64,000 nucleotides of DNA from Mumia sp. Pv4-285 (lineage in GTDB: Bacteria > Actinomycetota > Actinomycetes > Propionibacteriales > Nocardioidaceae). The position numbers were made by a program, and so were the translations under genes. Below are positions 1 through 64,000 of the stretch, piece by piece. Below the pieces are notes generated by a model. The model was not told where the DNA came from and did no database searches. It worked only from the letters and a program-made list of their open reading frames with translations. The stretch's first letter is position 1, and every line of letters begins with the position of its first letter. The stretch spans positions 124,001-188,000 of the forward strand of contig NZ_CP162023.1 of assembly GCF_041320275.1 (NCBI RefSeq). The letters are read 5' to 3'.

Positions 1-108
1 CTTTCAAGGCGGTTCCGATCGGCCACTCCGGCACCCCTCCTGGAACCGTGCGAGCACGGCGCCGTGTCCGATTGTCGCACCCAGGGCGTACGGGCCGGCC
101 GCGTGGTT

Positions 109-196
109 CCCTCTTCGTCGGGCCCCACGCAGAGTCGCTCGCCCACCGGAACGTTCAGGTGGGCGACGCACTCTCCGTGGGGACCACCGGAAAGTG
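109..196. repeat. 88-bp three-part palindromic element, copy A
   Basis: The element has three parts with fixed spacing: a 28-bp unit (109-136), 5 nt, a 22-bp palindrome with arms CCCACC/GGTGGG around GAACGTTC (142-163), 5 nt, and a second 28-bp unit (169-196) that folds as CACT...GTGG/CCAC...AGTG. Copy B at 6312-6399 has exactly the same 28-5-22-5-28 layout. The left units match at 20 of 28 positions. It lies just past the stop codon of the minus-strand membrane protein gene, so it may work as a 3'-end hairpin or be a REP-like mobile repeat. No transposase is nearby. Confidence 0.75.
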
Positions 197-211
197 GTCG
201 ACCGGCGCGGG

Positions 212-1282
212 CTACTTGAGGGCGGCGAAGCGCGGCGGCTCCGGACGGACGTACGTGTCGCCGTCGCGGCGGGCTGCTCGACGGCCGGAGCGCGAGGTGG
301 ATCCGGGGTCGAGCGCGCGCACCACGAGGCCGAGGCCGAGACCGATGATCGCGGAGTAGAGCGTCGACAGCGCGACGTACTTGATGTCCGCGTTCGGGGA
401 GGCGAGCGCCGACGCCATCACGGCGGTGCCGACGACGCCGAACGCGCACATCCACCAGCCCTGGCGGCGGTTGGAGCGCGTGCTGATGCCCCACACGAGC
501 GCGGGGAAGCCGATCAGCACCTCGGTCGGCCGTGGGACGCCGCCGACGGTGTCGCGCAGCCAGACCACGGCGTCGTCGATCGCATCGACCACGCCGGGTG
601 AGCCGTACGACCGGACGATCGACCCGTAGACGAGCAGCACGACGACGATCAGTGCGCCGCCGAGGATGAGGCCGACACCGCGCCGGCCCAGCCCGTGGAG
701 ACCCGCACCGAGGCTCCAGACGATGCCGAACGCGGTCACCAGCGCGGCCCCGAGCACGATCAGGTAGAAGCGCGTGTAGATCAGCGGCGCGTTCCACGCG
801 GCCACCGCGACGGCGGCGCTGGTGGCGACGATCAGGGCGATCACGTACTCACGGACCACCCCTGACAGCGTCGCCGACGGGCGGGTGAGCAGGACGGCGA
901 GCACGGCGCCGAACGTCGCCGTGATGACCGACGCTCCCGCCATCGCCCACGACCAGTCCGTGAGCAGCGCGATGCCGGCGAGCACCGCGACGAGCGTGGC
1001 CCACAGCGTGCTGCGCCCGCCGCTGCGCCGCGCGACGCCGGCGGTGAAGACCACGGCGAGCACCGCGGCGCCGTAGCGGGCGTAGCGATCGGGGAAGCCC
1101 ACCGCCACCACGGACGTGAGCGCGACCGCGAATCCGCCGAGCCAGGCGAGGAACAGTCCGCTGACGCCTGCGGCCCGCAGCGCCTTCATGCTGAAGCGGG
1201 GCTCGCGCACCGGCGGGAGGTAGCTGATCGTGTCGTTCGCCCGTCGGCGCGGCGCTGCGCGACGGCCTCCAGCGGTGCTCAC
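212..1282 (-). CDS. Polytopic membrane protein of unknown function
   Basis: A 356-residue protein. The first ~30 residues are basic and polar, then come roughly nine or ten hydrophobic segments (for example residues ~36-58, 66-82, 92-110, 113-130), followed by a basic, polar C-terminal tail of ~35 residues. No catalytic or transport motif is recognisable. It starts with GTG at 1282, and that codon overlaps the TGA of the upstream nitrilase gene as GTGA, so the two are probably translationally coupled. A later ATG (residue 32, MKALRAAG) sits directly before the first membrane segment and is an alternative start. The function is unknown; the coupling suggests a role linked to the amidohydrolase, which is inference. 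Confidence 0.75.
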   Translation of the reverse strand: MSTAGGRRAAPRRRANDTISYLPPVREPRFSMKALRAAGVSGLFLAWLGGFAVALTSVVAVGFPDRYARYGAAVLAVVFTAGVARRSGGRSTLWATLVAVLAGIALLTDWSWAMAGASVITATFGAVLAVLLTRPSATLSGVVREYVIALIVATSAAVAVAAWNAPLIYTRFYLIVLGAALVTAFGIVWSLGAGLHGLGRRGVGLILGGALIVVVLLVYGSIVRSYGSPGVVDAIDDAVVWLRDTVGGVPRPTEVLIGFPALVWGISTRSNRRQGWWMCAFGVVGTAVMASALASPNADIKYVALSTLYSAIIGLGLGLVVRALDPGSTSRSGRRAARRDGDTYVRPEPPRFAALK

Positions 1283-2109
1283 GAGTCGGCTCCCTCGGTC
1301 GGGTCAGCGGATGGGGGTACGCCGATGCGGCGGTTCGCGAGGGACGGGTTGGTCGCGCGGGCCCGCTGGAGGCGCTCGGCCGACAGCGTCGCGCGGACCA
1401 CCGCAGGCTCCTCGCCGGCGGCCGCGACGACCACCCCGAGCGGGTCGACGACCATGCTGTGGCCCACGTACGGTGCGCACTGCCCGGCGGCGACCACGTC
1501 GACCGTGTTCTCGATCGCGCGAGCCCGCAGCAGGGTCTGCCAGTGGTCTTCCTTGAGTGGGCCGCGCATCCAGGCGGCCGGGACGCAGAGCACGTCGGCG
1601 CCGGCGTCGACGAGCATCCGGGCGAGCTCGGGGAAGCGCAGGTCGTAGCAGGTCATCAGCCCCACCCGGCGCCCCGCGACGTCGAGCACGACGGGCGTGA
1701 TCTCACCCGGCGCCAGCCGCTCGGACTCTGCATAGCCGAAGGAGTCGTACAGGTGGATCTTGCGGTACGACGCCGCGAGCGTGCCGTCCGGCGCCAGCGC
1801 GAGGAGCACGTTGTAGGGAAGGTCGGGCTCGCCCGAGTCGTCGACCCGAGGCTCGAACCCGCCGGCGACCACGTGGGCGCCGAGGCGCTTCGCGTGGCCG
1901 GCGAGGAGCGCGGAGAACGGTCCGTCGAGCGGCTCGGCGGCACCGCGCAGGTCGTACGAGGGGTCGCCGAACCCGTGCATCGTCGCCTCCGGGAGGACGA
2001 CGAGGTCGAGTCCGTCGTGCGGACCAAGGGTGCTGAGGACGTCGTCGACCAACGTGCGGTTCGTGGCGGCGTCGGTCGTCGCGCTCAGCTGGACGAGGGC
2101 GACCTGCAT
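1279..2109 (-). CDS. Carbon-nitrogen hydrolase (nitrilase superfamily amidohydrolase)
   Basis: A 276-residue member of the nitrilase/omega-amidase superfamily, which hydrolyses C-N bonds of amides or carbamoyl compounds with a Glu-Lys-Cys triad. The triad is visible: Glu in LVVLPEATMHG (residue ~43), Lys in ASYRKIHLYD (~115) and Cys in VGLMTCYDLRFPE (~150). Length is normal for a single-domain family member. The start is the ATG at 2109; upstream in-frame sequence runs antisense to the divergent mobA-like gene and does not look like protein. Its stop overlaps the start of the membrane protein gene. The closest functional classes are deaminated-glutathione amidase and omega-amidase. The substrate cannot be fixed from sequence. 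Confidence 0.9.
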   Translation of the reverse strand: MQVALVQLSATTDAATNRTLVDDVLSTLGPHDGLDLVVLPEATMHGFGDPSYDLRGAAEPLDGPFSALLAGHAKRLGAHVVAGGFEPRVDDSGEPDLPYNVLLALAPDGTLAASYRKIHLYDSFGYAESERLAPGEITPVVLDVAGRRVGLMTCYDLRFPELARMLVDAGADVLCVPAAWMRGPLKEDHWQTLLRARAIENTVDVVAAGQCAPYVGHSMVVDPLGVVVAAAGEEPAVVRATLSAERLQRARATNPSLANRRIGVPPSADPTEGADS

Positions 2110-2155
2110 TCCTCCATCTTTGCAGCCGCCCCCCAGCCTCCGGCAGGGTGAGGGC

Positions 2156-2764
2156 GTGAACGACCTCTCTGTCCCGCCCGAGAAGCTGCCGACGGTGTCG
2201 CTCGAACGCCCGCCGTACGACGCCGTGGTGCTGGCCGGCGGGGAGGCGCGGCGGTTCGGGGCGGACAAGCTCGGCGTGGTCGTCGACGGCGTCCGGCTGC
2301 TCGACCGGGTGCTCGCCTCGGTCGCCGACGCGCAGCGGTGCGTCGTCGTCGGACCCGAGCGCGAGACGGTGGTGCCGGTGGTCTGGACGCGCGAGGATCC
2401 CCCGGGATCCGGGCCCGCCAACGCGGTCGTCGCCGGGCTGCGCGGGTGCGAGGCGCCGTACGCGGTGCTGCTCGCGGGCGACCTGCCGTACGTCGCCGCG
2501 ACCACCGTCGTCCGCCTGCTGAGCGCGCTGGACGCCGATCCGACCGCGGACGGCGTGATGCTCGTCGACGAGAGCGGGCGCGACCAGCTCCTGTGCAGCG
2601 CCTGGCGGCGGGAGGCCCTGGGCCGGGCCGTGGCGACCAGGCCGGACTGGACCGGTGGGTCCGTACGGCGGCTGATCGCGCCGCTGACCACGCGTCGCCT
2701 TACGGCCGAAGGTCGCGAGGCACGCGACATCGACCGCCCTGAGGATCTACCGTCGACTTCATGA
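2156..2764 (+). CDS. MobA-like NTP transferase (molybdenum cofactor guanylyltransferase family)
   Basis: A 202-residue protein with the nucleotidyltransferase signature AVVLAGGEARRFGADKL near the N terminus, where the glycine loop binds the nucleotide and the Lys contacts phosphate, and a second acidic motif LLAGDLPYV that binds the metal. MobA enzymes attach GMP to molybdopterin in the cytoplasm; actinobacterial homologues of this length are usually annotated as MobA/NTP transferases. The start is the GTG at 2156, 46 nt from the divergent nitrilase start. The next gene begins in the stop codon (ATGA), so they form a coupled pair. The strict MobA substrate (GTP plus Mo-molybdopterin) is inferred. 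Confidence 0.85.
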   Translation: MNDLSVPPEKLPTVSLERPPYDAVVLAGGEARRFGADKLGVVVDGVRLLDRVLASVADAQRCVVVGPERETVVPVVWTREDPPGSGPANAVVAGLRGCEAPYAVLLAGDLPYVAATTVVRLLSALDADPTADGVMLVDESGRDQLLCSAWRREALGRAVATRPDWTGGSVRRLIAPLTTRRLTAEGREARDIDRPEDLPSTS

Positions 2765-2997
2765 GTGTTCAGGACTGGAGCGACGCGGTCTGCTCCGAGC
2801 TCGGCATCGAGCCTGACTACGACGTCGACGCGATCCTCGACGCTGCCCGCGACGTGGCCCACGGCGTGGAACGGCCGGCAGCACCGCTGACTGCGTTCCT
2901 CATCGGCTACGCCGCGGCGATGGCAGGGGGCAGCGCCGCCGACGTGGACCAGGCGCTCGACCAGGTCACGGCTCTCGCCTCGCGCTGGGAGGCGTGA
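2761..2997 (+). CDS. DUF6457 small protein, partner of the MobA-like enzyme
   Basis: A 78-residue acidic, alpha-helical protein of the DUF6457 type: helices around DWSDAVCSELGIE, VDAILDAARDVAHGVERPAAPLTAFLIGYA and VDQALDQVTALASRWE. In actinobacteria this family is typically encoded directly after mobA or is fused to it, and it is thought to be linked to molybdenum cofactor work. The ATG at 2761 overlaps the stop of the MobA-like gene as ATGA, so the two are co-translated. Biochemical function is unknown. Confidence 0.8.
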   Translation: MSVQDWSDAVCSELGIEPDYDVDAILDAARDVAHGVERPAAPLTAFLIGYAAAMAGGSAADVDQALDQVTALASRWEA

Positions 2998-3044
2998 CCG
3001 GGAGGCATCACCGGGACGCGTGGACCGCCGGTACGGTGAACCCC

Positions 3045-4022
3045 ATGCGTGCCGTGGTCGTGACGGAGCCCGGAGGGCCCGAAGGTTTGGACGTGGTCGA
3101 TCTCGAGGACCCGGTCGCCGGGCCCGGCGAGGTCGTCGTCGACGTGGTGGCGGCAGGAGTGAACCGTGCCGACGTCCTCCAGCGCCAGGGGCACTACCCG
3201 CCGCCGCCCGGCGCGAGCGACGTGCTCGGCCTGGAGGCCTCGGGCATCGTGTCCGACGTCGGCGAGGGTGTGACGCGCTGGAAGGTCGGCGACCCGGTCG
3301 TCGCGCTGCTGGCCGGCGGCGGCTATGCCGAGAAGGTCCTGGTGCCCGCGCAGCAGCTCGCGCCCCTGCCCGAGGGCCTGGACCCGGTCCTCGCCGGCGG
3401 CATCATGGAGGTCGCCGCGACCGTCTGGTCGAACGTCTTCATGTCCGCCTCCCTGCAGCCCGGCGAGCGCCTGCTGGTCCACGGCGGCGCCTCCGGCATC
3501 GGGACGATGGCGATCCAGATGGCGAAGGCGTTCGGGGCCTGGGTCGCGGTGACGGCCGGCTCCGACGAGAAGATGCACGCGTGCCGCGAGCTCGGCGCGG
3601 ACCTGGCGATCAACTACCGCGAGACCGACTTCGTCGAGGTCGTCCGCGCCGCGACGGAGGGGGCCGGCGTCGACGTGATCCTCGACAACATGGGCGCCTC
3701 CTACCTGCCGCGCAACGTCGCCGCGCTCGCCTACGACGGACGCCTCGTCGTGATCGGGATGCAGGGCGGGGTCAAGGGCGAGGTCAACCTCGGCGCGCTG
3801 CTCGCCAAGCGCGGCACGATCGGCGCGTACAGCCTCCGCGGTCGCCCTGTCGCCCAGAAGGGCGAGATCGTGGCCAGCCTCGTCGACAGCGTCTGGCCGC
3901 TGTTCGCCGACGAGTCGGTGCGGCCCGTGATCCACAAGGTCCTGCCGCTCGCCGACGTCCGCGACGCGCACCGGATCCTGGACGAGTCGAGCAACGTCGG
4001 CAAGGTCGTGCTGACCCCGTGA
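3045..4022 (+). CDS. Zinc-free NAD(P)H quinone oxidoreductase (PIG3-like MDR)
   Basis: A 325-residue medium-chain dehydrogenase/reductase. Features of the PIG3/TP53I3-type quinone oxidoreductases are visible: MRAVVVTEPGGPEGL at the N terminus, VNRADVLQRQGHYPPPPGAS, the nucleotide-binding loop VHGGASGIGTMAIQMAK (residues ~145-162) and the family motif AYSLRGRP near residue 265. It lacks the zinc-ligand cysteines of alcohol dehydrogenases. It would reduce quinones with NADPH in the cytosol. The ATG at 3045 is chosen because MRAVVV is the family N terminus; in-frame codons upstream reach back into the previous gene. The downstream epimerase gene overlaps its stop (GTGA). Confidence 0.88.
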   Translation: MRAVVVTEPGGPEGLDVVDLEDPVAGPGEVVVDVVAAGVNRADVLQRQGHYPPPPGASDVLGLEASGIVSDVGEGVTRWKVGDPVVALLAGGGYAEKVLVPAQQLAPLPEGLDPVLAGGIMEVAATVWSNVFMSASLQPGERLLVHGGASGIGTMAIQMAKAFGAWVAVTAGSDEKMHACRELGADLAINYRETDFVEVVRAATEGAGVDVILDNMGASYLPRNVAALAYDGRLVVIGMQGGVKGEVNLGALLAKRGTIGAYSLRGRPVAQKGEIVASLVDSVWPLFADESVRPVIHKVLPLADVRDAHRILDESSNVGKVVLTP

Positions 4023-4873
4023 TCCCGCTCGCCAGCGGGGCGTGGACGGCGACGGTCGACCCGTACGGAGCAGGGCTCACGACGCTGCGCCACGACGGAC
4101 GCGACGTGGTCGAGCCGCGGGAGCCCGGGGACGGCGGGTTCCCGTTCTACCGCGGCGCGGTGCTGGCGCCGTGGCCGAACCGGCTCGAGGACGGCGCCTA
4201 CGTGTTCGAGGGGCGTCCCCACCAGGTGGCGATCAACGAGCCCGAGGGCTCGACGGCGCTGCACGGCCTCGTCGTCGAGCTGACCTGGACGACCGTGGAG
4301 CAGCAGGCCGACTCCGTACGCCTGGCGGTCGACGTGCCGCGGTCCGACGGCTACCCGTACGCGGTGCGGCTCGAGGTCGCGTACGCGCTGAGCGCCGACG
4401 GGCTCGCGTCGGAGCTCGTCGCCACGAACGTCGGCGCGGAGACTGCGCCGTACGCGTCCGGCATGCACCCGTACCTCACGCTGGACGACGGTGAGTCGAC
4501 CTCGATCGAGCTCGTGGCTGCCCGCTACGTCGAGTCCAGCCCGGACCGCAAGCTCCCCGTGGCGCTGCACGACGTGGACGGCTCGGCGTACGACTTCCGC
4601 GCGCCGCGCCCGCTCGACGGGGCCGAGCTCGACACCCCGTACACCGACCTCGTCCGCGACGCCGACGGTGTCGTGACCGTACACGTCGGGCGGACGCTGC
4701 TGCGGGGCACGGCCGGGGTGCGGTGGATCCAGGTATACACGCCCGTCGGTCGCGGCTCGCTCGCGGTGGAGCCGTGCTCGAGCCCGGCGAACGCGTTCCG
4801 TACCGGTCAGGACCTCGTCGTGCTGCAGCCGGGCGAGCAGCACGTGCTCGCGTGGACGCTGTCCAGGTCCTGA
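4019..4873 (+). CDS. Aldose 1-epimerase family protein (mutarotase)
   Basis: A 284-residue beta-sandwich galactose-mutarotase-like protein. It shows the family pattern: APWPNRLEDGAYVFEG early, the His of STALHGLV (residue ~80), the second His in SGMHPYLTL (~155, the usual catalytic acid), and the Glu of VEPCSSPANAF near the C terminus (~248, the usual base). It interconverts alpha and beta anomers of aldoses, feeding sugar catabolism. The GTG start at 4019 overlaps the stop of the quinone oxidoreductase gene (GTGA). Exact sugar specificity is unknown. Confidence 0.88.
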   Translation: MIPLASGAWTATVDPYGAGLTTLRHDGRDVVEPREPGDGGFPFYRGAVLAPWPNRLEDGAYVFEGRPHQVAINEPEGSTALHGLVVELTWTTVEQQADSVRLAVDVPRSDGYPYAVRLEVAYALSADGLASELVATNVGAETAPYASGMHPYLTLDDGESTSIELVAARYVESSPDRKLPVALHDVDGSAYDFRAPRPLDGAELDTPYTDLVRDADGVVTVHVGRTLLRGTAGVRWIQVYTPVGRGSLAVEPCSSPANAFRTGQDLVVLQPGEQHVLAWTLSRS

Positions 4874-4887
4874 CTACAGTGGGCGGC

Positions 4888-5448
4888 ATGTCTGCAGAGT
4901 CGTTCGATCCCGCCTCCTCCGATTCTCATCTCGTCGTCGGACCCGACGGCCAGCCCGTCACGGCGCAGGAGCCGGAGGCCGACGACGACGAGGAGCGCTC
5001 GCTCACCGAGCTCGTCGAGCAGCCCGCGAAGGTCATGCGGATCGGCAGCATGATCCGACAGCTGCTCGAGGAGGTGAAGGCCGCGCCGCTCGACGAGGCG
5101 AGCCGGGCCCGCCTGCGCGACATCCACCAGACCTCCATCAAGGAGCTCGAGGACGGCCTCGCACCCGAGCTCGTCGAGGAGCTGGAACGCCTCAGCCTCC
5201 CGTTCAACGACGCGACGCCGTCGGAGGACGAGCTGCGGATCGCCCAGGCACAGCTCGTGGGCTGGCTCGAGGGTCTCTTCCACGGGATCCAGACGGCGAT
5301 CTACGCCCAGCAGATGGCAGCGCAGTCGCAGCTCCAGCAGATCCGCCGCGCACTGCCCGGGGGTCAGCAGGCGGGCATGCACCCCGGCGTGCCGGGCCAG
5401 CAGCCGACCGAGGACGCCCCGCCGCACGGCCCCGGCATGTACCTCTGA
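4888..5448 (+). CDS. bpa: Bacterial proteasome activator Bpa/PafE
   Basis: A 186-residue protein of the DUF2587 family. Bpa (PafE) forms a dodecameric ring that docks onto the 20S proteasome and opens its gate without ATP, delivering unfolded proteins. The core (residues ~38-150) has the helical arrangement LTELVEQPAKVMRIGSMIRQ ... GWLEGLFHGIQTAIYAQQM. The extreme C terminus is GMYL, the HbYX-like tail that inserts into proteasome pockets; M. tuberculosis PafE ends similarly. The N-terminal ~37 residues are acidic and disordered, and a Gly/Pro/Gln-rich linker precedes the tail. The ATG at 4888 lies 14 nt after the epimerase stop. Its presence implies the organism has a proteasome. Confidence 0.92.
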   Translation: MSAESFDPASSDSHLVVGPDGQPVTAQEPEADDDEERSLTELVEQPAKVMRIGSMIRQLLEEVKAAPLDEASRARLRDIHQTSIKELEDGLAPELVEELERLSLPFNDATPSEDELRIAQAQLVGWLEGLFHGIQTAIYAQQMAAQSQLQQIRRALPGGQQAGMHPGVPGQQPTEDAPPHGPGMYL

Positions 5449-5480
5449 TCGGCGTTCGGCGCATCCGTCGTTGCTGCTCG

Positions 5481-5497
5481 CGGGGGTGTGACCCCCG
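5481..5497. terminator. Short GC-rich hairpin after bpa
   Basis: CGGGGGT/ACCCCCG arms of 7 bp with a GTG loop, starting 32 nt after the bpa stop. It has no U-tract, as is common for actinobacterial terminators. It is probably the bpa terminator. Confidence 0.45.
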
Positions 5498-5523
5498 GCA
5501 CAGGTACTTTGAGTGGTGCCGGT

Positions 5524-5551
5524 CGGCTACTCGCCCGGCGTTGAGTAGCCG
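5524..5551. promoter_or_regulatory. 9-bp inverted repeat upstream of the whiB-like gene
   Basis: Perfect arms CGGCTACTC (5524-5532) and GAGTAGCCG (5543-5551) with a 10-nt loop lie about 95 nt before the ATG of the whiB-like gene. It could be an operator, a leader hairpin or a second terminator for bpa. The position between a 3' hairpin and a promoter-bearing gap fits an operator, but this is not settled. Confidence 0.5.
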
Positions 5552-5645
5552 TTTCACCGACGAATGAGTATCTGCACGGTGATCCCGGCACGTCCCTGAC
5601 TGTTTGACTTCCAGCATCTCGCAGCAACAGAGGAGATGCAGGATC

Positions 5646-6254
5646 ATGAGAACGCTTCAGGAACGACCCATTCCCGACCGGCACCCTGTCGGCGCTCCGC
5701 TCGACGTGGTGCCACCGTGCGCCTCGATGGCAGACGTCTACGACACGCTCGCGGAGCCGCTCGAGGACATCTCTCGCTCCAGCGACTCGTGGGACTCGTG
5801 GCAGGCGGCGCACGACCAGGCCGTCGAAGCCTGTGCCGGATGCCCCCTCCTCGTCCAGTGCCTCTACCGCGCGGTGGTCGACGACGACGTCGCCGGCTAC
5901 GCGGCGTGCACCTCGCCGCAGGACCGTGCCGAGATCCGCAGCCGGCTCGGCGTCACGGTGACCGCTCCCGACATCGACCGCATCGCCGGAGTCCGGTCCT
6001 CAGGTTCGCCGATCGACCACGAGTCGATCCTCGCCACGCGGCGGGCGTACCCGAACGACACGTTCGCCCAGCTCGCCGAGCGCCTCGGGTGCTCGCTCTC
6101 GACCATCAAGCGTCACCTCCGCGAAGCGGCGACCCGCCCTCGGCAGACGACGAAGCCGCGGGCGGGCCGCACCACCCGTCCCAGTGTCGACGAGGTGCTC
6201 GACGTGTTCGACGAGGTCGTCGGCAACGCGCCCATCTGTGCGCTGACGGCCTGA
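5646..6254 (+). CDS. WhiB-like iron-sulfur protein with C-terminal helix-turn-helix
   Basis: A 202-residue protein. Residues ~24-100 carry a WhiB-type cysteine set: one Cys in VVPPCASM, then EACAGCPLLVQCLY (C-x2-C-x5-C), the arrangement that binds a [4Fe-4S] cluster. Two things differ from typical WhiB proteins: the first Cys is ~37 residues before the CxxC, and the usual GVWGG turn is replaced by GYAACTSPQDR with an extra Cys. The C-terminal half adds a sigma-factor-like helix-turn-helix, DTFAQLAERLGCSLSTIKRH, which normal-length Wbl proteins (80-130 aa) lack. The ATG at 5646 is preceded by GAGGAG about 10 nt upstream. It is probably a redox- or stress-responsive transcription factor that binds DNA itself. 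Confidence 0.75.
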   Translation: MRTLQERPIPDRHPVGAPLDVVPPCASMADVYDTLAEPLEDISRSSDSWDSWQAAHDQAVEACAGCPLLVQCLYRAVVDDDVAGYAACTSPQDRAEIRSRLGVTVTAPDIDRIAGVRSSGSPIDHESILATRRAYPNDTFAQLAERLGCSLSTIKRHLREAATRPRQTTKPRAGRTTRPSVDEVLDVFDEVVGNAPICALTA

Positions 6255-6261
6255 TCCCGCA

Positions 6262-6289
6262 GGCCGGCCGCGCACGGGGGCGGCCGGCC
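6262..6289. terminator. Hairpin terminator after the whiB-like gene
   Basis: Perfect 10-bp GC arms, GGCCGGCCGC (6262-6271) and GCGGCCGGCC (6280-6289), with an 8-nt loop, begin 8 nt after the TGA. It is probably an intrinsic terminator for the plus-strand gene. Confidence 0.65.
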
Positions 6290-6311
6290 CGGAGGGGTTC
6301 GTCCGGCCTCG

Positions 6312-6399
6312 CACTCTGTGTGGGGACCCACCGAGAGTGTCGGCCCCACCGCAACGTTCCGGTGGGAGACGCACTCTGTGTTGGGGCCAACGGAAAGTG
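6312..6399. repeat. 88-bp three-part palindromic element, copy B
   Basis: Hairpin units lie at 6312-6339 (CACTCT/AGAGTG outer, GTGG/CCAC inner) and 6372-6399 (CACT/AGTG outer, GTTG/CAAC inner), on either side of a 22-bp palindrome at 6345-6366 (CCCACC/GGTGGG). The inner stem differs between the two flanking units but stays paired: T-A in one is G-C in the other. Total length and spacing equal copy A at 109-196. It sits between the convergent whiB-like and HAD genes, so it is downstream of both. Confidence 0.78.
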
Positions 6400-6413
6400 T
6401 CGGGGGCGAGGGC

Positions 6414-7232
6414 TCAGAGGTAGCGCGCGATCTCCCGCACGACCCCGTCGTTCTCGACGGTCTCGGTGACGTCGTCGGCGACCTCCTGGACGTGCAGCGG
6501 GGCGTGCCCCATCGCGACGCCGCGGCCGGCCCACTCGAGCATCTCGACGTCGTTCGAGCCGTCGCCGATCGCGAGGACGTCGGCGCGCGCGACCCCGAGC
6601 TCGGCGCAGACGTGCTCGAGCCCGGTCGCCTTGGACACGCCCTCCGGCGCCAGATCGAGCCACGCCGTGTAGCCGACGAAGTAGTTGGTGCCCTCCAGCC
6701 CGATCTCGTGGGCGAGCTCAGCGAACTCCTCGGCCGAGCTCTGCGGGCTGCGTACGATCACGCGGGTCACCGGGCGCGCGACGAGGTCGTCGATCGACTC
6801 CTCGGCGAGGTCGCCGTGCAGCTCACCGTTCGGGAACGGCTTGTTGACGCGGAACCCCCGGCCGATCTCCTCGACAGCGACGGCCGCGTCGGGAACGGCC
6901 TCCATCAGCGCGCGTACGGCCGGACCGGCGTCGAACGTGACGGTGTGGAGGATCTCCACCGGGTCGTACCGGAAGACGACGGACCCGTTGCTGGCCACGG
7001 CCAGGCCGTCGGTGAACCCGAGCTTCTCGGCCGCGTCCAGCACACCGGGCAGCGCGCGTCCGGTCGAGATCACGCAGTGCATCCCGGCGTCGGCAGCGGC
7101 ACGGACGCAGTCGCGTACGGCGTCGGTCATCGCGTTCTCGTAGTCGACGAGGGTGCCGTCGACGTCGAGGGCGATCATGCGAGGTCGCCAGGTCGTGGCG
7201 GCCTCGTCGGCAGTGTGCGAGGTCAACGTCAA
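6414..7232 (-). CDS. HAD-superfamily phosphatase, Cof-like (subfamily IIB)
   Basis: A 272-residue Cof-type HAD hydrolase. Motif I is [12 protein letters not shown] (nucleophile and acid/base Asp), motif II is the Ser/Thr in CVISTGRAL, the Lys is in [12 protein letters not shown] (residue ~205), and motif IV is [13 protein letters not shown]. Between motifs II and III lies a large C2-type cap. Such enzymes dephosphorylate sugar phosphates, FMN or similar small molecules in the cytosol. The start is a TTG at 7232 that overlaps the serS stop as TTGA; a Met at residue 19, right before motif I, is the alternative. The serS-HAD pair is common in actinobacteria. Confidence 0.87.
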
Positions 7233-8503
7233 GAGAGCGGCTCCAAGATCTCTCGTCCACCGAGATAGGGCTGCAGCGCCTTCGGGACCCGGACGGAGCC
7301 GTCGGCCTGCTGATGGTTCTCGAGGAGGGCGATGATCGTCCGTGTCGACGCCATGAGGGTGCCGTTGAGCGTCGACAGCGGCCTCACCTGGTCGCCGTCA
7401 CGCATGCGGATGCTGAGTCGCCGCGCCTGGAACTGCGTGCAGTTGGAGGTGGAGGTCAGCTCGCGGTACTTGCCCTGGGTCGGGATCCACGCCTCGCAGT
7501 CGAACTTGCGGATCGCGGACAGACCGAGGTCGCCGGCGGCGACGTCAATGACGCGGTACGGGAGCTCGAGCGCATTGAGCCAGTCCTGCTCGTGCGCGAG
7601 CAGCTCCTCGTGGACCGCGTACGAGTCCTCGGGCGTCGAGTAGACGAACATCTCCACCTTGTCGAACCAGTGCACCCGGAAGATCCCCCGGGTGTCCTTC
7701 CCGTACGAGCCTGCCTCGCGCCGGTAGCAGGGGCTGAACCCGGCGTAACGACGCGGCAAAGTCTCGGCGTCGAGGATCTCGTCGGAGTGGTACGCCGCGA
7801 GCGGCACTTCCGACGTGCCGACGAGGAACAGGTCGTCCTTGGGGAGGTGGTAGACGTCATCGGCGGCCTGGCCGAGGAACCCGGTGCCCTCCATGGCCGA
7901 CGGCTTGACGAGCGCCGGCGGGATCATCGGCGTGAAACCCCAGGCCGCGGCCCGGTCCATCGCCATCGAGACGAGAGCCAGCTCGAGCTGTGCGCCGATG
8001 CCGGTGAGGAAGTAGAAGCGTGCGCCGCTGACCTTGGCGCCGCGCTCGATGTCGAACGCGCCGAGGCGCTTGCCGAGCTCGAGGTGGTCGAGTGGCTCGA
8101 AGCCCTCGGCCGCGAAGTCACGAGGCTCTCCGACGATCTCGCGGACCTCGAAGTCGTCCTCGCCGCCGGCGGGCGCCTCGGGCGCGGCCAGGTTGGGGAG
8201 GCCCGAGAAGAGGACGTCGAACGCCCGGGCGGCGTTCGTGGAAGCCGTGTCGGCCGCCTTCACCTCGACGGCGAGCTCCTTCGTACGGGCGAGCAGATCG
8301 GCCTTCTCGTCGCCGGAGGCCTGGGCGACCTTCTTGCCGAGCTGCTTCTGCTCGGCCCTCAGCGCCTCGTAGCGTCCGATCGACGCGCGGCGTGCCTCGT
8401 CGGCAGAGATGAGTGCGTCCACGATCGCCTCCGACTCGCCGCGGCGGCGCTGTGCCTCGCGGATCTCGTCGGGGTTGTCACGGAGCGTGCGAACGTCGAT
8501 CAT
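7229..8503 (-). CDS. serS: Seryl-tRNA synthetase
   Basis: A 424-residue class II aminoacyl-tRNA synthetase that charges tRNA-Ser. The N-terminal ~110 residues form the long antiparallel coiled coil that grips the tRNA variable arm ([20 protein letters not shown] ...). The catalytic core shows [13 protein letters not shown], motif 2 ([20 protein letters not shown]) and motif 3 ([19 protein letters not shown]). Full length. The ATG at 8503 has a 43-nt divergent gap to the PAP2/kinase gene. The HAD gene is translationally coupled downstream. Confidence 0.97.
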
Positions 8504-8546
8504 TCCCCCAGCCTATCTGCGGGGGCGACACCATTACCCTGAGCAG

Positions 8547-10151
8547 GTGCCGATCGACGTCCGTCGCGCCCGCCCCGCGCGCACCGCCCTGCTGCCGACG
8601 TTGGTCGGAATCCTCCTCGCGGTGTTCCTCGCGCTGGCCGCGATGGTGTGGTGGGAGTGGCCGCCGCTGATGGACCTCGACCAGTCCGTGGCCGAAGCGG
8701 CGCACGACGCCGTCTCGGGTCGGGAGACCCTGATCGACATCCTGCTGTGGATCGCCGACGGCCTCGGGCCGTGGACGCTGCGCATCGTGATGGGGCTGAC
8801 GGTCCTGATCGCGGTGTGGCAGCGCGCCTACCGGGTGGCGGTCTGGATCGCCCTGACGATCCCGATCCAGTTCCTCGCCGTCTACGGGATCAAGCGGATC
8901 TTCGACCGTCCGCGGCCGTCGTTCGACGACCCCTTCCAGCTCCTCTCCTCGTACTCGTTCCCCAGCGGCCACGCGACTGCCGGGGCGTCGTTCGCGACGG
9001 TGATGGTGATCGTGACGCTGCTGGTGCTGCGACGAGGGCTCCTGCGCAAGGCCGTCGTCACGGTCTGGATCCTGCTCGGGCTGTCGGCCGGCCTGGACCG
9101 CATCTTCCTCGGGGTGCACTATGTCTCCGACGTCCTCGCGGGCTTCGCGCTCGGCACCGCGATCCCGCTCGCCTTGTGGTGGCTGCTGATGCGGCCGGTG
9201 TTCGCGGTCGAGGAGCCGGCCCATCCCGCCATCGCGGGGACCGGCCGCCGTCAGGTCGGCGTGGTGCTCAACCCGGTGAAGGTCGGCGACGTCGACGCCT
9301 TCCGCGCGAAGGTCACGGAGGCGGCCACCCGCCACGGGTGGGCCGAACCGCGGTTCTTCGAGACGACGGTCGACGACCCGGGGGGCGGCCAGGCCATCTC
9401 CGCGCTGGAGGGCGAGGCCGACCTGGTGATCGTGGCCGGCGGCGACGGCACCGTGCGCGAGGCGTGCGGCGAGCTCGCGCGCACCGGCATCGGTGTCGGC
9501 ATCGTCCCGCTCGGCACGGGCAACCTGCTCGCCCGCAACCTCTCGATCCCGCTCCACATGGTGGATGCGATCGACAACGCGTTCACCGGCCAGGACCGTG
9601 CGGTCGACCTCGTACGGCTCCAGATCGACGGCGCGGAGGACACGACGACCTTCCTCGTCATGGCGGGCCTCGGCTTCGACGCGGCGATCATGACCGGCAC
9701 CAACGAGGACCTGAAGAAGAAGGTCGGCTGGCTCGCGTACGTCGTGTCCGGGGTCAAGCAGCTGTTCCGGTTCCCCAACACGCGGGTGCAGATCTCGGTC
9801 GACGACGGCGAGCTCCTCGTACGCCGCCGCGCGCTGACGGTGGTCGTCGGCAACGTCGGCTTCCTCCAGGGAGGCCTGCCGCTGCTGCCCGACGCGCAGA
9901 TCGACGACGGCCAGATCGACGTGGTGGTGATCGCGCCGCCGCACAAGTTCGCGTTCCTGCGGGTCGGTCTGCGGTTGATCGCCCGCCGCAAGCGCACCGA
10001 CGAGCGTCTCGACCGGATGGCGGGTCGCACCGTCACGATCCGGGCCGACCGGCCGACGCCGATGCAGCTCGACGGCGACCCGATCGGAGAGCACACCGAG
10101 CTGCGCGCGACGGTCGAACCAGGGGTCCTGCTGGTCCGCGTCGCACGATGA
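8547..10151 (+). CDS. PAP2 phosphatase / diacylglycerol kinase fusion
   Basis: A 534-residue two-domain lipid enzyme. Residues ~1-225 form a membrane PAP2 phosphatase with about five or six hydrophobic helices and the three signature motifs KRIFDRPRP, SFPSGHATAG and GLDRIFLGVHYVSD (catalytic His residues). Residues ~235-534 are a soluble YegS/DagK-type kinase with GGDGTVREACGE and PLGTGNLLARNL. The domains have opposite activities, phosphate removal and phosphorylation of lipid head groups, so the protein may recycle diacylglycerol, phosphatidic acid or prenyl phosphates at the membrane. Start is GTG at 8547. This fusion is known in actinobacteria. The substrate is not determinable here. Confidence 0.9.
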   Translation: MPIDVRRARPARTALLPTLVGILLAVFLALAAMVWWEWPPLMDLDQSVAEAAHDAVSGRETLIDILLWIADGLGPWTLRIVMGLTVLIAVWQRAYRVAVWIALTIPIQFLAVYGIKRIFDRPRPSFDDPFQLLSSYSFPSGHATAGASFATVMVIVTLLVLRRGLLRKAVVTVWILLGLSAGLDRIFLGVHYVSDVLAGFALGTAIPLALWWLLMRPVFAVEEPAHPAIAGTGRRQVGVVLNPVKVGDVDAFRAKVTEAATRHGWAEPRFFETTVDDPGGGQAISALEGEADLVIVAGGDGTVREACGELARTGIGVGIVPLGTGNLLARNLSIPLHMVDAIDNAFTGQDRAVDLVRLQIDGAEDTTTFLVMAGLGFDAAIMTGTNEDLKKKVGWLAYVVSGVKQLFRFPNTRVQISVDDGELLVRRRALTVVVGNVGFLQGGLPLLPDAQIDDGQIDVVVIAPPHKFAFLRVGLRLIARRKRTDERLDRMAGRTVTIRADRPTPMQLDGDPIGEHTELRATVEPGVLLVRVAR

Positions 10152-10274
10152 TTGCAGAGTCAATGTCACGATAAGGTAACGGATGTCACCCTCGGGTTCC
10201 CTTGTGGGTAACTCGCTGTTGAACTCGGTTTCGCATGTGGTGCAGATCGCACCAATCCTCGGAGGGAGACAACC

Positions 10275-11225
10275 ATGCTTCAGACGAAGTCTGCTCGGAC
10301 GAAGGGCCGCACACGCCTTGCGGCCGCGTCCACCAGCGCCGCACTCGTCGCCGGAGTCGGCGGCCTCGTGCTCGCCGGCGCACCCGCCGCCAACGCGGTC
10401 AACGTGACGAAGACCTTCAGCTACACCTGCACTGTGACGGCCAACGGGCTTCCGCTCCCGACGTCGACGGTGCCGGTGAAGGCATCGGTCGACCTGCCGA
10501 CCCGCGTCGCTCCCGGTCAGACGCTGGCCAGGCGGAGCACGGCGATCACGTTGACCATCCCCGAGTCGCTCCGCGAGCCGACGTACGGTCTGCTGGGTGC
10601 TCGCAAGGTGAGCGGCTACTCCCGTGATGCATCGGTGACGATCGCCGCTCCGGGTGCGGCAACGCAGACTCTGACGATCGCGAACCTCGGAACGCCGCCG
10701 GTCCCCGTCCCGGGGACAAAGGGGACCCCTTGGAACATCCCGACGCGCGGCAGCGTGCCCGCGGTCAAGATCCCGACCAGCGCGAAGTCGCTCGGCACCG
10801 TCTCGATGCCGGTCAAGTTCACGGTCAGGGCGACGCTGTACAACGCGAGCGGCGCGAAGATCGGTAGCACCGACGGCGTCATCATGAACTGCTCGACCAC
10901 GGGCGACCGCACCCTCGCCAAGATCGGCATCGCGAAGGCCGCCTCCAAGGTCTCGGCCAAGGTGAGCCCGAAGAAGATCAAGGCCAAGAAGACCAAGGCC
11001 AAGCTTGCGGTGCGCGTCAGCTCGCCCGGCGTCCCGGTGACCGGCAAGGTGACCGCCAAGCTCGGCAAGAAGACCGTCGGCAAGGGCACCGTCCGCAACG
11101 GCAAGGCCACGATCAAGCTCAAGAAGTTCAAGAAGAAGGGCACCTACAAGATCAAGTTGACCTACAGCGGGTCCGCGTCGAGCAACGGCTCGAAGAAGAC
11201 CATCAAGGTCAAGGTCAAGAAGTAG
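10275..11225 (+). CDS. Secreted Ig-like protein with lysine-rich C terminus (DUF6801-type)
   Basis: A 316-residue exported protein. A Sec signal peptide spans residues ~1-41, cleaved after GAPAANA. Residues ~42-215 resemble the DUF6801-type domain also found in the larger protein at 14870 (shared pattern FSYTCTVTANGLPLPT, then TIPESLREPTYGLLGARK, ending in a Cys). The last ~95 residues are an Ig-like fold segment extremely rich in Lys (KIKAKKTKAKLAVRV ... KTIKVKVKK), giving a strongly basic tail that could bind teichoic acids or other anionic wall polymers. No LPXTG anchor is seen. GGAGGGAG lies 6 nt before the ATG. Function unknown, probably surface or matrix. Confidence 0.85.
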   Translation: MLQTKSARTKGRTRLAAASTSAALVAGVGGLVLAGAPAANAVNVTKTFSYTCTVTANGLPLPTSTVPVKASVDLPTRVAPGQTLARRSTAITLTIPESLREPTYGLLGARKVSGYSRDASVTIAAPGAATQTLTIANLGTPPVPVPGTKGTPWNIPTRGSVPAVKIPTSAKSLGTVSMPVKFTVRATLYNASGAKIGSTDGVIMNCSTTGDRTLAKIGIAKAASKVSAKVSPKKIKAKKTKAKLAVRVSSPGVPVTGKVTAKLGKKTVGKGTVRNGKATIKLKKFKKKGTYKIKLTYSGSASSNGSKKTIKVKVKK

Positions 11226-11292
11226 GCGCACCACCCCGTACGACTCGGGTCTCGGCCACGGCGGCGACGCCGTACTGACCCTCCGAGGGGGA

Positions 11293-11330
11293 CGACTGCC
11301 CTGGACCTGAGTGGGGGTCCAGGGCAGTCG
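11293..11330. terminator. Bidirectional terminator, perfect 15-bp stem
   Basis: Arms CGACTGCCCTGGACC (11293-11307) and GGTCCAGGGCAGTCG (11316-11330) pair perfectly around an 8-nt loop. The stem lies between two convergent genes (ends 11225 and 11346), so it can end transcription from both sides. Confidence 0.85.
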
Positions 11331-11345
11331 CTCGTCGTCGGAGCC

Positions 11346-13841
11346 TTACGGGTGCGGGACGGTGGCCGTGATGATCGAGCCGTCGGCACGGCGTACGCCG
11401 TCGAGCGGACCCGGACCAGGAGTGCCTCCGAGCGCCGGACCCTGCCCGTCGAGCGGCACGATGACCGGCTCCTTCGCGGTGACGTGCACGATCTTGCCGC
11501 GGACGGAGATCTTCACCCCAGCGCCCTGCTCGATCGTGAGCTCGACAGAGTCGGCCGTCACGCGGACGCGCAGACGCGAGCCGCGGATCATCACGCGGTA
11601 GGTCAGGTTGGCCCAGGCGGCCGGCAACCGCGGGTCGATGGAGAACTCCCCGCTGTAGTCGCGGAACCCGCCGAACCCGCTGACGAGCGCGCTCCACACG
11701 CCTCCGGTCGAGGCGACGTGGACGCCGTCGGAGGCGTTGCCGTGCAGGTCGGCCAGGTCGACGAACAGCGCCTCGGTGAAGTAGCGCACCGCGAGGTCGG
11801 AGTAGCCGACCTCCGCAGCCATGAGCGACTGGACGACGGCCGAGAGCGTGGAGTCGCCGGTGGTGATCGGGTCGTAGTACTCGAAGTCGTTGCGCTTCTG
11901 CTCCACGGTGAACTGGTCGCCCTGCAGATAGAGCGCCAGCACGACGTCGGCCTGCTTGAGCACCTGGAACCGGTAGATCACCAGCGGGTGGTAGTGGAGC
12001 AGGAGCGGCCGCTGCTCCGCCGGTGTGTGCGCGAGGTCCCACACCTCGCGCTCGAGGAAGTGCGAGTCCTGGGGGTGGATGCCGAGGTGGTCGTCGTACG
12101 GGATCGCCATCGCCTCGGCGGCGCGCTCCCACTCGTCGATCTCGTCGGGGTCGAGGTCGAGGCGCGCCACCATGCGGGCGTACGCCTGCGGCCAGGCGGA
12201 CTCGAGCTCGCGGACGGCGCGTGCGGCTCGTCGCAGGTTGAACCGGGCCATGACGTTGGTGAACAGGTTGTCGTTGACGACCGTCGTGTACTCGTCGGGG
12301 CCGGTCACTCCGTGGATGTGGAACGATCCGGCGCCCTCGTTGCGCCAGAACCCGAGGTCGGCCCACATGCGGGCGGTCTCGACCAGGATGTCGACGGCCT
12401 CGCGCATGAGGAAGTCGGTGTCGCCCGTCGCGTCGACGTAGCGGCTCAGGGCGTACGAGATGTCGGCGTCGATGTGGTACTGAGCGGTGCCGGCCGCGTA
12501 GTACGCCGACGCCTCCTCGCCGTTGATCGTGCGCCACGGGAACAGCGCTCCGCGCTGGGACAGGTCGCGCGCTCGACGGCGCGCGGCAGGCAGCATGTTG
12601 TAGCGGAACCGCAGGGCGGCGCGCGCGAGCTGTGGGTAGACGTACGTCAGGAACGGCAGGACGTAGATCTCGGTGTCCCAGAAGTAGTGGCCGCCGTAGC
12701 CCGTGCCGGTGACGCCCTTCGCAGGGATGCCGGCGCCCTCGGCGCGCGCGGACGCCTGCGCCACCTGGAAGAGGTTCCAGCGCATCGCCTGCTGGAGCGA
12801 GTCCTCGCCGTCGATCTCGACGTCCGCGCGGGCCCAGAAGGCCTCGAGCCACGCCTTCTGGTCGGCGAACTGGCGCCCGATGCCTTCCTCCGCGACGCGG
12901 TCGAGGGTGCGTCGGCAGCGGTCGAGCAGCTCGCGGGCCGGGACCCCGCGTGACGTGTGGTACGCGGCGACCTTCGTGAGCCGGATGGTGTGTCCCGGCT
13001 GCGCGTCGACCTGGTAGACGACCTTGGCCATGTCCTCCGAGAGGTGCATGGTCCGCTGGACCGGGTCCTCGGTCTCGATGGTGTGGTCGGCACCGACACC
13101 GAGCGTCATCCCCGACTCCGCGGCCCGGTAGCCGAGCATCACCCGCGCGTTGTCCTCGTCGAGGTCCTGCAGCTCCGGCTCGAGGACGCGACGGCCGAAG
13201 CGCTCGGCCTTGCGGGGGTCGGCGCCCTCGCCCATCGCGGCGGCACGCACGTGGTACTCGTCCTCGCCGTCCTGCCGGTTGAGCAGCTGGCACGACAAGG
13301 TGATGGGCGCGGCGGCGTCGAGCACCGTCACCTCGAACGTCATCACCGCGAGGTGACGCTGGGTGAAAGAGACCATCCGCTGCGACCGGATCCGTACGCG
13401 CTTGCCGGCCGGTGTACGCCACACGATCTCGCGGGCCAGCACGCCGCTGCGGAAGTCGAGCGAGCGCTCGTAGTCGATCAGGTCGGCGACGGGGAGCAGG
13501 AGCGGCTCGTCGTCGACGTACAGGCGGATGACCTTGGCGTCGGGCGCGTTGACGATGGTCTGGCCCACGCGGGCGAAGCCGAACGCCTCCTCGGCGTGGT
13601 TGATCTTCCAGGTCTCGTGGAAGCCGTTGATGAACGTGCCGTGCGCGTGCGACTCGCGACCCTCCTCGACGTTGCCGCGCAGGCCGAGGTAGCCGTTGCC
13701 GAGCGCGAACAGCGTCTCCGTACGGCCGAGGTCGTCGGCGCTGAAGAAGCGTTCGACGAGCCGCCACCGGTCGACCGGCCAGCGGTGGCGGTCGAGGTAG
13801 TCGTTGACGCGGCGAGGGTTGTCGCGCGGCACGGGGTTCAT
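11346..13841 (-). CDS. Glycoside hydrolase family 65 disaccharide phosphorylase
   Basis: An 831-residue GH65 enzyme, near the usual ~750-800 aa of maltose, trehalose and kojibiose phosphorylases. The N-terminal beta-sandwich begins at RVNDYLDRHRWPVDRWRLVE, and the (alpha/alpha)6 barrel carries the general acid Glu in HGVTGPDEYTTVVNDN. A phosphate-site motif, ITTGDSTLSAVVQSLMA, lies later. It would split an alpha-linked glucose disaccharide with inorganic phosphate to give beta-glucose 1-phosphate, which the overlapping beta-phosphoglucomutase would convert to glucose 6-phosphate. The ATG at 13841 overlaps the upstream mutase stop (ATGA). Which disaccharide is used is not clear. Confidence 0.9.
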   Translation of the reverse strand: MNPVPRDNPRRVNDYLDRHRWPVDRWRLVERFFSADDLGRTETLFALGNGYLGLRGNVEEGRESHAHGTFINGFHETWKINHAEEAFGFARVGQTIVNAPDAKVIRLYVDDEPLLLPVADLIDYERSLDFRSGVLAREIVWRTPAGKRVRIRSQRMVSFTQRHLAVMTFEVTVLDAAAPITLSCQLLNRQDGEDEYHVRAAAMGEGADPRKAERFGRRVLEPELQDLDEDNARVMLGYRAAESGMTLGVGADHTIETEDPVQRTMHLSEDMAKVVYQVDAQPGHTIRLTKVAAYHTSRGVPARELLDRCRRTLDRVAEEGIGRQFADQKAWLEAFWARADVEIDGEDSLQQAMRWNLFQVAQASARAEGAGIPAKGVTGTGYGGHYFWDTEIYVLPFLTYVYPQLARAALRFRYNMLPAARRRARDLSQRGALFPWRTINGEEASAYYAAGTAQYHIDADISYALSRYVDATGDTDFLMREAVDILVETARMWADLGFWRNEGAGSFHIHGVTGPDEYTTVVNDNLFTNVMARFNLRRAARAVRELESAWPQAYARMVARLDLDPDEIDEWERAAEAMAIPYDDHLGIHPQDSHFLEREVWDLAHTPAEQRPLLLHYHPLVIYRFQVLKQADVVLALYLQGDQFTVEQKRNDFEYYDPITTGDSTLSAVVQSLMAAEVGYSDLAVRYFTEALFVDLADLHGNASDGVHVASTGGVWSALVSGFGGFRDYSGEFSIDPRLPAAWANLTYRVMIRGSRLRVRVTADSVELTIEQGAGVKISVRGKIVHVTAKEPVIVPLDGQGPALGGTPGPGPLDGVRRADGSIITATVPHP

Positions 13842-14605
13842 GCGGCACCGCCGCGTGCGTCGCGCGCAGCATCGGTCGAGAGCAGCTCGGCGAGATCGTC
13901 GACCACGACGTCCGCGCCCCGGTCGAGCAGGGACTGCCGTCCGACGCCGCGGTTCACGCCCACGACCAGCCCGAAGTCCCCGGCGGCGCCGGCCTCCACG
14001 CCGGAGATGGCGTCCTCGACCACGATCGAGCGTGCGTCGGTCACGCCGACGGACTTGGCGGCGTACGCGTAGGTGTCCGGAGCGGGCTTGCCCGGCAGCT
14101 GCTGCGCTCGAGCGACGAGCCCGTCGACGACGACGTCGAAGCGGTCGGCGATGCCGGCGGCAGCCAGGACAGAGGTGGCGTTCGCCGAGCTGGACACGAC
14201 GGCGAGCGCGATGGGGAGCGTGGCGAGCTCGTCGAGCAGGGCGACCGAGCCCGGGTAGGCGACGACGCCGTTCTCCTTCAGCTCGCGCTCGAACTCCGCG
14301 TTCTTGCGGTTGCCGAGCCCGCAGACCGTCTCGGCGGTCGGGGGGTCGGTCGGGAGGCCCTCGGGCAGGACCACGCCGCGCGAGGCGAGCAGCGAGCGCA
14401 CGCCGTCGTAGCGCGGCTTGCCGTCGACGTAGGCGAAGTAGTCCGCGTCGGTGTACGGAGGGGCGATGTCGTGCTCGGAGAGGTAGGCGTCGAACAGGGC
14501 GGCCCAGGCGCGCATGTGCACCTCGGCGGTCGGCGTCAGGACCCCGTCGAGATCGAACAGGACAGCGTCGTAGTCGGCCCAATGGACCAGCGGCGAGTCG
14601 GTCAC
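13838..14605 (-). CDS. Beta-phosphoglucomutase-like HAD hydrolase
   Basis: A 255-residue HAD subfamily IA protein. It has motif I AVLFDLDGVLTPT, the long cap domain of the beta-phosphoglucomutase group with GKPRYDGVRSLLASRG, motif II VVSSSANAT, the Lys in LPGKPAPDTY and motif III IVVEDAISGVEAG. This pattern fits conversion of beta-glucose 1-phosphate to glucose 6-phosphate. It is the first gene of a two-gene operon with the GH65 phosphorylase and shares an ATGA overlap with it; that pairing is a well-known disaccharide phosphorolysis module and supports the assignment. Confidence 0.88.
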   Translation of the reverse strand: MTDSPLVHWADYDAVLFDLDGVLTPTAEVHMRAWAALFDAYLSEHDIAPPYTDADYFAYVDGKPRYDGVRSLLASRGVVLPEGLPTDPPTAETVCGLGNRKNAEFERELKENGVVAYPGSVALLDELATLPIALAVVSSSANATSVLAAAGIADRFDVVVDGLVARAQQLPGKPAPDTYAYAAKSVGVTDARSIVVEDAISGVEAGAAGDFGLVVGVNRGVGRQSLLDRGADVVVDDLAELLSTDAARDARGGAA

Positions 14606-14869
14606 CCTTCGAGGGTATGGCGTCGACGTTGCAAGCGCGTGACGGGTCCGGCGCGGTCGGTCGAGCAGACTCGAGGACCCCGGCGTACGGGCTTCTCGGG
14701 CAAGTTGATTGAATCAACCATTACTACGTGACACGGATCACGGCGCATGGAGAAAGTCGGGCTCCCGGAGCAGTTCTTCAAATCTCACGCGACCTGTATC
14801 CCGGTGTGTCACACTGAGTTAATTCTATGCATTGTGAATTTGTGAAGTGCATTCTCTGGAGGGAGAACG

Positions 14870-17800
14870 ATGAACCAGCCCACACGGCTGCCTGGGGTCG
14901 CGGCACGGAGTCGCCGCGCCGTCGGGTCAGTCACCGCCGGCGCTCTCGTGGCCGGCACGCTCGGTGCGTTCGGACTGGCTGCGGCCGGTCCCGCAGCCGC
15001 GGCGACCCAGCTCGACAAGAGCTTCGTGTACGCCTGCGCGGTCACCGCGTCGGGCCTGAGCATCGGTACGCACGACGTCGGTGTCCGCGCCCAGGTCGAG
15101 GTCCCCGACTCCGTCGCGGCCGGTGAGGTGATCCCGGAGCGACGGACGACCATCACGCTGGCGATGCCGGAGACGCTGCGCTCCGCGACGTACGGGCTGC
15201 TCAGTGCCCGCTCTGCGGGCGGCTCGTCCTCGGACGCGTCGATCTCGATCACCGCTCCGGGAGTCGACGACCCGCTCGAGGTCGGCATCAACGGGCTCGC
15301 CGCGCCGCAGGGGCCGGTGCCCGGGCCGGGCGGGACGTGGACGATCCCGACGCAGGGCGACGTCCCGGCGATCACCGTGCCGGTGGGCGCCACCGAGGGT
15401 GCGACGCTGCACATGCCGTCCGCCTTCACGGTCAACGCGACCATCAAGGACGCAGCCGGCACCTCGATCGGCGGCGAGAACGCCGTCACGATGCGGTGCA
15501 ACCTCTCCGGTGACGACGACGTCCTCGGCGTCATCCCGATCGACGAGCCGGTCAACCAGGCACCGGTCGCCGCCGACCTCTCGTTGACGACAGACGCGGG
15601 CAGCGCCGTCGCCGTGACGCTGGACGCCAGCGATCCCGAGGGCGCCGACCTCTCGTACGCGACGACCGCGCCGAGCCACGGCACGCTCAGCGGTGACGCG
15701 CCGAACCTCACCTACACGCCTGCGGACGGCTACGTGGGCACGGACTCGTTCACCTACACCGTGAGCGACGGCGTCAACCAGACCACCGCGACCGTCACCG
15801 TCAAGGTCCAGGGAGCCGCCGGCTCGGTCACGACGGAGGACATCACCGTCGACGAGCCCTTCTACCGCGGCGCCTTCGCGACCCAGCGGTCGGTCACGCT
15901 CGCCGGCAGTGGCGGCGAGGGTGACCTCACGTACAAGCTCGGCAGGGTCGAGGGCGCCGGCACCAACGTCGCGCTGACCCTGACGGGCGACGAGGTCGCC
16001 GTGACGCCGTCGGAGGACACACCCCCCGGCGCGTACCGCTTCGACTACACGGCGACGGACACGACGGGACAGTCGAGCACGTCGACGGTCCGCTTCACCG
16101 TCGTGAACGCCGAACCGATCGTCAAGGACCGCACCTTCACCACGACCAAGGACAAGCCTTTCGACGGCTGGCCATGGGCACGTGACCTCGACTCGCAGGG
16201 CCCCTTCGTCTGGAACGTGAACGAGACCCGGTTCACCTACGGCGAGCCGAAGCACGGGACGATCGAGACATTCTTCGAGGCCGACGCGGACCCGGCGAGC
16301 ACGGCGTCGATCTTTGCGGCGATCCAGCACAAGTACACCTACGTGCCCGACCCCGGGTTCGTCGGGACGGACTCGTTCACCGTGACGATGACGGACAAGA
16401 CCGGTGACTCGTCGACGGGCACCGTGACCATCAAGGTCGACGAGCCGGCCGCCGCGGCGCCGGGCGTGCTGAACGACGTGCGCTACCGCTGTGAGTTCGC
16501 GATCGGCGTCGACTCCTCGGGCATGCCGACGAGCGATCCCGACGCCGCGATCGACCCGTTCTGGAGCGACATCGTCGGCGGCATCATGGGCGGTGACGCG
16601 ACCTTCCGGGTCGACGTGAAGGCGCACATGCCCGCGCTGCTGGCGCCCGGTGAGAAGTTCACCGTCCCGGACACCGACATCACCTTGAAGATGGCGCAGC
16701 CGATGGCCGAGCTGCTCGGCGGCACCGACTTCACCACCACCCCGGCCGGCAGCTACCCGCCGGTCGAGGAGGCGGGCTTCGGTCAGACTGCCGTCGCCGG
16801 CGGCGCCAAGGCAACGGCCGTCTTCACCGAGACGGCCAGCGGGGAGTCGTACGAGATCCCGATGTCCGGCCTGAAGTCGGAAACCGTGCCCATGACGACC
16901 CCGGTCCCCGCCGACGGCGTGGCGATCCCCGTCAAGGGCGGGCTGCCCGAGCTGACGGCCCCGGAGACCGGTGCTCTCACCGTGTCGATGCCGAAGAAGA
17001 TGTTCATCACCTCGGAGCTCACGCCGGGCGTCATCGGCGGCTTCATCAAGACGGTGGGCCTCGACTGCACCGCAATGGAGGGTGAGAACCTCGCCATCGG
17101 CACCGTCGAGGTCGACGACCCGCCGACCGCCTCCGACGTCATGGCCACAACGACCGCCGGCAAGTCCGTCGCCGTCACGCTGAAGGGCACCGAGCCCGAC
17201 GGCCAGGACCTCTCGTACGAGGCAGCCGCGCCGAGCCACGGCACGGTCAAGGTGGACGGCGCGAAGGCGACGTACACGCCGAAGGCGGGCTTCGTCGGCA
17301 ACGACACGTTCACCTACACGGTGAGCGACGGGTCCCACGAGGCGACGGCCAAGGTCACGGTCACGGTCGGGAAGGCCGCAACGACGGTGCGGGCGTCGGC
17401 GTCGGCGACCCGGTACGGCACGTCGTCGCGCATCGCGGTCAGCGTGTCGCCGTCGGCCGGCGGTCGCGTCGAGGTCCTGAGGGGCACGCAGGTGCTCGCC
17501 CGTACGACGGTGGTCGGCGGTCGTGCGTCCGTTCTCCTGCCTCGTACGGCGCTCAAGCCGGGCACGCACACCCTCGCGGTGCGCTACCTCGGTGACACGT
17601 CGACGAAGCCGTCGACCACCTCGGTGCGGGTGTCGGTGACCAAGGCCAAGGCAGCGGTCGCCGCGAAGGTCACGACGAAGAAGGTCGTGGTCAAGAAGAC
17701 CCGCGCCAAGGTGCGGGTCACCGTGAAGGCCAGTGGCATCACGCCGTCCGGGAAGGTCGCGGTCTACTTCCGCGGCAAGAAGGTCGGCACGGCGACGCTG

Positions 17801-17938
17801 AGCAGGAACGGCACCGCGCTGCTGCGGCTCAAGAAGCTGCCGAAGGCGGGCAAGGGGACGCTCAAGGTCCGCTACCTCGGCAACGCGACCACCGGTGCGG
17901 CGACCAAGACCATCAAGGTCAGGGTCGTGCGCCGGTAG
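14870..17938 (+). CDS. Large secreted multidomain Ig/cadherin-like surface protein
   Basis: A 1022-residue exported protein. The signal peptide runs to about residue 45 (AAAGPAAAA). Domains in order: a DUF6801-like domain (~46-225, Cys pair); a cadherin-like Big_9 repeat (~232-320, with PAPSHGTLSG-like and GTDSFTYTVSDG motifs); two further beta-sandwich segments (~325-530); a second DUF6801-like domain (~535-745, starting VRYRCEFAIG); another Big_9 repeat (~755-840) and two Ig-like domains to the end, the last basic and Lys/Arg-rich. No wall-sorting signal is seen. It is related to the 316-aa protein at 10275. GGAGGGAG precedes the ATG by 6 nt. Likely surface or adhesive function, inferred. 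Confidence 0.85.
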   Translation: MNQPTRLPGVAARSRRAVGSVTAGALVAGTLGAFGLAAAGPAAAATQLDKSFVYACAVTASGLSIGTHDVGVRAQVEVPDSVAAGEVIPERRTTITLAMPETLRSATYGLLSARSAGGSSSDASISITAPGVDDPLEVGINGLAAPQGPVPGPGGTWTIPTQGDVPAITVPVGATEGATLHMPSAFTVNATIKDAAGTSIGGENAVTMRCNLSGDDDVLGVIPIDEPVNQAPVAADLSLTTDAGSAVAVTLDASDPEGADLSYATTAPSHGTLSGDAPNLTYTPADGYVGTDSFTYTVSDGVNQTTATVTVKVQGAAGSVTTEDITVDEPFYRGAFATQRSVTLAGSGGEGDLTYKLGRVEGAGTNVALTLTGDEVAVTPSEDTPPGAYRFDYTATDTTGQSSTSTVRFTVVNAEPIVKDRTFTTTKDKPFDGWPWARDLDSQGPFVWNVNETRFTYGEPKHGTIETFFEADADPASTASIFAAIQHKYTYVPDPGFVGTDSFTVTMTDKTGDSSTGTVTIKVDEPAAAAPGVLNDVRYRCEFAIGVDSSGMPTSDPDAAIDPFWSDIVGGIMGGDATFRVDVKAHMPALLAPGEKFTVPDTDITLKMAQPMAELLGGTDFTTTPAGSYPPVEEAGFGQTAVAGGAKATAVFTETASGESYEIPMSGLKSETVPMTTPVPADGVAIPVKGGLPELTAPETGALTVSMPKKMFITSELTPGVIGGFIKTVGLDCTAMEGENLAIGTVEVDDPPTASDVMATTTAGKSVAVTLKGTEPDGQDLSYEAAAPSHGTVKVDGAKATYTPKAGFVGNDTFTYTVSDGSHEATAKVTVTVGKAATTVRASASATRYGTSSRIAVSVSPSAGGRVEVLRGTQVLARTTVVGGRASVLLPRTALKPGTHTLAVRYLGDTSTKPSTTSVRVSVTKAKAAVAAKVTTKKVVVKKTRAKVRVTVKASGITPSGKVAVYFRGKKVGTATLSRNGTALLRLKKLPKAGKGTLKVRYLGNATTGAATKTIKVRVVRR

Positions 17939-17943
17939 CAGGT

Positions 17944-17986
17944 GTGCGGTCCTGGCGTGCCACGCGCTGGCGCGTCAGGGCCGCAC
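17944..17986. terminator. First hairpin of a double terminator
   Basis: 11-bp arms, GTGCGGTCCTG (17944-17954) and CAGGGCCGCAC (17976-17986), with one G-T pair, begin 6 nt after the surface protein stop. Confidence 0.6.
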
Positions 17987-17991
17987 TGGGT

Positions 17992-18033
17992 ACGTGGCCC
18001 CTGGTTCCGCCCTCCCGGGACCGGGGGCCACGT
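17992..18033. terminator. Second, 18-bp bidirectional terminator hairpin
   Basis: Arms ACGTGGCCCCTGGTTCCG (17992-18009) and CGGGACCGGGGGCCACGT (18016-18033) form an 18-bp stem, including two G-T wobbles, with a 6-nt loop. It ends 7 nt before the stop of the convergent acyl-CoA dehydrogenase gene and can serve both strands. Confidence 0.85.
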
Positions 18034-18039
18034 CACGTC

Positions 18040-19242
18040 TCAGCGGAACGCCGGCTGCCCCGTCAGCGCCTGGCCCAGCACGAGCGTGTGCATCTCGGTC
18101 GTGCCCTCGTACGTCAGCACGGACTCGAGGTTGTTCATGTGGCGGATGACGGGATACTCCAGCGAGATCCCGTTCGCGCCGAGGATCGTGCGGGCGGTCC
18201 GGCAGATCTCCAAGGCCTCGCGGACGTTGTTCAGCTTGCCGAGGCTGACCTGCTCCGGGCGCAGCCGTCCGGCGTCCTTGCGGCGGCCGAGATGCAGCGC
18301 GAGCATGACGCCCTTCGTGTACTCGACGGCCATGTTCGCGAGCTTCTCCTGCGTCAGCTGGAAGCCGCTGATCGGACGGCCGAACTGCTCCCGCTCACCG
18401 GCGTACGAAAGCGCGGACGCGAACGCGGACCGTGCCGCTCCCATCGCGCCCCAGACGATGCCGTACCGCGCCTCGTTCAGGCACGACAACGGCCCGCGGA
18501 GCCCGGTCACGTCGGGCAGGACGGCATCGGCCGGCAGACGTACGCCGTCGAGCACGATCTCACCGGTGACCGAGGCCCGCAGCGACATCTTGTGCTTGAT
18601 CTCGGGCGCCGAGAAGCCGGACGTGCTCGTGGGGACGACGAAGCCGCGGATGTCGGCGGGGTCGTCAGACGTCTGGGCCCACACGACCGCGACGTCGGCG
18701 ACGGGCGCGTTGGTGATCCACATCTTGCGGCCGTCGAGGACCCAGTCGCCGCCGGCGTCGCGACGCGCGCGGGTCCGCATGCCGCCGGGGTCGGAGCCCT
18801 GGTCCGGCTCCGTCAGGCCGAAGCATCCGATGGCGTCGCCGGCGGCCATCCGCGGGAGCCAGGTCTCCTTCTGGTCCTCGCTTCCCCACCGCCAGATCGC
18901 GTACATCGCCAGCGACCCCTGCACCGACACCAGCGAGCGCAGCCCGGAGTCGGTGGCTTCGAGCTCGAGGCACGCGAGGCCGTACTCGGTCGCGCTCATG
19001 CCGGCGCAGCCGTATCCCTCGAGGTGCATGCCGAGGACGCCGAGCGCCCCGAGCTCCTTGGTGAGGCCACGGATGTCGGGGATCTCGCCGCGCTCGAACC
19101 AGTCCGCGACGTACGGGTCGACGCGCTCCGCGCAGAGGTGCCGTACGGAGTCGCGGACCGCGAGCTCGTCGGCGCTGAGGAGGTCGTCGATGCCGGCGGG
19201 ATCCATCGGGTCGAACGCGGGCAGGCGGGAGGTGGTGCTCAT
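18040..19242 (-). CDS. Glutaryl-CoA dehydrogenase-type acyl-CoA dehydrogenase
   Basis: A 400-residue FAD-dependent acyl-CoA dehydrogenase. The FAD/substrate region CFGLTEPDQGSDPGGMRTRA, KMWITNAPVADVAVVWA and the catalytic Glu in the C-terminal LESVLTYEGTTEMH are all present; the TYEGT glutamate position and the HTLVLGQALTG tail match the glutaryl-CoA dehydrogenase subgroup, which oxidises and decarboxylates glutaryl-CoA to crotonyl-CoA. The ATG at 19242 overlaps the CoA-transferase stop (ATGA). The neighbouring class III CoA-transferase could make glutaryl-CoA from glutarate. The subgroup call rests on recalled motifs plus context. Confidence 0.85.
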   Translation of the reverse strand: MSTTSRLPAFDPMDPAGIDDLLSADELAVRDSVRHLCAERVDPYVADWFERGEIPDIRGLTKELGALGVLGMHLEGYGCAGMSATEYGLACLELEATDSGLRSLVSVQGSLAMYAIWRWGSEDQKETWLPRMAAGDAIGCFGLTEPDQGSDPGGMRTRARRDAGGDWVLDGRKMWITNAPVADVAVVWAQTSDDPADIRGFVVPTSTSGFSAPEIKHKMSLRASVTGEIVLDGVRLPADAVLPDVTGLRGPLSCLNEARYGIVWGAMGAARSAFASALSYAGEREQFGRPISGFQLTQEKLANMAVEYTKGVMLALHLGRRKDAGRLRPEQVSLGKLNNVREALEICRTARTILGANGISLEYPVIRHMNNLESVLTYEGTTEMHTLVLGQALTGQPAFR

Positions 19243-20390
19243 CGGGTCTCCGTATCGTCCGCCAGCCAGCGGCGGATCTCGTCGTCGTGCTGTCCGAGAC
19301 CCGGTGGCGCGGTCGGCGTCACCGGGGTGCTGCGTGAGTACGTGATGGGGTGGCGCACCTGCGCGGGGTGGCCGTCGCCGACCTCCACGGTCGGCTCGAG
19401 GCCCAGTTCGCGGGCGCGCGCGAGAGCGGCGCCGATGTCGCCGACCTCGCCGACCGGGACGTCCGCGTCGGACAGCCGCTGCTGCCAGGCGGCCGCCGTG
19501 TCGGCAGCGAGCGCCTCCTCCAGGACCGCCACGAGGTCGCTGCGGTGAGCGACACGCGCTCCGTTGGTGGCGAAGCGGTGGTCGTCGGCGAGCTCAGGCC
19601 GACCGATCCCCTTGCACAGCCGCGCGAACTGGCCGTCGTTGCCGCACGCGACCGCGAGGGTCCCGTCGGCGCAGTGCAGGATCTCGTACGGCGCGATCGA
19701 GGGGTGCTGGTTGCCCATCCGGCCGGGTGAGCGACCGGTCGTGAGGTAGCTCGACGCCTGGTTGACGAGCGAGCCGAGGAGGCTCGAGAGCAGGTTCACC
19801 TCGACCCGCTGCCCGCGGCCGCTTCGCTCGCGCTCGGCGAGGGCGGCCATGACGCCGATGACGGCGTCCTTGCCGGTCAGCACGTCCACGAGCGCGACGC
19901 CGGCCTTGGTCGGGTCGCCGTCGGGATCGCCGGTGATACTCATCAACCCGCCCACGGCCTGCACCACGAAGTCGTACCCCGGCATCTCCGCGCCGGCGCC
20001 GCTGCCGAATCCGGTGATCGAGCAGTAGACGAGGCCGGGGTTGTCGGCGCTCACGGTGTCGTAGCCGAGGCCGAGCCGGTCGAGCGCGCCGGTGCGGAAG
20101 TTCTCGACGAGGACGTCGGCCCGGCGTACGAGGGTGCGCGCGAGCGCGAGGTCGCCCGCGTCGCGCAGGTCGAGGGTGACGCTGCGCTTGGTGCGGTTGG
20201 CGCTCTCGAAGTACGACGCGGTGCCGTCGGCGGTCCACGGCGGACCCCACTGCCGGGTGTCGTCGCCGGCTCCCGGTCGCTCGACCTTCACGACGGTGGC
20301 GCCGAGGTCGGCGAGCATCGAGGTCGCCATCGGTCCGGCGAGGACCCGGCTGAAGTCCGCGACGACGACCCCGTCGAGGGGTGCGCTCAC
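19239..20390 (-). CDS. CaiB/BaiF class III CoA-transferase
   Basis: A 383-residue family III CoA-transferase. It opens with LDGVVVADFSRVLAGPMATS, carries RTKRSVTLDLRDAGD, and has the catalytic Asp in the MPGYDFVVQAVGG motif (residue ~165). These enzymes move CoA between carboxylic acids, through an aspartyl-CoA intermediate. It overlaps an aldehyde dehydrogenase gene upstream (GTG start in GTGA) and the glutaryl-CoA dehydrogenase downstream (ATGA), so glutarate is the most likely acceptor, with succinyl-CoA the likely donor; this is inference from context. Confidence 0.87.
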   Translation of the reverse strand: MSAPLDGVVVADFSRVLAGPMATSMLADLGATVVKVERPGAGDDTRQWGPPWTADGTASYFESANRTKRSVTLDLRDAGDLALARTLVRRADVLVENFRTGALDRLGLGYDTVSADNPGLVYCSITGFGSGAGAEMPGYDFVVQAVGGLMSITGDPDGDPTKAGVALVDVLTGKDAVIGVMAALAERERSGRGQRVEVNLLSSLLGSLVNQASSYLTTGRSPGRMGNQHPSIAPYEILHCADGTLAVACGNDGQFARLCKGIGRPELADDHRFATNGARVAHRSDLVAVLEEALAADTAAAWQQRLSDADVPVGEVGDIGAALARARELGLEPTVEVGDGHPAQVRHPITYSRSTPVTPTAPPGLGQHDDEIRRWLADDTETR

Positions 20391-21883
20391 GGGAGCACCA
20401 GTCGGCCGTCGACGCGCCGCGGGATCCCCCACGGGTTGTCGTCGCGCACGGGCGCGGGCAGGGCGGGGTCGGGCACGGACTGGTAGGTCACCGGGCGGGT
20501 GAACCGCGTGAGCGCCGCGGCGCCGACCGACGTCGCCGTCGGGTCGGAGGTCGCGGGCCAGGGGCCGCCGTGGTGCTGAGCCCACGTGTACGAGACACCG
20601 GTCGGGAAGTCGCCGACCGTCACCCGGCCGGCCTTCGTGGTGAGCTGCGCCAGCGTGCCGGGAAGGTCGGGGTCCTCGTCGCCCTCGGCCATGATCGCCG
20701 CGGCGAGCGTGCCCTGGAGAGCACCGACCGTACGCGCGAGCGCCTCGCCGTCGTCGTACTCCGCCACCAGTGCCACCGGGCCGAAGCACTCCTCGAGCAG
20801 ACGGCTCCCGGGCTCGAGGGCGTCCAGGGGTACGGACAGGACGGTGGAGGCCACGGACCAGCCGGCGTCCGGGCCGTCGACCTGTGCGACGACCTCGGCG
20901 CCGGCGTCGACGAGCTCGCGTACGCCCGTGCTGGCCGCCTCGGCGATGCCCTGCGTGAGCGACCAACCCTGCGGAGACGCCTCCCGGAGCGCTTCGGCGA
21001 CCGCCTCAGCGGCGCCCGAGCCGCGGGGCGCGAGCATGAGGCCGGGCTTCGTGCAGAACTGGCCGGTGCCGAGCGTGAACGAGCCGACGAAGCCGGAGGC
21101 GATCTCGCTGAGGCGCGCCTGCGCTGCCGCAGCGGTGACGACGACCGGGTTGACGGTGCCCATCTCGGCGAACACCGGGATCGGCACGTCACGCTTCTCG
21201 GCCGCGTCGCGCAGCGCCATGCCCGCGCGCTGCGAGCCGGTGAACGCGACGGCCGTGATCTGCGGCGCCTCGACGAGCCGTACGCCGGCGTCGAAGCCGT
21301 GCACGATCCCGAAGACGCCTTCGGGCGCGCCGGCGTCGCGCAGCGCCTCCGTCACGAGGGCGCCGAGGCGACGGCTCAGCAGCGGGTGCGCGGGGTGTCC
21401 CTTGACCACGACCGGGCAGCCCGCGGCGAGCGCGGACGCGGTGTCGTTGCCGAGCACGCTGAAGGCGAACGGGAAGTTGCTCGCACCGAAGACCGCGACC
21501 GGGCCGCGTGGCACGTTGACCCGCACCAGGGCAGGGTTCGCGCCGGCGGCGTGGTCGATCGTGGCGCCGAGGTAGGACCCCTCGACCGCGACGTCGGCGT
21601 AGAAGCGGAGCTGCCCCGCGGTCCGGCCGACCTCGCCCTCCAGGCGCTTCCGTCCGAGCGCTGTCTCGGAGTCCGCGAGGTCCACGAGCTCGTCTCGCGC
21701 CGCTTCGAGCGCGTCGGCGATCGCCCCCGACCAGCGCGCCCGCTCCGTCGGCGGCACCGCGGCCACCTCCGTCGCGCACGCCGCCGCCGCCGCGACGATC
21801 GCGTCCACCTCGGCCTCCGGCGTGATCGGCACCTCGCCGTTCACGCCGCCCGTCCGCGGGTCGTACGAGACGTCAGCCGTCAT
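20387..21883 (-). CDS. Aldehyde dehydrogenase, ketoglutarate-semialdehyde type
   Basis: A 498-residue ALDH superfamily enzyme. The nucleotide region GPVAVFGASNFPFAFSVLGN, the Glu in IPVFAEMGTVNPVVV and the catalytic Cys in LGTGQFCTKPGLMLAP match the 2,5-dioxovalerate (alpha-ketoglutaric semialdehyde) dehydrogenase branch. That branch oxidises a five-carbon dialdehyde acid to 2-oxoglutarate with NAD(P). Here it heads a block with the CoA-transferase and glutaryl-CoA dehydrogenase, so glutarate semialdehyde is a possible alternative substrate. The ATG at 21883 follows a 97-nt gap that holds a nested hairpin. Confidence 0.82.
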   Translation of the reverse strand: MTADVSYDPRTGGVNGEVPITPEAEVDAIVAAAAACATEVAAVPPTERARWSGAIADALEAARDELVDLADSETALGRKRLEGEVGRTAGQLRFYADVAVEGSYLGATIDHAAGANPALVRVNVPRGPVAVFGASNFPFAFSVLGNDTASALAAGCPVVVKGHPAHPLLSRRLGALVTEALRDAGAPEGVFGIVHGFDAGVRLVEAPQITAVAFTGSQRAGMALRDAAEKRDVPIPVFAEMGTVNPVVVTAAAAQARLSEIASGFVGSFTLGTGQFCTKPGLMLAPRGSGAAEAVAEALREASPQGWSLTQGIAEAASTGVRELVDAGAEVVAQVDGPDAGWSVASTVLSVPLDALEPGSRLLEECFGPVALVAEYDDGEALARTVGALQGTLAAAIMAEGDEDPDLPGTLAQLTTKAGRVTVGDFPTGVSYTWAQHHGGPWPATSDPTATSVGAAALTRFTRPVTYQSVPDPALPAPVRDDNPWGIPRRVDGRLVLP

Positions 21884-21903
21884 CGCACACCCCCTCCCGT
21901 CCC

Positions 21904-21963
21904 CGATTTGCTGAGTTGATCAAGGAATGGCGACCCGATTTCCTTGAGGAGGTGCACAAATCG
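21904..21963. promoter_or_regulatory. Nested inverted repeats between gabT and the ketoglutarate-semialdehyde dehydrogenase gene
   Basis: An inner perfect dyad TCAAGGAA (21920-21927) / TTCCTTGA (21940-21947) lies within outer arms CGATTTG (21904-21910) / CAAATCG (21957-21963). It occupies the only sizeable gap in an otherwise overlapping minus-strand gene series. It may end the upstream transcript, act as an RNA processing site, or be an operator for the downstream block. Confidence 0.55.
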
Positions 21964-21980
21964 CGGACGGAGCGGTGACG

Positions 21981-23321
21981 TCACGACAGCCCCCGCACCC
22001 CGGCCTCGAGCACCCCGAGCGCGTCGTCGAGCAGGTCGTCGCCGATGACGAGCGGCGGGAGCAGCCGGATCACGTTGCCGTACGTGCCGCACACCAGGAC
22101 CAGCACACCCTCGGCGTGGCAGTGCTTCGCGAGCGACAGCGCGAGCCGCGGTGCGGGATCCTTCGTACCCGGCTCGACGAGCTCGATCGCGAGCATCGCC
22201 CCGCGCCCGCGGACGTCGCCGATGACGCCGCCGGTGTCGGCCCGCAGCGCCTCGAGCCGCGGCTTCACGATGCGCTCGATCTCCGCCGCTCGTGCGACCA
22301 GGCCCTCGCTCTCGATGGTCTCGATCGCCCCGAGCGCCGCCGCGCACGCGACCGGGTTGCCGGCGTACGTGCCGCCGATCCCGCCCGGCGCGACGGCGTC
22401 CATGATCTCGGCGCGCCCCGTGACCGCGGACAGCGGCATGCCGCCCGCGAGCGCCTTCGCGGTCGTCACGATGTCGGGCACGATGCCCTCGTGCTCGCTG
22501 GCGAACATGCGGCCGGTCCGTGCGAACCCGGTCTGCACCTCGTCGGCGACGAAGAGGATGCCGTGCTCGTGCGCGAACTCGACGACCGCCGGCAGGAACC
22601 CCTCGGCCGGCACGATGAAGCCGCCCTCGCCCTGGATCGGCTCGGCCACGATCGCGGCGACGTTGTGCGCGCCGATCTGTGTGAGCACGATGTCCTTGAG
22701 CTTCGCCAGCGCGTCCGCCGCGCACGCCTTCTCGTCTCCGTCGTAGCGGTACGGGTACGCCATCGGCGCGCGGTAGACCTCCGGCGCGTACGGCCCGAAG
22801 CCCTCCTTGTACGGCACGTTCTTCGCCGTCATCGTCATCGTCATCAGGGTGCGCCCGTGGTACGCGTGGTCGAGCACCACGACCGCGGGACGCCCCGTGG
22901 CGGCACGCGCGATCTTCACCGCGTTCTCCACCGCCTCCGCGCCGGTCGAGAAGAGCGCGGTGCGCTTGTCGTGGTCGCCCGGCGTCAAGCGGTTGAGCGC
23001 CTCGGCCACCTCGGTGAAGCCCTCGTACTCGGTCACCATGAAGCAGGTGTGCGTGAACTTCGCCGCCTGCTCCGCGACGCGCGCGACGACCTTCGGGGCA
23101 GCCGCACCGACGCTGGTCACGGCGATCCCGGACCCCAGGTCGATGATCTGGTTGCCGTCCACGTCGACCAGCAGCGCACCGTCGGCGTGGTCGACGAACA
23201 CGGGCAGCGTGATGCCGAAACCTCGTGCCACCTGCTTGGAGCGGGCCTCGTGCAGCGCTTCCGAGCGCGGGCCCGGGATCGCGGTCTTGAGGAGTCGCTT
23301 CTGCTCGGTCATCGTCATCAT
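21981..23321 (-). CDS. gabT: 4-aminobutyrate (or 5-aminovalerate) aminotransferase
   Basis: A 446-residue class III PLP-dependent aminotransferase. The cofactor loop FSTGAEAVENAVKIAR, the aromatic/His pair DHAYHGRTLMTM, the PLP Asp in LFVADEVQTGFARTG and the Schiff-base Lys in TTAKALAGGMPLSAVTG are all present. It transfers the amino group of GABA to 2-oxoglutarate, giving succinic semialdehyde and glutamate; GabT enzymes often take 5-aminovalerate too. ATG at 23321 overlaps the upstream dehydrogenase stop; two more in-frame ATGs follow at 23318 and 23312. The five-carbon enzymes next door make a dual C4/C5 role plausible. Confidence 0.93.
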   Translation of the reverse strand: MMTMTEQKRLLKTAIPGPRSEALHEARSKQVARGFGITLPVFVDHADGALLVDVDGNQIIDLGSGIAVTSVGAAAPKVVARVAEQAAKFTHTCFMVTEYEGFTEVAEALNRLTPGDHDKRTALFSTGAEAVENAVKIARAATGRPAVVVLDHAYHGRTLMTMTMTAKNVPYKEGFGPYAPEVYRAPMAYPYRYDGDEKACAADALAKLKDIVLTQIGAHNVAAIVAEPIQGEGGFIVPAEGFLPAVVEFAHEHGILFVADEVQTGFARTGRMFASEHEGIVPDIVTTAKALAGGMPLSAVTGRAEIMDAVAPGGIGGTYAGNPVACAAALGAIETIESEGLVARAAEIERIVKPRLEALRADTGGVIGDVRGRGAMLAIELVEPGTKDPAPRLALSLAKHCHAEGVLVLVCGTYGNVIRLLPPLVIGDDLLDDALGVLEAGVRGLS

Positions 23322-24763
23322 CCTTCGAGGTTGGCCATCACGTGCTTGATCCGCGTGTAGTCCTCCAGGCCGTACATCGACAGGTCCTTGCCGTACCCGG
23401 AGTGCTTGAATCCACCATGCGGCATCTCCGCGACGAGCGGGATGTGGGTGTTGATCCAGACGCAGCCGAAGTCGAGCGCGTTGGACATGCGCAGCCCGCG
23501 ACCGAGGTCCTTGGTCCACACCGACGACGCGAGCGCGTACGGCACGCCGTTCGCCTTCGCGATGGCCTCGTCCTCGTGCTCGAAGGTCTGGACGGTGATG
23601 ACGGGGCCGAAGATCTCGCTCTGGATCAGCTCGTCCTCCTGCTGCAGGCCGTCGATGACCGTGGGCTCGATGAAGAAGCCGCGGTCGCCCTGGCGCTGGC
23701 CGCCGGTGGTGACGGTCGCGTGGTCGGGCACGCGGTCCAGGAAGCCGAGGACGCGCTCGAGCTGGTTGGCGTTGTTGACCGGCGGGACCCAGACGTCCTC
23801 GTCGTGACGACCCTTCTCGTACGAGGTGGCAGCGCCCTTAGCCTGCTCGGTGAGCGCGGCCACGAAGTCGTCGTGGACCCGAGGGTGGACGAGCACGCGC
23901 GTGGCCGCGGTGCAGTCCTGGCCGGCGTTGAAGTAGCCCGCCATCGCGATGCCCTCGGCCGCCGCAGCGATGTCGGCGTCGTCGAACACCACGACCGGCG
24001 CCTTGCCGCCGAGCTCGAGGTGCACCCGCTTGAGGTCGTTCGACGCCGCAGCCGCGACCTGGCGCCCTGCACCCACCGAGCCGGTGATCGACACCATCGC
24101 CGGCGTCGGGTGGGAGACGACGGCAGCCCCGGTCGTACGGTCGCCGCAGACCACGTTGAGCACGCCCGGCGGGAGGAACTCGGCCGCGATCTCGGCCATC
24201 ATCACCGTCGACACCGGCGTGGTGTCGCTCGGCTTGAGGACGACCGTGTTGCCTGCCGCGAGGGCCGGGGCGAACTTCCAGACGGCCATCATCATCGGGT
24301 AGTTCCACGGCGCCACCTGGCCGACGACACCGACGGGCTCGCGCCGGATCCAGGACGTGTGCCCCGCCATGTACTCGCCGGACGCGCGCCCCTCGAGGAC
24401 GCGCGCCGCCCCGGCGAAGAAGCGGATCTGGTCGACCATCGGCGGGATCTCCTCCGCCATGGTCACCGGCACGACCTTGCCGGTGTTGCGGCTCTCCGCC
24501 TCGACCAGCTCCTCCGCACGCTTCTCGATCGCGTCGGCGATCTTGAGGATGGCCTGCTGGCGCTCCGACGGCGTCGTGCGTCGCCAGGTGTCGAACGCCT
24601 TGGCCGCCGACTCGTACGCGAGGTCGACGTCGGCCTGCCCGGACAGCGGTGCGTCGCCGTACTTCTCGCCGGTGGTCGGGTCGACGAGGTCGGTACGCCG
24701 CCCGTCGCGGGTGTCGACGAGCGCGCCGTCGACGAAGTTCTGGACGTGAACGGTGTCGGTCAT
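23318..24763 (-). CDS. Gamma-aminobutyraldehyde dehydrogenase
   Basis: A 481-residue NAD-dependent ALDH. Key sites are visible: APWNYPMMMAVWKFAPALAAG (Asn of the oxyanion site), SITGSVGAGRQVA, LELGGKAPVVVFDDAD (general base Glu), GYFNAGQDCTAATR (catalytic Cys) and EIFGPVITV. The FNAGQDCTA context matches aminobutyraldehyde dehydrogenases of putrescine breakdown (PatD/YdcW group), which form GABA for the adjacent GabT. ATG at 24763 overlaps the permease stop (ATGA). Confidence 0.9.
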   Translation of the reverse strand: MTDTVHVQNFVDGALVDTRDGRRTDLVDPTTGEKYGDAPLSGQADVDLAYESAAKAFDTWRRTTPSERQQAILKIADAIEKRAEELVEAESRNTGKVVPVTMAEEIPPMVDQIRFFAGAARVLEGRASGEYMAGHTSWIRREPVGVVGQVAPWNYPMMMAVWKFAPALAAGNTVVLKPSDTTPVSTVMMAEIAAEFLPPGVLNVVCGDRTTGAAVVSHPTPAMVSITGSVGAGRQVAAAASNDLKRVHLELGGKAPVVVFDDADIAAAAEGIAMAGYFNAGQDCTAATRVLVHPRVHDDFVAALTEQAKGAATSYEKGRHDEDVWVPPVNNANQLERVLGFLDRVPDHATVTTGGQRQGDRGFFIEPTVIDGLQQEDELIQSEIFGPVITVQTFEHEDEAIAKANGVPYALASSVWTKDLGRGLRMSNALDFGCVWINTHIPLVAEMPHGGFKHSGYGKDLSMYGLEDYTRIKHVMANLEG

Positions 24764-26259
24764 GCGGAGTCTCCTTGGTACGGGGTGGTCACGGACGCGG
24801 CGTCGCCGTGGGCGGCGTCGGAGTGGCGGTACGGCTTGGCGATGAGCATGTAGACGAGGCCGACGCCGACGACGACCGCGGCGCCGAGGGCGACGATCCA
24901 GTTGTCGTACCAGGGCGCCTCGGGGGTGCGGGGCCAGATCATGTTGATCGAGGCGAGCAGCTGGTACGCGAGGGCCGCGGCGGTCACGAGCAGCCCCCAG
25001 CGGCCGAGGGTGAACTTGCCGGACGGCTTCCAGCCCTTGAGGCGAGCGCGGAGGGCAGCGAGCACGACCATCATGAAGCCGAGGTAGATGCCGAACGAGG
25101 CGAACGAGATGATCCGCACCAGCGCGTTGTCGGAGACCTGCGAGCCGAGGATGATCACGATCGGGATCAGTGCGGCCAGCGACAGCGCGTACGGCGGGAC
25201 GTGCCGCGCCTGCGAGAACTTCTTGAGGAGACGGCTCCCCGGCATCATGTCGTCGCGGGCGTACGCATAGATCATCCGGCTCGCGGCCGCCTGCAGGCTG
25301 AGCACGCAGGACAGGAACGAGATCAGCACGATCACCAGCACGACACGGAACCCGACGGACCCGAATGCGTTCTCGAGCACCGTCGAGACCGGATCAGGAT
25401 CCCCGCCGGAGAAGACGGCAGCGAAGCTCGGGACGCCGAGGAGGAGCGCGAACGTGATGAAGAAGGCCCCGGCGCCGCCGATGTAGATCGTCATCCGCAT
25501 CGCCTTCGGGATCTGGCGGCCCGGGTCCTTGACCTCCTCGGCCACGTCACCGCAGGCCTCGAAGCCGTAGAAGAGGTAGAGGCCGAGGAGCGCGGCGGCG
25601 GCGAACGCCGGGAAGTACGAGCCGCTGCCCTGCACGTCGTAGGTGTCGAACAGTGCGCCGACGCTGTGGTGGCGCTCGGTGAGGAGGACCCAGACACCGA
25701 CGACGATCGCGCCCACGAGCTCGGCGGCGAAGCCGAAGAACGCGATCTTGGCGAGCAGCTTCGTGCCGCCGAGGTTGAGCAGCGTGGTGAGCACGATCAG
25801 ACCGATCGCGCACCAGATCGTCACCGCGGTCGTCGCGTCGATCCCGAGGACGATCGCCACGAACGGCCCGGCGCCGTACGAGACGGCGGCGATCGTGACG
25901 GTGAGCGCGATCATGTAGACCCAGCCGGTCATCCAGGCCCAGCGGCGACCCCACAGGCGACGCGCCCACGGATAGACGCCGCCGGCGACGGGATACTGCG
26001 CGACGACCTCGCCGAAGACGAGCGCGACGAGCAGCTGGCCGAGCGCGGCGAGCACGATCGCCCAGATCATCGGCGGACCACCCGTGGCGAGCGAGCTGCC
26101 GAACAACGAGTAGACGCCGACGACCGGTGAGAGATAGGTGAACCCGAGGGCGAAGTTGCCCCAGAGGTTCATGTCGCGCTTGAACTCGGACTTGTAGCCG
26201 AGCGACGCGAGGTGCGCGTCGTCGGCGTCCTGGGCTGGGTCGAGATGCGATGCCGTCAC
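24760..26259 (-). CDS. APC-family amino acid/polyamine permease
   Basis: A 499-residue membrane transporter with about twelve hydrophobic helices. The N-terminal motif FALGFTYLSPVVGVYSLFG and the region GEVVAQYPVAGGVYPWARRLWG match the APC superfamily (the ACT/BAT-type subgroup that includes GABA and choline permeases), and GFEACGDVAEEVKDPGRQIPKA is the conserved cytoplasmic loop. It would import the amine or amino acid handled by the following enzymes, probably GABA or putrescine. First gene of the catabolic series and divergent from the pucR-type regulator across a ~115-nt gap that carries a palindrome. Confidence 0.9.
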   Translation of the reverse strand: MTASHLDPAQDADDAHLASLGYKSEFKRDMNLWGNFALGFTYLSPVVGVYSLFGSSLATGGPPMIWAIVLAALGQLLVALVFGEVVAQYPVAGGVYPWARRLWGRRWAWMTGWVYMIALTVTIAAVSYGAGPFVAIVLGIDATTAVTIWCAIGLIVLTTLLNLGGTKLLAKIAFFGFAAELVGAIVVGVWVLLTERHHSVGALFDTYDVQGSGSYFPAFAAAALLGLYLFYGFEACGDVAEEVKDPGRQIPKAMRMTIYIGGAGAFFITFALLLGVPSFAAVFSGGDPDPVSTVLENAFGSVGFRVVLVIVLISFLSCVLSLQAAASRMIYAYARDDMMPGSRLLKKFSQARHVPPYALSLAALIPIVIILGSQVSDNALVRIISFASFGIYLGFMMVVLAALRARLKGWKPSGKFTLGRWGLLVTAAALAYQLLASINMIWPRTPEAPWYDNWIVALGAAVVVGVGLVYMLIAKPYRHSDAAHGDAASVTTPYQGDSA

Positions 26260-26360
26260 GGGATTCTCCCTGGGAACGAGCGGTGGGGGTTGGGAGCGAC
26301 GCTAGGGGTACGGCAAGGGGTGGCGACCCTGCCGAAAGGGAGTGTGGTGAGCCGGAAAGG

Positions 26361-26375
26361 TGGACACTGTGTCCA
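26361..26375. promoter_or_regulatory. Operator-like perfect palindrome at the pucR start
   Basis: TGGACACTGTGTCCA is a perfect 7-1-7 palindrome that overlaps the translation start of the PucR-type gene and lies ~100 nt upstream of the divergent permease start. It is a strong candidate for autoregulator binding. Binding has not been shown. Confidence 0.6.
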
Positions 26376-27985
26376 TGTCCTTCGTCGAGCCTGGCCCCGC
26401 CGAGGAGGTCGCGGATGTCCCGCTGGCCTGGCTCCTCGCCCAGGAAGAGCTGGGCCTCCGCCTCGTCGAGCCCACCTCCCCGCTGGTCGAGGCGCGAAGC
26501 GATCGAGACCTCAGGACAAGCGATCGAGACCATCCCACCGTCGGCATCCGCTGGGCGCACTCCATCGAGATCCTCGACCCGACGCCGTTCCTTCGCGGCG
26601 GCGAGCTGGTCCTCACCACCGGCCTGCGGATGCCGCGGGCACGCGCCGAGCAGGCGGCGTACGTCGATCGGCTCGCCGCCGCCGGTGTGGTCGGGCTGGC
26701 CTTCGGAGTGGGGGTGCGGTTCGAGACGATCCCGGTCGGCCTGCGGCAGGCGTGCCGCCGCGTCGGCATGCCGCTCGTCGAGGTCCCCCTTCCGACGCCG
26801 TTCGTCGCGATCACGCAGGCCGTCGCCGCGCGGCAGGCGGAGCAGCAGAACACCGTGATGCGGCGCGCGTTCGCCTTCCAGCAGCAGATGACGCGGGCGG
26901 CGCTCGAGGGCGGTACGGCGGGGCTGACGTCGGCGCTCGCGCGTGAGCTCGGCGCCGGCGTGGTCGTGCTCGACGAGTTCGAGAACACGGTGGCCTCTGC
27001 AGGCGCGCAGGCCGATCTGATGGATCGCGTGGCCGACGAGCTCGTCAACCTGGCGGCGCGACCGGGCCGTGCGAGCGTGGCGGTGGTCTCCGGCGCCGGG
27101 ACGATGGCGGTGCAGCGGCTTGGCGGTCTGGAGCGACCGAGCGGGTGGCTCGCGGTCGAGGTCCCCAGCGCGTTATCCGTCGGAGACCGCCTGCTGCTCA
27201 ACCAGGCCGTCTCGCTCCTCACCCTCCAGCGCGAGCACCCGCGCGAGCTCGTCGGCGCACGTCACCGTCTCGGTGCCACGCTTCTGGAGATGCTGCTCGA
27301 CGCCGACGTCGTCGCCCCTGCGGTGGTGCGGCACCTCGGTCACTTCGGCTTCGAGCCGTCCGACCGGGTGCGGATGGTCGTCGCGGCCCCCGGCCACGGT
27401 CGTACGGCGCCGCTCGACGTCGTCGCTCACGCGCTCGACGCCGAGTCGGTCGCGCACGTCGAGGCCGTGGCCGGCGACGACGTCCTCGTCCTGGTCCGTG
27501 ACAAGGACTCAGCCGGTGGCGTCGGTGCGGTGGTCGACGCGCTCACCCGCGCGGGCAGGCACGACGTGGTCGTGGGCGTCAGCGGGGCGCTCCCGACAGC
27601 GCGGGCAGCGGCAGGGCGCGCGGCCGCGACGCACGCCGCGGCATCGGCGCGGGCATCGCACCAACCCGTCGGCTGGTACGGGACGCTGACGCTGGAGGCG
27701 ATCCTCGACGACGACGCCGTACGCGCCCGGGTCGCGTCGCTGGCCGAGTCACCGTTGGCGCCGCTGCTCGAGGGGAGCACCGAGCGCGACCGGGTCCTGC
27801 GCGAGTCGCTCGAGGTCTTCCTGCGGCACAACGGCTCCTGGGAGACCGCGTCGCGTGCGCTCGGCGTGCACCGGCACACGCTGCGCAACCGGATGTCGAG
27901 GGTCGAGGAGCTGACCGGTGCCCGGCTCGACGTGGCGGAGGACCGGGTCGCGCTGCTGCTCGGGCTGCTGGCGCGGTCGGTGTGA
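26375..27985 (+). CDS. PucR-family transcriptional regulator of the amine/GABA locus
   Basis: A 536-residue regulator counted from the ATG at 26375 (GTG at 26360 or 26369 also possible; GGAAAGG sits just before 26360). The N-terminal PucR sensor domain has IRWAHSIEILDPTPFLRGGELVLTTGLRMP; the middle is a GAF-like/GGDEF-like segment; the C terminus has the PucR helix-turn-helix HNGSWETASRALGVHRHTLRNR (split here only by reading). Odd feature: residues ~37-53 (PLVEARSDRDLRTSDRD) are encoded by a palindromic repeat inserted in frame. Divergent from the permease, so it most likely controls putrescine/GABA uptake and breakdown in response to an amine. Confidence 0.87.
   Translation: MSFVEPGPAEEVADVPLAWLLAQEELGLRLVEPTSPLVEARSDRDLRTSDRDHPTVGIRWAHSIEILDPTPFLRGGELVLTTGLRMPRARAEQAAYVDRLAAAGVVGLAFGVGVRFETIPVGLRQACRRVGMPLVEVPLPTPFVAITQAVAARQAEQQNTVMRRAFAFQQQMTRAALEGGTAGLTSALARELGAGVVVLDEFENTVASAGAQADLMDRVADELVNLAARPGRASVAVVSGAGTMAVQRLGGLERPSGWLAVEVPSALSVGDRLLLNQAVSLLTLQREHPRELVGARHRLGATLLEMLLDADVVAPAVVRHLGHFGFEPSDRVRMVVAAPGHGRTAPLDVVAHALDAESVAHVEAVAGDDVLVLVRDKDSAGGVGAVVDALTRAGRHDVVVGVSGALPTARAAAGRAAATHAAASARASHQPVGWYGTLTLEAILDDDAVRARVASLAESPLAPLLEGSTERDRVLRESLEVFLRHNGSWETASRALGVHRHTLRNRMSRVEELTGARLDVAEDRVALLLGLLARSV
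26481..26531. repeat. Palindromic repeat inserted in frame in the pucR-type gene
   Basis: CGCTGGTCGAGGCGCGAAGC followed by GATCGAGACC (26481-26510) is the same unit found between genes at 38568 and 43589. A partial second unit follows (AAGCGATCGAGACC, ending 26531). Here it is inside the coding sequence of the sensor domain, keeping the frame. Confidence 0.85.
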
Positions 27986-28030
27986 GGCAAACGCCTCCGC
28001 ACGGTGTGGTCGGCGGCAGACACTGGTCGA

Positions 28031-28750
28031 ATGACGCACGGGCACGATGGACTCGGGGGTGGTCGGCGGATCGCCGCGCTCGCTCAGGTGCCTCAGATCG
28101 AGACCGCTGACCTCAGCCGCTACTGGCACACCGCAGAGGGCGAGGCCGAGCCTTTCGCCGAGCTCGACGGGCACCGGTTCCGGCGCACGAGCTCGATGGT
28201 CGAGATCGAGACACGGTCCGACGTCGGGGGCTGGGTCCGGTGGTGGGTCGACCCGGACCCGAAGCTGCCGCACGTCATGCTCTCGATCACCGACGACATG
28301 GCGCTCGCCCTCACCTTGGGCCGCTCCGCACCGGGTAGCCCCGGCGCCGTCCTCCTCGAGCAGAACGCGGCGGAGGCCGTCGCGCTGGCCCGCTACGGAG
28401 CCGGGGCGATCAACGGGGTGCAGGTCGTGGCCGTGCACTTCCCTGTGCCTGACGGCGCCGTGACCGTCCTCCTCGTCCCGTTGTCCGACCCGCCACCCGA
28501 TTCACTCGGGCAGCCGTGGGTGGAGGCGACGGTGCCCGCGGTCGAGGCCTGTCACCGGGTCGTTCAGGCGTGCGGCGACCTCGGCGTCGTGGTCTCGCAG
28601 CTCAGCGCGGCCGAGGCGGCGCGGATCGACAGCGGACCTGCGTACGACTGGCGCGCCCAGCTGCGCGAGATGGCCGCGGTCTCGAAGGACGCGAAGGCGA
28701 TCCTCGACCTCGTCAGGGCCGTCGCCGACCTCCTCTCGTCCGACGGGTAG
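28031..28750 (+). CDS. Hypothetical protein
   Basis: About 239 residues from the ATG at 28031; a GTG at 28004 would give 248. No signal peptide or membrane helix is seen and no family is recognised. The middle carries VEIETRSDVGGWVRWWVDPDP and VMLSITDDMALALTL, a beta-rich pattern, and the C-terminal ~90 residues look helical. Codon use and GC pattern are typical for the region, which supports a real gene. Its stop abuts the stop of the convergent SRPBCC gene with no spacer (TAG/CTA). Confidence 0.7.
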   Translation: MTHGHDGLGGGRRIAALAQVPQIETADLSRYWHTAEGEAEPFAELDGHRFRRTSSMVEIETRSDVGGWVRWWVDPDPKLPHVMLSITDDMALALTLGRSAPGSPGAVLLEQNAAEAVALARYGAGAINGVQVVAVHFPVPDGAVTVLLVPLSDPPPDSLGQPWVEATVPAVEACHRVVQACGDLGVVVSQLSAAEAARIDSGPAYDWRAQLREMAAVSKDAKAILDLVRAVADLLSSDG

Positions 28751-29236
28751 CTAAACCCCCAGCGCGGCGGCGAGGCCGTTCAGCTGGAGCCGGATCCCGC
28801 CGCGTACGTGCGGCAGGTCGTGCGCGCCATCACCGGTCGGAGTCACGAACGCGACCTGCTCCGTCCATCGGAGCGTCGTGCCGTCACCCTCCGGCGCCAG
28901 CGCGACCGTGACGAGTGATGTCCAGCGCAGCACGTCGTCGACGTGCGTCTCGTAGGTCAGCACGATCTGCCGAGCGGGGACGAGGTTGACGAAGCGCGAG
29001 TCGTACGCCACCCGCTCGGTCGCACCGTCGAGCGTCTGGAAGGTGCTCCGTGCCGACTCCCCGCCGTCGACGCGGAAGTCGTGCTCGTACGTCGCGTCGC
29101 GACCCGGCAGCCGGAACCACCGCCGCCGTACGTCCGGGTCGGCGAACGCCTCGTACACCCGGGTCGGAGGTGCCGGGACGTCGATCGTCACGGTGAACGT
29201 GTCGTGCCGGACGTCGGTGGCCATGTACGTCGTCAT
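28751..29236 (-). CDS. SRPBCC/AHSA1-family protein
   Basis: A ~161-residue START-like helix-grip protein from the ATG at 29236 (a second ATG at 29224, MATDVRHD, is equally plausible). TVTIDVPAPPTRVYEAFADPDVRRRWF is the classic N-terminal AHSA1 signature, followed by DFRVDGGESARSTFQ and TSLVTVALAPEGDGTTLRWTEQ. Such proteins bind hydrophobic ligands or act with ArsR-type regulators; no regulator is adjacent. The VOC gene lies 30 nt upstream, so they may be cotranscribed. Confidence 0.83.
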   Translation of the reverse strand: MTTYMATDVRHDTFTVTIDVPAPPTRVYEAFADPDVRRRWFRLPGRDATYEHDFRVDGGESARSTFQTLDGATERVAYDSRFVNLVPARQIVLTYETHVDDVLRWTSLVTVALAPEGDGTTLRWTEQVAFVTPTGDGAHDLPHVRGGIRLQLNGLAAALGV

Positions 29237-29266
29237 GAGGACGTGCAACCACGATGGCCCCGTCGG

Positions 29267-29632
29267 TCATTCCGCCTGCGGCGCGTCGCCGCTCGGCCCG
29301 CCGCCGAACCCGATCTCGTTGCCGTCCGGGTCGCGGTAGGTGATCTTGCGGACGCCGTTCTCGTACGTCTCGCGGTCGGCCGGCTCGATGCCACGCTCCG
29401 TGATCCCGTCGACGGCCGTGTCGAGGTCCTCGAGGAAGATGGTGTGCAGCGCGTGGCCGGCGTGCTCCGGCATCAGCTGGATGTAGAGGAAGCGGTGCTC
29501 GGCGAGCTCCCACACCGCCTCGTCGTCGTTCGGCATGAACGCCTCGTCGTCGCCGAGCAGCCGGGCGTACCACGCCTTCGACGCCTCCAGGTCGCTCACG
29601 TAGATTCCGGCGAAGAGGTCCAGCTCGCTCAT
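29267..29632 (-). CDS. VOC (glyoxalase/bleomycin-resistance) family protein
   Basis: A 121-residue protein of the vicinal oxygen chelate fold: LFAGIYVSDLEASKAWYARLLG opens the first beta-alpha-beta-beta-beta unit and KITYRDPDGNEIGFGGG closes the second. Metal-ligand positions are only partly recognisable, so it may be an enzyme or a binding/resistance protein. Probably in one unit with the downstream SRPBCC gene. Divergent from the alpha/beta hydrolase (52-nt gap). Confidence 0.83.
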   Translation of the reverse strand: MSELDLFAGIYVSDLEASKAWYARLLGDDEAFMPNDDEAVWELAEHRFLYIQLMPEHAGHALHTIFLEDLDTAVDGITERGIEPADRETYENGVRKITYRDPDGNEIGFGGGPSGDAPQAE

Positions 29633-29683
29633 CCGGTCAGGCTAGACCGATGAGTTCGACGGCGCGGGGACAGTCTCATCAGC

Positions 29684-30553
29684 ATGACCGATACACGGAC
29701 GTTGGAGACGCCTGCCGCCACGCTCGCCTACGACGTACGAGGCCCGCTGCCGCCCGCCGACGACCGCCCCGTGCTGATGATGGTCGGTGCGCCGATGGAC
29801 GCGAGCGGGTTCAACTCGCTCGCGTCGTACTTCTCCGACCGCACCGTCGTCACGTACGATCCGCGCGGCGTCGGACGCAGCACCCGCAAGGATGCGTCCT
29901 CCGCGCACACGCCGGAGCAGAACGCCGACGACATGCACGCGATCATCACCGAGCTCGGCATCGCGCCGGTCGAGCTGCTCGGAAGCAGTGGCGGCGCGGT
30001 GAGTGCGCTTCCGCTGATCGTCGCGCACCCGGAGGACGTGTCGGTCCTCGTCGCGCACGAACCTCCCCTGGAAGCCCTGCTCCCCGACGTCGAGCAGGCC
30101 CTGGCCGCAGAACGGAGGGTCCAGGAGATCTATCAGGACAAGGGGTGGGGCCACGGGATGGCGGCGTTCATCGCGCTGACGTCCTGGAAGGGCGAGTACC
30201 CCGACGACTTCCTCTCCGACGGCGGTCCCGATCCGGAGGCGTTCGGGTTGCCCACCGAGGACGACGGCTCACGCGACGACCCGCTCCTCGCCGGCGACTC
30301 GAACGACGTCACCGCGTACGAACCGGCGCTGGACGCCCTCGCCTCCTGCCCGACGCGCATCGTCGTCGCGGTCGGGGAGGAGTCGGACGGTCTCATCACT
30401 GGACGCAGCTCGGAGGCCCTGGCCGAGGCTCTCGGTCAGGAGGCCGTCGTCTTCCCCGGCGGCCACGGCGGGTTCCTCGGTGGAGAGTTCGGGCAGCACG
30501 GCGACCCGGAGGCGTTCGCGAAACGGCTGCGGGAGGTGCTCGACGGTCAGTGA
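29684..30553 (+). CDS. Alpha/beta hydrolase
   Basis: A 289-residue alpha/beta-hydrolase-fold protein. YDPRGVGRSTRKD follows strand beta4, the nucleophile elbow is ELLGSSGGAVSALPL (Ser in G-S-S-G-G, residue ~105), and the likely catalytic His is in FPGGHGGFLGG near residue 265. Substrate unknown. Its last 7 bases overlap the end of the convergent PrsW gene. Confidence 0.85.
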   Translation: MTDTRTLETPAATLAYDVRGPLPPADDRPVLMMVGAPMDASGFNSLASYFSDRTVVTYDPRGVGRSTRKDASSAHTPEQNADDMHAIITELGIAPVELLGSSGGAVSALPLIVAHPEDVSVLVAHEPPLEALLPDVEQALAAERRVQEIYQDKGWGHGMAAFIALTSWKGEYPDDFLSDGGPDPEAFGLPTEDDGSRDDPLLAGDSNDVTAYEPALDALASCPTRIVVAVGEESDGLITGRSSEALAEALGQEAVVFPGGHGGFLGGEFGQHGDPEAFAKRLREVLDGQ

Positions 30554-31743
30554 CCGCCGCGCAGACGCGCGATCTCCGACCGGGAGAGGGCGACGTCGAC
30601 GCTCTCCTCGCCGCGGGACGCGGCAAGGTCGTGCGCGAGGTCCATCGTCGCCGTGAGGACGTGCTTCTCGCGCCGCCGACTGACACCCTCCGGGCGGGCC
30701 TTGATCGCGGCTCGGCGGTCGTGCTTGCGACGCTTCCGCTCACCGGCCACCGCCTCGAGCTCCGCGTCGGTGATCGTGCCGTTGGCGACCTCGGGCTGGA
30801 GGATCGCGCGCAGGTAGCCGCGCTCGCGCCCGGCGCCGAGCCGGATCGCGATCATCAGTGCGGCGAGCAAGAGGACGGTCACGAGCAGCATGACCGCGAG
30901 GACACCGATTCCGCCGAGCGGTCCGGAGAGAGCGGACATCGAGTCCCAGATGCCGTGGGCGAGCATCGATGCCGCGATCAGCGCGATCCCGCGCCCGATC
31001 CGGCGCGGCTGCGCGACCGTCCCGATGAGGTAGACGAGACCCGCGCAGAAGAGTGCCGTGTAGAGCGCGTGCGACGGGATGCCGGCGACGGCCCGGAGCG
31101 CGAAGGTGTGCAGCACGCTCGACGCCTGGTCGGTGCCGAAGTGCTGGGCGGCCGCGTTCTGGCCGTACAGCATGTCCTCGAGGATCTGGAAGCCGAGGCC
31201 GACGTACGCGCCGACGATCAGGCCGTCGTACACGGTCCGGATGACCACCGGCGCGAGCCCGAGCAGGAGTACGAAGAAGACGGCCTTGGACGTCTCCTCC
31301 ACGAAGGGCGCGGTCAGCCCGGCCTTCCAGTCCTCGGCGAACGCCTGGCCGAAGAGCTTGGCGTACAGGTCCATCATCGCGGCGTTGCCGGGGAGGGCGA
31401 AGGCCCACGGAGCAGCGATGCCGCCGCCGATGAACGCCGCGACCGCCAGCCGCCCCGGTGTCTTCTCGAATCGGTCGGACCACCGCAGGAACAGCAGGAA
31501 GACCAGGCCGAAGAGCGCGGAGGTGACGACGGCTGTCGTGTTGGCCTGGGCGAAGATCTCCGCCGTCGGGAGTGCGATCTCGAGGAGCTTCCAGAGGCCT
31601 GCGCCGACGAGCAGCAGATAGACCCAGAAACAGGCGTTGTGCGGCTGCAGGAACCGGAAGGGTGCCCCCCAGCCCGAGACCTCGATCGCATCGCGGCGCT
31701 GCTGGAGCACGTCGTCTTCGCGCGGTGCCGTCGTCGCGGTCAT
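30547..31743 (-). CDS. PrsW-family intramembrane metalloprotease
   Basis: A 398-residue membrane protein with about eight to nine hydrophobic segments. The PrsW/RskP signature is present: FVEETSKAVFFVLL (EExxK), GLGFQILEDMLYG and AGIPSHALYTALFCAG (the His-containing helix), then MLAHGIWDSMSAL. These enzymes cut membrane substrates such as anti-sigma factors. The C-terminal ~100 residues are cytoplasmic, charged and include RKRRKHDRRAA. ATG at 31743 overlaps the upstream gene stop (ATGA). The coupled membrane protein may be a partner or substrate; that is inference. Confidence 0.9.
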   Translation of the reverse strand: MTATTAPREDDVLQQRRDAIEVSGWGAPFRFLQPHNACFWVYLLLVGAGLWKLLEIALPTAEIFAQANTTAVVTSALFGLVFLLFLRWSDRFEKTPGRLAVAAFIGGGIAAPWAFALPGNAAMMDLYAKLFGQAFAEDWKAGLTAPFVEETSKAVFFVLLLGLAPVVIRTVYDGLIVGAYVGLGFQILEDMLYGQNAAAQHFGTDQASSVLHTFALRAVAGIPSHALYTALFCAGLVYLIGTVAQPRRIGRGIALIAASMLAHGIWDSMSALSGPLGGIGVLAVMLLVTVLLLAALMIAIRLGAGRERGYLRAILQPEVANGTITDAELEAVAGERKRRKHDRRAAIKARPEGVSRRREKHVLTATMDLAHDLAASRGEESVDVALSRSEIARLRGGH

Positions 31744-32393
31744 CGCGCGTCCTCGGGGGGGTAGGTGATGCTCTGGATCATGGCTTCGACGTCGTCGGCC
31801 TGCTGCGTCATCGCCTCTGGCGCCCCCACGACCTGGACCCGGATGCCCGTGTCGCCGGCGACGAAGGCAGCCGTCACACCGATGTTGCGCTGCGACTGGT
31901 ATCCCTCGGCGATGCCCTTCAGGCCGGAGTCGGTCGCGATCGGGCGCGGGCCCCCGACGACGCTGAAGCCGCCCTTGTCGGCCGTCGTGCTGTTGATCCG
32001 CTCGATCTGGCGCAGCAGCGTACGGGTCGAGCCGTCGAAGGGGCCCTGCTGCACGAGGAAGAGCACGCCGTCCTTGACCAGGACTGTCTCGTCGGCGGCG
32101 AGCTCGCCGCTCCGGGTCCTGTCGCTCGTCCGCAGCCCGCTGATGAGCCCCCATCCGGGCTGCGGCGTCATCGTCACCTCGTCGGCGATCTGGATGACGT
32201 CGCCGGTCGATGTCTGGTCCTCCCAGGCGACCTGGCTGTCGACCCAGGGGACGATCCAGGCCCAGAGCAGATAGACGACGACCGCGGGGGCGGCGTACTT
32301 GAACGTCCTCCGGTCGAGCCCGAGGAAGCGGTGCTCTGCGGGGACCCGGTGTCGGGAGGACACGGGCACGGTCGAGGCCACGGACGGCTCCAT
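31740..32393 (-). CDS. Single-pass membrane protein coupled to the PrsW protease
   Basis: A 217-residue protein with a ~30-residue basic N terminus, one membrane segment (YAAPAVVVYLLWAWIVPWV, residues ~33-51) and a ~165-residue outside domain with a regular beta-rich pattern. No family is recognised with confidence. It overlaps the PrsW-family gene by ATGA, so the two are produced together. A type II single-pass protein next to an intramembrane protease suggests a substrate or accessory role; this is inference. Confidence 0.75.
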   Translation of the reverse strand: MEPSVASTVPVSSRHRVPAEHRFLGLDRRTFKYAAPAVVVYLLWAWIVPWVDSQVAWEDQTSTGDVIQIADEVTMTPQPGWGLISGLRTSDRTRSGELAADETVLVKDGVLFLVQQGPFDGSTRTLLRQIERINSTTADKGGFSVVGGPRPIATDSGLKGIAEGYQSQRNIGVTAAFVAGDTGIRVQVVGAPEAMTQQADDVEAMIQSITYPPEDAR

Positions 32394-32442
32394 TCTCGGG
32401 ACCAGCGACCCGTACGGTCGGCCATCCGCTGGTAGGAGAAGC

Positions 32443-32676
32443 CTACTTTCGTGGGAGCGCTCGTGCAGATGCCAAGCCGCGGCCGACCCACTCGCGGAGC
32501 GCGTCGACGTGCTCGGGATCGACCCGCACCATCAGACCGCCCTGCCCGCTCGCAGCGACAGCCATGTTGCCGCCGACGAGGAACGCGAGCCCTCCGAACA
32601 TCCGCTGCTCGGACAGCTCCTCCTCGCCGGCGACCACGTCGCGGATCCGCTCCGCCAGCTCCTCGTCGTACGCCAT
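32443..32676 (-). CDS. TfoX N-terminal domain protein with an internal deletion
   Basis: A 77-residue protein. The first ~55 residues match the TfoX/Sxy N-terminal domain well (MAYDEELAERIRDVV ... RMFGGLAFLVGGNMAVAAS, then GGLMVRVDPE) and the end (EWVGRGLASARALPRK) matches the family C terminus. The ~30 residues that normally lie between, including the RGRPMKGWLRV-like segment, are missing, so it is shortened from the usual ~110 aa with the frame kept. It may be non-functional or a variant. Role in the family is poorly known outside competence regulation. Confidence 0.75.
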   Translation of the reverse strand: MAYDEELAERIRDVVAGEEELSEQRMFGGLAFLVGGNMAVAASGQGGLMVRVDPEHVDALREWVGRGLASARALPRK

Positions 32677-32716
32677 GCCGTCAGTGTGCGCCTGGACGCC
32701 GACAGTTGCGAAGGAC

Positions 32717-33295
32717 TCAGCCGTGCAGAGAGGGCCGGTAGACGAGCTCCTGGATGCTGCCGTCGAGCGTCCGCGTCTCGAGCAGCTCGAGGTCGAAGTC
32801 GGCGGCGTCCTCGAAGATCGGCTCCAGGCCGTTCTGCCCGGTGATCACCGGGAACAGCGTCACCTGGACGCGATCGACAAGTCCGGCGGCCATCAGCGCG
32901 CGGTTCATCGACAGGCTGCCGTGCGAGCGCAGCGGCACGTCGGACTCTTCCTTGAGCCGGGCGACGACGTCGACGGCGTCGCCGCTCACGAGGGTCGCGT
33001 CGGGCCAGTCGAGAGGCCCCTCGAGCGTGGTCGACACCACCGTCGCCGGCAGGTTCACCATCCGCGTTACCCACGGGTCACGCACCTCGGACTCCTCGGT
33101 GCTCGCGCTCAGCAGCTGCACGAACACGCGATAGGTGTTGGCCCCGAAGACCATCCGCTGGTCCTCGTCGTACAAGGCATGGCGGTGTTCGAGCAGCTCG
33201 GGCCCCTGCTTGCCCCAGTACCCGGTCCAGTCTCCGGTGGCGGCAGCGAAGCCGTCGAGGCTGGAGAAGACGTCGAACGTGTAGGTCGCGGACAT
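32717..33295 (-). CDS. DHFR/RibD-like reductase family protein
   Basis: A 192-residue protein of the RibD C-terminal (dihydrofolate reductase-like) fold: YTFDVFSSLDGFAAATG at the start, MVFGANTYRVF, VSTTLEGPLDWPDATLV and LRSHGSLSMNRALMAAGLVDRVQVTLFPV. It likely binds NADPH; substrate unknown. The start ATG at 33295 has GAGAGGAG upstream. A second member of the same family lies 20 nt upstream on the same strand. Confidence 0.85.
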   Translation of the reverse strand: MSATYTFDVFSSLDGFAAATGDWTGYWGKQGPELLEHRHALYDEDQRMVFGANTYRVFVQLLSASTEESEVRDPWVTRMVNLPATVVSTTLEGPLDWPDATLVSGDAVDVVARLKEESDVPLRSHGSLSMNRALMAAGLVDRVQVTLFPVITGQNGLEPIFEDAADFDLELLETRTLDGSIQELVYRPSLHG

Positions 33296-33315
33296 GGTGC
33301 TCTCCTCTCGTACGG

Positions 33316-33879
33316 TCACTTCACGACGTCGAAGACCTGCTTCTGGATGCCGTTGCCGTACGCCTCGTACTCGACGAGCTTCAGCTTGGTCGTGTCCTTG
33401 TCGGCATCGCTCCACAGGCGTTTGCCGGCGCCGAGCAGCAGCGGGAAAGTCAGCAGGTGGTAGCGGTCGACGAGCCCGGCGTCGGCGAGGTTGCGGCCGA
33501 GCGTCGCGCTCCCGTGGACCGCGATCGGGCCGCCCTCGGTCTCCTTGAGCGCCGCGACGTCGTCGAGCGAGCGCAGGATCGTGGCCGGCCAGCGCTCGTC
33601 GTCCTGCTCGAGCGTGGTGGAGACGACGTAGCGGGGCATCGCGTTGTACTCGGCGAACTCCTCCATCGTCGGCCACACCGGCGCGAACGCCTCGTACGAC
33701 GTGCGGCCGAGCAGCAGCGCCGTCGTCTCGGTCTGTTCGCGGCCCTTGATCTCGTACGCGGCCTCGTCGAACTCGACGTCCTTGAAGGTCCATCCGGAGT
33801 TGCGGTAGCCGGGCTCGCCGCCCGGACCCTCCATGACTCCGTCGAGGGAGACGAATGCGGTGACGATCAGTGTGCGCAT
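33316..33879 (-). CDS. DHFR/RibD-like reductase family protein (upstream copy)
   Basis: A 187-residue homologue of the next gene: LIVTAFVSLDGVMEGPGGEPGY, ALLLGRTSYEAFAPVWP, YVVSTTLEQDDERWPATIL and IAVHGSATLGRNLADAGLVDRYHLLTFPLLLGAGKRLW. It is closer to the common YwjB/YyaP-like reductases. The ATG at 33879 is preceded by GGAGGAACCACC, a strong ribosome site. The two genes are probably an operon from an old duplication, as their sequences are now quite different. Confidence 0.87.
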   Translation of the reverse strand: MRTLIVTAFVSLDGVMEGPGGEPGYRNSGWTFKDVEFDEAAYEIKGREQTETTALLLGRTSYEAFAPVWPTMEEFAEYNAMPRYVVSTTLEQDDERWPATILRSLDDVAALKETEGGPIAVHGSATLGRNLADAGLVDRYHLLTFPLLLGAGKRLWSDADKDTTKLKLVEYEAYGNGIQKQVFDVVK

Positions 33880-34011
33880 GGTGGTTCCTCCAGTAGAAAT
33901 TCCAACGCTTCGACCCTAGTGCCGAGCGGCTTCTCACCCCTACGCCGAATGGGGCCACCGGATTTCGACAATGACGTGCTCATTGCTTCGGTGTGAGCGC
34001 ATCCTCGAGGC

Positions 34012-34494
34012 ATGCCGTCCATCGAGTTCGTCATCGAGCGCACGATCGCGGCCCCGGTCGACCGGGTGTTCGCGCGGTTGGTCGACATCGATCGCTATGG
34101 CGAGTGGATGCCCGCCAAGGGCACCATCCTGAGAGGGACGCGCCAGACGTCGCCGGGCGTGGTCGGGTTGGGGACGACGTTCGTCGACGAGACGAAGCTC
34201 GGCCAGACGCCGGGCGACGTCGTCGAGTTCGAGGCGCCGACCGCGGTGGTGTTCCACTGGTGGGAGAGTTCGAAGAAGGGCAAGGTCAAGGCCGAGGGAT
34301 GGCCCGGTTACCAGCTGTCGGCGACGGCAGATGACAGAACGCTCGTCCGCCACTCCGCGAAGCTGAACCTGTACGGCGCCTACCGGCTGGCGGCACCGAT
34401 CTTCCGGCGGATGGCGCTTCGAGAACGTACGACGGTGATGGACGGGCTCAAGGCATCGTTCGAGACCGACCCGGCGCGGCCAGGCAAACCGTAG
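34012..34494 (+). CDS. SRPBCC family protein (polyketide cyclase/dehydrase-like)
   Basis: A 160-residue START/Bet v1-like protein: IEFVIERTIAAPVDRVFARLVDIDRYGEWMP is the classic polyketide_cyc2 N terminus, followed by beta strands (GLGTTFVDETKLG, AVVFHWWESSKKGKVKAEGW) and a C-terminal helix. It would bind a hydrophobic ligand in a cavity; no partner is evident. It stands alone between the DHFR-like pair and the iron-uptake operon. Confidence 0.8.
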   Translation: MPSIEFVIERTIAAPVDRVFARLVDIDRYGEWMPAKGTILRGTRQTSPGVVGLGTTFVDETKLGQTPGDVVEFEAPTAVVFHWWESSKKGKVKAEGWPGYQLSATADDRTLVRHSAKLNLYGAYRLAAPIFRRMALRERTTVMDGLKASFETDPARPGKP

Positions 34495-34527
34495 GCACGT
34501 CACACTCCCCCGGCATTTCCTGTCGGC

Positions 34528-34546
34528 ATAGGTATGCCTTACCTTG
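34528..34546. promoter_or_regulatory. DtxR/IdeR-type iron box
   Basis: ATAGGTATGCCTTACCTTG matches the 19-bp DtxR/IdeR palindrome TWAGGTWAGSCTWACCTWA at 16 positions. It lies directly upstream of, and 5 nt from, the GTG start of the siderophore ABC operon, so iron-loaded IdeR would block transcription. It also contains an ATG in frame with the gene, which is therefore unlikely to be the start. Confidence 0.82.
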
Positions 34547-34551
34547 GTGGG

Positions 34552-35397
34552 GTGAACATTGACGACCGTGCGCCCGAGCTGCGCGCAGACGGAGTGCGCG
34601 CCGCGTACGGGTCTGCCGTCGTTGTGGACGACGTCAGCGTGGCTCTGGTCCCCGGGCGGGTCACCGCGCTGATCGGCCCGAACGGCAGCGGCAAGTCCAC
34701 GCTGCTCCGTACTCTCGCGCACCTCCACCGCGCCGAGGCCGGCCGGGTGGAGCTGCGCGGCGGCGAGTCCGTCGACGAGCTGAAGTCCCGCGACCTCGCC
34801 ACCCGCCTGACCCTGCTGTCGCAGTCGCGCTCGGCTCCGGGCGGTGTGACGGTGCGCGAGGTCGTCGAGTACGGCCGCCACCCGCACCGCACCCGCTGGG
34901 GCGGTGGCGACCCCGACGGCAAGATGATCGTCGAGCGCGCGATGGCGATGACCGGGGTCACCGACCTCGCCGGCCGCGCTGTCGACACCCTCTCGGGGGG
35001 CCAGGTCCAGCGCGTCTGGCTGGCCAGCTGCCTCGCCCAGGACACGCCGGTCCTGCTGCTCGACGAGCCGACGACGTTCCTCGACCTGCGCTACCAGGTC
35101 GAGCTGCTCGACATCATCCGCGACCTCGCCGACGACCACGACATCGCCGTCGGGGTTGTCCTGCACGACCTCGACCAGGCTGCCGCCGTCGCCGACGACG
35201 TCGTGCTGCTGGTCGACGGGCGGGTCACCGCGGTCGGAGCCCCGCACGAGGTGCTGACGACCGAGATCCTCTCCCCGGCGTACGGGGTCACCGTCGACGT
35301 GCACGTCGATCCGCTCGACGGCCACCTCCGTACGCGCGCCCGTGCCCGCCACCACGGCCGGGCAACGCGCATCGCGCCTGCGTCCACCTCTGCCTGA
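34552..35397 (+). CDS. Iron-siderophore ABC transporter, ATP-binding protein
   Basis: A 281-residue ATPase of the FecE/FepC type. Walker A is IGPNGSGKSTLL, the ABC signature LSGGQVQRVWLA, Walker B VLLLDEPTTFLDLRYQ, and the switch His is in VVLHDLDQAA. It energises uptake by the following lipoprotein and permease. GTG at 34552 is chosen because the in-frame ATG at 34534 lies inside the IdeR box; the transcript may be nearly leaderless. Operon order ATPase, binding protein, permease. Iron-repressed, judging by the box. Confidence 0.92.
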   Translation: MNIDDRAPELRADGVRAAYGSAVVVDDVSVALVPGRVTALIGPNGSGKSTLLRTLAHLHRAEAGRVELRGGESVDELKSRDLATRLTLLSQSRSAPGGVTVREVVEYGRHPHRTRWGGGDPDGKMIVERAMAMTGVTDLAGRAVDTLSGGQVQRVWLASCLAQDTPVLLLDEPTTFLDLRYQVELLDIIRDLADDHDIAVGVVLHDLDQAAAVADDVVLLVDGRVTAVGAPHEVLTTEILSPAYGVTVDVHVDPLDGHLRTRARARHHGRATRIAPASTSA

Positions 35398-35423
35398 AGC
35401 ACCCCACTAAGGAGAACACCCTC

Positions 35424-36413
35424 GTGAAGCTCAACCGACCCCTGCTCGTCGCGTCCGCGGCGGCGCTGACGCTGGCGCTCGCTGCCTGCGGTACGACCGA
35501 GGACGCCGGCGACGACTCCACAGCGGCCGCCGGTGAGCCGATCACCATCACCGACGCGCGCGGCACCGAGGTGACCCTCGACGGTCCCGCGGAGCGCATC
35601 GCGACCACCGAGTGGAACGCGACCGAGTACCTGATCTCCCTCGGCGTGCAGCCGGTCGGCGTCTCCGACATCAAGGGCTTCGAGACGTGGGACAAGTCGG
35701 TCGAGCTCGACGACAGCGCCACCGACATCGGCACCCGCGGCGAGCCGAGCATCGACACGCTCGCGACGCTCGACCTCGACCTGGTGATCGTCACCGACCA
35801 GCTCGTCGGCGACGCGATCGCGCAGATCGAGAAGACGACGCCGGTCATCGTGATCCCCGGTGGAGACGCCAAGGACCAGATCGGTCAGATGTGGAAGAAC
35901 GTCGACCTCGTCGCGCAGGCCGCCGGCAAGGAGGACGAGGCCGCTGAGCTGAAGAAAAACTTCGACGCCAAGGTCGCCGACGCCAAGGAGACCATCGCGT
36001 CGACCGACGCCGCCGGTGCTCCCGTCGCCTTCAACGACGCGTGGGAGCAGGGCGGCGCGGTCACCGTGCGTCCGTTCCTCGAGGGCTCGCAGCTCGGATC
36101 GATCCTCGCCGAGCTCGGCTTCGAGAACGCGTGGAGCCAGGTTCCTGGCATCGAGGGCGACCCGGCGTACGGCCTGGGTTCGACCGACGTCGAGGGTCTG
36201 ACGAAGCTGCCCGACGACACGCTCTACTGGTACATCGCCGGCGAGACCGACGCCGACGTCTACACCGACTCGCTCCCGGACAACAAGGTGTGGACCTCGC
36301 TGCCGTTCGTCGAGGACGACAACGTCGAGCGCCTGCCTTACGGCATCTGGATGTTCGGTGGACCGGCGGCGATGGGCGACTTCATCGACGCGGTCGTCGA
36401 GACGGTGTCCTGA
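35424..36413 (+). CDS. Iron-siderophore ABC transporter, substrate-binding lipoprotein
   Basis: A 329-residue FhuD/FepB-like binding protein. It has a lipoprotein signal peptide with lipobox LAAC at residues ~20-23, followed by an acidic linker and the Fe-siderophore binding fold: ITDARGTEVTLDGPAERIATTEWNATEYLISLG, GTRGEPSIDTLATLDLDLVIV and LIYW-like C-lobe motifs around DTLYWYIAGE. It is anchored to the outer face of the membrane and hands siderophore to the permease. GTG start at 35424 with AAGGAGA 8-9 nt upstream. Confidence 0.92.
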   Translation: MKLNRPLLVASAAALTLALAACGTTEDAGDDSTAAAGEPITITDARGTEVTLDGPAERIATTEWNATEYLISLGVQPVGVSDIKGFETWDKSVELDDSATDIGTRGEPSIDTLATLDLDLVIVTDQLVGDAIAQIEKTTPVIVIPGGDAKDQIGQMWKNVDLVAQAAGKEDEAAELKKNFDAKVADAKETIASTDAAGAPVAFNDAWEQGGAVTVRPFLEGSQLGSILAELGFENAWSQVPGIEGDPAYGLGSTDVEGLTKLPDDTLYWYIAGETDADVYTDSLPDNKVWTSLPFVEDDNVERLPYGIWMFGGPAAMGDFIDAVVETVS

Positions 36414-36420
36414 TCCGCAG

Positions 36421-38520
36421 ATGACCCTCACCGCCGAGCCCGCCACCGCAGGACCCTCCGAACCCCCAAGGCTGGACGACACCCGTCGGGTGACCTGGAG
36501 CCTCTCGCTCGTGGTCGTCGGACTGATCGCACTGATCGTCGTCCTCGCCGCGGTGGACATCGTGCAGGGGACCGCGGAGGTCGGGCTCGGCGAGCTGTGG
36601 GCGTGGGTCACCGGCTCCGCCGAGCAGCAGGCGGCTGCGGTCGTGGTGGACTCGCGGCTGCCGCGCGTCGCGGCGGCGCTGGTCGTCGGCATCGCCCTCG
36701 GCGGCGCCGGCTGCGTCCTGCAGTCGATCTCGCGCAACGCCCTGGCGTCGCCGGACACGCTCGCGGTCAACGCGGGTGCGTTCCTGGCGCTGACGGTCGC
36801 AGCGACGGTCGGGCTGCCGACGCTGATCTTCGGTGACCTCGTACTCGCGTTCGTCGGTGGCCTCGTGGCCGCGGCCGTGGTATTCGCGCTCGCGGGGACC
36901 GACTACGGGACCGTACGCCTGGTCCTCGCCGGCACCGTCGTCGCGATGGTGCTCATGTCGGTCGCGACGACGCTGATCATCCTGAACCCGATCGAGGGTC
37001 AGGGTCTGCAGGCGTGGGAGTCGGGGCTGCTGAGCCAGAACGGCTTCGGCGGCGTACGCGCGATGGTGCCGGTGATCGCGGCCGGGCTCGCACTGCTCCT
37101 CGTCCTGGGGCACCGGCTCGACGTGATGGTGCTCGGCGACGACGCCGCTCGTACGGTCGGCATCCCGGTCCGCCAGACGCAGCTGATCGTGCTGGTGACG
37201 GCGGTCGTCCTGTCGGCGGCTGCGGTCACGATCACGGGGCCGATCGGGTTCATCGGCCTTGCCGCTCCGGCGCTGACCCGCCTCGCGGCGCCGATCGTGC
37301 CCGGGCTTCACCGGCATCGCGCGCTCATCCCCGTGTCGGGGTTGGTGGGCGTCGTCATCGTGCTCGGTGCGGACGTCCTCATCCGCGCGACGCTCGGTGC
37401 GCAGCGGGCGGTCGAGGTGCCGACGGGTGTCGTGACGTCGCTGCTCGGGTCGGTCGTGCTGGTGTGGTTCGCGTTCCGGCTGCGCGCGTCGCGGCTCGAC
37501 AACTCAGCCAACGCGCTGGACGTACGGGGTGTGGGGACGCGGCACCCGGGCGTGCTGCTCGCGGTGCTGTCGGTGGTCCTTCTTGGGATCGTCGTGGCGG
37601 CGATCCTGGTCGGTGACAAGGTCTTCCTGCTCGGCGATCTCGTGAACTGGGCGACGGGCAACGCGGGGCCGATCGTCACGAACGTGATGGGCGCTCGCGT
37701 GCCGCGGGTCGTGGCTGCCCTGCTCGCGGGCGTGGCGCTCGCGGTGGCGGGCACGGTGATCCAGGCCGTCACCCGCAACCCGCTGGCCGACCCGACGATC
37801 ATCGGCGTCGCCGGCGGTGCGTCGGTCGGTGCGGTGATCATCGTGACGTTCGTGCCGATGGCGTCGTTCTGGGCGCTGGCCGGGGCGTCCGGTCTGGGTG
37901 CGCTGATCGCGGCGGCGATCGTGTTCGGGCTGTCGGCGCGCGGCGGGTTCGCGACGGACCGGCTCGTGCTGATCGGTGTGGGCGTCTCGTTCGCCTGCGA
38001 GGCGCTCGTGAAGCTCATGATCGTGACCACCGACCCGTGGAACGCCTCGAAGGCGCTCACCTGGCTGGCCGGATCCACCTACGGGCGGTCGTACGAGCAC
38101 CTCGTGCCGTTGATGATCGGCGTCGTGGTGCTCGTGCCTGCGGTGCTGGTGGGCTACCGGCAGCTCGACCTGCTGTCGGTCGACGAGGACACGCCGCGGG
38201 TCCTGGGTGTACGCCCGGCGCAGGCGCGGTTCCTGCTGCTCGGGTGCGCGGTGCTGCTGACGGCAACGGCGGTGGCGGCGATCGGGCTGATCGCGTTCGT
38301 CGGGCTGGTGGCTCCGCACGCTGCGCGCTCGTTGGTCGGGCGGCGGCACGTGCTGGTGATCCCGGTGGCGGCGCTGCTGGGTGCGATCTTGCTGGTGCTC
38401 GCGGACATGCTCGGTCGGACCGTGGCGGCGCCGACGCAGCTGTCGGCGGGGTTGCTGGCCGCGCTGGTCGGTGCGCCGTACTTCTTCTACCTGCTGAGGA
38501 AGTCCCGCCGGAGGGTGTGA
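36421..38520 (+). CDS. FecCD-family permease, both halves fused (FhuB-like)
   Basis: A 699-residue membrane protein with two tandem FecCD permease units, residues ~25-360 and ~375-699, each with about ten helices. Each half carries the diagnostic RLPRVxAALxxGxALxxAG / RVPRVVAALLAGVALAVAG and a GxIGFxGLxxPxxxR / GLIAFVGLVAPHAAR segment. Fusing two halves makes one chain enough for the channel, as in E. coli FhuB. The ATG at 36421 is 7 nt after the binding-protein stop. The 3' part of this gene type occurs twice more as broken copies at 44752 and 46330, and palindromic repeats follow each copy. Confidence 0.92.
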   Translation: MTLTAEPATAGPSEPPRLDDTRRVTWSLSLVVVGLIALIVVLAAVDIVQGTAEVGLGELWAWVTGSAEQQAAAVVVDSRLPRVAAALVVGIALGGAGCVLQSISRNALASPDTLAVNAGAFLALTVAATVGLPTLIFGDLVLAFVGGLVAAAVVFALAGTDYGTVRLVLAGTVVAMVLMSVATTLIILNPIEGQGLQAWESGLLSQNGFGGVRAMVPVIAAGLALLLVLGHRLDVMVLGDDAARTVGIPVRQTQLIVLVTAVVLSAAAVTITGPIGFIGLAAPALTRLAAPIVPGLHRHRALIPVSGLVGVVIVLGADVLIRATLGAQRAVEVPTGVVTSLLGSVVLVWFAFRLRASRLDNSANALDVRGVGTRHPGVLLAVLSVVLLGIVVAAILVGDKVFLLGDLVNWATGNAGPIVTNVMGARVPRVVAALLAGVALAVAGTVIQAVTRNPLADPTIIGVAGGASVGAVIIVTFVPMASFWALAGASGLGALIAAAIVFGLSARGGFATDRLVLIGVGVSFACEALVKLMIVTTDPWNASKALTWLAGSTYGRSYEHLVPLMIGVVVLVPAVLVGYRQLDLLSVDEDTPRVLGVRPAQARFLLLGCAVLLTATAVAAIGLIAFVGLVAPHAARSLVGRRHVLVIPVAALLGAILLVLADMLGRTVAAPTQLSAGLLAALVGAPYFFYLLRKSRRRV

Positions 38521-38521
38521 C

Positions 38522-38597
38522 CGCTGGTCGAGGCGCCTCCTTTTCGCTGGTCGAGGCGCCTCCTTTCCGCTGGTCGAGGCGCGAAGCGATCGAGACC
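38522..38597. repeat. Three tandem palindromic repeat units after the permease gene
   Basis: Two 23-bp units (CGCTGGTCGAGGCGCCTCCT plus a short T run) at 38522 and 38545 are followed by a full 30-bp unit at 38568-38597 that ends GATCGAGACC. The array starts one base after the permease stop. Confidence 0.85.
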
Positions 38598-38619
38598 ATT
38601 CCCCTGCCAGGATCGCTCC

Positions 38620-38988
38620 ATGCCCCCGCGCCTCCGCTCCAAGTCGGTCCCGATCGCAGTCGCCCTTGCGCTCGCGGGGTTGCTCGCCTTCGTCTTCGCG
38701 GCCCGACTCCTCCTGACGGACGTCGTCGCGCCGTACAACCGATACGGCGCGAGTGTCGAGGGCTCGCACAATTGCGGCTCTGCTCAGGGTGTGTGGCGAA
38801 CTCCGACCTGGGACCTCAATGGCGAACCCCGCAGCTTCCGCCGTGATGATCTGATCGAGAACTACTGCATCAGTCACGCACGCTCAGCGGTGCGTCATGC
38901 GGCGTTGACCTCGGCGGTCGGACTCGGACTCCTCATCGGCGGTGGAGTGATGCTGGGAAACCGCCGCAGAAGCGCTGCCGCGCACTGA
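38620..38988 (+). CDS. Small membrane protein of unknown function
   Basis: A 122-residue protein with a membrane helix near each end (VALALAGLLAFVFAARLLL, residues ~13-31, and TSAVGLGLLIGGGVMLG, ~97-113) and an ~60-residue loop outside with two cysteines (HNCGSAQG and ENYCISHA) that could form a disulfide. No family recognised. It sits between a repeat array and a toxin-antitoxin pair, with no clear partner. Confidence 0.65.
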   Translation: MPPRLRSKSVPIAVALALAGLLAFVFAARLLLTDVVAPYNRYGASVEGSHNCGSAQGVWRTPTWDLNGEPRSFRRDDLIENYCISHARSAVRHAALTSAVGLGLLIGGGVMLGNRRRSAAAH

Positions 38989-38999
38989 GTAAACCGGAT

Positions 39000-39025
39000 A
39001 AACAGACCTTTATTCAGATCTGTTT
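39000..39025. promoter_or_regulatory. Operator-like dyad upstream of the Phd/RelE-type pair
   Basis: AAACAGA (39000-39006) and TCTGTTT (39019-39025) form a 7-bp inverted repeat with a 12-nt spacer in an unusually A/T-rich patch, 18 nt before the antitoxin ATG. Antitoxins of this type usually repress their own promoter through such sites. Confidence 0.55.
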
Positions 39026-39043
39026 CCGCGCTACGATCGCGTC

Positions 39044-39325
39044 ATGCCCACAATCCCGCTTACGGAGGCGAAGACACGCCTCAACGAGCTCGTCGACGAG
39101 GCCGTGTCGACGCACGAGCGCGTGACGATCACGAAGCATGGTCGTCCGGCAGTCGTCCTCATCAGCGTCGATGACCTCGAGTCGATCGAGGAGACGATCT
39201 ACTGGCAGTCTCAACCTGGCGTCCGTGATGACCTTGACGCCAGCCGCAAGGAAGCAGGTGCGGATGAGCTGTGGGACGAAGACGCGGTGCGTGAGCGGTA
39301 CGGCGTGAACCGCGGTGACGGCTGA
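39044..39325 (+). CDS. Phd/YefM-family antitoxin
   Basis: A 93-residue antitoxin. The N-terminal DNA-binding domain has the family pattern IPLTEAKTRLNELVDEAVSTHERVTITKHGRPAVVLISVDDL. The C-terminal ~45 residues are acidic and probably disordered until they wrap the toxin. Its end overlaps the toxin start by 11 nt, so the two are coupled. It would repress the promoter through the dyad at 39000-39025. Confidence 0.9.
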   Translation: MPTIPLTEAKTRLNELVDEAVSTHERVTITKHGRPAVVLISVDDLESIEETIYWQSQPGVRDDLDASRKEAGADELWDEDAVRERYGVNRGDG

Positions 39326-39593
39326 CCGCGCGTGGTCGGTGAAGCTGTCCGGATCGGCGATTCGGGACCTGGACCGACTACCTCCCCGGGTCGTGCCTGC
39401 CGTGATCGAGTTCTTGTACGGACCTCTCGCACGTGAGCCGTACCGTGTCGGCAAGCCGCTGCGCGAGGACTTCGACGGCGAGTGGAGCGCGCGCCGCGGC
39501 AGCTATCGCGTCCTCTATCGCATCGAGGATGACATCAGCCGCGTGACGGTGACTCGTATCGCACACCGCGCCGACGTGTACCGCCCCCGCTGA
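39315..39593 (+). CDS. RelE/ParE-superfamily toxin
   Basis: A 92-residue toxin: WSVKLSGSAIRDLDRLPPRVVPAVIEFL, then GKPLREDFDGEWSARRGSYRVLYRIEDD and VTVTRIAHRADVYRPR. The basic Arg cluster, the Tyr in YRVLYRI and the HRADVYR ending match RelE mRNA interferases that cut mRNA at the ribosome. GTG start at 39315 inside the antitoxin gene. Complete, so the module looks intact. Confidence 0.9.
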   Translation: MTADRAWSVKLSGSAIRDLDRLPPRVVPAVIEFLYGPLAREPYRVGKPLREDFDGEWSARRGSYRVLYRIEDDISRVTVTRIAHRADVYRPR

Positions 39594-39600
39594 CGGTCAG

Positions 39601-40431
39601 TCATCTCTCGATGCCCTGCCCCCAGAGGGCGTCGAGGGCGCGGGTCGGTAGCAGCGCCTTCATCGCGAGGATCATCCGCGCGTCAGCACCGACCAGGGTC
39701 CGAGGCCGCATCCGTCGCCGGTTCAGCTGGCGTTCGACGGCGGCGGCGACGCGCTCGGGCGGTTTGGCGTTCTTCCGGATCTTCCCCACCAGCATCCGTT
39801 CACCAGCGAACTGCCTTGCGTAGAGCGCACGCTGCTCGGCGTCGAGGCCAGCCTCGAGCTCGTCGATGATCTGGTCCATCTCGTGCCAGGGATCGGTGTC
39901 GATGACGCCCGGCTCGACGAGTCCGACCTGCACGCCGAAGGGGTGCAGCTCGACCCGCAGGCAGTCGGCCACCGCCTCCGTCGCGTACTTCGAGGCGTTG
40001 TAGATCCCGGTGAACGGGAACGACACCCGGCCGTTGATCGAGGAGATGAACACGACCCGGCCCCGGGTACGGCGCAGCCGCGGCAGCATCGACCGGGTCA
40101 GCGCGAGCGGCCCGACGAGGTTCACGTCGAACTGGTGGTGCATCGCGTCCCGGGACAGCGTCTCGACCGGGCCGGCAACCGCGATGCCGGCGTTGTTGAC
40201 GAGCACGTCGAGTCGCTCGGGAAGGTCGCGGTCGAGCGCGGCGACGTGGTCGGGCACGGTGACGTCGAGCTCGACCGGTGTGATCCGGTCGGACTCCGCG
40301 GCCAGCTCCTTGCCCGCGATGTCGGTGCGGACCCCGCCGTACACGTCCCAGCCCGAGCGGGCCAGACGTACGGCGATGGCGCGGCCGATCCCGCGGCCGG
40401 CGCCGGTGACGAGGACGGTACGAGAGCTCAT
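39601..40431 (-). CDS. Short-chain dehydrogenase/reductase
   Basis: A 276-residue classical SDR with the cofactor motif VTGAGRGIGRAIA, the structural NNAGIAVAG, the catalytic Ser in VVFISSINGRVS and the Tyr-Lys pair in GIYNASKYATEAVAD. It reduces or oxidises an alcohol/carbonyl with NAD(P); substrate unknown. Divergent from the LuxR-type regulator across a 78-nt gap, so it may be a target of it. Confidence 0.88.
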   Translation of the reverse strand: MSSRTVLVTGAGRGIGRAIAVRLARSGWDVYGGVRTDIAGKELAAESDRITPVELDVTVPDHVAALDRDLPERLDVLVNNAGIAVAGPVETLSRDAMHHQFDVNLVGPLALTRSMLPRLRRTRGRVVFISSINGRVSFPFTGIYNASKYATEAVADCLRVELHPFGVQVGLVEPGVIDTDPWHEMDQIIDELEAGLDAEQRALYARQFAGERMLVGKIRKNAKPPERVAAAVERQLNRRRMRPRTLVGADARMILAMKALLPTRALDALWGQGIER

Positions 40432-40509
40432 GCACCGACGCTCTCGCGCACCGGCACAGGCGGTGCAAGTAGTCCGGTACTCGAATCACGCGTCGCTACC
40501 CTGAGTGCC

Positions 40510-43059
40510 ATGGAGCGGCCGTGGCCGCTCACCGGCCGGGACGAGGAGCTGCGCAGGGTTGCGGCGGCGATCCGGCCCGGTGCGGCGGGGATCGTGGTGG
40601 CGGGCCCCGCTGGGCTCGGCAAGACTCGGCTCGCCCGCCAGGCGCTTGCGATCGCCCAAGGTCGCGGAAGCACCGTCCTCTGGGCCCACGGCAGCGCGGC
40701 CGCCCATCCGTTCCCGCTCGGCGCGTTCGCCGGGCTCATCGACGTCCCGACCGGCGACGCCGCCGACACGATCGGCCGGGCGCTGGACCAGCTCGCCCGG
40801 CAGCAGTCGCTGGTACTGGCCGTCGATGACGCGCACCTGCTCGACGAGCACTCCGCGATCGTGCTGCACCGCCTGGTCGTACGGCGGCTGGCAACCGTCG
40901 TGGTCACCCTCCGGAGCGGGGAGCCCGCTCCTGACACGGTGACGTCGCTGTGGAAGGACGACCACCTCCCCCGCCTGGAGCTGGCACCGCTCGACGTCAC
41001 CGAGACCACCAGCCTGGTCGCTCGGGTGCTCGGCGGTCCGGTCGACTCGGCGTCCGCGCAGCGGTTGTGGACGTTGACCGAGGGGAGCCCGCTCTTCCTG
41101 CGGCACCTGCTGGCCGGGGAGGTGGCGGCGGGCCGGTTCGCCCCGACGTCCGGCATCTGGCTGTGGACGAGCGAGCTCGCGATCTCCCCGGAGCTGACCG
41201 ACCTGCTGGAGCGCGAGATCGGCGCTCTCGCGGCGGGCGTACAGGAGGTCGTCGACGTCGTCGCGCTCGCCGAGCCGGTGGCGGTCCCGACGCTGTCCGC
41301 GCTCACCTCGCCTGCCGACCTCGAGGAGGCCGAGGGCCGCGGCCTGGTGCGTACTGACGGCCTGGTGGCCCGGCTGGCGCACCCCCTGTACGGCGAGGTC
41401 CGCCGCGCCACGATGGGTACGCTGCGCGCGCGCCGGCTTCGTGGCCGGGTCGCGCAGACCCTCGACGCGGAGCCGGACCCGATCCCGAGGGCCGTGCTCA
41501 CCCTCGACTCCGACCTGCCTCCGGATCCTGCGCTGTTCCTGAGGGCTGCCGAGGCGGCGACGCGCCTGTACGACCTGCCACTGGCCGAGCGCTTGGCCCG
41601 CGCGGCCGCCGCCACCGGCGACCTCCTCGCCCGACTCGTGCACGCCGGGGCGCTGTCCTGGCTCAGTCGCGGCGACGAGGCCGAGGTGATTCTCACCGAC
41701 CTCGCGGCGAGTGCACCGGACGCGGGGACGCGCGCGATGGCGCACCTCCACCGCACCGGCAACCTGCTCTGGACGATGGCTCGGCCCGACGAGGCGCACG
41801 AGGCGCTGGCCGCGGCCGAGGTGACCGGGGCGGCTCCGCTGTACGTCGCGGCGATGTCGCTCGCGTGGTTCGCCGCTGCCGGAGACCTCGCGCCCGTCCT
41901 CGACCGTGGTCCGGCGCTCCTGCGCGAGGAGCTGCCCGACGACCTCGCCCGCATCCTCGTCGCGTCCGCCGTGTCCGCAGCGGCCGCCGTCACCGGCGAG
42001 CGGAAGTTGCTCGACGAGGCTGCGGTCGCCGGCGGCCTCACCGCTGACCGCGTCCCCACCGGCATCCCCGGCTTCGGGCTCGCGGACCTGCAGGTCCTCG
42101 GCCACCGCCTCGCCGGAACGCCGGACGTGGCCGAGGCGCAGGCGCGGAGGATGCAGGTGGCCTCCGCCGACCTGCCGGGCCCCGCGAGATTGATGGGCCT
42201 CGTCGTCGCCGGACATGCCGCCCTCGCCGCGGGCCGCGTCGACGACGCGCTGCTGGCGCTGCGCGAGGCATGGGCCGGGCTGGCGGACTCGGGGCACGAG
42301 TTCCGGTTCCGCTGCCGTACCTTGCTGGCAACGGCGCTGGGGCAGGCTGGCGAGGCGGAGCAGGCCGCCCCGCTGCTGGCCGGTATCGCCGCCGAGCAGC
42401 ACCCGGCGTACCGGCTCTTCCTCCCCGACGACCTCCTCGCGCGGGCGTGGGGGGCGGCGGCCGAAGGATCCACGACCGAGGCCGTCGGCCACGCCGTCGC
42501 CGCCGCTGACCTCGCGCGCCAGATGGGCACGCCCGCTTACGAGGTGCTCGCCTGGCAGACCGCGGTCCAGCTCGGCGACGCGACTGCGGCGGTGGCTCAC
42601 CTCGCGGAACTCACCGAGCTCGGGCCCCGCGCCGTGGTGGCCTGCGACCATGCGCGGGCCTGGGTGTATGGAGACGGCGACGCGCTCCTCGAAGTTGCCG
42701 AAGCGTGGTCCCGGCTCGGCGACCTCGTCGCCGCGGGCGATGCGGCGGCTCAGGCTGCCGACCAGCACCGCCGGCACCGTAGGCAGGGTTCCGCTCTCTC
42801 GGCTGCGGCCCTCGCGCAGAAGCTCGCCGGAAGGTCCGGTGCTCATACGCCGGCGCTGGCGGTCGCGGCCCGGCCGCTCCCGCTGACCGCGCGTGAGCGC
42901 GAGATCGCCGAGCTGGCAGCTCGTGGGTTCTCGAACAAGGAGATCGCCGAGCGGTTGACCGTGTCCGTGCGAACGGTCGAGGGCCACCTCTACCGCGCCG
43001 GCCACAAGCTCGGCGTGTCCGAGCGCACCGCGATGGCGGACATCCTCGGAGTCGAGTAA
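40510..43059 (+). CDS. LuxR-family regulator with N-terminal AAA ATPase domain
   Basis: An 849-residue regulator of the large ATP-binding LuxR type. Walker A is IVVAGPAGLGKTRLARQ (residues ~28-44), Walker B is LVLAVDDAHLLDEHS (~100), the middle is alpha-helical repeat-like, and the C terminus has the LuxR helix-turn-helix LTAREREIAELAARGFSNKE followed by VRTVEGHLYRAGHKLGVS. It probably senses a ligand through its ATPase/repeat region. Divergent from the SDR gene; the cupin gene follows in the same direction. Confidence 0.9.
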   Translation: MERPWPLTGRDEELRRVAAAIRPGAAGIVVAGPAGLGKTRLARQALAIAQGRGSTVLWAHGSAAAHPFPLGAFAGLIDVPTGDAADTIGRALDQLARQQSLVLAVDDAHLLDEHSAIVLHRLVVRRLATVVVTLRSGEPAPDTVTSLWKDDHLPRLELAPLDVTETTSLVARVLGGPVDSASAQRLWTLTEGSPLFLRHLLAGEVAAGRFAPTSGIWLWTSELAISPELTDLLEREIGALAAGVQEVVDVVALAEPVAVPTLSALTSPADLEEAEGRGLVRTDGLVARLAHPLYGEVRRATMGTLRARRLRGRVAQTLDAEPDPIPRAVLTLDSDLPPDPALFLRAAEAATRLYDLPLAERLARAAAATGDLLARLVHAGALSWLSRGDEAEVILTDLAASAPDAGTRAMAHLHRTGNLLWTMARPDEAHEALAAAEVTGAAPLYVAAMSLAWFAAAGDLAPVLDRGPALLREELPDDLARILVASAVSAAAAVTGERKLLDEAAVAGGLTADRVPTGIPGFGLADLQVLGHRLAGTPDVAEAQARRMQVASADLPGPARLMGLVVAGHAALAAGRVDDALLALREAWAGLADSGHEFRFRCRTLLATALGQAGEAEQAAPLLAGIAAEQHPAYRLFLPDDLLARAWGAAAEGSTTEAVGHAVAAADLARQMGTPAYEVLAWQTAVQLGDATAAVAHLAELTELGPRAVVACDHARAWVYGDGDALLEVAEAWSRLGDLVAAGDAAAQAADQHRRHRRQGSALSAAALAQKLAGRSGAHTPALAVAARPLPLTAREREIAELAARGFSNKEIAERLTVSVRTVEGHLYRAGHKLGVSERTAMADILGVE

Positions 43060-43124
43060 CGCACTACTCGCGTCCCCGCTGCTCCGTCGCTCGAGGCTGG
43101 TCGTACGCAGCCCGAGGAGGAGCC

Positions 43125-43571
43125 ATGAACACTGTCTACGTCCAGCCCGGAGAGGGTCAGCACTACTCGATGATCGACGGCGACCACGTTGCGAAGGTCG
43201 CCATCAAGGACGACGGCGGGGCCTTCGAGGTCTTTGAGATGATCGCGCCTGCCGCGCCGATGGCACCGCCGCACGTGTCGCCCTGGACCGGCGTGCTGTT
43301 CCTGATCGAGGGCCGGATCACCGCCGTCGTCGACGGCACCACGTACGAGGTGGAGCCCGGCGGCGTGGTCGTCTTCCCAGCCGGAACACCGAGCACGTTC
43401 GGCGTCGACGGAGAGTCCGCGCGGTTCGTGGCGATCACCTCCGGCGACGGTGCCGGGCGATTCTTCGCGGACTTCGCCAGCTCGGTCCCTGCGGACCGGC
43501 CGGTGGAGGATTCGATGGCGGCGATCCTCTCAGTCACCAGCCGCCACGGCGTGGCACTCGCGGAGCGCTGA
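43125..43571 (+). CDS. Cupin-domain protein
   Basis: A 148-residue protein with a single beta-barrel cupin domain: PPHVSPWTGVLFLIEGRITAVVDG (motif 1, with one clear His) and VEPGGVVVFPAGTPSTFGV (motif 2). Metal-binding residues are only partly conserved, so it may bind rather than catalyse. GAGGAGGAGCC precedes the ATG at 43125. Possibly controlled with the LuxR-type regulator upstream. Confidence 0.82.
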   Translation: MNTVYVQPGEGQHYSMIDGDHVAKVAIKDDGGAFEVFEMIAPAAPMAPPHVSPWTGVLFLIEGRITAVVDGTTYEVEPGGVVVFPAGTPSTFGVDGESARFVAITSGDGAGRFFADFASSVPADRPVEDSMAAILSVTSRHGVALAER

Positions 43572-43588
43572 CTCGTACGCCGGTCGCT

Positions 43589-43733
43589 GGTCGAGGCGCG
43601 AAGCGATCGAGACCACCACCCTCCGCCGGTCGAGGCGCGAAGCGATCGAGACCACCACCCTCCGCCGGTCGAGGCGCGAAGCGATCGAGACCACCACCCT
43701 CCGCCGGTCGAGGCGCGAAGCGATCGAGGCCCA
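43589..43733. repeat. Tandem array of four palindromic repeats, 39-bp period
   Basis: Four copies of GGTCGAGGCGCGAAGCGATC plus GAGACC start at 43589, 43628, 43667 and 43706, exactly 39 bp apart, joined by the same ACCACCCTCCGCC spacer. The last copy has one change (GAGGCC). It lies between the cupin stop and the MazEF-type antitoxin. Because spacers are identical this is a tandem duplication, not a CRISPR. Confidence 0.92.
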
Positions 43734-43765
43734 GCAAATGAATCCCACAGTGGTACCGTCCTGGT

Positions 43766-44002
43766 ATGACCACCCAGATCGCAGTGCGCTTGGACGATGA
43801 ACTCGTCGGTTTTGTGGACGAACTCGTACGGCAGGGCGACGCACCGAGCCGTGCCGCAGTAGTCGCTCGGGCGCTCCAGCGTGAGCAGCGCCGCAAGGTC
43901 GCCGAACGCGACGCTGCGATCCTCGCTGCTTCACCGAGAGACAACGACATGGACGGACTCGCAGAGTTCGCGGCCGGCGTGTCGATGGACGACCTCGACT
44001 GA
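43766..44002 (+). CDS. Ribbon-helix-helix antitoxin (MazE-like)
   Basis: A 78-residue antitoxin. The N-terminal ribbon-helix-helix is MTTQIAVRLDDELVGFVDEL, then PSRAAVVARALQREQRRKVA; the C-terminal tail is acidic (NDMDGLAEFAAGVSMDDLD) and would bind the toxin. It ends in TGATG, sharing one base with the toxin start, so it is co-translated. It follows the 39-bp repeat array. Confidence 0.88.
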   Translation: MTTQIAVRLDDELVGFVDELVRQGDAPSRAAVVARALQREQRRKVAERDAAILAASPRDNDMDGLAEFAAGVSMDDLD

Positions 44003-44304
44003 TGCGTCCGATCCACATGGCCCGTCTCGACAAGACTCGGCCGGTGCTGATCCTGACCCGTGAGGTCGTTCGTCCCCATCTCAGCCGAGTCACCGTTGCT
44101 CCCATCACGAGCACGGTTCGCGGGCTGTCAACCGAGGTGCCTGTCGGCTCGATCAATGGACTCGACCACGACAGCGTCGTGAGTTGCGACAACATCGTGA
44201 CCGTGCCGGTGGAATCGGTGGGACGGCAGATCGGCTATCTGCTCGAATCACAGGAGAGCGACCTGGCGCAGGCGATCCGAGCCGCGTTCGACCTAGATCT
44301 TTGA
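44002..44304 (+). CDS. MazF/PemK-family toxin
   Basis: A 100-residue mRNA endoribonuclease toxin. Family landmarks are KTRPVLILTREVV, VTVAPITSTVRGLSTEVPVG, NGLDHDSVVSCDNIVTVPVE and IGYLLESQESDLAQAI. MazF cuts free mRNA at short motifs and arrests growth when the antitoxin is lost. Complete and paired with the ribbon-helix-helix gene in front. Confidence 0.93.
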   Translation: MRPIHMARLDKTRPVLILTREVVRPHLSRVTVAPITSTVRGLSTEVPVGSINGLDHDSVVSCDNIVTVPVESVGRQIGYLLESQESDLAQAIRAAFDLDL

Positions 44305-44751
44305 GCAACGGATCGTGCGCGAGCTCGCGGTGGTCGCTCCGGGATGGGTGCAAGGTCTAGCTGGTGTGGCACGCAGAGGCGCACCACGCGCAGCCGTTGG
44401 CGCTGCTGAAGGACGTCTGGCCTTCTGGACGGCGGAGGAGCAATCGGCGTGGTAGCCGAGAGGCCCAGTCGGTTGGAGGGCGCCGGTAGAGACCACTTGT
44501 CGGCGGTATCATCGTGAACCTCGTGATCACCATTTGACTGAGCGTTCATGTTCACGCAGTAGTAGGGCACGACTGCTCCAATCTGTTTGTCGCAAGACTC
44601 TGCGGCCGATCGGCAGACTTCGCAGCGAGTTGTTAGATCCAGTTCTTCAGCAAGGGCGCGGGCAGCGTCGGATCGATCCTCGAGGTCTCGCTGGCACGAC
44701 GCGACTATTGACGGGATCGACAGGCCCAACGCGCGGGCTGTGGTCGGGCTG
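44305..44751. other. Gene-poor interval
   Basis: No convincing gene. A minus-strand open stretch near 44470-44730 would encode a Cys-containing peptide (CEVCRSAAESC, then VVPYYCVNMNAQ) but it has no recognisable family and no clear ribosome site. A/T content is higher than in the core. It is probably eroded DNA between the mazF-type gene and the broken permease copy. Confidence 0.5.
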
Positions 44752-45567
44752 TGGTGGTAGCGCTGCTGGCCGGTGTCGCGCTGGCGGTGGCGGGTACGGC
44801 GATCCAGCCGTGACGCGCAATCCGCTCGCCGATCCGACGATCATCGGCGTCGCCGGTGGCGCGTCGGTCGGTGCGGTCATCGTCGTGACGCTGGTGCCGC
44901 TCGCGTCGTTCTGGGCGCTGGCCGGGGCGTCGGGTATCGGTGCACTCGTGGCGGCGGCGATCGTGTTCGGGTTGGCGGCGCGTGGTGGGTTCGCGACGGA
45001 CCGGCTGGTGCTGATCGGTGTCGGCGTGTCGTTCGCGGCGAAGGCGATCGTGTCGCTGCTGATCGTGACGACGGACCCGTGGAACGCGTCGAAGGCGCTG
45101 ACGTGGCTCGGTGGGTCGACGTACGGCGGTCGTACGAGCATCTCGTGCCGATGATGCTCGCGATCGTGGTGCTCGTGCCGGCGGTGGTGATCGGGTACCG
45201 CTACCTCGATCTGTTGTCGATCGACGAGGACACGCCTCGTGTCTTGGGCGTACGGCCGGGGCGGGCGCGGTTCGTCCTGCTGACGTGCGCGGTGCTGCTG
45301 ACGGCGACAGCGGTCGCGGCGATCGGGCTGGTGGCGTTCGTGGGTCTGGTGGCTCCGCACGCGGCGCGGTCGCTGGTCGGGCGACGACACCTGCGAGTGA
45401 TCCCGGTGGCAGCGCTGCTGGGCGCGATCCTGCTGGTGCTGGCGGACACGCTGGGGCGGACGGTCGCCGCACCGACGCAGCTGCCGGCCGGCCTGCTCGC
45501 CGCGCTGGTGGGAGCCCCGTACTTCTTCTGGCTTCTGCACCGCAGCCGCCGCACCAGCGCCGGTTGA
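44752..45567 (+). pseudogene. Truncated, frameshifted FecCD permease copy
   Basis: It encodes the C-terminal half of a siderophore permease like the one ending at 38520, starting at VVALLAGVALAVAG. Two single-base deletions break it: near 44807 (ATCCAG-CCGTGACG, where the intact gene has CAGGCCGTC) and near 45126 (TACGGC-GGTCG). Between and after these the protein reads clearly (TRNPLADPTIIGVAGGASVG; VAFVGLVAPHAARSLVGRR; ending WLLHRSRRTSAG). The N-terminal half, ATPase and binding protein are absent. It is a remnant of a second siderophore uptake system. Confidence 0.88.
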
Positions 45568-45607
45568 GCCTGCCCTTGCCTCTCGACGGCAAAGCGACCT
45601 CCGCCCT

Positions 45608-45630
45608 CGCTGGTTGAGCTTGTCGAAACC
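45608..45630. repeat. Palindromic repeat after the broken permease copy
   Basis: CGCTGGTTGAGCTTGTCGAA followed by ACC, a variant of the CGCTGGTCGAGG... family, 41 nt after the pseudogene stop. Confidence 0.75.
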
Positions 45631-45674
45631 TGCGCTTACTCCACGCCGGAGTCATACGATCGGTTGGCCCAGAA

Positions 45675-46235
45675 TCATTGCCGGTCGGAGTCGGCGGCTT
45701 GGTACCGGGGCTCCAGGAGGTCGGCGAGGTGCGTGAACGGTGCAATCAGATCGCCGAGGACGACGCGAGCAGGGTGCCCCGCGAGTAGCAGGTCGTAGTC
45801 GGCCTCAGCCCTTTCGAATTCTCGGGGTGCACGGCCTCGCTTTGGGGGGTCAGCGCGCGGTAGGTCAGCAAGAGGGCGCCAACGCCACTCGTGCCCGACT
45901 AGAGGCGCGACGAGCGGGGTGCTGAATCCCTCGGAGAGAGTCAGGGCGTCTGCCCATTGATGGTGTACGCGATTTCGGGCACACCGCACAGCGCGCACAA
46001 GCTCTCCACCGGCGACTCGGCTTCGCCACGCCCAGTCCAGTGGCGTGCCTTCGGGCGTGTAGTGATTGCGCGCCTGGTCATCCAAAGCCACAACCCAGTT
46101 CAGCGCCTCGAAAAGCGGGGCGAAGACCGGAAGAGCACCGCGCGTTCGCGAGAGTTCGTTAAATCGTCGTACAGCCTGCTCGTAGCCATCAAGTAGAACG
46201 TGGAACGTAACAATGTTCTTGGCGTACGGCCTCAT
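45675..46235 (-). CDS. Hypothetical protein with an RNxxHH motif
   Basis: A 186-residue protein with no recognised family. The middle reads ELVRAVRCARNRVHHQWADAL: an R-N-x-x-H-H stretch in a helix, reminiscent of the RNx4-6H motif of HEPN RNases but not proof. Other segments (FHVLLDGYEQAVRRFNELSRT; LVAPLVGHEWRWRP) are also typical of actinobacterial orphan proteins. It has been inserted between two decayed permease copies, so it is probably transferred DNA. Confidence 0.6.
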   Translation of the reverse strand: MRPYAKNIVTFHVLLDGYEQAVRRFNELSRTRGALPVFAPLFEALNWVVALDDQARNHYTPEGTPLDWAWRSRVAGGELVRAVRCARNRVHHQWADALTLSEGFSTPLVAPLVGHEWRWRPLADLPRADPPKRGRAPREFERAEADYDLLLAGHPARVVLGDLIAPFTHLADLLEPRYQAADSDRQ

Positions 46236-46329
46236 GGACCTAGCGTCGCATCAGGTGCCGACACATTCGCCGGGTCGCCCGCGCAAACGGACTGGGGCGA
46301 CAGAGCCCCTGGCGCGAAGCTGCACATCG

Positions 46330-46605
46330 TCGGTGCTGCTGACGGCGACGGTGTGGTGGCGATCGGTGTGGTGGCGTTCGTGGGGCCGGCTGCTCCGTTC
46401 GCGGGCGGTCGCTGGTCGGGCGCCGGCACCTGCGGGTGATCCCGGTGGTGGCGCTGCTGGGCGCGATCCTGCTGGTGCTGGCGGACACGCTGGGGCGGAC
46501 GGTGGCCGCGCCGACGCAGCTGCCGGCGGGCCTGCTGGCCGCGCCCGTGGGGCGCCGTACATATTGTGGCTGCTGCACCGCAGTCGCCGCACCACCGCCG
46601 GCTGA
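46330..46605 (+). pseudogene. Third, more decayed copy of the FecCD permease 3' end
   Basis: It is a fragment of the last ~90 codons, with several frame changes: a degraded LLTATxVAxIGxVAFVG part at 46332, then a clear IPVVALLGAILLVLADTLGR stretch and, in another frame, WLLHRSRRTTAG before the TGA at 46605. DNA identity is highest to the copy ending at 45567 (shared HRSRRT-AG end), so these two probably come from one ancestor. A minus-strand hypothetical gene separates them. Confidence 0.8.
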
Positions 46606-47114
46606 GCGGACCCACCGCTGGTTGGCCCTTCGAAACCTCGCTGGTCGGGCAGCCCGTTCGGTTCCCATGCGGAGGGTATCTCCACGAAGGCAGGGAGCTT
46701 GAGGGCAATGGGAACCGGCGCCGGTCGCCCCATGCCCCATGCCCCATGCCCCAGACGGTGTGCTGAACGCAGACGCGCGACTGCCCCATGGGGAAGCCCC
46801 GCGCCTCCCTGAACATAAGGGAACGGTAACCGCGCGGTCTCATTCTGGGCGGGTCGAGCTGGAGTGAAGGACACGTGCGTCTCACCCGCCTCCGGCGTGC
46901 CGCGCACCCATGGCGCAGGCCAGAAGAGCAGGCATTCGCCGAGTTTCGGGCACGAACTCGGTGCCTGCCATCGCCGTCGCCGCCACTCGGCTGTATGTTC
47001 TCGGGACGCGAGCCTGCTGAGCATTCGTGACGGACCGCCGCCTCTCGGCAAATCACTCCACAGGCTGACACGGAAGCCTGACACCTGCCGCGTCACGCAC
47101 GGTAGCGTTGGACC
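46606..47114. other. Gene-free interval with inverted and tandem repeats
   Basis: No gene is supported. It holds the repeat at 46616-46637, a 10-bp inverted repeat CGGTTCCCAT (46659-46668) / ATGGGAACCG (46708-46717), and three and a fraction tandem copies of GCCCCAT at 46727-46753. The A/T content rises towards the RNase D-like gene. Confidence 0.6.
46616..46637. repeat. Palindromic repeat after the third permease copy
   Basis: CGCTGGTTGGCCCTTCGAAA followed by CC, 11 nt after the pseudogene stop; a variant of the same repeat family as at 45608. Confidence 0.65.
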
Positions 47115-47735
47115 ATGGCTGCGACTCTTTTGGACGGCGATCTACCCGCGGAACTCGTGCGCCGAATTAGAAGCGACGGCCAAGTCGCAATCGATACCGA
47201 GACAAGCGGCTTGGACTGGTCCACGGATCAGCTTCAGCTGTGCCAGATCTTCGCACCTAGCACCGGCGTTGTACTGCTCAGGAATGTCACGGACACTCCT
47301 ACAGGACTTGGCCAGCTGCTAGACGACCCGGGGATTCTAAAGATCTTCCACTTCGCGCCGTTCGACCTGCGATTTCTGGAGGCACATTGGGGACTTCGGG
47401 CTCGCGGAATCTCGTGCACTAAGGCGGCCTCAAAATTGCTTACGCCGAGCGCGCCGCCTGGAGATCACAGCCTTCAATCACTTGCTCTTCGGTACCTCAA
47501 ATTGAACCTTCCAAAGGGGCGGGTGCGCACGAGCGACTGGGGCGCACAGTCACTGTCGCCGGAACAAATTGAGTACGCCTCGAATGATGTCTCACATCTC
47601 ATCGATCTGAACGCAATCCTCGCGACGAGAATCGAGGAGGATGGACTGACGAGCCTCCTCGCCGACGTATGCGCATATATACCGGTCGACTGTCATCTGG
47701 AGGTCTGCGAAATCCCGAACCCATTGACCTACTAG
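47115..47735 (+). CDS. RNase D-like 3'-5' exonuclease (DEDDy)
   Basis: A 206-residue protein with a single DEDD exonuclease domain: Exo I VAIDTETSGLDWSTDQLQL (Asp, Glu), Exo II FHFAPFDLRFLEAHWG (Asp) and Exo III EYASNDVSHLIDLN (Tyr and Asp, so DEDDy type). Typical RNase D has one or two HRDC domains after this; they are absent here, so it is the short, mobile kind. Base composition is less GC-rich than the core, suggesting transfer. Convergent with the HIRAN gene, sharing 4 bases at the stops. Substrate (RNA or DNA ends) not certain. Confidence 0.88.
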   Translation: MAATLLDGDLPAELVRRIRSDGQVAIDTETSGLDWSTDQLQLCQIFAPSTGVVLLRNVTDTPTGLGQLLDDPGILKIFHFAPFDLRFLEAHWGLRARGISCTKAASKLLTPSAPPGDHSLQSLALRYLKLNLPKGRVRTSDWGAQSLSPEQIEYASNDVSHLIDLNAILATRIEEDGLTSLLADVCAYIPVDCHLEVCEIPNPLTY

Positions 47736-48547
47736 CCAACGATCGGTTCCCAGGCGCCTGCGCGGTCGAACTCAAATCCCTCGGGGGCAGTCATATCCAG
47801 CTCCAGCACAAGGCGCAGATGTGCAGGGCTACCGGGTTCACCGACTCGTACGACGGTGACAAACGTAGGACCCGCTTCGATGAGCTCTCGAACGCTCGCC
47901 GACAGCGCTCTCGGCACCCACCCCACTGGCACCCCGTCTGATGTCACGAGCGTGGCAAACTTGTCTGTTGGGTTGCTGTGCTCTTCTTCGAGCGTCAGTA
48001 CGTGCCCAGCCCTAAGCCGACGCAACGCGGATTCTTGTTGCGCCAGCGATACCGCCACAAGTCGCCCGCTGATGTTTCGCTCGACCTCAGGGATGTGCCG
48101 CACCCCGTTGGCCAGAAAACGTGCAATCGCGCGACCGCTTGAAACCACTGGAACCTGCATGAACTGCAGCGTGTCGCCCGCACGTGCCCCCCCCGAGCTC
48201 ACAATTTGTTCCCAAGGTGTTGCCCGTGCCGGGTCGAGCCCGAGTGTCCGAGCGTAGGAAGAAAAATCCGGACGGTCCGGCTCCATCACTCGCTGAGCGA
48301 ATGCCAGGGGAATGTTCTCACTTACGTATTCGACCGTCAGGTCATTGAGGCCTGGGAGGGGTCGGAAACCCTCGATGGCTGCGGCAGCCCGCGTGTAAAC
48401 GAACCTGTAGGTGGAGCCAAGGCGGGCAAACCGGCCGATCGGGATGATCTCTCGCGTGGCCGGATGCTGCCAGAGCACGAGCAGGTCCTGCACCTGGGGT
48501 GATCCAGGCGGCGGACTTGGGCGGTCAAGGACTCCCGCTGATCGCAT
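47732..48547 (-). CDS. HipS-like plus HIRAN-domain protein
   Basis: A 271-residue protein with two parts. Residues ~20-130 resemble the small N-terminal domain of HipA kinases (HipS-like): LVLWQHPATREIIPIGRFARLG, then YVSENIPLAFAQRVMEPDRPDFSSY and LGLDPARATPWEQIVSSGGARAGDT. Residues ~155-265 resemble a HIRAN domain, which binds DNA ends or repair sites: GRLVAVSLAQQESALRRL, HVLTLEEEHSNPTDKFATLV, PVGWVPRALSASVRELI. It overlaps the HipA-like kinase gene by ~23 nt. It may be the partner/antitoxin of the kinase, or a targeting subunit; both inferred. Confidence 0.72.
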   Translation of the reverse strand: MRSAGVLDRPSPPPGSPQVQDLLVLWQHPATREIIPIGRFARLGSTYRFVYTRAAAAIEGFRPLPGLNDLTVEYVSENIPLAFAQRVMEPDRPDFSSYARTLGLDPARATPWEQIVSSGGARAGDTLQFMQVPVVSSGRAIARFLANGVRHIPEVERNISGRLVAVSLAQQESALRRLRAGHVLTLEEEHSNPTDKFATLVTSDGVPVGWVPRALSASVRELIEAGPTFVTVVRVGEPGSPAHLRLVLELDMTAPEGFEFDRAGAWEPIVG

Positions 48548-49487
48548 CTTGTAGCCTCCTCAGGTTCAGTTCGAGTAGTTCACACGCGAAGGTAGCGGCT
48601 GCTACCGACATTTCCGGGATCTCAAGCTGGCGCACGGGCTCGAGCACTGGTCGAAGGTCGAGCTCCATGATCCTGGACATCCACCACGCGCCGCCGTCGT
48701 GGCTGCACAAGGAGAGGCCGTGGGTCGCGTGGTCCACAAGCGTCCTTGGCCTGTCACGATGCTCGAACCGATGTGCCGTGCCATTGAGCGCCCATGCGTG
48801 TAGCGACAGGGGTTCGTCGAGGCATCTCATCCGCCTCTCGTCGGTCAGGTTATATCCAAGGCTACCTGCGTGATCGTAGGATGGGGCGAGTTGCTCCGGT
48901 TGTGAGATGAGCTGGGGGGTCAGAACTGCCCAGTTCTGCTCGTGGCGATCCCGGTTCGCAACGAGCGCATCCAGAATCAAGTATCCGACAAAGACATCGA
49001 AACCGTCCAACGTTGTCGGACCAGAGAACGTCGATGGCGCTGAGGTTTCACTCAGGGCAATCAGAATATTTGGAAGGGTGTGTCCCGGTCGCTTGACCAG
49101 TGGGCGACTTGGATCAACACCGGCATTTCCTTCGATGTGTGGGAAGTAATCTTGAATTCCGGCGCGCGTGAGGGCAACATGGCCTTCCCAAAGGGAGTGG
49201 CCCTCGGGTAGCACTGAAAGTGATAGGGACCCGCGCCGTCCGTTGCGTGTGCACAGCCGTGTCTTCGCGCAGGGTGCGCCAAGCAAGGCGCCAACCTGGG
49301 TCGAAACTACTTCTGCCCAATCTTCACCCTGCTCTACGCCGTTGGCGGGAATGAAGGTGTCTTTATGAAGCCATCGACTCGAGTCAACAGGATCCTCAAC
49401 CCAGTTCGTGGGTGTAGAGCCCACAGGCTCAACTTGACGCACGATCCAGGCCGAAGCATCTACCCGCTCCCACTCGCTGACTGACAC
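48525..49487 (-). CDS. HipA-like kinase
   Basis: A ~320-residue protein from the GTG at 49487 (reading can extend in frame to 49601). The kinase core of the HipA/HipT type is visible: GSTPTNWVEDPVDSSRWLHKD (nucleotide loop and Lys), GEDWAEVVSTQVGALLGAP, the catalytic loop LILDALVANRDRHEQNWAVL (Asp and Asn) and the metal Asp in LAPSYDHAGSLGYNL. HipA kinases phosphorylate tRNA synthetases and cause dormancy. No HipB-type DNA-binding protein is next to it; the overlapping HipS-like/HIRAN gene takes that place. Less GC-rich than the core. Confidence 0.78.
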   Translation of the reverse strand: MSVSEWERVDASAWIVRQVEPVGSTPTNWVEDPVDSSRWLHKDTFIPANGVEQGEDWAEVVSTQVGALLGAPCAKTRLCTRNGRRGSLSLSVLPEGHSLWEGHVALTRAGIQDYFPHIEGNAGVDPSRPLVKRPGHTLPNILIALSETSAPSTFSGPTTLDGFDVFVGYLILDALVANRDRHEQNWAVLTPQLISQPEQLAPSYDHAGSLGYNLTDERRMRCLDEPLSLHAWALNGTAHRFEHRDRPRTLVDHATHGLSLCSHDGGAWWMSRIMELDLRPVLEPVRQLEIPEMSVAAATFACELLELNLRRLQDAISGSP

Positions 49488-49739
49488 GAGCGATATTCTG
49501 CACGATCGACACCAGTGACACGAGGCTTTGCCCTTCCTGGTCGTTGAACGTCTGGTGCCCGCTTGCGGCCGCGCCGAGGATAGGCCCCCCTGTGACGCCA
49601 CCCTGACTCGTTGGTTTGTGACTGATCGAGTGGCACGAGTTCAGTTCAGGAGTACGCCAAACCTTGAGCAACTGGAAAGCGCTATCAGGTGCGGACCCGT
49701 ACTACAACAAGCCCGTCCCCAGAACCTGAACCTAGTCTT

Positions 49740-51608
49740 CTATCGATCCGGCCACCGCTTGAGTACGGCGGTCGTCAGCAGCTCGGTACGTGCATCGATA
49801 GTGCTGGGCCGCCAGCTGGGCTTTTTCACGCTGTCGTGCAATCGGAGCGGCGCGCAGGCGACAATCAGCTTCTTCTTTTCTGCGAACGGCTTCTTGCCAT
49901 TGCGCTTGTTGTCGTAGTTGGTGACGGCTGTGAAGTTGCCGAGTACGTAGCGGCGCTCATCCATGTCGTCGCGGTTGACGCGCCACGTGCGGAGCTCTGC
50001 TTCCCACAGGGCGCCGATGTTCTGCGTCTGCGGATAGATGTGTTCCAGCGAGTATTGGTTCGAGCGGTTCCCGAATGGCATTGGATGTGCTCCGGCGCCA
50101 GCGAGCTGTCGCTCGGCCCCGCGCAGGATGGGCATCAGGACTGAGCCTGGGATGTCGAGCTGGACGGTCTTCACAGCGTCCAGCACCTGCTTGTTGCTCT
50201 TCCAGCCAGCGTCTTTCAGTGCGGCGACGAGCTTCGAAGGCGTGATCGGACGATCGATGGCTGCCGCAACTCCCATCATGGTTGCGCGGAGCGGACTAAG
50301 GCTCTCTCCGGACAAAATCGTCCTGACTAGGAACGACTCGATCTTGTTCACGATGGCGAGTAGATCCGCTGGCGGGACGTCGTCGATGAGTGCTTGAAGC
50401 ACCAGCGGGACACCTGGCCCGCTCGACAGAGCCATCGTCTCGCGGATGAGTGCGAAGACATCGTCGTCGACCGAGTACTCCTTGCCGAAGATCGTCACGG
50501 ATTGCTTCTGCCCGACGGCGATGGGATAGACGGCTGCGGCATCCGCTATCTGCTTTCCCCATGTCTTGTCGAAGGCCGCCTCGGACGTTTCAGTGACGGC
50601 GTACCCGATGTCTTCGATGACTCTGTTGACCCAGCGCCGATGCAGCGATTCGCGGCTCACTTTGTCTTCGCCCAGCGAGATCATGTATTCGTAGAGGAAC
50701 TGTTCCTCCGACTCGGTGCGGAGCGCTGAGTAGGAAACCTTTGTGAGCAGATCCTCCATCGGCTGCCAAGTTCCTGCGTAGTATGCGTCGCGCTTCGTCG
50801 GCATACGGATGAAGGCTGAGTTCCGCAATAAATCGAACTGCCGGAGAGGCGTGCTCTTAGAGTTCATCGTCTCGAAGATCACGCTCGCCTCTTCGTCGTC
50901 ATTTTCAAGGACAATCGATAAAAGCTTGAGGCCTTGCGTGAGCACAAGATGGAAAACGTCCGGTCGGACCTGTTGCGTTTTTGGTGCGCCCGGACCCCAA
51001 GGCACGTATGAACCGCGGGGCGGTGCGGTCTTCGTCCGCCGCGGCTTGGGAGGGATTGAGACTCGCGACTCGTGCAGTGTGGGCTCCCCGTTCCAGAACT
51101 GCCATCGAAAGAATCGGTACGCCTGGAGCAACGGTGAGTCGTAGTGGAGGTCCGGGATCTCGTCCCGACACTCGCCTCGGAGAATGACGTCCATTGCCGC
51201 TTGGTTCATCGGTCGGACTGTGAGTCGGGCACACGGTGCCCCGTACTTGGGCGTGATTGTTGTGAGCTCGTTGTCTGGTGGGATCACGGTGCCGTCCGTC
51301 TTCGAGACGTGGTCACGGAACGCGGCTAGGCAGACGAAGAGTGTTAGTAGCCGCTGTTGGCCGTCGATAGCCGAGAAGGAGTGGACGTTCGATCCTGTCG
51401 GTGCATCACGCGTTTCGAGAATCACTGCGCCCATGTAGTGAGCTGGACAAGGCTGATTGGACGCCGTGAGTTGGTACTGATGTGAAAGATCGCGCCAGAG
51501 GTCAACCCATCGCTCCTCATTCCACTCGTATGGACGTTGGTAGGCAGGAACGACGAGCTGAACGTCGCCATCCAGATAGTGACCAGCCTCAACCTGGTTT
51601 GGCCTCAC
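49740..51608 (-). CDS. DUF262/DUF1524 (GmrSD-like) one-chain nuclease
   Basis: A 622-residue protein. The N-terminal DUF262 part (GmrS-like, NTP-binding/ParB-like) has VVPAYQRPYEWNEERWVDLW, FSAIDGQQRLLTLFVCLA and VIFETMNSKSTPLRQFDLLR. The C-terminal DUF1524 part (GmrD-like HNH nuclease) has QYSLEHIYPQTQ, RYVLGNFTAVTNY and NKRNGKKPFAEKK. GmrSD enzymes restrict DNA carrying glucosylated hydroxymethylcytosine, so this is probably an anti-phage type IV restriction enzyme. GTG at 51608 has GAGAGG 8 nt upstream. Foreign-looking base composition. Confidence 0.9.
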   Translation of the reverse strand: MRPNQVEAGHYLDGDVQLVVPAYQRPYEWNEERWVDLWRDLSHQYQLTASNQPCPAHYMGAVILETRDAPTGSNVHSFSAIDGQQRLLTLFVCLAAFRDHVSKTDGTVIPPDNELTTITPKYGAPCARLTVRPMNQAAMDVILRGECRDEIPDLHYDSPLLQAYRFFRWQFWNGEPTLHESRVSIPPKPRRTKTAPPRGSYVPWGPGAPKTQQVRPDVFHLVLTQGLKLLSIVLENDDEEASVIFETMNSKSTPLRQFDLLRNSAFIRMPTKRDAYYAGTWQPMEDLLTKVSYSALRTESEEQFLYEYMISLGEDKVSRESLHRRWVNRVIEDIGYAVTETSEAAFDKTWGKQIADAAAVYPIAVGQKQSVTIFGKEYSVDDDVFALIRETMALSSGPGVPLVLQALIDDVPPADLLAIVNKIESFLVRTILSGESLSPLRATMMGVAAAIDRPITPSKLVAALKDAGWKSNKQVLDAVKTVQLDIPGSVLMPILRGAERQLAGAGAHPMPFGNRSNQYSLEHIYPQTQNIGALWEAELRTWRVNRDDMDERRYVLGNFTAVTNYDNKRNGKKPFAEKKKLIVACAPLRLHDSVKKPSWRPSTIDARTELLTTAVLKRWPDR

Positions 51609-52382
51609 CGGAACAACCTCTCGCGTGGGGGTGCACTCTGACGTCCGAAGTTAACCATTGGGGGCGTTAGGGTGGCAGTGCAATCGCGAAGCAGGTGTGG
51701 CCTCGACTTGACTCGGGTCCGGCCCGTTGAGGACGATGCCATGCCTCGGGCGGGAGTGGCCGCTGCCCGTCCGCTCCGCTCGAAGATGCATCCGCGGGTG
51801 GTCGTACGTCGCGGCAGCTGCCGACGGAATCGCCCGCCCGCGGGTCGAGCGCCGCGGCTGGTTGTCGCCCGCCTGGCACGCTCCGAAAGCCGAACGGTGC
51901 GCTACCTGTCACGCCATTGCTGACGCGGGCGAGATGACCTTGCTCCCCCGGATCCCTGGTCCATCACATGTGGCGATAGGACTTGGGCCGTCACTGCGAA
52001 GAGCCGCTTTGCCTCGCCCCGCCCGCGTTGGCGACGTCTACTTCGCGCGTATCCTCGCCTCCGGCTGGTGCTGGCATACGCGGCGACACTCTCGATGTGC
52101 CCGGTGCTGTCTCGTCCCACCCGCCGACCTGCTGGGTACGAGATGTCGGCGATTGCCGCGGCTCGCCGAGCGCAGGGTCGCCCGAAACCGTAGGTTCGTG
52201 TTCTGCTTGTTTGCGCCGACTGCCACCCCGACGACTGTCAAGCGAGTTCCCGCCGGCGTGAGAAGCCGCCACGGCGCAGCCCGGAGCTCCAGCGGCGTCT
52301 GAGGTCAGCTGGTGGAGTCCGGTGAGCGAGGAATAACCATCGAGGCGCCACGGGACGACGTCAGCTGACTAGAGTCTCTGCG
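51609..52382. other. ~770-bp interval without a supported gene
   Basis: Several open stretches exist on both strands (for example 51727-52302 on plus) but none shows protein-like composition or a family. It separates the island nuclease from recC and presumably holds the recCBD promoter near its right end, where GACTAGAGT (52366-52374) lies 8 nt before the GTG. Confidence 0.5.
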
Positions 52383-55300
52383 GTGGGGATCAACGTGCAC
52401 CGGGGCGACCAGCCGGAGGTGCTGGTGCGCGAGTTCGCTGCGATTCTGCGCGAGGACCCGGCAGATGTCTTCACCCCCGAGGTCGTGGTCGTCCCGGCGC
52501 GCGGCGTCGAGCGGTGGCTGGCGCAACAGCTCTCCCACGCGCTCGGGACAACGGCAGGCGATGACGGCGTCTGTGCGGGCCTGCAGATCATGGCTCCGCA
52601 GTCGCTCATCAGCATGCTGCTCGGCCGCGACCGCGACGATCCTTGGCAGGCGGATCGACTCGTGTGGCCCACCCTCGAGGCGATCGACGAGCTCGCCGGC
52701 TCCCCTCAATTCGACGCACTCACCCACCATCTCGGCGCGGGCCCCGAAATCACCGACAACCCGCGGGCCGAGTGGGAACGCAAGGCTCGTCAGTCGCGCA
52801 GGTACGCCGTGGCGCGCCGGATCGCCGGGCTGTTCGCGTCGTACGCGCGAGAGCGCCCCCGCCTGCTGGCGGACTGGGAGGCCGACGTCCCCTCCGACGG
52901 CGTGGGCGGCACGCTGCCCGACGACTTCCTCTGGCAGCCGATCCTGTGGCGGCGCACCGTCGAGCTCGTCCGCGAACGGCACGACCTCACCGAGTCGGTC
53001 ACCGAACGCCACCGGCGCACCGTCGACGAGCTCTCCTCGGCGTCACAAGACCTCGACCTCCCGCAACGGCTGTCGTTCTTCGGCTACACCCGCCTCGCCG
53101 CCTCCGCCCGCGAGCTGGTCGTCGCGCTGGGCGCCTGCCGCGACCTCCACCTCTGGCTGCCTCACCCCTCGCCGCAGCTGTGGGCCTACCTCGACGGCCA
53201 CACCTCCGCGGGTTCGCGCGCCGACGACCGTACGGCGCGACACGCCAACCACCCGCTGCTCGCCACGCTCGGACGCGACGTTCGCGAGCTTCAAGCGGTC
53301 CTGACCATCGACGGCGTCACCGTTCACGACCCGCTTGACTCCACGCCGACGACCAGCACAGACCGCCTCGCCCTGCTCCAAGCTGACATCCGCGCCAACC
53401 GCGCCCCCGACGAGACCCGGACCACTACGGCCGACGACTTCTCGATCCAGGTGCACGCCTGCCACGGGCCGGCCCGCCAGGTCGAGGTGCTCCGTGAGGT
53501 CCTCACCGCCCTCCTCGCCGACAGCGAGGGCGCGCTGCAGCCGCGCGACATCCTCGTCATGTGCCCGGACATCGAGACGTTCGCGCCACTCATCCAGGCC
53601 ACGTTCGGACTCAGCCTCGTCTCCACGCCGGGCACGAGCCCGACCTCGCACCATCCCGGCCAGCAGCTCCGCGTGCAGCTCGCCGACCGCGCACTCGGCG
53701 CGACCAACCCGCTGATCGACCTGGCCCATCGCGTCGTCAGCATCGTCGCCGGGCGCATGACCGTCTCCGAGGTGCTCGACCTCGCGAGCCACGAGGCCGT
53801 ACGGGCGCGGTTCGGGTTCGACGAGGAGGACCTGGAGCGGATTGGCCGGTGGGTCACGGACGCGGGAGTGCGATGGGGGTACGACGCGGGTCACCGCGGC
53901 GAGTACCAGCTGGCCGGCCTCGACGCGAACACCTGGACGCGGGGCATGGACCGGATCGCCCTCGGCGTCGCGGTCGCCGCCGACACCGACGGCCCGTCAG
54001 CGGCGTGCGTACCCGTCGACGACATCGGCAGCCGCGACATCGAGATCGTCGGCCGGTTCTTGGAGCTGATGGAGCGGCTCAAGCGCGCCGCCGACGCCGT
54101 ACGCGGCACCCTCTCGGCCGCTGCGTGGATGCGATGGCTGCGCGACACCATCGAGGCGCTCGCCGACACCCCTCCCGATGAGCAGTGGCAGTTCGCTCAG
54201 CTCGCCCGCGACCTCGACGCGATCGGCGAGACGGCCGGCGACCAAACGACCCTCCGTCTCAACGACATCCGGGTGCTCCTCGACCAGCGGTGGGGTGCAC
54301 GGCCTACCCGAGCGAATTTCCGCAGCGGCGCCGTCACGGTGTGCACGATGGTGCCGATGCGCTCGGTGCCGCACAAGGCGGTCGTGGTGCTCGGCGTCGA
54401 CGACGGTGTCTATCCGCGCTCGCCCGTGGTCGACGGCGACGACGTCCTTGCTCGCCGTCCCCAGGTCGGCGAACGCGACGCTCGCAGCGAGGATCGTCAG
54501 CTCTTGCTCGACGCCGTGATGGCGGCCAGCGAGCACTTCGTGGCGATCTACTCCGGCTTCGACGAGCACAACGGCACCCGCCGCCCGTCGGCCGTACCCC
54601 TGCAAGAACTGATCGCCGCCGCGGCCCGTACGGCGACGGCACCGGGCGACGACGATGCCACCGAGCCGAGCTTCGTACGACACCACCCACTGCAGGCGTT
54701 TGACGAGCGCAACTTCCGGCCCGACGGACCGGTGTCCGGGGGCACGTTTGACAGCGCCGCCCTCGCGGGAGCTGAGGCGCTGCGTGCCTTCCGCGCGGAC
54801 CCGCCTGCCAAGCAGGCGTTCCTCGACAAGCCCCTGTCGCCGCAGACCGCCTCCGATGTCACGCTCGATGAGCTGGTGGCGTTCCTGCAGAACCCTGCAC
54901 GCGAGTTCCTGCGGAACCGCCTCGACGTCGTGGTGCCGCGCGAGGCGGACGAGACGCACGACTCGCTGCCGATCGCCCTCGACGGGTTGGAGCAGTGGGA
55001 CATCGGGGAGCGGGTGCTGCAAGAGGTGCTCGACGGCACGGCGCTCGAGGACGCCCTCGACCGGGAGGTCGTACGCGGAAGCTTCCCGCCAGGCGCGCTG
55101 GGCCAGTCCGTACGCGACGACATCGCGGCCAACGTGACGGCGATCGGCGCCGACCGTGACACCGACCCGCCGCGGTCGGTGGACATCCGGCTCGACCTGC
55201 CGACCGCCGGGGGCGGCGACACCGTACGGCTGACCGGCGTGGTCAGCGCGATCCATGGCGACACGGTGTGGGTACGCACGTACTCCACCATCAGCGCGAA

Positions 55301-55748
55301 GCACATCGTGGCCGCGTGGGTACGCCTCCTGGCGCTCGCCGCGACCGAACCCGAGCGCGAGCACCGCGCCGAGCTGCTCGGCAAGAAGGGCGGCCTCCGA
55401 CTCACCTCACCCGATCCGGCAGAGGCCGAGGCGCGGCTCGCCGACCTCGTACAGGTCCGGCAATCCGGGATGCGATTCCCGATGGGCGTCGCCCCGAAGA
55501 CCGCGAGCGCGTTCGCCCTCGCCTATCGCAGGACTCAGCCCGGCGACCCGTACGGAGTGGCGCAGGCGCTCGACCGCGCCCGTCAAGTCTGGGAAGGCGG
55601 CAGGTACTCGGGCGAGAACGACGACCCGTGGTGGCGATTCGTCCTCGGACCGCAGTCGCGAGTCGAGGACCTCAACCGGCTCCGCGGCCTCGAACACTTC
55701 GGGCCGCGCATCTGGAACCCGATCCACGAGCACGGGGGTGAGGCATGA
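52383..55748 (+). CDS. recC: RecBCD enzyme subunit RecC
   Basis: A 1121-residue protein, the same length as E. coli RecC (1122). It starts GINVHRGDQPEVLVREFAAIL and has the family regions VVVPARGVERWLAQQLS, MAPQSLISMLLGR, RRYAVARRIAGLFASYARERP, LSFFGYTRLAASARELV and QVHACHGPARQVEVLREVL. RecC holds the split DNA ends and recognises Chi in the RecBCD helicase-nuclease. GTG start at 52383, preceded closely by GACTAGAGT, so the message may be short-leadered. recB starts inside its stop codon (ATGA). Confidence 0.94.
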   Translation: MGINVHRGDQPEVLVREFAAILREDPADVFTPEVVVVPARGVERWLAQQLSHALGTTAGDDGVCAGLQIMAPQSLISMLLGRDRDDPWQADRLVWPTLEAIDELAGSPQFDALTHHLGAGPEITDNPRAEWERKARQSRRYAVARRIAGLFASYARERPRLLADWEADVPSDGVGGTLPDDFLWQPILWRRTVELVRERHDLTESVTERHRRTVDELSSASQDLDLPQRLSFFGYTRLAASARELVVALGACRDLHLWLPHPSPQLWAYLDGHTSAGSRADDRTARHANHPLLATLGRDVRELQAVLTIDGVTVHDPLDSTPTTSTDRLALLQADIRANRAPDETRTTTADDFSIQVHACHGPARQVEVLREVLTALLADSEGALQPRDILVMCPDIETFAPLIQATFGLSLVSTPGTSPTSHHPGQQLRVQLADRALGATNPLIDLAHRVVSIVAGRMTVSEVLDLASHEAVRARFGFDEEDLERIGRWVTDAGVRWGYDAGHRGEYQLAGLDANTWTRGMDRIALGVAVAADTDGPSAACVPVDDIGSRDIEIVGRFLELMERLKRAADAVRGTLSAAAWMRWLRDTIEALADTPPDEQWQFAQLARDLDAIGETAGDQTTLRLNDIRVLLDQRWGARPTRANFRSGAVTVCTMVPMRSVPHKAVVVLGVDDGVYPRSPVVDGDDVLARRPQVGERDARSEDRQLLLDAVMAASEHFVAIYSGFDEHNGTRRPSAVPLQELIAAAARTATAPGDDDATEPSFVRHHPLQAFDERNFRPDGPVSGGTFDSAALAGAEALRAFRADPPAKQAFLDKPLSPQTASDVTLDELVAFLQNPAREFLRNRLDVVVPREADETHDSLPIALDGLEQWDIGERVLQEVLDGTALEDALDREVVRGSFPPGALGQSVRDDIAANVTAIGADRDTDPPRSVDIRLDLPTAGGGDTVRLTGVVSAIHGDTVWVRTYSTISAKHIVAAWVRLLALAATEPEREHRAELLGKKGGLRLTSPDPAEAEARLADLVQVRQSGMRFPMGVAPKTASAFALAYRRTQPGDPYGVAQALDRARQVWEGGRYSGENDDPWWRFVLGPQSRVEDLNRLRGLEHFGPRIWNPIHEHGGEA

Positions 55749-58700
55749 CCGACGCGATGACCAGCTTCGACATCACCGCGCCACTCCCGTCGGGGACGAC
55801 GCTCATCGAGGCGAGCGCGGGCACAGGGAAGACGTGGACGCTGTCGGCGCTCGTCGTCCGGTACGTGGCCGAGCAAGGCCGGTCGCTCGCCGAGCTGTTG
55901 ATCGTCACCTTCAGTCGCGCGGCCAGCCAGGAGCTGCGCGAACGTGTCCGGGCTCGGATGGCGGAGTCGCTCGCCACCCTGCAACGGGGCGACGCCACCG
56001 AGGACGTCCTGATCAACCACCTCCGCGACTGCACCGCCGATGAGCTCGCGCTGCGCATCGATCGCCTCGCCACCGCCGTGGCCGACTTCGACACGGCGAC
56101 CATCGCGACCATCCACCAGTTCTGTCACTACGTGCTCAAGGGCCTGGGCGTCGCCGGCGACTCTGACTCGTACGCCACGCTGGCGGAGGACCTGACCGAG
56201 CTGCAAGCAGACGTCGTCGACGACCTCTACCTCGCCGAGCACGCGACGGGCGCGACGCTCGACTACAAGCAGGCCCAGACCGACGCGCAGATCGCACTCG
56301 ACAACCCCAGCGCGGTGCTGTCGCCCGCCAACCCCACTGGGCCCCTCGCAGCACGGCTGGCCTTCGTCGAGAAGGTTCGTGCCGAGGTCACGCGGCGCAA
56401 GCGCCGGGCGGCCCTGCTCGGCTACGACGACCTCCTCAGCGAGCTCGCCGACGCGTTGGAGGCCGACGGCAGCCCGGCACGGCGGCGGATGCGCGAGCGC
56501 TGGTCGGTGGTGCTGGTCGACGAGTTCCAGGACACCGATCCGGTGCAGTGGCAGGTGTTCTCCAGGGTGTTCGCGACCGACGACGAGGGGTTTCGACTCG
56601 CTTCGCTCGCTCAACCAGCGGGGGGTAAGACGCTCGTCCTGATCGGCGATCCGAAGCAGGCGATCTACGCGTTCCGCGGCGGCGACGTGGCCACGTACCT
56701 GCTCGCCGCGCAGACGGCGACGACGCGGACGTCGCTGCCGACGAACTACCGCAGCGATGCGCCGTTGGTGGATGCGCTGCAACGGCTGATGGCGAACGTA
56801 CAACTCTCGCCTGGCATCGTCGCCCACCCCATCACCGCCCAGAGGACGGCGCACCGACTTCAGGGAGCGCCGGACAACAGCCCGCTCCGGCTGCGGGCGA
56901 TGCTGAGCAGCAAGAAGCTCGCGATCGGGACGGTACGAGAGAACATCTGCGCTGACGCCGCCGCCGACATCGCACGGCTGCTCACTTCCGGTGCCACGTT
57001 CGACGGCTCGCCGGTCCGGCCCCAGCACATCGCGGTCCTCGCGCACACCAACCGCGACCTGCACGGCATGCGGGCCGCCCTGCGCAAACACGGGATCCCC
57101 TCCGTCCTCGTCTCGAGCGAGTCAGTCCTTCGTACGACTGCCGCCGAGTGGTGGCTGCACCTGATGATGGCGCTGGAGCAGCCGCATCGTCCCGATCGCC
57201 TGCGCCTGGCAGCGCTCACGCCATTCCTCGGGTGGACGGTGGAGCAGCTGGATGCCCAGGGAGACCAGGGGACGGAGTCGATCTCGGCGCAGGTACGTTC
57301 CCTGGTCGCGGCGTTCCACCGCGGTGCGATCGCCGCGGTACTGGACGTCGCGCGCAGCCAGGGCCTCGACGCGCGCGTGCTGTCGCAGGTCGGTGGTGAA
57401 CGCGATCTGACCGACATCGAGCACTGTGCCCAGCTCCTGCAGGAGCACGTACTCGACGGCACCGGTGCGCTTCCGAGTCTGGTCACCTGGCTGAGGCAGC
57501 AGAGCGCCGACGACACTGCGGCCACCGCGGCGTCGCGGATCATGCGGCTCGACTCCGATGCCCTGGCCGTCACCTTGTCGACGATTCATGGCAGCAAGGG
57601 CCTGCAGTATCCGATCGTCTACGCGCCGTTCCTCTTCGACCACTGGATGACGGACGACCCCACTCCCGCGATCATCCACCGCGACGGGCACCGGGTGCTC
57701 TCCTTCGACTCGGCCGAGGTGAACCAGCCCGAGCACCGGTCCGAGGCGCTCGGGGAGAACATGCGCCTGGCGTACGTCGCGATGACGCGGGCGCAGTCGC
57801 AGGTCGTCGTCTGGTGGGCTCCCACCTGGAACACCGCCAACTCGGCCCTGCACCGGCTGCTGTTCGGGCAGGCCGACTCTGCCGACCAGCTCGCGTCGCT
57901 GCTCACGGGCCGTGCTCAAGGCGGCGATGGTGCCGTGGTGACTCCCGCTGAGCGGGTGTCGGTGAAGAACGGGACCGTCTCCGAGGAGATTCTTCAGACC
58001 TGGGCCGCTCACGGCGTGTTCAGCCTCGCCACCGTCGACGGCGACCGGAGCGCCCCCGAGGTCTCCGCCGTGCAGGCGACGACACCCCTGGCCGTACGGA
58101 CGTTCGACAGATCCTGGGTCGATCGGGTGTGGCGGCGTACGTCGTACTCCTCCCTGACCGCGGCCTCTCACGACTCGGTTTCGGCCACCTCGGAGCCCGA
58201 GGCCGATGCGGTCGGGCGAGACGACGAAGAGCCCCTCACTGTCGTGGCCACGGGCGAGGTCGACGGCGCCGACATCCCCTCGCCGATGGCGCACCTGCCG
58301 GTCGGCACCACGTTCGGATCCCTGGTGCACGCGGTGCTGGAGGACGCCGACTTCCAGGCCGACGACCTGCACCGTGACCTCCTCGACCGGATCCACGAGC
58401 ACCTGGCGTGGTGGCCGGTCGACGTGGACCCGGACGCGCTGGCCACGGCGCTCGAAGCCGTCTGTACGACGCCGATGGGGCCGCTCGCGGATGGCGTGAG
58501 CTTGGTCGGCCTGCCTCGGACAGACCGGTTCGCGGAGATGGACTTCGAGCTCCCCCTGGCCGGTGGCGATCGCCCGCACGCGAACGCGCACCTGCGATCG
58601 ATGGCGCCGATCCTGCGTGACCATCTCCCGGCCGACGATCCGCTGCGCGCGTACGCCGACGCCCTCGACGGAGAGGAGCTCGGTGGTCAGGCCCTGCGGG

Positions 58701-59101
58701 GCTATCTGACGGGCTCGATCGACCTGACCTTCCGGCATCAGGGCAAGTTCTACGTCGTCGACTACAAGACCAACTGGCTCGGATCGTCCGACGCCGAGCT
58801 GGCCCTCGCCGACTACGCACCCGCCCGGCTGGCCGAGGCGATGACCCACTCGACCTATCCGCTGCAGGCGATCCTGTACTCGGTCGTGCTCCACCGCTAC
58901 CTGCGCTGGCGGCTACCGGCGTACGACCCCGACCAGCACCTGGGCGGCGTCATGTACCTGTACCTACGCGGCATGGCCGGCCCCGACACTCCTCTGGTGG
59001 ACGGCCATCCCTGCGGGGTTTTCTCGTGGCGTCCACCGTCGGCGCTGCTCGAGGACCTGTCGGCCGTGCTGGACGGTCGTACGCGCGAGGAGGCGCGATG
59101 A
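55745..59101 (+). CDS. recB: RecBCD enzyme subunit RecB
   Basis: A 1118-residue SF1 helicase-nuclease. Walker A is TLIEASAGTGKTWTLSALVV, motif II VLVDEFQDTDPVQW, motif III GDPKQAIYAFRGGD, motif V/VI VTLSTIHGSKGLQYPIVYAP and RLAYVAMTRAQSQ, and the C-terminal nuclease has GSIDLTFRHQGKFYVVDYKTNW (Asp and DYK). It unwinds and degrades double-strand breaks and phage DNA, then loads RecA. Odd feature: residues ~282-294 (GFRLASLAQPAGG) are encoded by an in-frame palindromic repeat just before motif III. ATG at 55745 overlaps the recC stop. Confidence 0.95.
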   Translation: MTDAMTSFDITAPLPSGTTLIEASAGTGKTWTLSALVVRYVAEQGRSLAELLIVTFSRAASQELRERVRARMAESLATLQRGDATEDVLINHLRDCTADELALRIDRLATAVADFDTATIATIHQFCHYVLKGLGVAGDSDSYATLAEDLTELQADVVDDLYLAEHATGATLDYKQAQTDAQIALDNPSAVLSPANPTGPLAARLAFVEKVRAEVTRRKRRAALLGYDDLLSELADALEADGSPARRRMRERWSVVLVDEFQDTDPVQWQVFSRVFATDDEGFRLASLAQPAGGKTLVLIGDPKQAIYAFRGGDVATYLLAAQTATTRTSLPTNYRSDAPLVDALQRLMANVQLSPGIVAHPITAQRTAHRLQGAPDNSPLRLRAMLSSKKLAIGTVRENICADAAADIARLLTSGATFDGSPVRPQHIAVLAHTNRDLHGMRAALRKHGIPSVLVSSESVLRTTAAEWWLHLMMALEQPHRPDRLRLAALTPFLGWTVEQLDAQGDQGTESISAQVRSLVAAFHRGAIAAVLDVARSQGLDARVLSQVGGERDLTDIEHCAQLLQEHVLDGTGALPSLVTWLRQQSADDTAATAASRIMRLDSDALAVTLSTIHGSKGLQYPIVYAPFLFDHWMTDDPTPAIIHRDGHRVLSFDSAEVNQPEHRSEALGENMRLAYVAMTRAQSQVVVWWAPTWNTANSALHRLLFGQADSADQLASLLTGRAQGGDGAVVTPAERVSVKNGTVSEEILQTWAAHGVFSLATVDGDRSAPEVSAVQATTPLAVRTFDRSWVDRVWRRTSYSSLTAASHDSVSATSEPEADAVGRDDEEPLTVVATGEVDGADIPSPMAHLPVGTTFGSLVHAVLEDADFQADDLHRDLLDRIHEHLAWWPVDVDPDALATALEAVCTTPMGPLADGVSLVGLPRTDRFAEMDFELPLAGGDRPHANAHLRSMAPILRDHLPADDPLRAYADALDGEELGGQALRGYLTGSIDLTFRHQGKFYVVDYKTNWLGSSDAELALADYAPARLAEAMTHSTYPLQAILYSVVLHRYLRWRLPAYDPDQHLGGVMYLYLRGMAGPDTPLVDGHPCGVFSWRPPSALLEDLSAVLDGRTREEAR
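56588..56624. repeat. Palindromic repeat inserted in frame in recB
   Basis: GGTTTCGACTCGCTTCGCTC followed by GCTCAACCAGCG is a form of the palindromic repeat seen between genes at 45608 and 46616 (there in the opposite orientation, CGCTGGTTGAGC...). It adds about a dozen codons without breaking the frame. Confidence 0.8.
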
Positions 59102-60843
59102 CCGCGACGATCGGCGACCCAGCCGTCAGCGTCACTACCGAAGGTCGGCTGAAGACCCTCAACGACGCGGGTTTCCTCGACGGCAGCGACTGCGTCGTCG
59201 CCACCCGCATCTGTCGCCAGATCGGTGAGGAGGTGGATGGTGATGCTGCCCTCGCGCTGGCGTTCGCGGTTCGCGCTGTCCGTGACGGTTCGACTGCGCT
59301 CTCGCTCGACGCGGTCGCCGCGCTGCCTGCGGATCTCGATGACGAGGACGAGGACGACGCCGACCTTCAGCCACCGACCGTGGGTGAGACAGTCACGCTG
59401 ACTGAGCCTGGTCGATGGCTGGACGCCGTACGCTCCAGTCCTCTCGTCGCCGAAGGGGTGCTGCGCGTCGATCTCGGCCTGGTGTATCTCGACCGATACC
59501 ACGCTGACGAGCGGCTCATCGCCGACGCTCTGCGCATGCGTGACACAGCGTCCGTGCCGCCGGTGGACGCCTCTGTGGTCGAAAACGTCGTACGAGACAG
59601 GGAGCTGGACGAGGCACAGAAGGCGGCCGTACGCAGCGTCGCCGAACGCGCCACCACCGTCCTGACGGGCGGGCCCGGCATGGGGAAGACCTACACGATC
59701 GCGACCGCCATCCGTGCGTTGGGCGATGGCAGCGGGCAGACGCTCCGCATCGGTCTCGCCGCTCCCACGGGCAAGGCCGCGGCGAGGATGAACGAGGTAC
59801 TGCAGGACGAGCTGGCCCACGCCGCGTCGATCAGCCCCGCGATGACGCTGCACCGCATGCTGGGCAGCAAGCCGGGCAACAGCCAACGATTCCGGCACGA
59901 CGCCCGCAACCCGCTGCCGCACGACCTGGTCGTCGTGGACGAGGCCTCGATGGTCTCGCTGAGCATGATGGCGCGGCTGGTCGAGGCGCTGTCGCCGTCG
60001 GCTCGGCTCCTCCTCGTCGGCGACCCCGACCAGCTGGCGTCCGTCGAGGCCGGCTCAGTTCTCGCCGACCTCGTACGCGGCCTCGAGCCCGGCGGGAGTG
60101 TCGTACGACTGACGGAGAACCACCGGCTGCGTGACGACCGTGCCGGGCTTGCGACCGCCTTCAGGACCGGTGACGCGGACGCTGTGATCGACGCCGTCGA
60201 CACCGCCACCGACGGCATCGAGTTCATCGAGGCGGACGAGCCGTCCCTCGCCATGCTGCCGCAGGTCGTCGAGCATGCCGTACGCCTCCGCGAGCTCGCC
60301 CTGGACGGTGACGTCGACGCTGCGCTCGACCACCTGGCCAAGCTCCGACTCCTCTGCGCACACCGCACGGGGCCCTTCGGGACCCGGCGTTGGAACCAGC
60401 TCGTCGAGCGGGCGCTCGCCGAGCGGGCTCCCGAGGTGTCGCTGCAGTCGATGTACATCGGTCGACCGATCCTGGTCACGCGCAACGACTACGGCCTCGG
60501 CGTCCGCAACGGCGATGTCGGCGTCATCATTCGTGGGGACGACGGCCCGCTCGCTGTCCTCGAGTCAGCATCCGGCGTCCTGTCGCTCTCGCCCTGGCGC
60601 CTGTCCGACATCGAGACGATGCACGCGATGACCGTGCACAAGGCTCAAGGGAGCCAGGCCGAGAACGTCGTCATCATCGTCCCGCCACCCCGCTCACGCC
60701 TGCTCACCCGCGAGATGCTCTATACCGCGGTCACTCGCGCGGAGCGGCATCTGACAATCGTCGGTAGCCGCGAGGCCGTACGGCACGCGGTCCGCGCAAC
60801 CGCTCAAAGGTCCTCCGGCCTCGCCGAGCGGCTCGCCGACTGA
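59098..60843 (+). CDS. recD: RecBCD enzyme subunit RecD
   Basis: A 581-residue SF1 helicase (E. coli 608). Walker A is VLTGGPGMGKTYTIATAI, motif II LVVVDEASMVSLSMMARLVEA, motif III LLLVGDPDQLASVEAG, and the C-terminal motifs include TVHKAQGSQAENVVII and YTAVTRAERHLTIVG. It drives 5'-3' unwinding in RecBCD. ATG at 59098 overlaps the recB stop and follows GAGGAGG. Confidence 0.95.
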   Translation: MTATIGDPAVSVTTEGRLKTLNDAGFLDGSDCVVATRICRQIGEEVDGDAALALAFAVRAVRDGSTALSLDAVAALPADLDDEDEDDADLQPPTVGETVTLTEPGRWLDAVRSSPLVAEGVLRVDLGLVYLDRYHADERLIADALRMRDTASVPPVDASVVENVVRDRELDEAQKAAVRSVAERATTVLTGGPGMGKTYTIATAIRALGDGSGQTLRIGLAAPTGKAAARMNEVLQDELAHAASISPAMTLHRMLGSKPGNSQRFRHDARNPLPHDLVVVDEASMVSLSMMARLVEALSPSARLLLVGDPDQLASVEAGSVLADLVRGLEPGGSVVRLTENHRLRDDRAGLATAFRTGDADAVIDAVDTATDGIEFIEADEPSLAMLPQVVEHAVRLRELALDGDVDAALDHLAKLRLLCAHRTGPFGTRRWNQLVERALAERAPEVSLQSMYIGRPILVTRNDYGLGVRNGDVGVIIRGDDGPLAVLESASGVLSLSPWRLSDIETMHAMTVHKAQGSQAENVVIIVPPPRSRLLTREMLYTAVTRAERHLTIVGSREAVRHAVRATAQRSSGLAERLAD

Positions 60844-60930
60844 GACCACATCGACCACTCCCTGGTGCCATTGACAGCGAACTTCGGATTCGCTCGACGC
60901 CAGCATTGAGACTTCTCTACGCTCACGAAT

Positions 60931-61236
60931 GTGACGACTGACGGCCAGCCACCTCCCGCACAATGGTTCCCGGATCCACAGGACCCGATGCGGTGGCGAT
61001 GGTGGGACGGCACTCAATGGACCGATGCCACCGCTCCACGCGAGTCGCATTCCACTGCGCAAGCGGTCGAACTACCCGCGAAGCAGCGCAGCCGGTTCGT
61101 GCGCGAACTAGTCGGCGACAAGGAGGAGCGAGCCGCGGCGAAGGCCAAGCGGCTGGCAGCGCGTGACGAGGCCAAAGAGCTCCTCCGCGCACAGTGGAGC
61201 AAGCCATCGCCCCGCACCCCGCGAGCGAGCCATTAA
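60931..61236 (+). CDS. DUF2510-domain small protein
   Basis: A 101-residue protein. The first ~35 residues are a DUF2510 motif, PPAQWFPDPQDPMRWRWWDG then TQWTDA, a Trp-rich signature usually at the N terminus of actinobacterial membrane or surface proteins. The rest is a charged helix (KEERAAAKAKRLAARDEAKE). No membrane segment. GTG start at 60931. It is followed 6 nt later by the HIRAN-like gene, so probably cotranscribed. Confidence 0.78.
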   Translation: MTTDGQPPPAQWFPDPQDPMRWRWWDGTQWTDATAPRESHSTAQAVELPAKQRSRFVRELVGDKEERAAAKAKRLAARDEAKELLRAQWSKPSPRTPRASH

Positions 61237-61242
61237 GGGGTG

Positions 61243-61659
61243 ATGCCGTCGATCGCGCAGATGCTGGCCGAGCTCGAGTTGGAATCACTTCGCGAGCCGC
61301 TCGATGAACAGGTAGAGGTCGCAGGAGAGACCCACCACATTGCAGGCATCAAGAAGGTGTTCCGAGGACGTGGGCTTCCGATCCCCGGCGCGGGAATCGA
61401 AATCAACGACGCAATGTGCGTGCTGATCCCTGAGCCGTGGAACCCGCACGACCGCCACGCCGTCGCTGTCGCAATCGACGGACACCAGGTTGGGCACCTG
61501 CCCGCGACGCTCGCCCCGGACTATGCCGAACCTCTCGCTGTGGTTGCACGCGGCGGCTACCTCGTCACAGGCACTGCGCGCATCTGGGCCAAGGACGACG
61601 GGTCCGGCGTGGTTCGCGCCCGTGTCACCATTCTGATTCCGGAGGCAGTCGAGCTGTGA
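61243..61659 (+). CDS. HIRAN-like small protein
   Basis: About 138 residues from the ATG at 61243 (GTG at 61240 also possible). Residues ~30-110 resemble a HIRAN domain: HHIAGIKKVFRGRG, then CVLIPEPWNPHDRHAVAVAI and GHQVGHLPATLAPDYAEPLA. HIRAN domains bind single-strand 3' ends or stalled/damaged DNA. Its place behind recCBD and a DUF2510 gene, in a defence-like region, fits a DNA-processing role. This is a second HIRAN-like protein in the window. Confidence 0.7.
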   Translation: MPSIAQMLAELELESLREPLDEQVEVAGETHHIAGIKKVFRGRGLPIPGAGIEINDAMCVLIPEPWNPHDRHAVAVAIDGHQVGHLPATLAPDYAEPLAVVARGGYLVTGTARIWAKDDGSGVVRARVTILIPEAVEL

Positions 61660-61662
61660 TTC

Positions 61663-61890
61663 CTACCGAGCTTTGCGCATGCCAGCGGCAAGGCCACGGT
61701 CGATGCGACCAGCTGCTCTCGTTCCGACCTCGCCCGGGTCGAACGCTGCCCGAATTGTCTGGTCACGAAACGCGTCGGGGTACTTTCTCGGTGCTACCAG
61801 GACTCTCATCGTTGCGGGAATGAGAGCCCAAATCGCATCCGACACGAGACACGCAGTTTCTCGGCGGGTACGTTCGAACTTGCATGGCAC
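61663..61890 (-). pseudogene. IS3-family orfA fragment
   Basis: A minus-strand open stretch reads RVLVAPRKYPDAFRDQTIRA, similar to the N terminus of IS3-type OrfA transposases (RKYPxEFRERAVR...). It then loses similarity (VGTRAAGRIDRGLAAG) and stops after ~75 codons, and no orfB or terminal inverted repeats are seen. It is probably a short remnant of an insertion sequence. Confidence 0.45.
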
Positions 61891-61917
61891 GCTTGAATTT
61901 GGCGAGTGGAGAATTCC

Positions 61918-63291
61918 GTGGACGAGAACGAACCGCGAGACGCTTACCTCCTAAAGGGCCGCAGGGTGCTGATCTCCGACCTGATCAGCGCGAGCCTGCT
62001 CGAACCCGGAACGGGGCTGGTCTTCAAACGGCCGCGTCTTGGAATGACCTATCACGCCACCGTCACCGAGGATGGAAAACTCGCACTGCCGGACGGCCGA
62101 GCGTTCGCGTCGCCATCCCGTGCGGCAATCGTTGCAGCTGGCGGGTCCTTGGACGGGTGGCACGCGTGGCAGGTCGCGCCTGACGGAGAATTCTTGGACG
62201 ATCTCCGGCAGCGGTTGTTGGATCGCGTTGCGGGGGTCGCGAGATCACACGAATCTGGTGACGGAGATGTGCCGAAGTGGCAATCGCATTACGACTTCTT
62301 GCGTAACGCTCGCCGACTAGCTGAGGATGGCTCTCCCATTGAAATTCGGGTCCGCGATCTCTTGTCTCTGTGGGGTGCAAGCGGTAGAACGCAGGCTGCC
62401 AGCGAGCAACTCGCCGCAGATCTCGATAACCACGGACTGACGACCGAACCGCACTTCTTGAAGATAGGGATTGACTCATACGTATTGGTGGTTGAGCGAC
62501 CCACCGAGAACGAAGAAGCCTTCGTTGGGGCGAGTGAGGAAGCGGACCCGGAGTCTCCGGAGAATGATGCGGACGTGGGCCTCACGTTGGGTAACATCCC
62601 CTCCGCGAACCTTGGAGTGGAGGCCATAACGCCGCAGGCGACATACGAAGAAGCGATCACTCGGATGCTCCTTAACGATTATTCGCAGCTTGCGGTAATG
62701 ACGGGCCGCCGGTCAGTGCCCGACGCTGTCACCTGGCAGTCGATCGCTCGCGAACGTCACGTCCATCCGCAGGGCGGTTTGGCGGGTGCGGTGGTCAGCG
62801 CCACAACCTTGTCGTACGACACCGAGCTCATCGATGTACTCCGCATACTAGAGTCGGAGGATTTCGTGTTCGTGAAGGATATGACAAACAAGGTGACTGG
62901 AATCGTTACGACCACCGACGTTGTGCGCGCCTATGGTCAACTTGCAACCCCCTTCTTCCTTATTGGCGAACTGGATCAACTGCTGCGGCGGGTTATTGCG
63001 GACAACTTCACGATGGACGAAGTGCGCTCCACGTGTGCCGGTGATAGCGGCCGTAACTTGCAGACCTATGATGAGCTTACAATGGGAGATTACGAATACA
63101 TGCTCCGGAATGGAACTCATTGGTCCACCCTTGGTTGGCCGTTGGACCGGGCGACCTTTATTGCGCGGCTGTCGGAACTTCGTGAAATCAGGAATGACTT
63201 GGTGCATTTCAATCCAGATCCTCTTCCGGAACACACCGTAACTCAGATTCGATACATGATTCAGGTGCTCAAGAAGTATGCGTCAGCGTAG
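61918..63291 (+). CDS. RAMA-CBS-HEPN fusion protein, probable defence effector
   Basis: A ~457-residue protein. Residues ~15-87 match a RAMA domain, the module of restriction systems proposed to read modified DNA (LISDLISASLLEPGTGLVFK, then VTEDGKLALPDGRAFASPSR and GSLDGWHAWQV). Residues ~240-355 resemble a CBS pair (GAVVSATTLSYDTELIDVLR ... NKVTGIVTTTDVVRAYG). The C terminus resembles a HEPN domain with RNDLVHFNPDPLP (R425-x4-H430), the likely RNase site. GTG at 61918 has GGAG 6 nt upstream; GTG at 61906 would add four residues. Codon use is much less GC-rich than recBCD, so it looks transferred. The function is inferred. Confidence 0.75.
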   Translation: MDENEPRDAYLLKGRRVLISDLISASLLEPGTGLVFKRPRLGMTYHATVTEDGKLALPDGRAFASPSRAAIVAAGGSLDGWHAWQVAPDGEFLDDLRQRLLDRVAGVARSHESGDGDVPKWQSHYDFLRNARRLAEDGSPIEIRVRDLLSLWGASGRTQAASEQLAADLDNHGLTTEPHFLKIGIDSYVLVVERPTENEEAFVGASEEADPESPENDADVGLTLGNIPSANLGVEAITPQATYEEAITRMLLNDYSQLAVMTGRRSVPDAVTWQSIARERHVHPQGGLAGAVVSATTLSYDTELIDVLRILESEDFVFVKDMTNKVTGIVTTTDVVRAYGQLATPFFLIGELDQLLRRVIADNFTMDEVRSTCAGDSGRNLQTYDELTMGDYEYMLRNGTHWSTLGWPLDRATFIARLSELREIRNDLVHFNPDPLPEHTVTQIRYMIQVLKKYASA

Positions 63292-63567
63292 CCAATAGCA
63301 GCTTGTGGAGCGGCCGAGCCAGACTCTCTGTGCCCGGTTCGCGCACCTGTTCAACCGAGGGCCGAGAATGAGCCGCCGCTCGCTTCGACACGGTGCGATC
63401 CGCGCCGTCAGGGACTTTGGTCGCCAGCGCCGCTCAACGCCAACGTCCACAAACTCAACCTCCGCTGAACCCCTGCCCTCGTACGGTCATTCCACACCCA
63501 GCCCCTCGGGGGAAGGGCTGGGCTCCGATCCGTACTCGGCGGATCGCACACACGGGGGAACACCAGG

Positions 63568-64000
63568 ATGCTTCGCGCTGCGCGCACGGCTGCGCTCATG
63601 CTCGCCACCACGTCGGCGCTAGTCGTTGGCACCTTCGCAGCCACCACCGCACCAGCCGCCGCGGCAAACCCGTACGTCGTCACCTCCACCGCCGACCACG
63701 CTGACGCCACCGCCGGCGACGGCCAGTGCCGTACGAGCCAGGCGAGCGGCGCTGTCTGCACCCTCCGCGCCGCCATCCAAGAAGCCAACGCCAGCGCGGG
63801 CGCGGACACGATCCGCTTCGCCATCGGCTCCGGCCCGGTCACGATCTCGCCGACCTCCGAGCTCCCGCAGATCATCGACCCGGTGACGATCGACGGGTTC
63901 AGCCAGCCCGGCGCGGGCACCACGCCGATCGTCCACCTCGCCGGTGACACCGTCGGCACGAACGGTGACGGCTTGCGCCTCGCCGCCGGCACGAGCTCGG
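63568..64000 (+). CDS. Secreted beta-helix protein (CSLREA-type), cut by window end
   Basis: Partial: starts at ATG 63568 (GGGGGAAC about 8-17 nt upstream) and runs open past the window end, at least 144 residues. A signal peptide spans ~1-35 (TTAPAAAA). It is followed by TCTLRAAIQEANAS, which matches the CSLREA domain of secreted beta-helix proteins, and IIDPVTIDGFSQPGAGTTPI, the start of a parallel beta-helix. Surface protein or secreted glycan-active enzyme. Confidence 0.8.
   Translation, partial: MLRAARTAALMLATTSALVVGTFAATTAPAAAANPYVVTSTADHADATAGDGQCRTSQASGAVCTLRAAIQEANASAGADTIRFAIGSGPVTISPTSELPQIIDPVTIDGFSQPGAGTTPIVHLAGDTVGTNGDGLRLAAGTSS

Follow-up and report, generated by a model that had tools for sequence, protein, structure and literature searches.

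We analysed a 64,000-nucleotide stretch of the genome of Mumia sp. Pv4-285 (the window, meaning this whole stretch) and found that it carries a hipIN module, a kinase and partner gene pair of a family described in 2021, together with a convergent gene for a diDNase-like exonuclease. The hipIN pair and the diDNase-like gene form a horizontally acquired, mobile module, and its three genes were co-inherited long-term. Both the pair and its association with diDNases are already in print, and the locus itself adds a member to a described family. Beyond the literature, our results add the convergent placement of the nuclease gene in 11/11 linked loci, the tracking of its distances with those of its partners, and its confinement to HipN proteins with a long HIRAN stretch. 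On balance, we lean towards the view that the module and its linked diDNase act as an abortive-infection switch, in which HipN would silence HipI and DNA ends on the HIRAN domain would release it. The features of the locus are listed in Table 1.

Table 1. Features of the hipIN locus and its surroundings, with positions in the window
Feature	Position	Strand	Basis
Accessory segment (diDNase-like gene, hipN, hipI, GmrSD-like gene), adjoining recC	46608..52338		genome comparison, GC
diDNase-like DEDDy 3'-5' exonuclease gene, 206 aa, convergent with hipN	47115..47735	+	Pfam, PDB sequence match, motifs
Palindromic CTAG that contains both the hipN and the diDNase-like stop codon	47732..47735		sequence
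hipN: HipS-like and HIRAN, 271 aa, putative antitoxin/sensor	47732..48547	-	Pfam, PADLOC, structure
HIRAN domain, HipN residues 136-266	47750..48142	-	VIA-align
Long stretch of HIRAN (HipN residues 153-178) that immediately follows the VRH motif; mark of the subclade in which the diDNase gene can occur	48014..48091	-	alignment, model
HipS-like domain, HipN residues 19-133	48149..48493	-	VIA-align
hipI: kinase of the HipA family that lacks the N-terminal subdomain	48525..49487	-	PADLOC, fold, conserved residues
hipI/hipN overlap, 23 nt	48525..48547	-	sequence
AGGAGG Shine-Dalgarno sequence of hipN, within hipI	48555..48560	-	sequence
Kinase catalytic loop NRDRHEQN, HipI residues 178-185	48933..48956	-	sequence
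GmrSD-like gene	49740-51608		Pfam GmrSD_N 1.9e-26

The kinase HipI is 320 aa long when counted from the GTG at 49487, an uncertain start that was taken from the sequence-only reading, with the frame open to 49601. HipI matched the PADLOC profile PDC-M03A (4.4e-97). Its AlphaFold2 model (pLDDT 95.4) was submitted to Foldseek, which returned CtkA first (2.6e-12) and HipA and HipT next, and when HipI was searched as a profile against PDB sequences, CtkA was the sole match at E <= 0.1 (2.6e-11). The structural matches agree with the HipA-like kinase proposed in the sequence-only reading, though the Pfam HipA_C match (5.1e-5, 23.5 bits) lay under the 30.5-bit cut-off. The NRDRHEQN motif named in that reading was located at residues 178-185, and D180, H182, N185, and D205 were invariant in an alignment of 26 sequences. 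Downstream of it, residues 205-208 form the metal loop, which had been called DHG-type; the loop is present and several relatives do carry DHG, but the window protein reads D-H-A-G.

The hipN ATG lies at 48547 on the minus strand, with the AGGAGG sequence 7 nt upstream, and the hipI stop codon occupies 48525-48527, so the two genes overlap by 23 nt. The coordinates of both genes, an overlap of about 23 nt, and the order of kinase gene first and HipS-like gene second had all been read correctly beforehand. HipN matched the Pfam HIRAN family (2e-6, 28 bits, above the 24.7 cut-off) and the PADLOC profile PDC-M03B (1.1e-70), and its AlphaFold2 model, built with 32 relatives, had a mean pLDDT of 90.1. 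VIA-align comparison showed that residues 19-133 match HipS (7vkb_B and 8ezr_A, Z 11.3; 7ab3_E, Z 11.0), with an rmsd of 2.1 over 100 aligned residues at Z 11.3, and that residues 136-266 match the HLTF HIRAN domain (4xzg, 6kcs, and 4s0n, Z 10.2, about 105 aligned residues); lp_0118 (3k2y_D) reached Z 13.1 over the HIRAN region. In Foldseek, lp_0118 (1.8e-4) was the only match reaching E 0.001, and the HipS of Legionella HipBST (7vkb_B, 8ezr_A) and HLTF HIRAN (6kcs, 4s0n, and others) were returned with probability 1.00. These results bear out the HipS-like and HIRAN partner that had been proposed. Among the residues matched to HLTF, R151, N192, and D195 of the window HipN agree and others differ.

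The pair was compared with known Hip systems. In the description of hipIN by Gerdes, Baerentsen, and Brodersen (2021, PMC8262856), a HipI kinase of 279-321 aa is encoded with HipN, a HipS-like domain joined to HIRAN, in a bicistronic arrangement without HipB; the window locus is alike, and no feature separates it from the family. Each structural property of hipIN that could be examined was found: a HipA-type kinase core with the catalytic motifs, without N-subdomain-1 and of a size inside this range, a HipS-like N-terminus in the partner, and a C-terminal HIRAN domain. HipL holds the same three domains (kinase, HipS, and HIRAN) fused in one protein, whereas the window has two genes (Gerdes 2021, PMC8262856). 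The adjacent genes also match the A and B profiles of PADLOC PDC-M03, a candidate defence system from which we saw no difference; neither the name PDC-M03 nor a function of the pair was found in our searches of openly licensed PMC papers. HipBST of E. coli O127 and Legionella likewise keeps a HipS-like inhibitor domain separate from a HipT-like kinase, but the window pair differs in having no HipB, the kinase gene first, and HIRAN fused to HipS. As had been noted from the letters alone, HipB is missing: no HipB-like gene or family was detected among the five proteins scanned, and the pair is flanked by genes for a DEDD nuclease and a GmrSD-like protein. A HipBST variant was rejected on the lack of HipB among these proteins and the reversed gene order, and the pair was filed as hipIN. 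The sequence-only reading had set the locus against HipBST; the view of it as a previously unseen departure from that system was not supported, as the family is described and full-length HipN occurs in 22/391 genomes drawn from the order. Its idea of DNA-end sensing has also been published, as the hypothesis that phage DNA ends are recognised and the kinase is released to cause abortive infection; neutralisation of HipI by HipN is putative in the same work (Gerdes 2021, PMC8262856).

The diDNase-like gene (47115-47735, plus strand) was absent from the sequence-only reading. Its product matched Pfam PF01612 (3.8e-29) and contains the DEDDy catalytic motifs DTETSG, FHFAPFD, and YASNDV. Against PDB sequences, the matches in order were 9qrf ('ancestor of diDNase', 9.1e-44), 9f7g (3e-36), nanoRNase C 9rtc (1e-25), and 9f7d ('diDNase', 6e-23). 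The NrnC-related diDNases, whose sole substrate is DNA dinucleotides and which leave RNA dinucleotides uncut, are defined by residues H81, F88, and Y206 in diDNaseNoc numbering (Mortensen et al. 2025, PMC11706625). The window nuclease has F87, the F88 equivalent, and a C-terminal Y206, and it differs from the described enzymes in carrying F at the diDNase-defining H81 position, as in NrnC; an H81F/Y206H mutant retained diDNase activity (Mortensen 2025, PMC11706625). At this position, the 11 linked nucleases carry H in five cases, F in five, and Y in one, and the unlinked nucleases carry H (4/4). The DEDDy motifs, the F88 and Y206 equivalents, and the best match to the 'ancestor of diDNase' make diDNase activity of the window nuclease likely, notwithstanding the F at the H81 position. 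About one third of 93 diDNase genes adjoin genes for HipA- and HIRAN-domain proteins, a functional link left for investigation (Mortensen 2025, PMC11706625), and the window is alike in that its diDNase-type gene directly adjoins the HIRAN and HipA-domain genes. The consulted sections of Gerdes 2021 (PMC8262856) make no mention of a diDNase gene, and those of Mortensen 2025 (PMC11706625) describe neither a HIRAN long-stretch subclade nor a congruence of distances.

The origin of the locus was assessed from base composition and genome comparison. The GC content was 57-62.5% in the diDNase-like gene, hipN, hipI, and the GmrSD-like gene, compared with 69.3% for the window, 71.3% for recC, and 69.5% for recB. 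When the corresponding region was compared in three genomes of the same genus, 46608-52338 had no DNA match there (a fourth gave just a contig end), and none of the four had a HipN match. The low GC content and the missing DNA match in the three genomes indicate that this is a recently acquired accessory segment. The window HipN was 60% identical to the HipN of L054, a genome from a different family in the order (f76), and 41% identical to that of L052, a genome from its own family (f1), which fits either horizontal movement or old paralogy. Guarding of RecBCD, considered because of the neighbouring recCBD genes, was set aside, as nothing beyond adjacency was seen and the segment sits in a variable site beside recC.

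We then compared the occurrence of the nuclease with that of HipN. One draw from the order (391 genomes) gave a HipN match in 23 genomes (22 full-length) and the nuclease in nine; six genomes had both genes, side by side. Full-length HipN was found in 6/9 nuclease genomes vs 16/382 others, and in 5/8 vs 16/382 when the window's genome was left out. A class draw of 394 genomes gave the nuclease in six, a HipN match in 14, and both in four. Altogether there were 11 linked loci, including a Flexivirga genome and a Nocardiopsis plasmid; every nuclease gene examined in them was convergent with hipN, and the gene ends overlapped by 4, 7, or 25 nt in nine and were separated by gaps of 12 and 37 nt in two. 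Pairwise nuclease distances were correlated with HipI distances (r 0.93) and with HipN distances (r 0.87; Mantel, p 1e-4 each), and in the seven closest loci alone with r 0.85 and 0.80, respectively, a congruence also expected if the segment descended as one piece, from which co-function is not separable. It is very unlikely that the diDNase-like gene has no relation to the pair and simply travels with it in islands. Such a reading would suit its place on the opposite strand, where any promoter would be its own, and the four genomes that have the nuclease without HipN (G408, G650, G738, and G369), but the single arrangement in all linked copies, the overlapping ends in 9/11, and the co-occurrence argue against it, as do the congruent distances, although these would also arise if the segment had merely been inherited as a unit. 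Among the matches listed, viral contigs contained one full-length diDNase-like match (L112, 36%).

The linked HipN proteins proved to be of one kind. The VRH motif aligns with the DNA-contact region of HLTF, and the stretch after it divides HipN into two length groups, of 8-19 and 22-28 residues; the window stretch was modelled by AlphaFold2 as a hairpin and a helix (pLDDT about 95). Across 46 distinct loci, the nuclease was linked in 11/18 long-stretch loci vs 0/28 short ones, and all 11 nuclease-linked HipN were long, with a 22-residue cut-off that was set post hoc, when the lengths were already known, and with loci that are related. Fisher tests, in which kinship was ignored, gave p 0.005 for the order draw with 12 short loci (0.01 with the window removed), p 0.03 for the new class-draw loci (3/4 long vs 0/6 short), and p 2.4e-6 for all distinct loci. 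L072 (a near copy of L071), L016 and L017 (duplicates of L072 and L070), and the plasmid matches H3, H4, H6, H7, and H8 were excluded from the counts; the partial L207 and L208 were excluded from the all-loci count, but L207 entered the class draw as a short locus. Among the short members are the broken loci L073, L079, and L083. In a tree built without the stretch columns, the short group formed one side of a branch with support 89/76, under star level. The nuclease label needed six changes on the tree, compared with a shuffled mean of 9.9 and with 1/500 shuffles equally low, which makes a history of one gain and several losses possible.

Two candidate correlates of the linkage were rejected. 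The HLTF-like residues D94 and K113 (HLTF numbering) were tried as a mark of nuclease-linked HipN, with D and R at these places seeming at first to accompany the nuclease; D was present in 7/11 and R in 6/11 linked loci, and the unlinked clade members L015 and L070-L072 carry both, so that these places mark the clade and not the nuclease. Pairing of nuclease loss with kinase decay was seen in the long-stretch loci L015 and L059, but the linked L098 and several short loci are also broken (the kinase gene is missing or broken in L015, L059, L069, L073, L079, L082, and L098).

The co-inheritance, together with a nuclease confined to a single HIRAN subclade, leads to the prediction that short DNA would be the ligand and that the nuclease would erase it. 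In such a scheme, which we hold to be rather improbable as a whole, the altered HIRAN with its 22-28-residue stretch would bind very short 3'-OH DNA, down to deoxydinucleotides arising from phage or host DNA digestion, and free HipI, and the diDNase would destroy the ligand and let the cell recover. We liken this off-switch to the ring nucleases of CRISPR type III, which end signalling by destroying the ligand. It would account for a nuclease found only beside long-stretch HipN (11/18 vs 0/28), for the position of the stretch, which immediately follows the VRH motif that was matched to the DNA-contact motif of HLTF, and for nuclease distances that track HipI and HipN. The HLTF HIRAN domain binds the terminal nucleotides at a 3' end, and the title of PDB entry 5bnh states binding to an ssDNA fragment. 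The scheme also agrees with the restriction of diDNases to DNA dinucleotides (Mortensen 2025, PMC11706625), and the missing HLTF-like contact motifs could be read as a pocket changed for very short DNA. However, 7/18 long-stretch loci are without the nuclease, and in at least three of these (L068, L070/L071, and L094) the kinase frame is unbroken, which indicates that the nuclease is dispensable. The four genomes with the nuclease and no HipN, the post hoc cut-off among related loci, and D94/K113 residues that follow the clade and not the nuclease also weigh against it.

Other genomic settings of hipIN were varied. In Rhodococcus pyridinivorans, a plasmid carries the pair with a gene for a restriction specificity subunit on one side and a DNA methyltransferase gene on the other, a placement reminiscent of PrrC inside its restriction operon. 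The three proteins of this restriction operon had no tblastn match (1e-6) in any other of the 52 loci, a weak test with single-sequence queries, and type I restriction operons were rejected as a common hipIN setting, with L095 the only case. On a Nostoc plasmid, the pair adjoins DUF499 and DUF1156 genes. A HipN relative was present in four Vibrio phage records, and in the opened record, which is prophage-like, it follows a HipA-like gene beside an integrase. Carriage on plasmids and a prophage, the accessory segment, and the toxin-antitoxin layout with overlapping genes are in keeping with an ordinary addiction module that would stabilise the mobile segment, its HIRAN being just a DNA tether or an inherited part without sensing. 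We nevertheless consider this unlikely, as HIRAN was retained in every HipN aligned and the long stretch and nuclease were co-inherited, and addiction requires neither.

The abortive-infection switch that we favour starts from the observed arrangement, folds, kinase residues, horizontal origin, and co-inheritance. By analogy with HipBST, the HipS-like domain of HipN would bind HipI and keep the kinase silent. The HIRAN domain would be the sensing part, to which free DNA ends or ssDNA from phage or damage may bind and so loosen HipN. Freed HipI would then phosphorylate an essential target, which for known Hip kinases is an aminoacyl-tRNA synthetase, and growth would stop before phage are made. 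The diDNase may act in the same process by clearing short DNA products. We counted in favour of the switch the HipS, HIRAN, and kinase folds, the PDC-M03 matches, the low-GC accessory segment, the co-occurrence of 6/9 vs 16/382, the 11/11 convergence, and the Rhodococcus plasmid and Vibrio prophage-like settings. Counted against it were the restriction-operon setting in just one locus, the loss or breakage of the kinase gene in a number of related loci, the residues of the window HipN that differ from their HLTF counterparts, and the report that HipN HIRAN domains of Actinobacteria are without most DNA-contact motifs (Gerdes 2021, PMC8262856), which argues against simple HLTF-like binding.

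The HIRAN ligand in HipN and the reason for the adjoining diDNase were left open by Gerdes 2021 (PMC8262856) and Mortensen 2025 (PMC11706625). The locus offers a compact, testable example of a described family, and its main interest is the tie between a dinucleotide-specific nuclease and one HIRAN subclade. If the short-DNA scheme were true, deoxydinucleotides would be an immune alarm with a dedicated off-switch enzyme, the unexplained diDNases would gain a role, and the waste of DNA digestion would serve as an alarm signal in bacterial immunity.

Besides the HIRAN-like region of hipN, the window encodes a second, stand-alone HIRAN-like protein, whose gene lies 3' of the recC-recB-recD genes. 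The alignment with HLTF, a HIRAN-domain protein used to compare DNA-contact residues, showed that NPHD and GHL are retained at the corresponding positions of this protein. A RAMA-domain (restriction-methylase associated) gene adjoins it.

Features of the window outside the hipIN pair
Feature	Position	Strand	Profile match
Ribbon-helix-helix gene, then PemK/MazF-like toxin gene	43766-44304	+	PemK/MazF-like, 3.4e-13
In-frame tandem repeat inside a short open frame	~43600-43790		
Permease-like 3' part, two copies	45290-45572 and 46331-46607 (approximate)		
GmrSD/DUF262-like protein	49740-51608	-	PADLOC Orf5, 3.5e-51 (strong); also HEC-06
Stand-alone HIRAN-like protein, 139 residues	61240-61656	+	Pfam HIRAN, 6.9e-5 (slightly under the cut-off)
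RAMA-domain protein	61906-63291	+	RAMA, 6.3e-23; CBS, weak

The GmrSD/DUF262-like gene is located within the same accessory segment as hipIN. A permease-like gene has its 3' portion present in two copies, both of which align to a single stretch in genomes of the same genus. The tandem repeat reads RSRREAIETTTLR.

We also found hipIN-type loci in other records. In Nocardioides alpinus (L015, 3525-5963 of the locus), about 1.5 kb of other sequence breaks the HipI reading frame, and the remainder of HipI is divided between two frames. On a Rhodococcus pyridinivorans plasmid (NZ_CP088976.1; L095, 2628-7254), restriction specificity-subunit and DNA methyltransferase genes flank hipI-hipN. An integrase gene adjoins a hipIN-like pair in the record of a small, tailless Vibrio phage (PQ189286.1; L092, 11590-14431), and four Vibrio phage records of this type carried a match.
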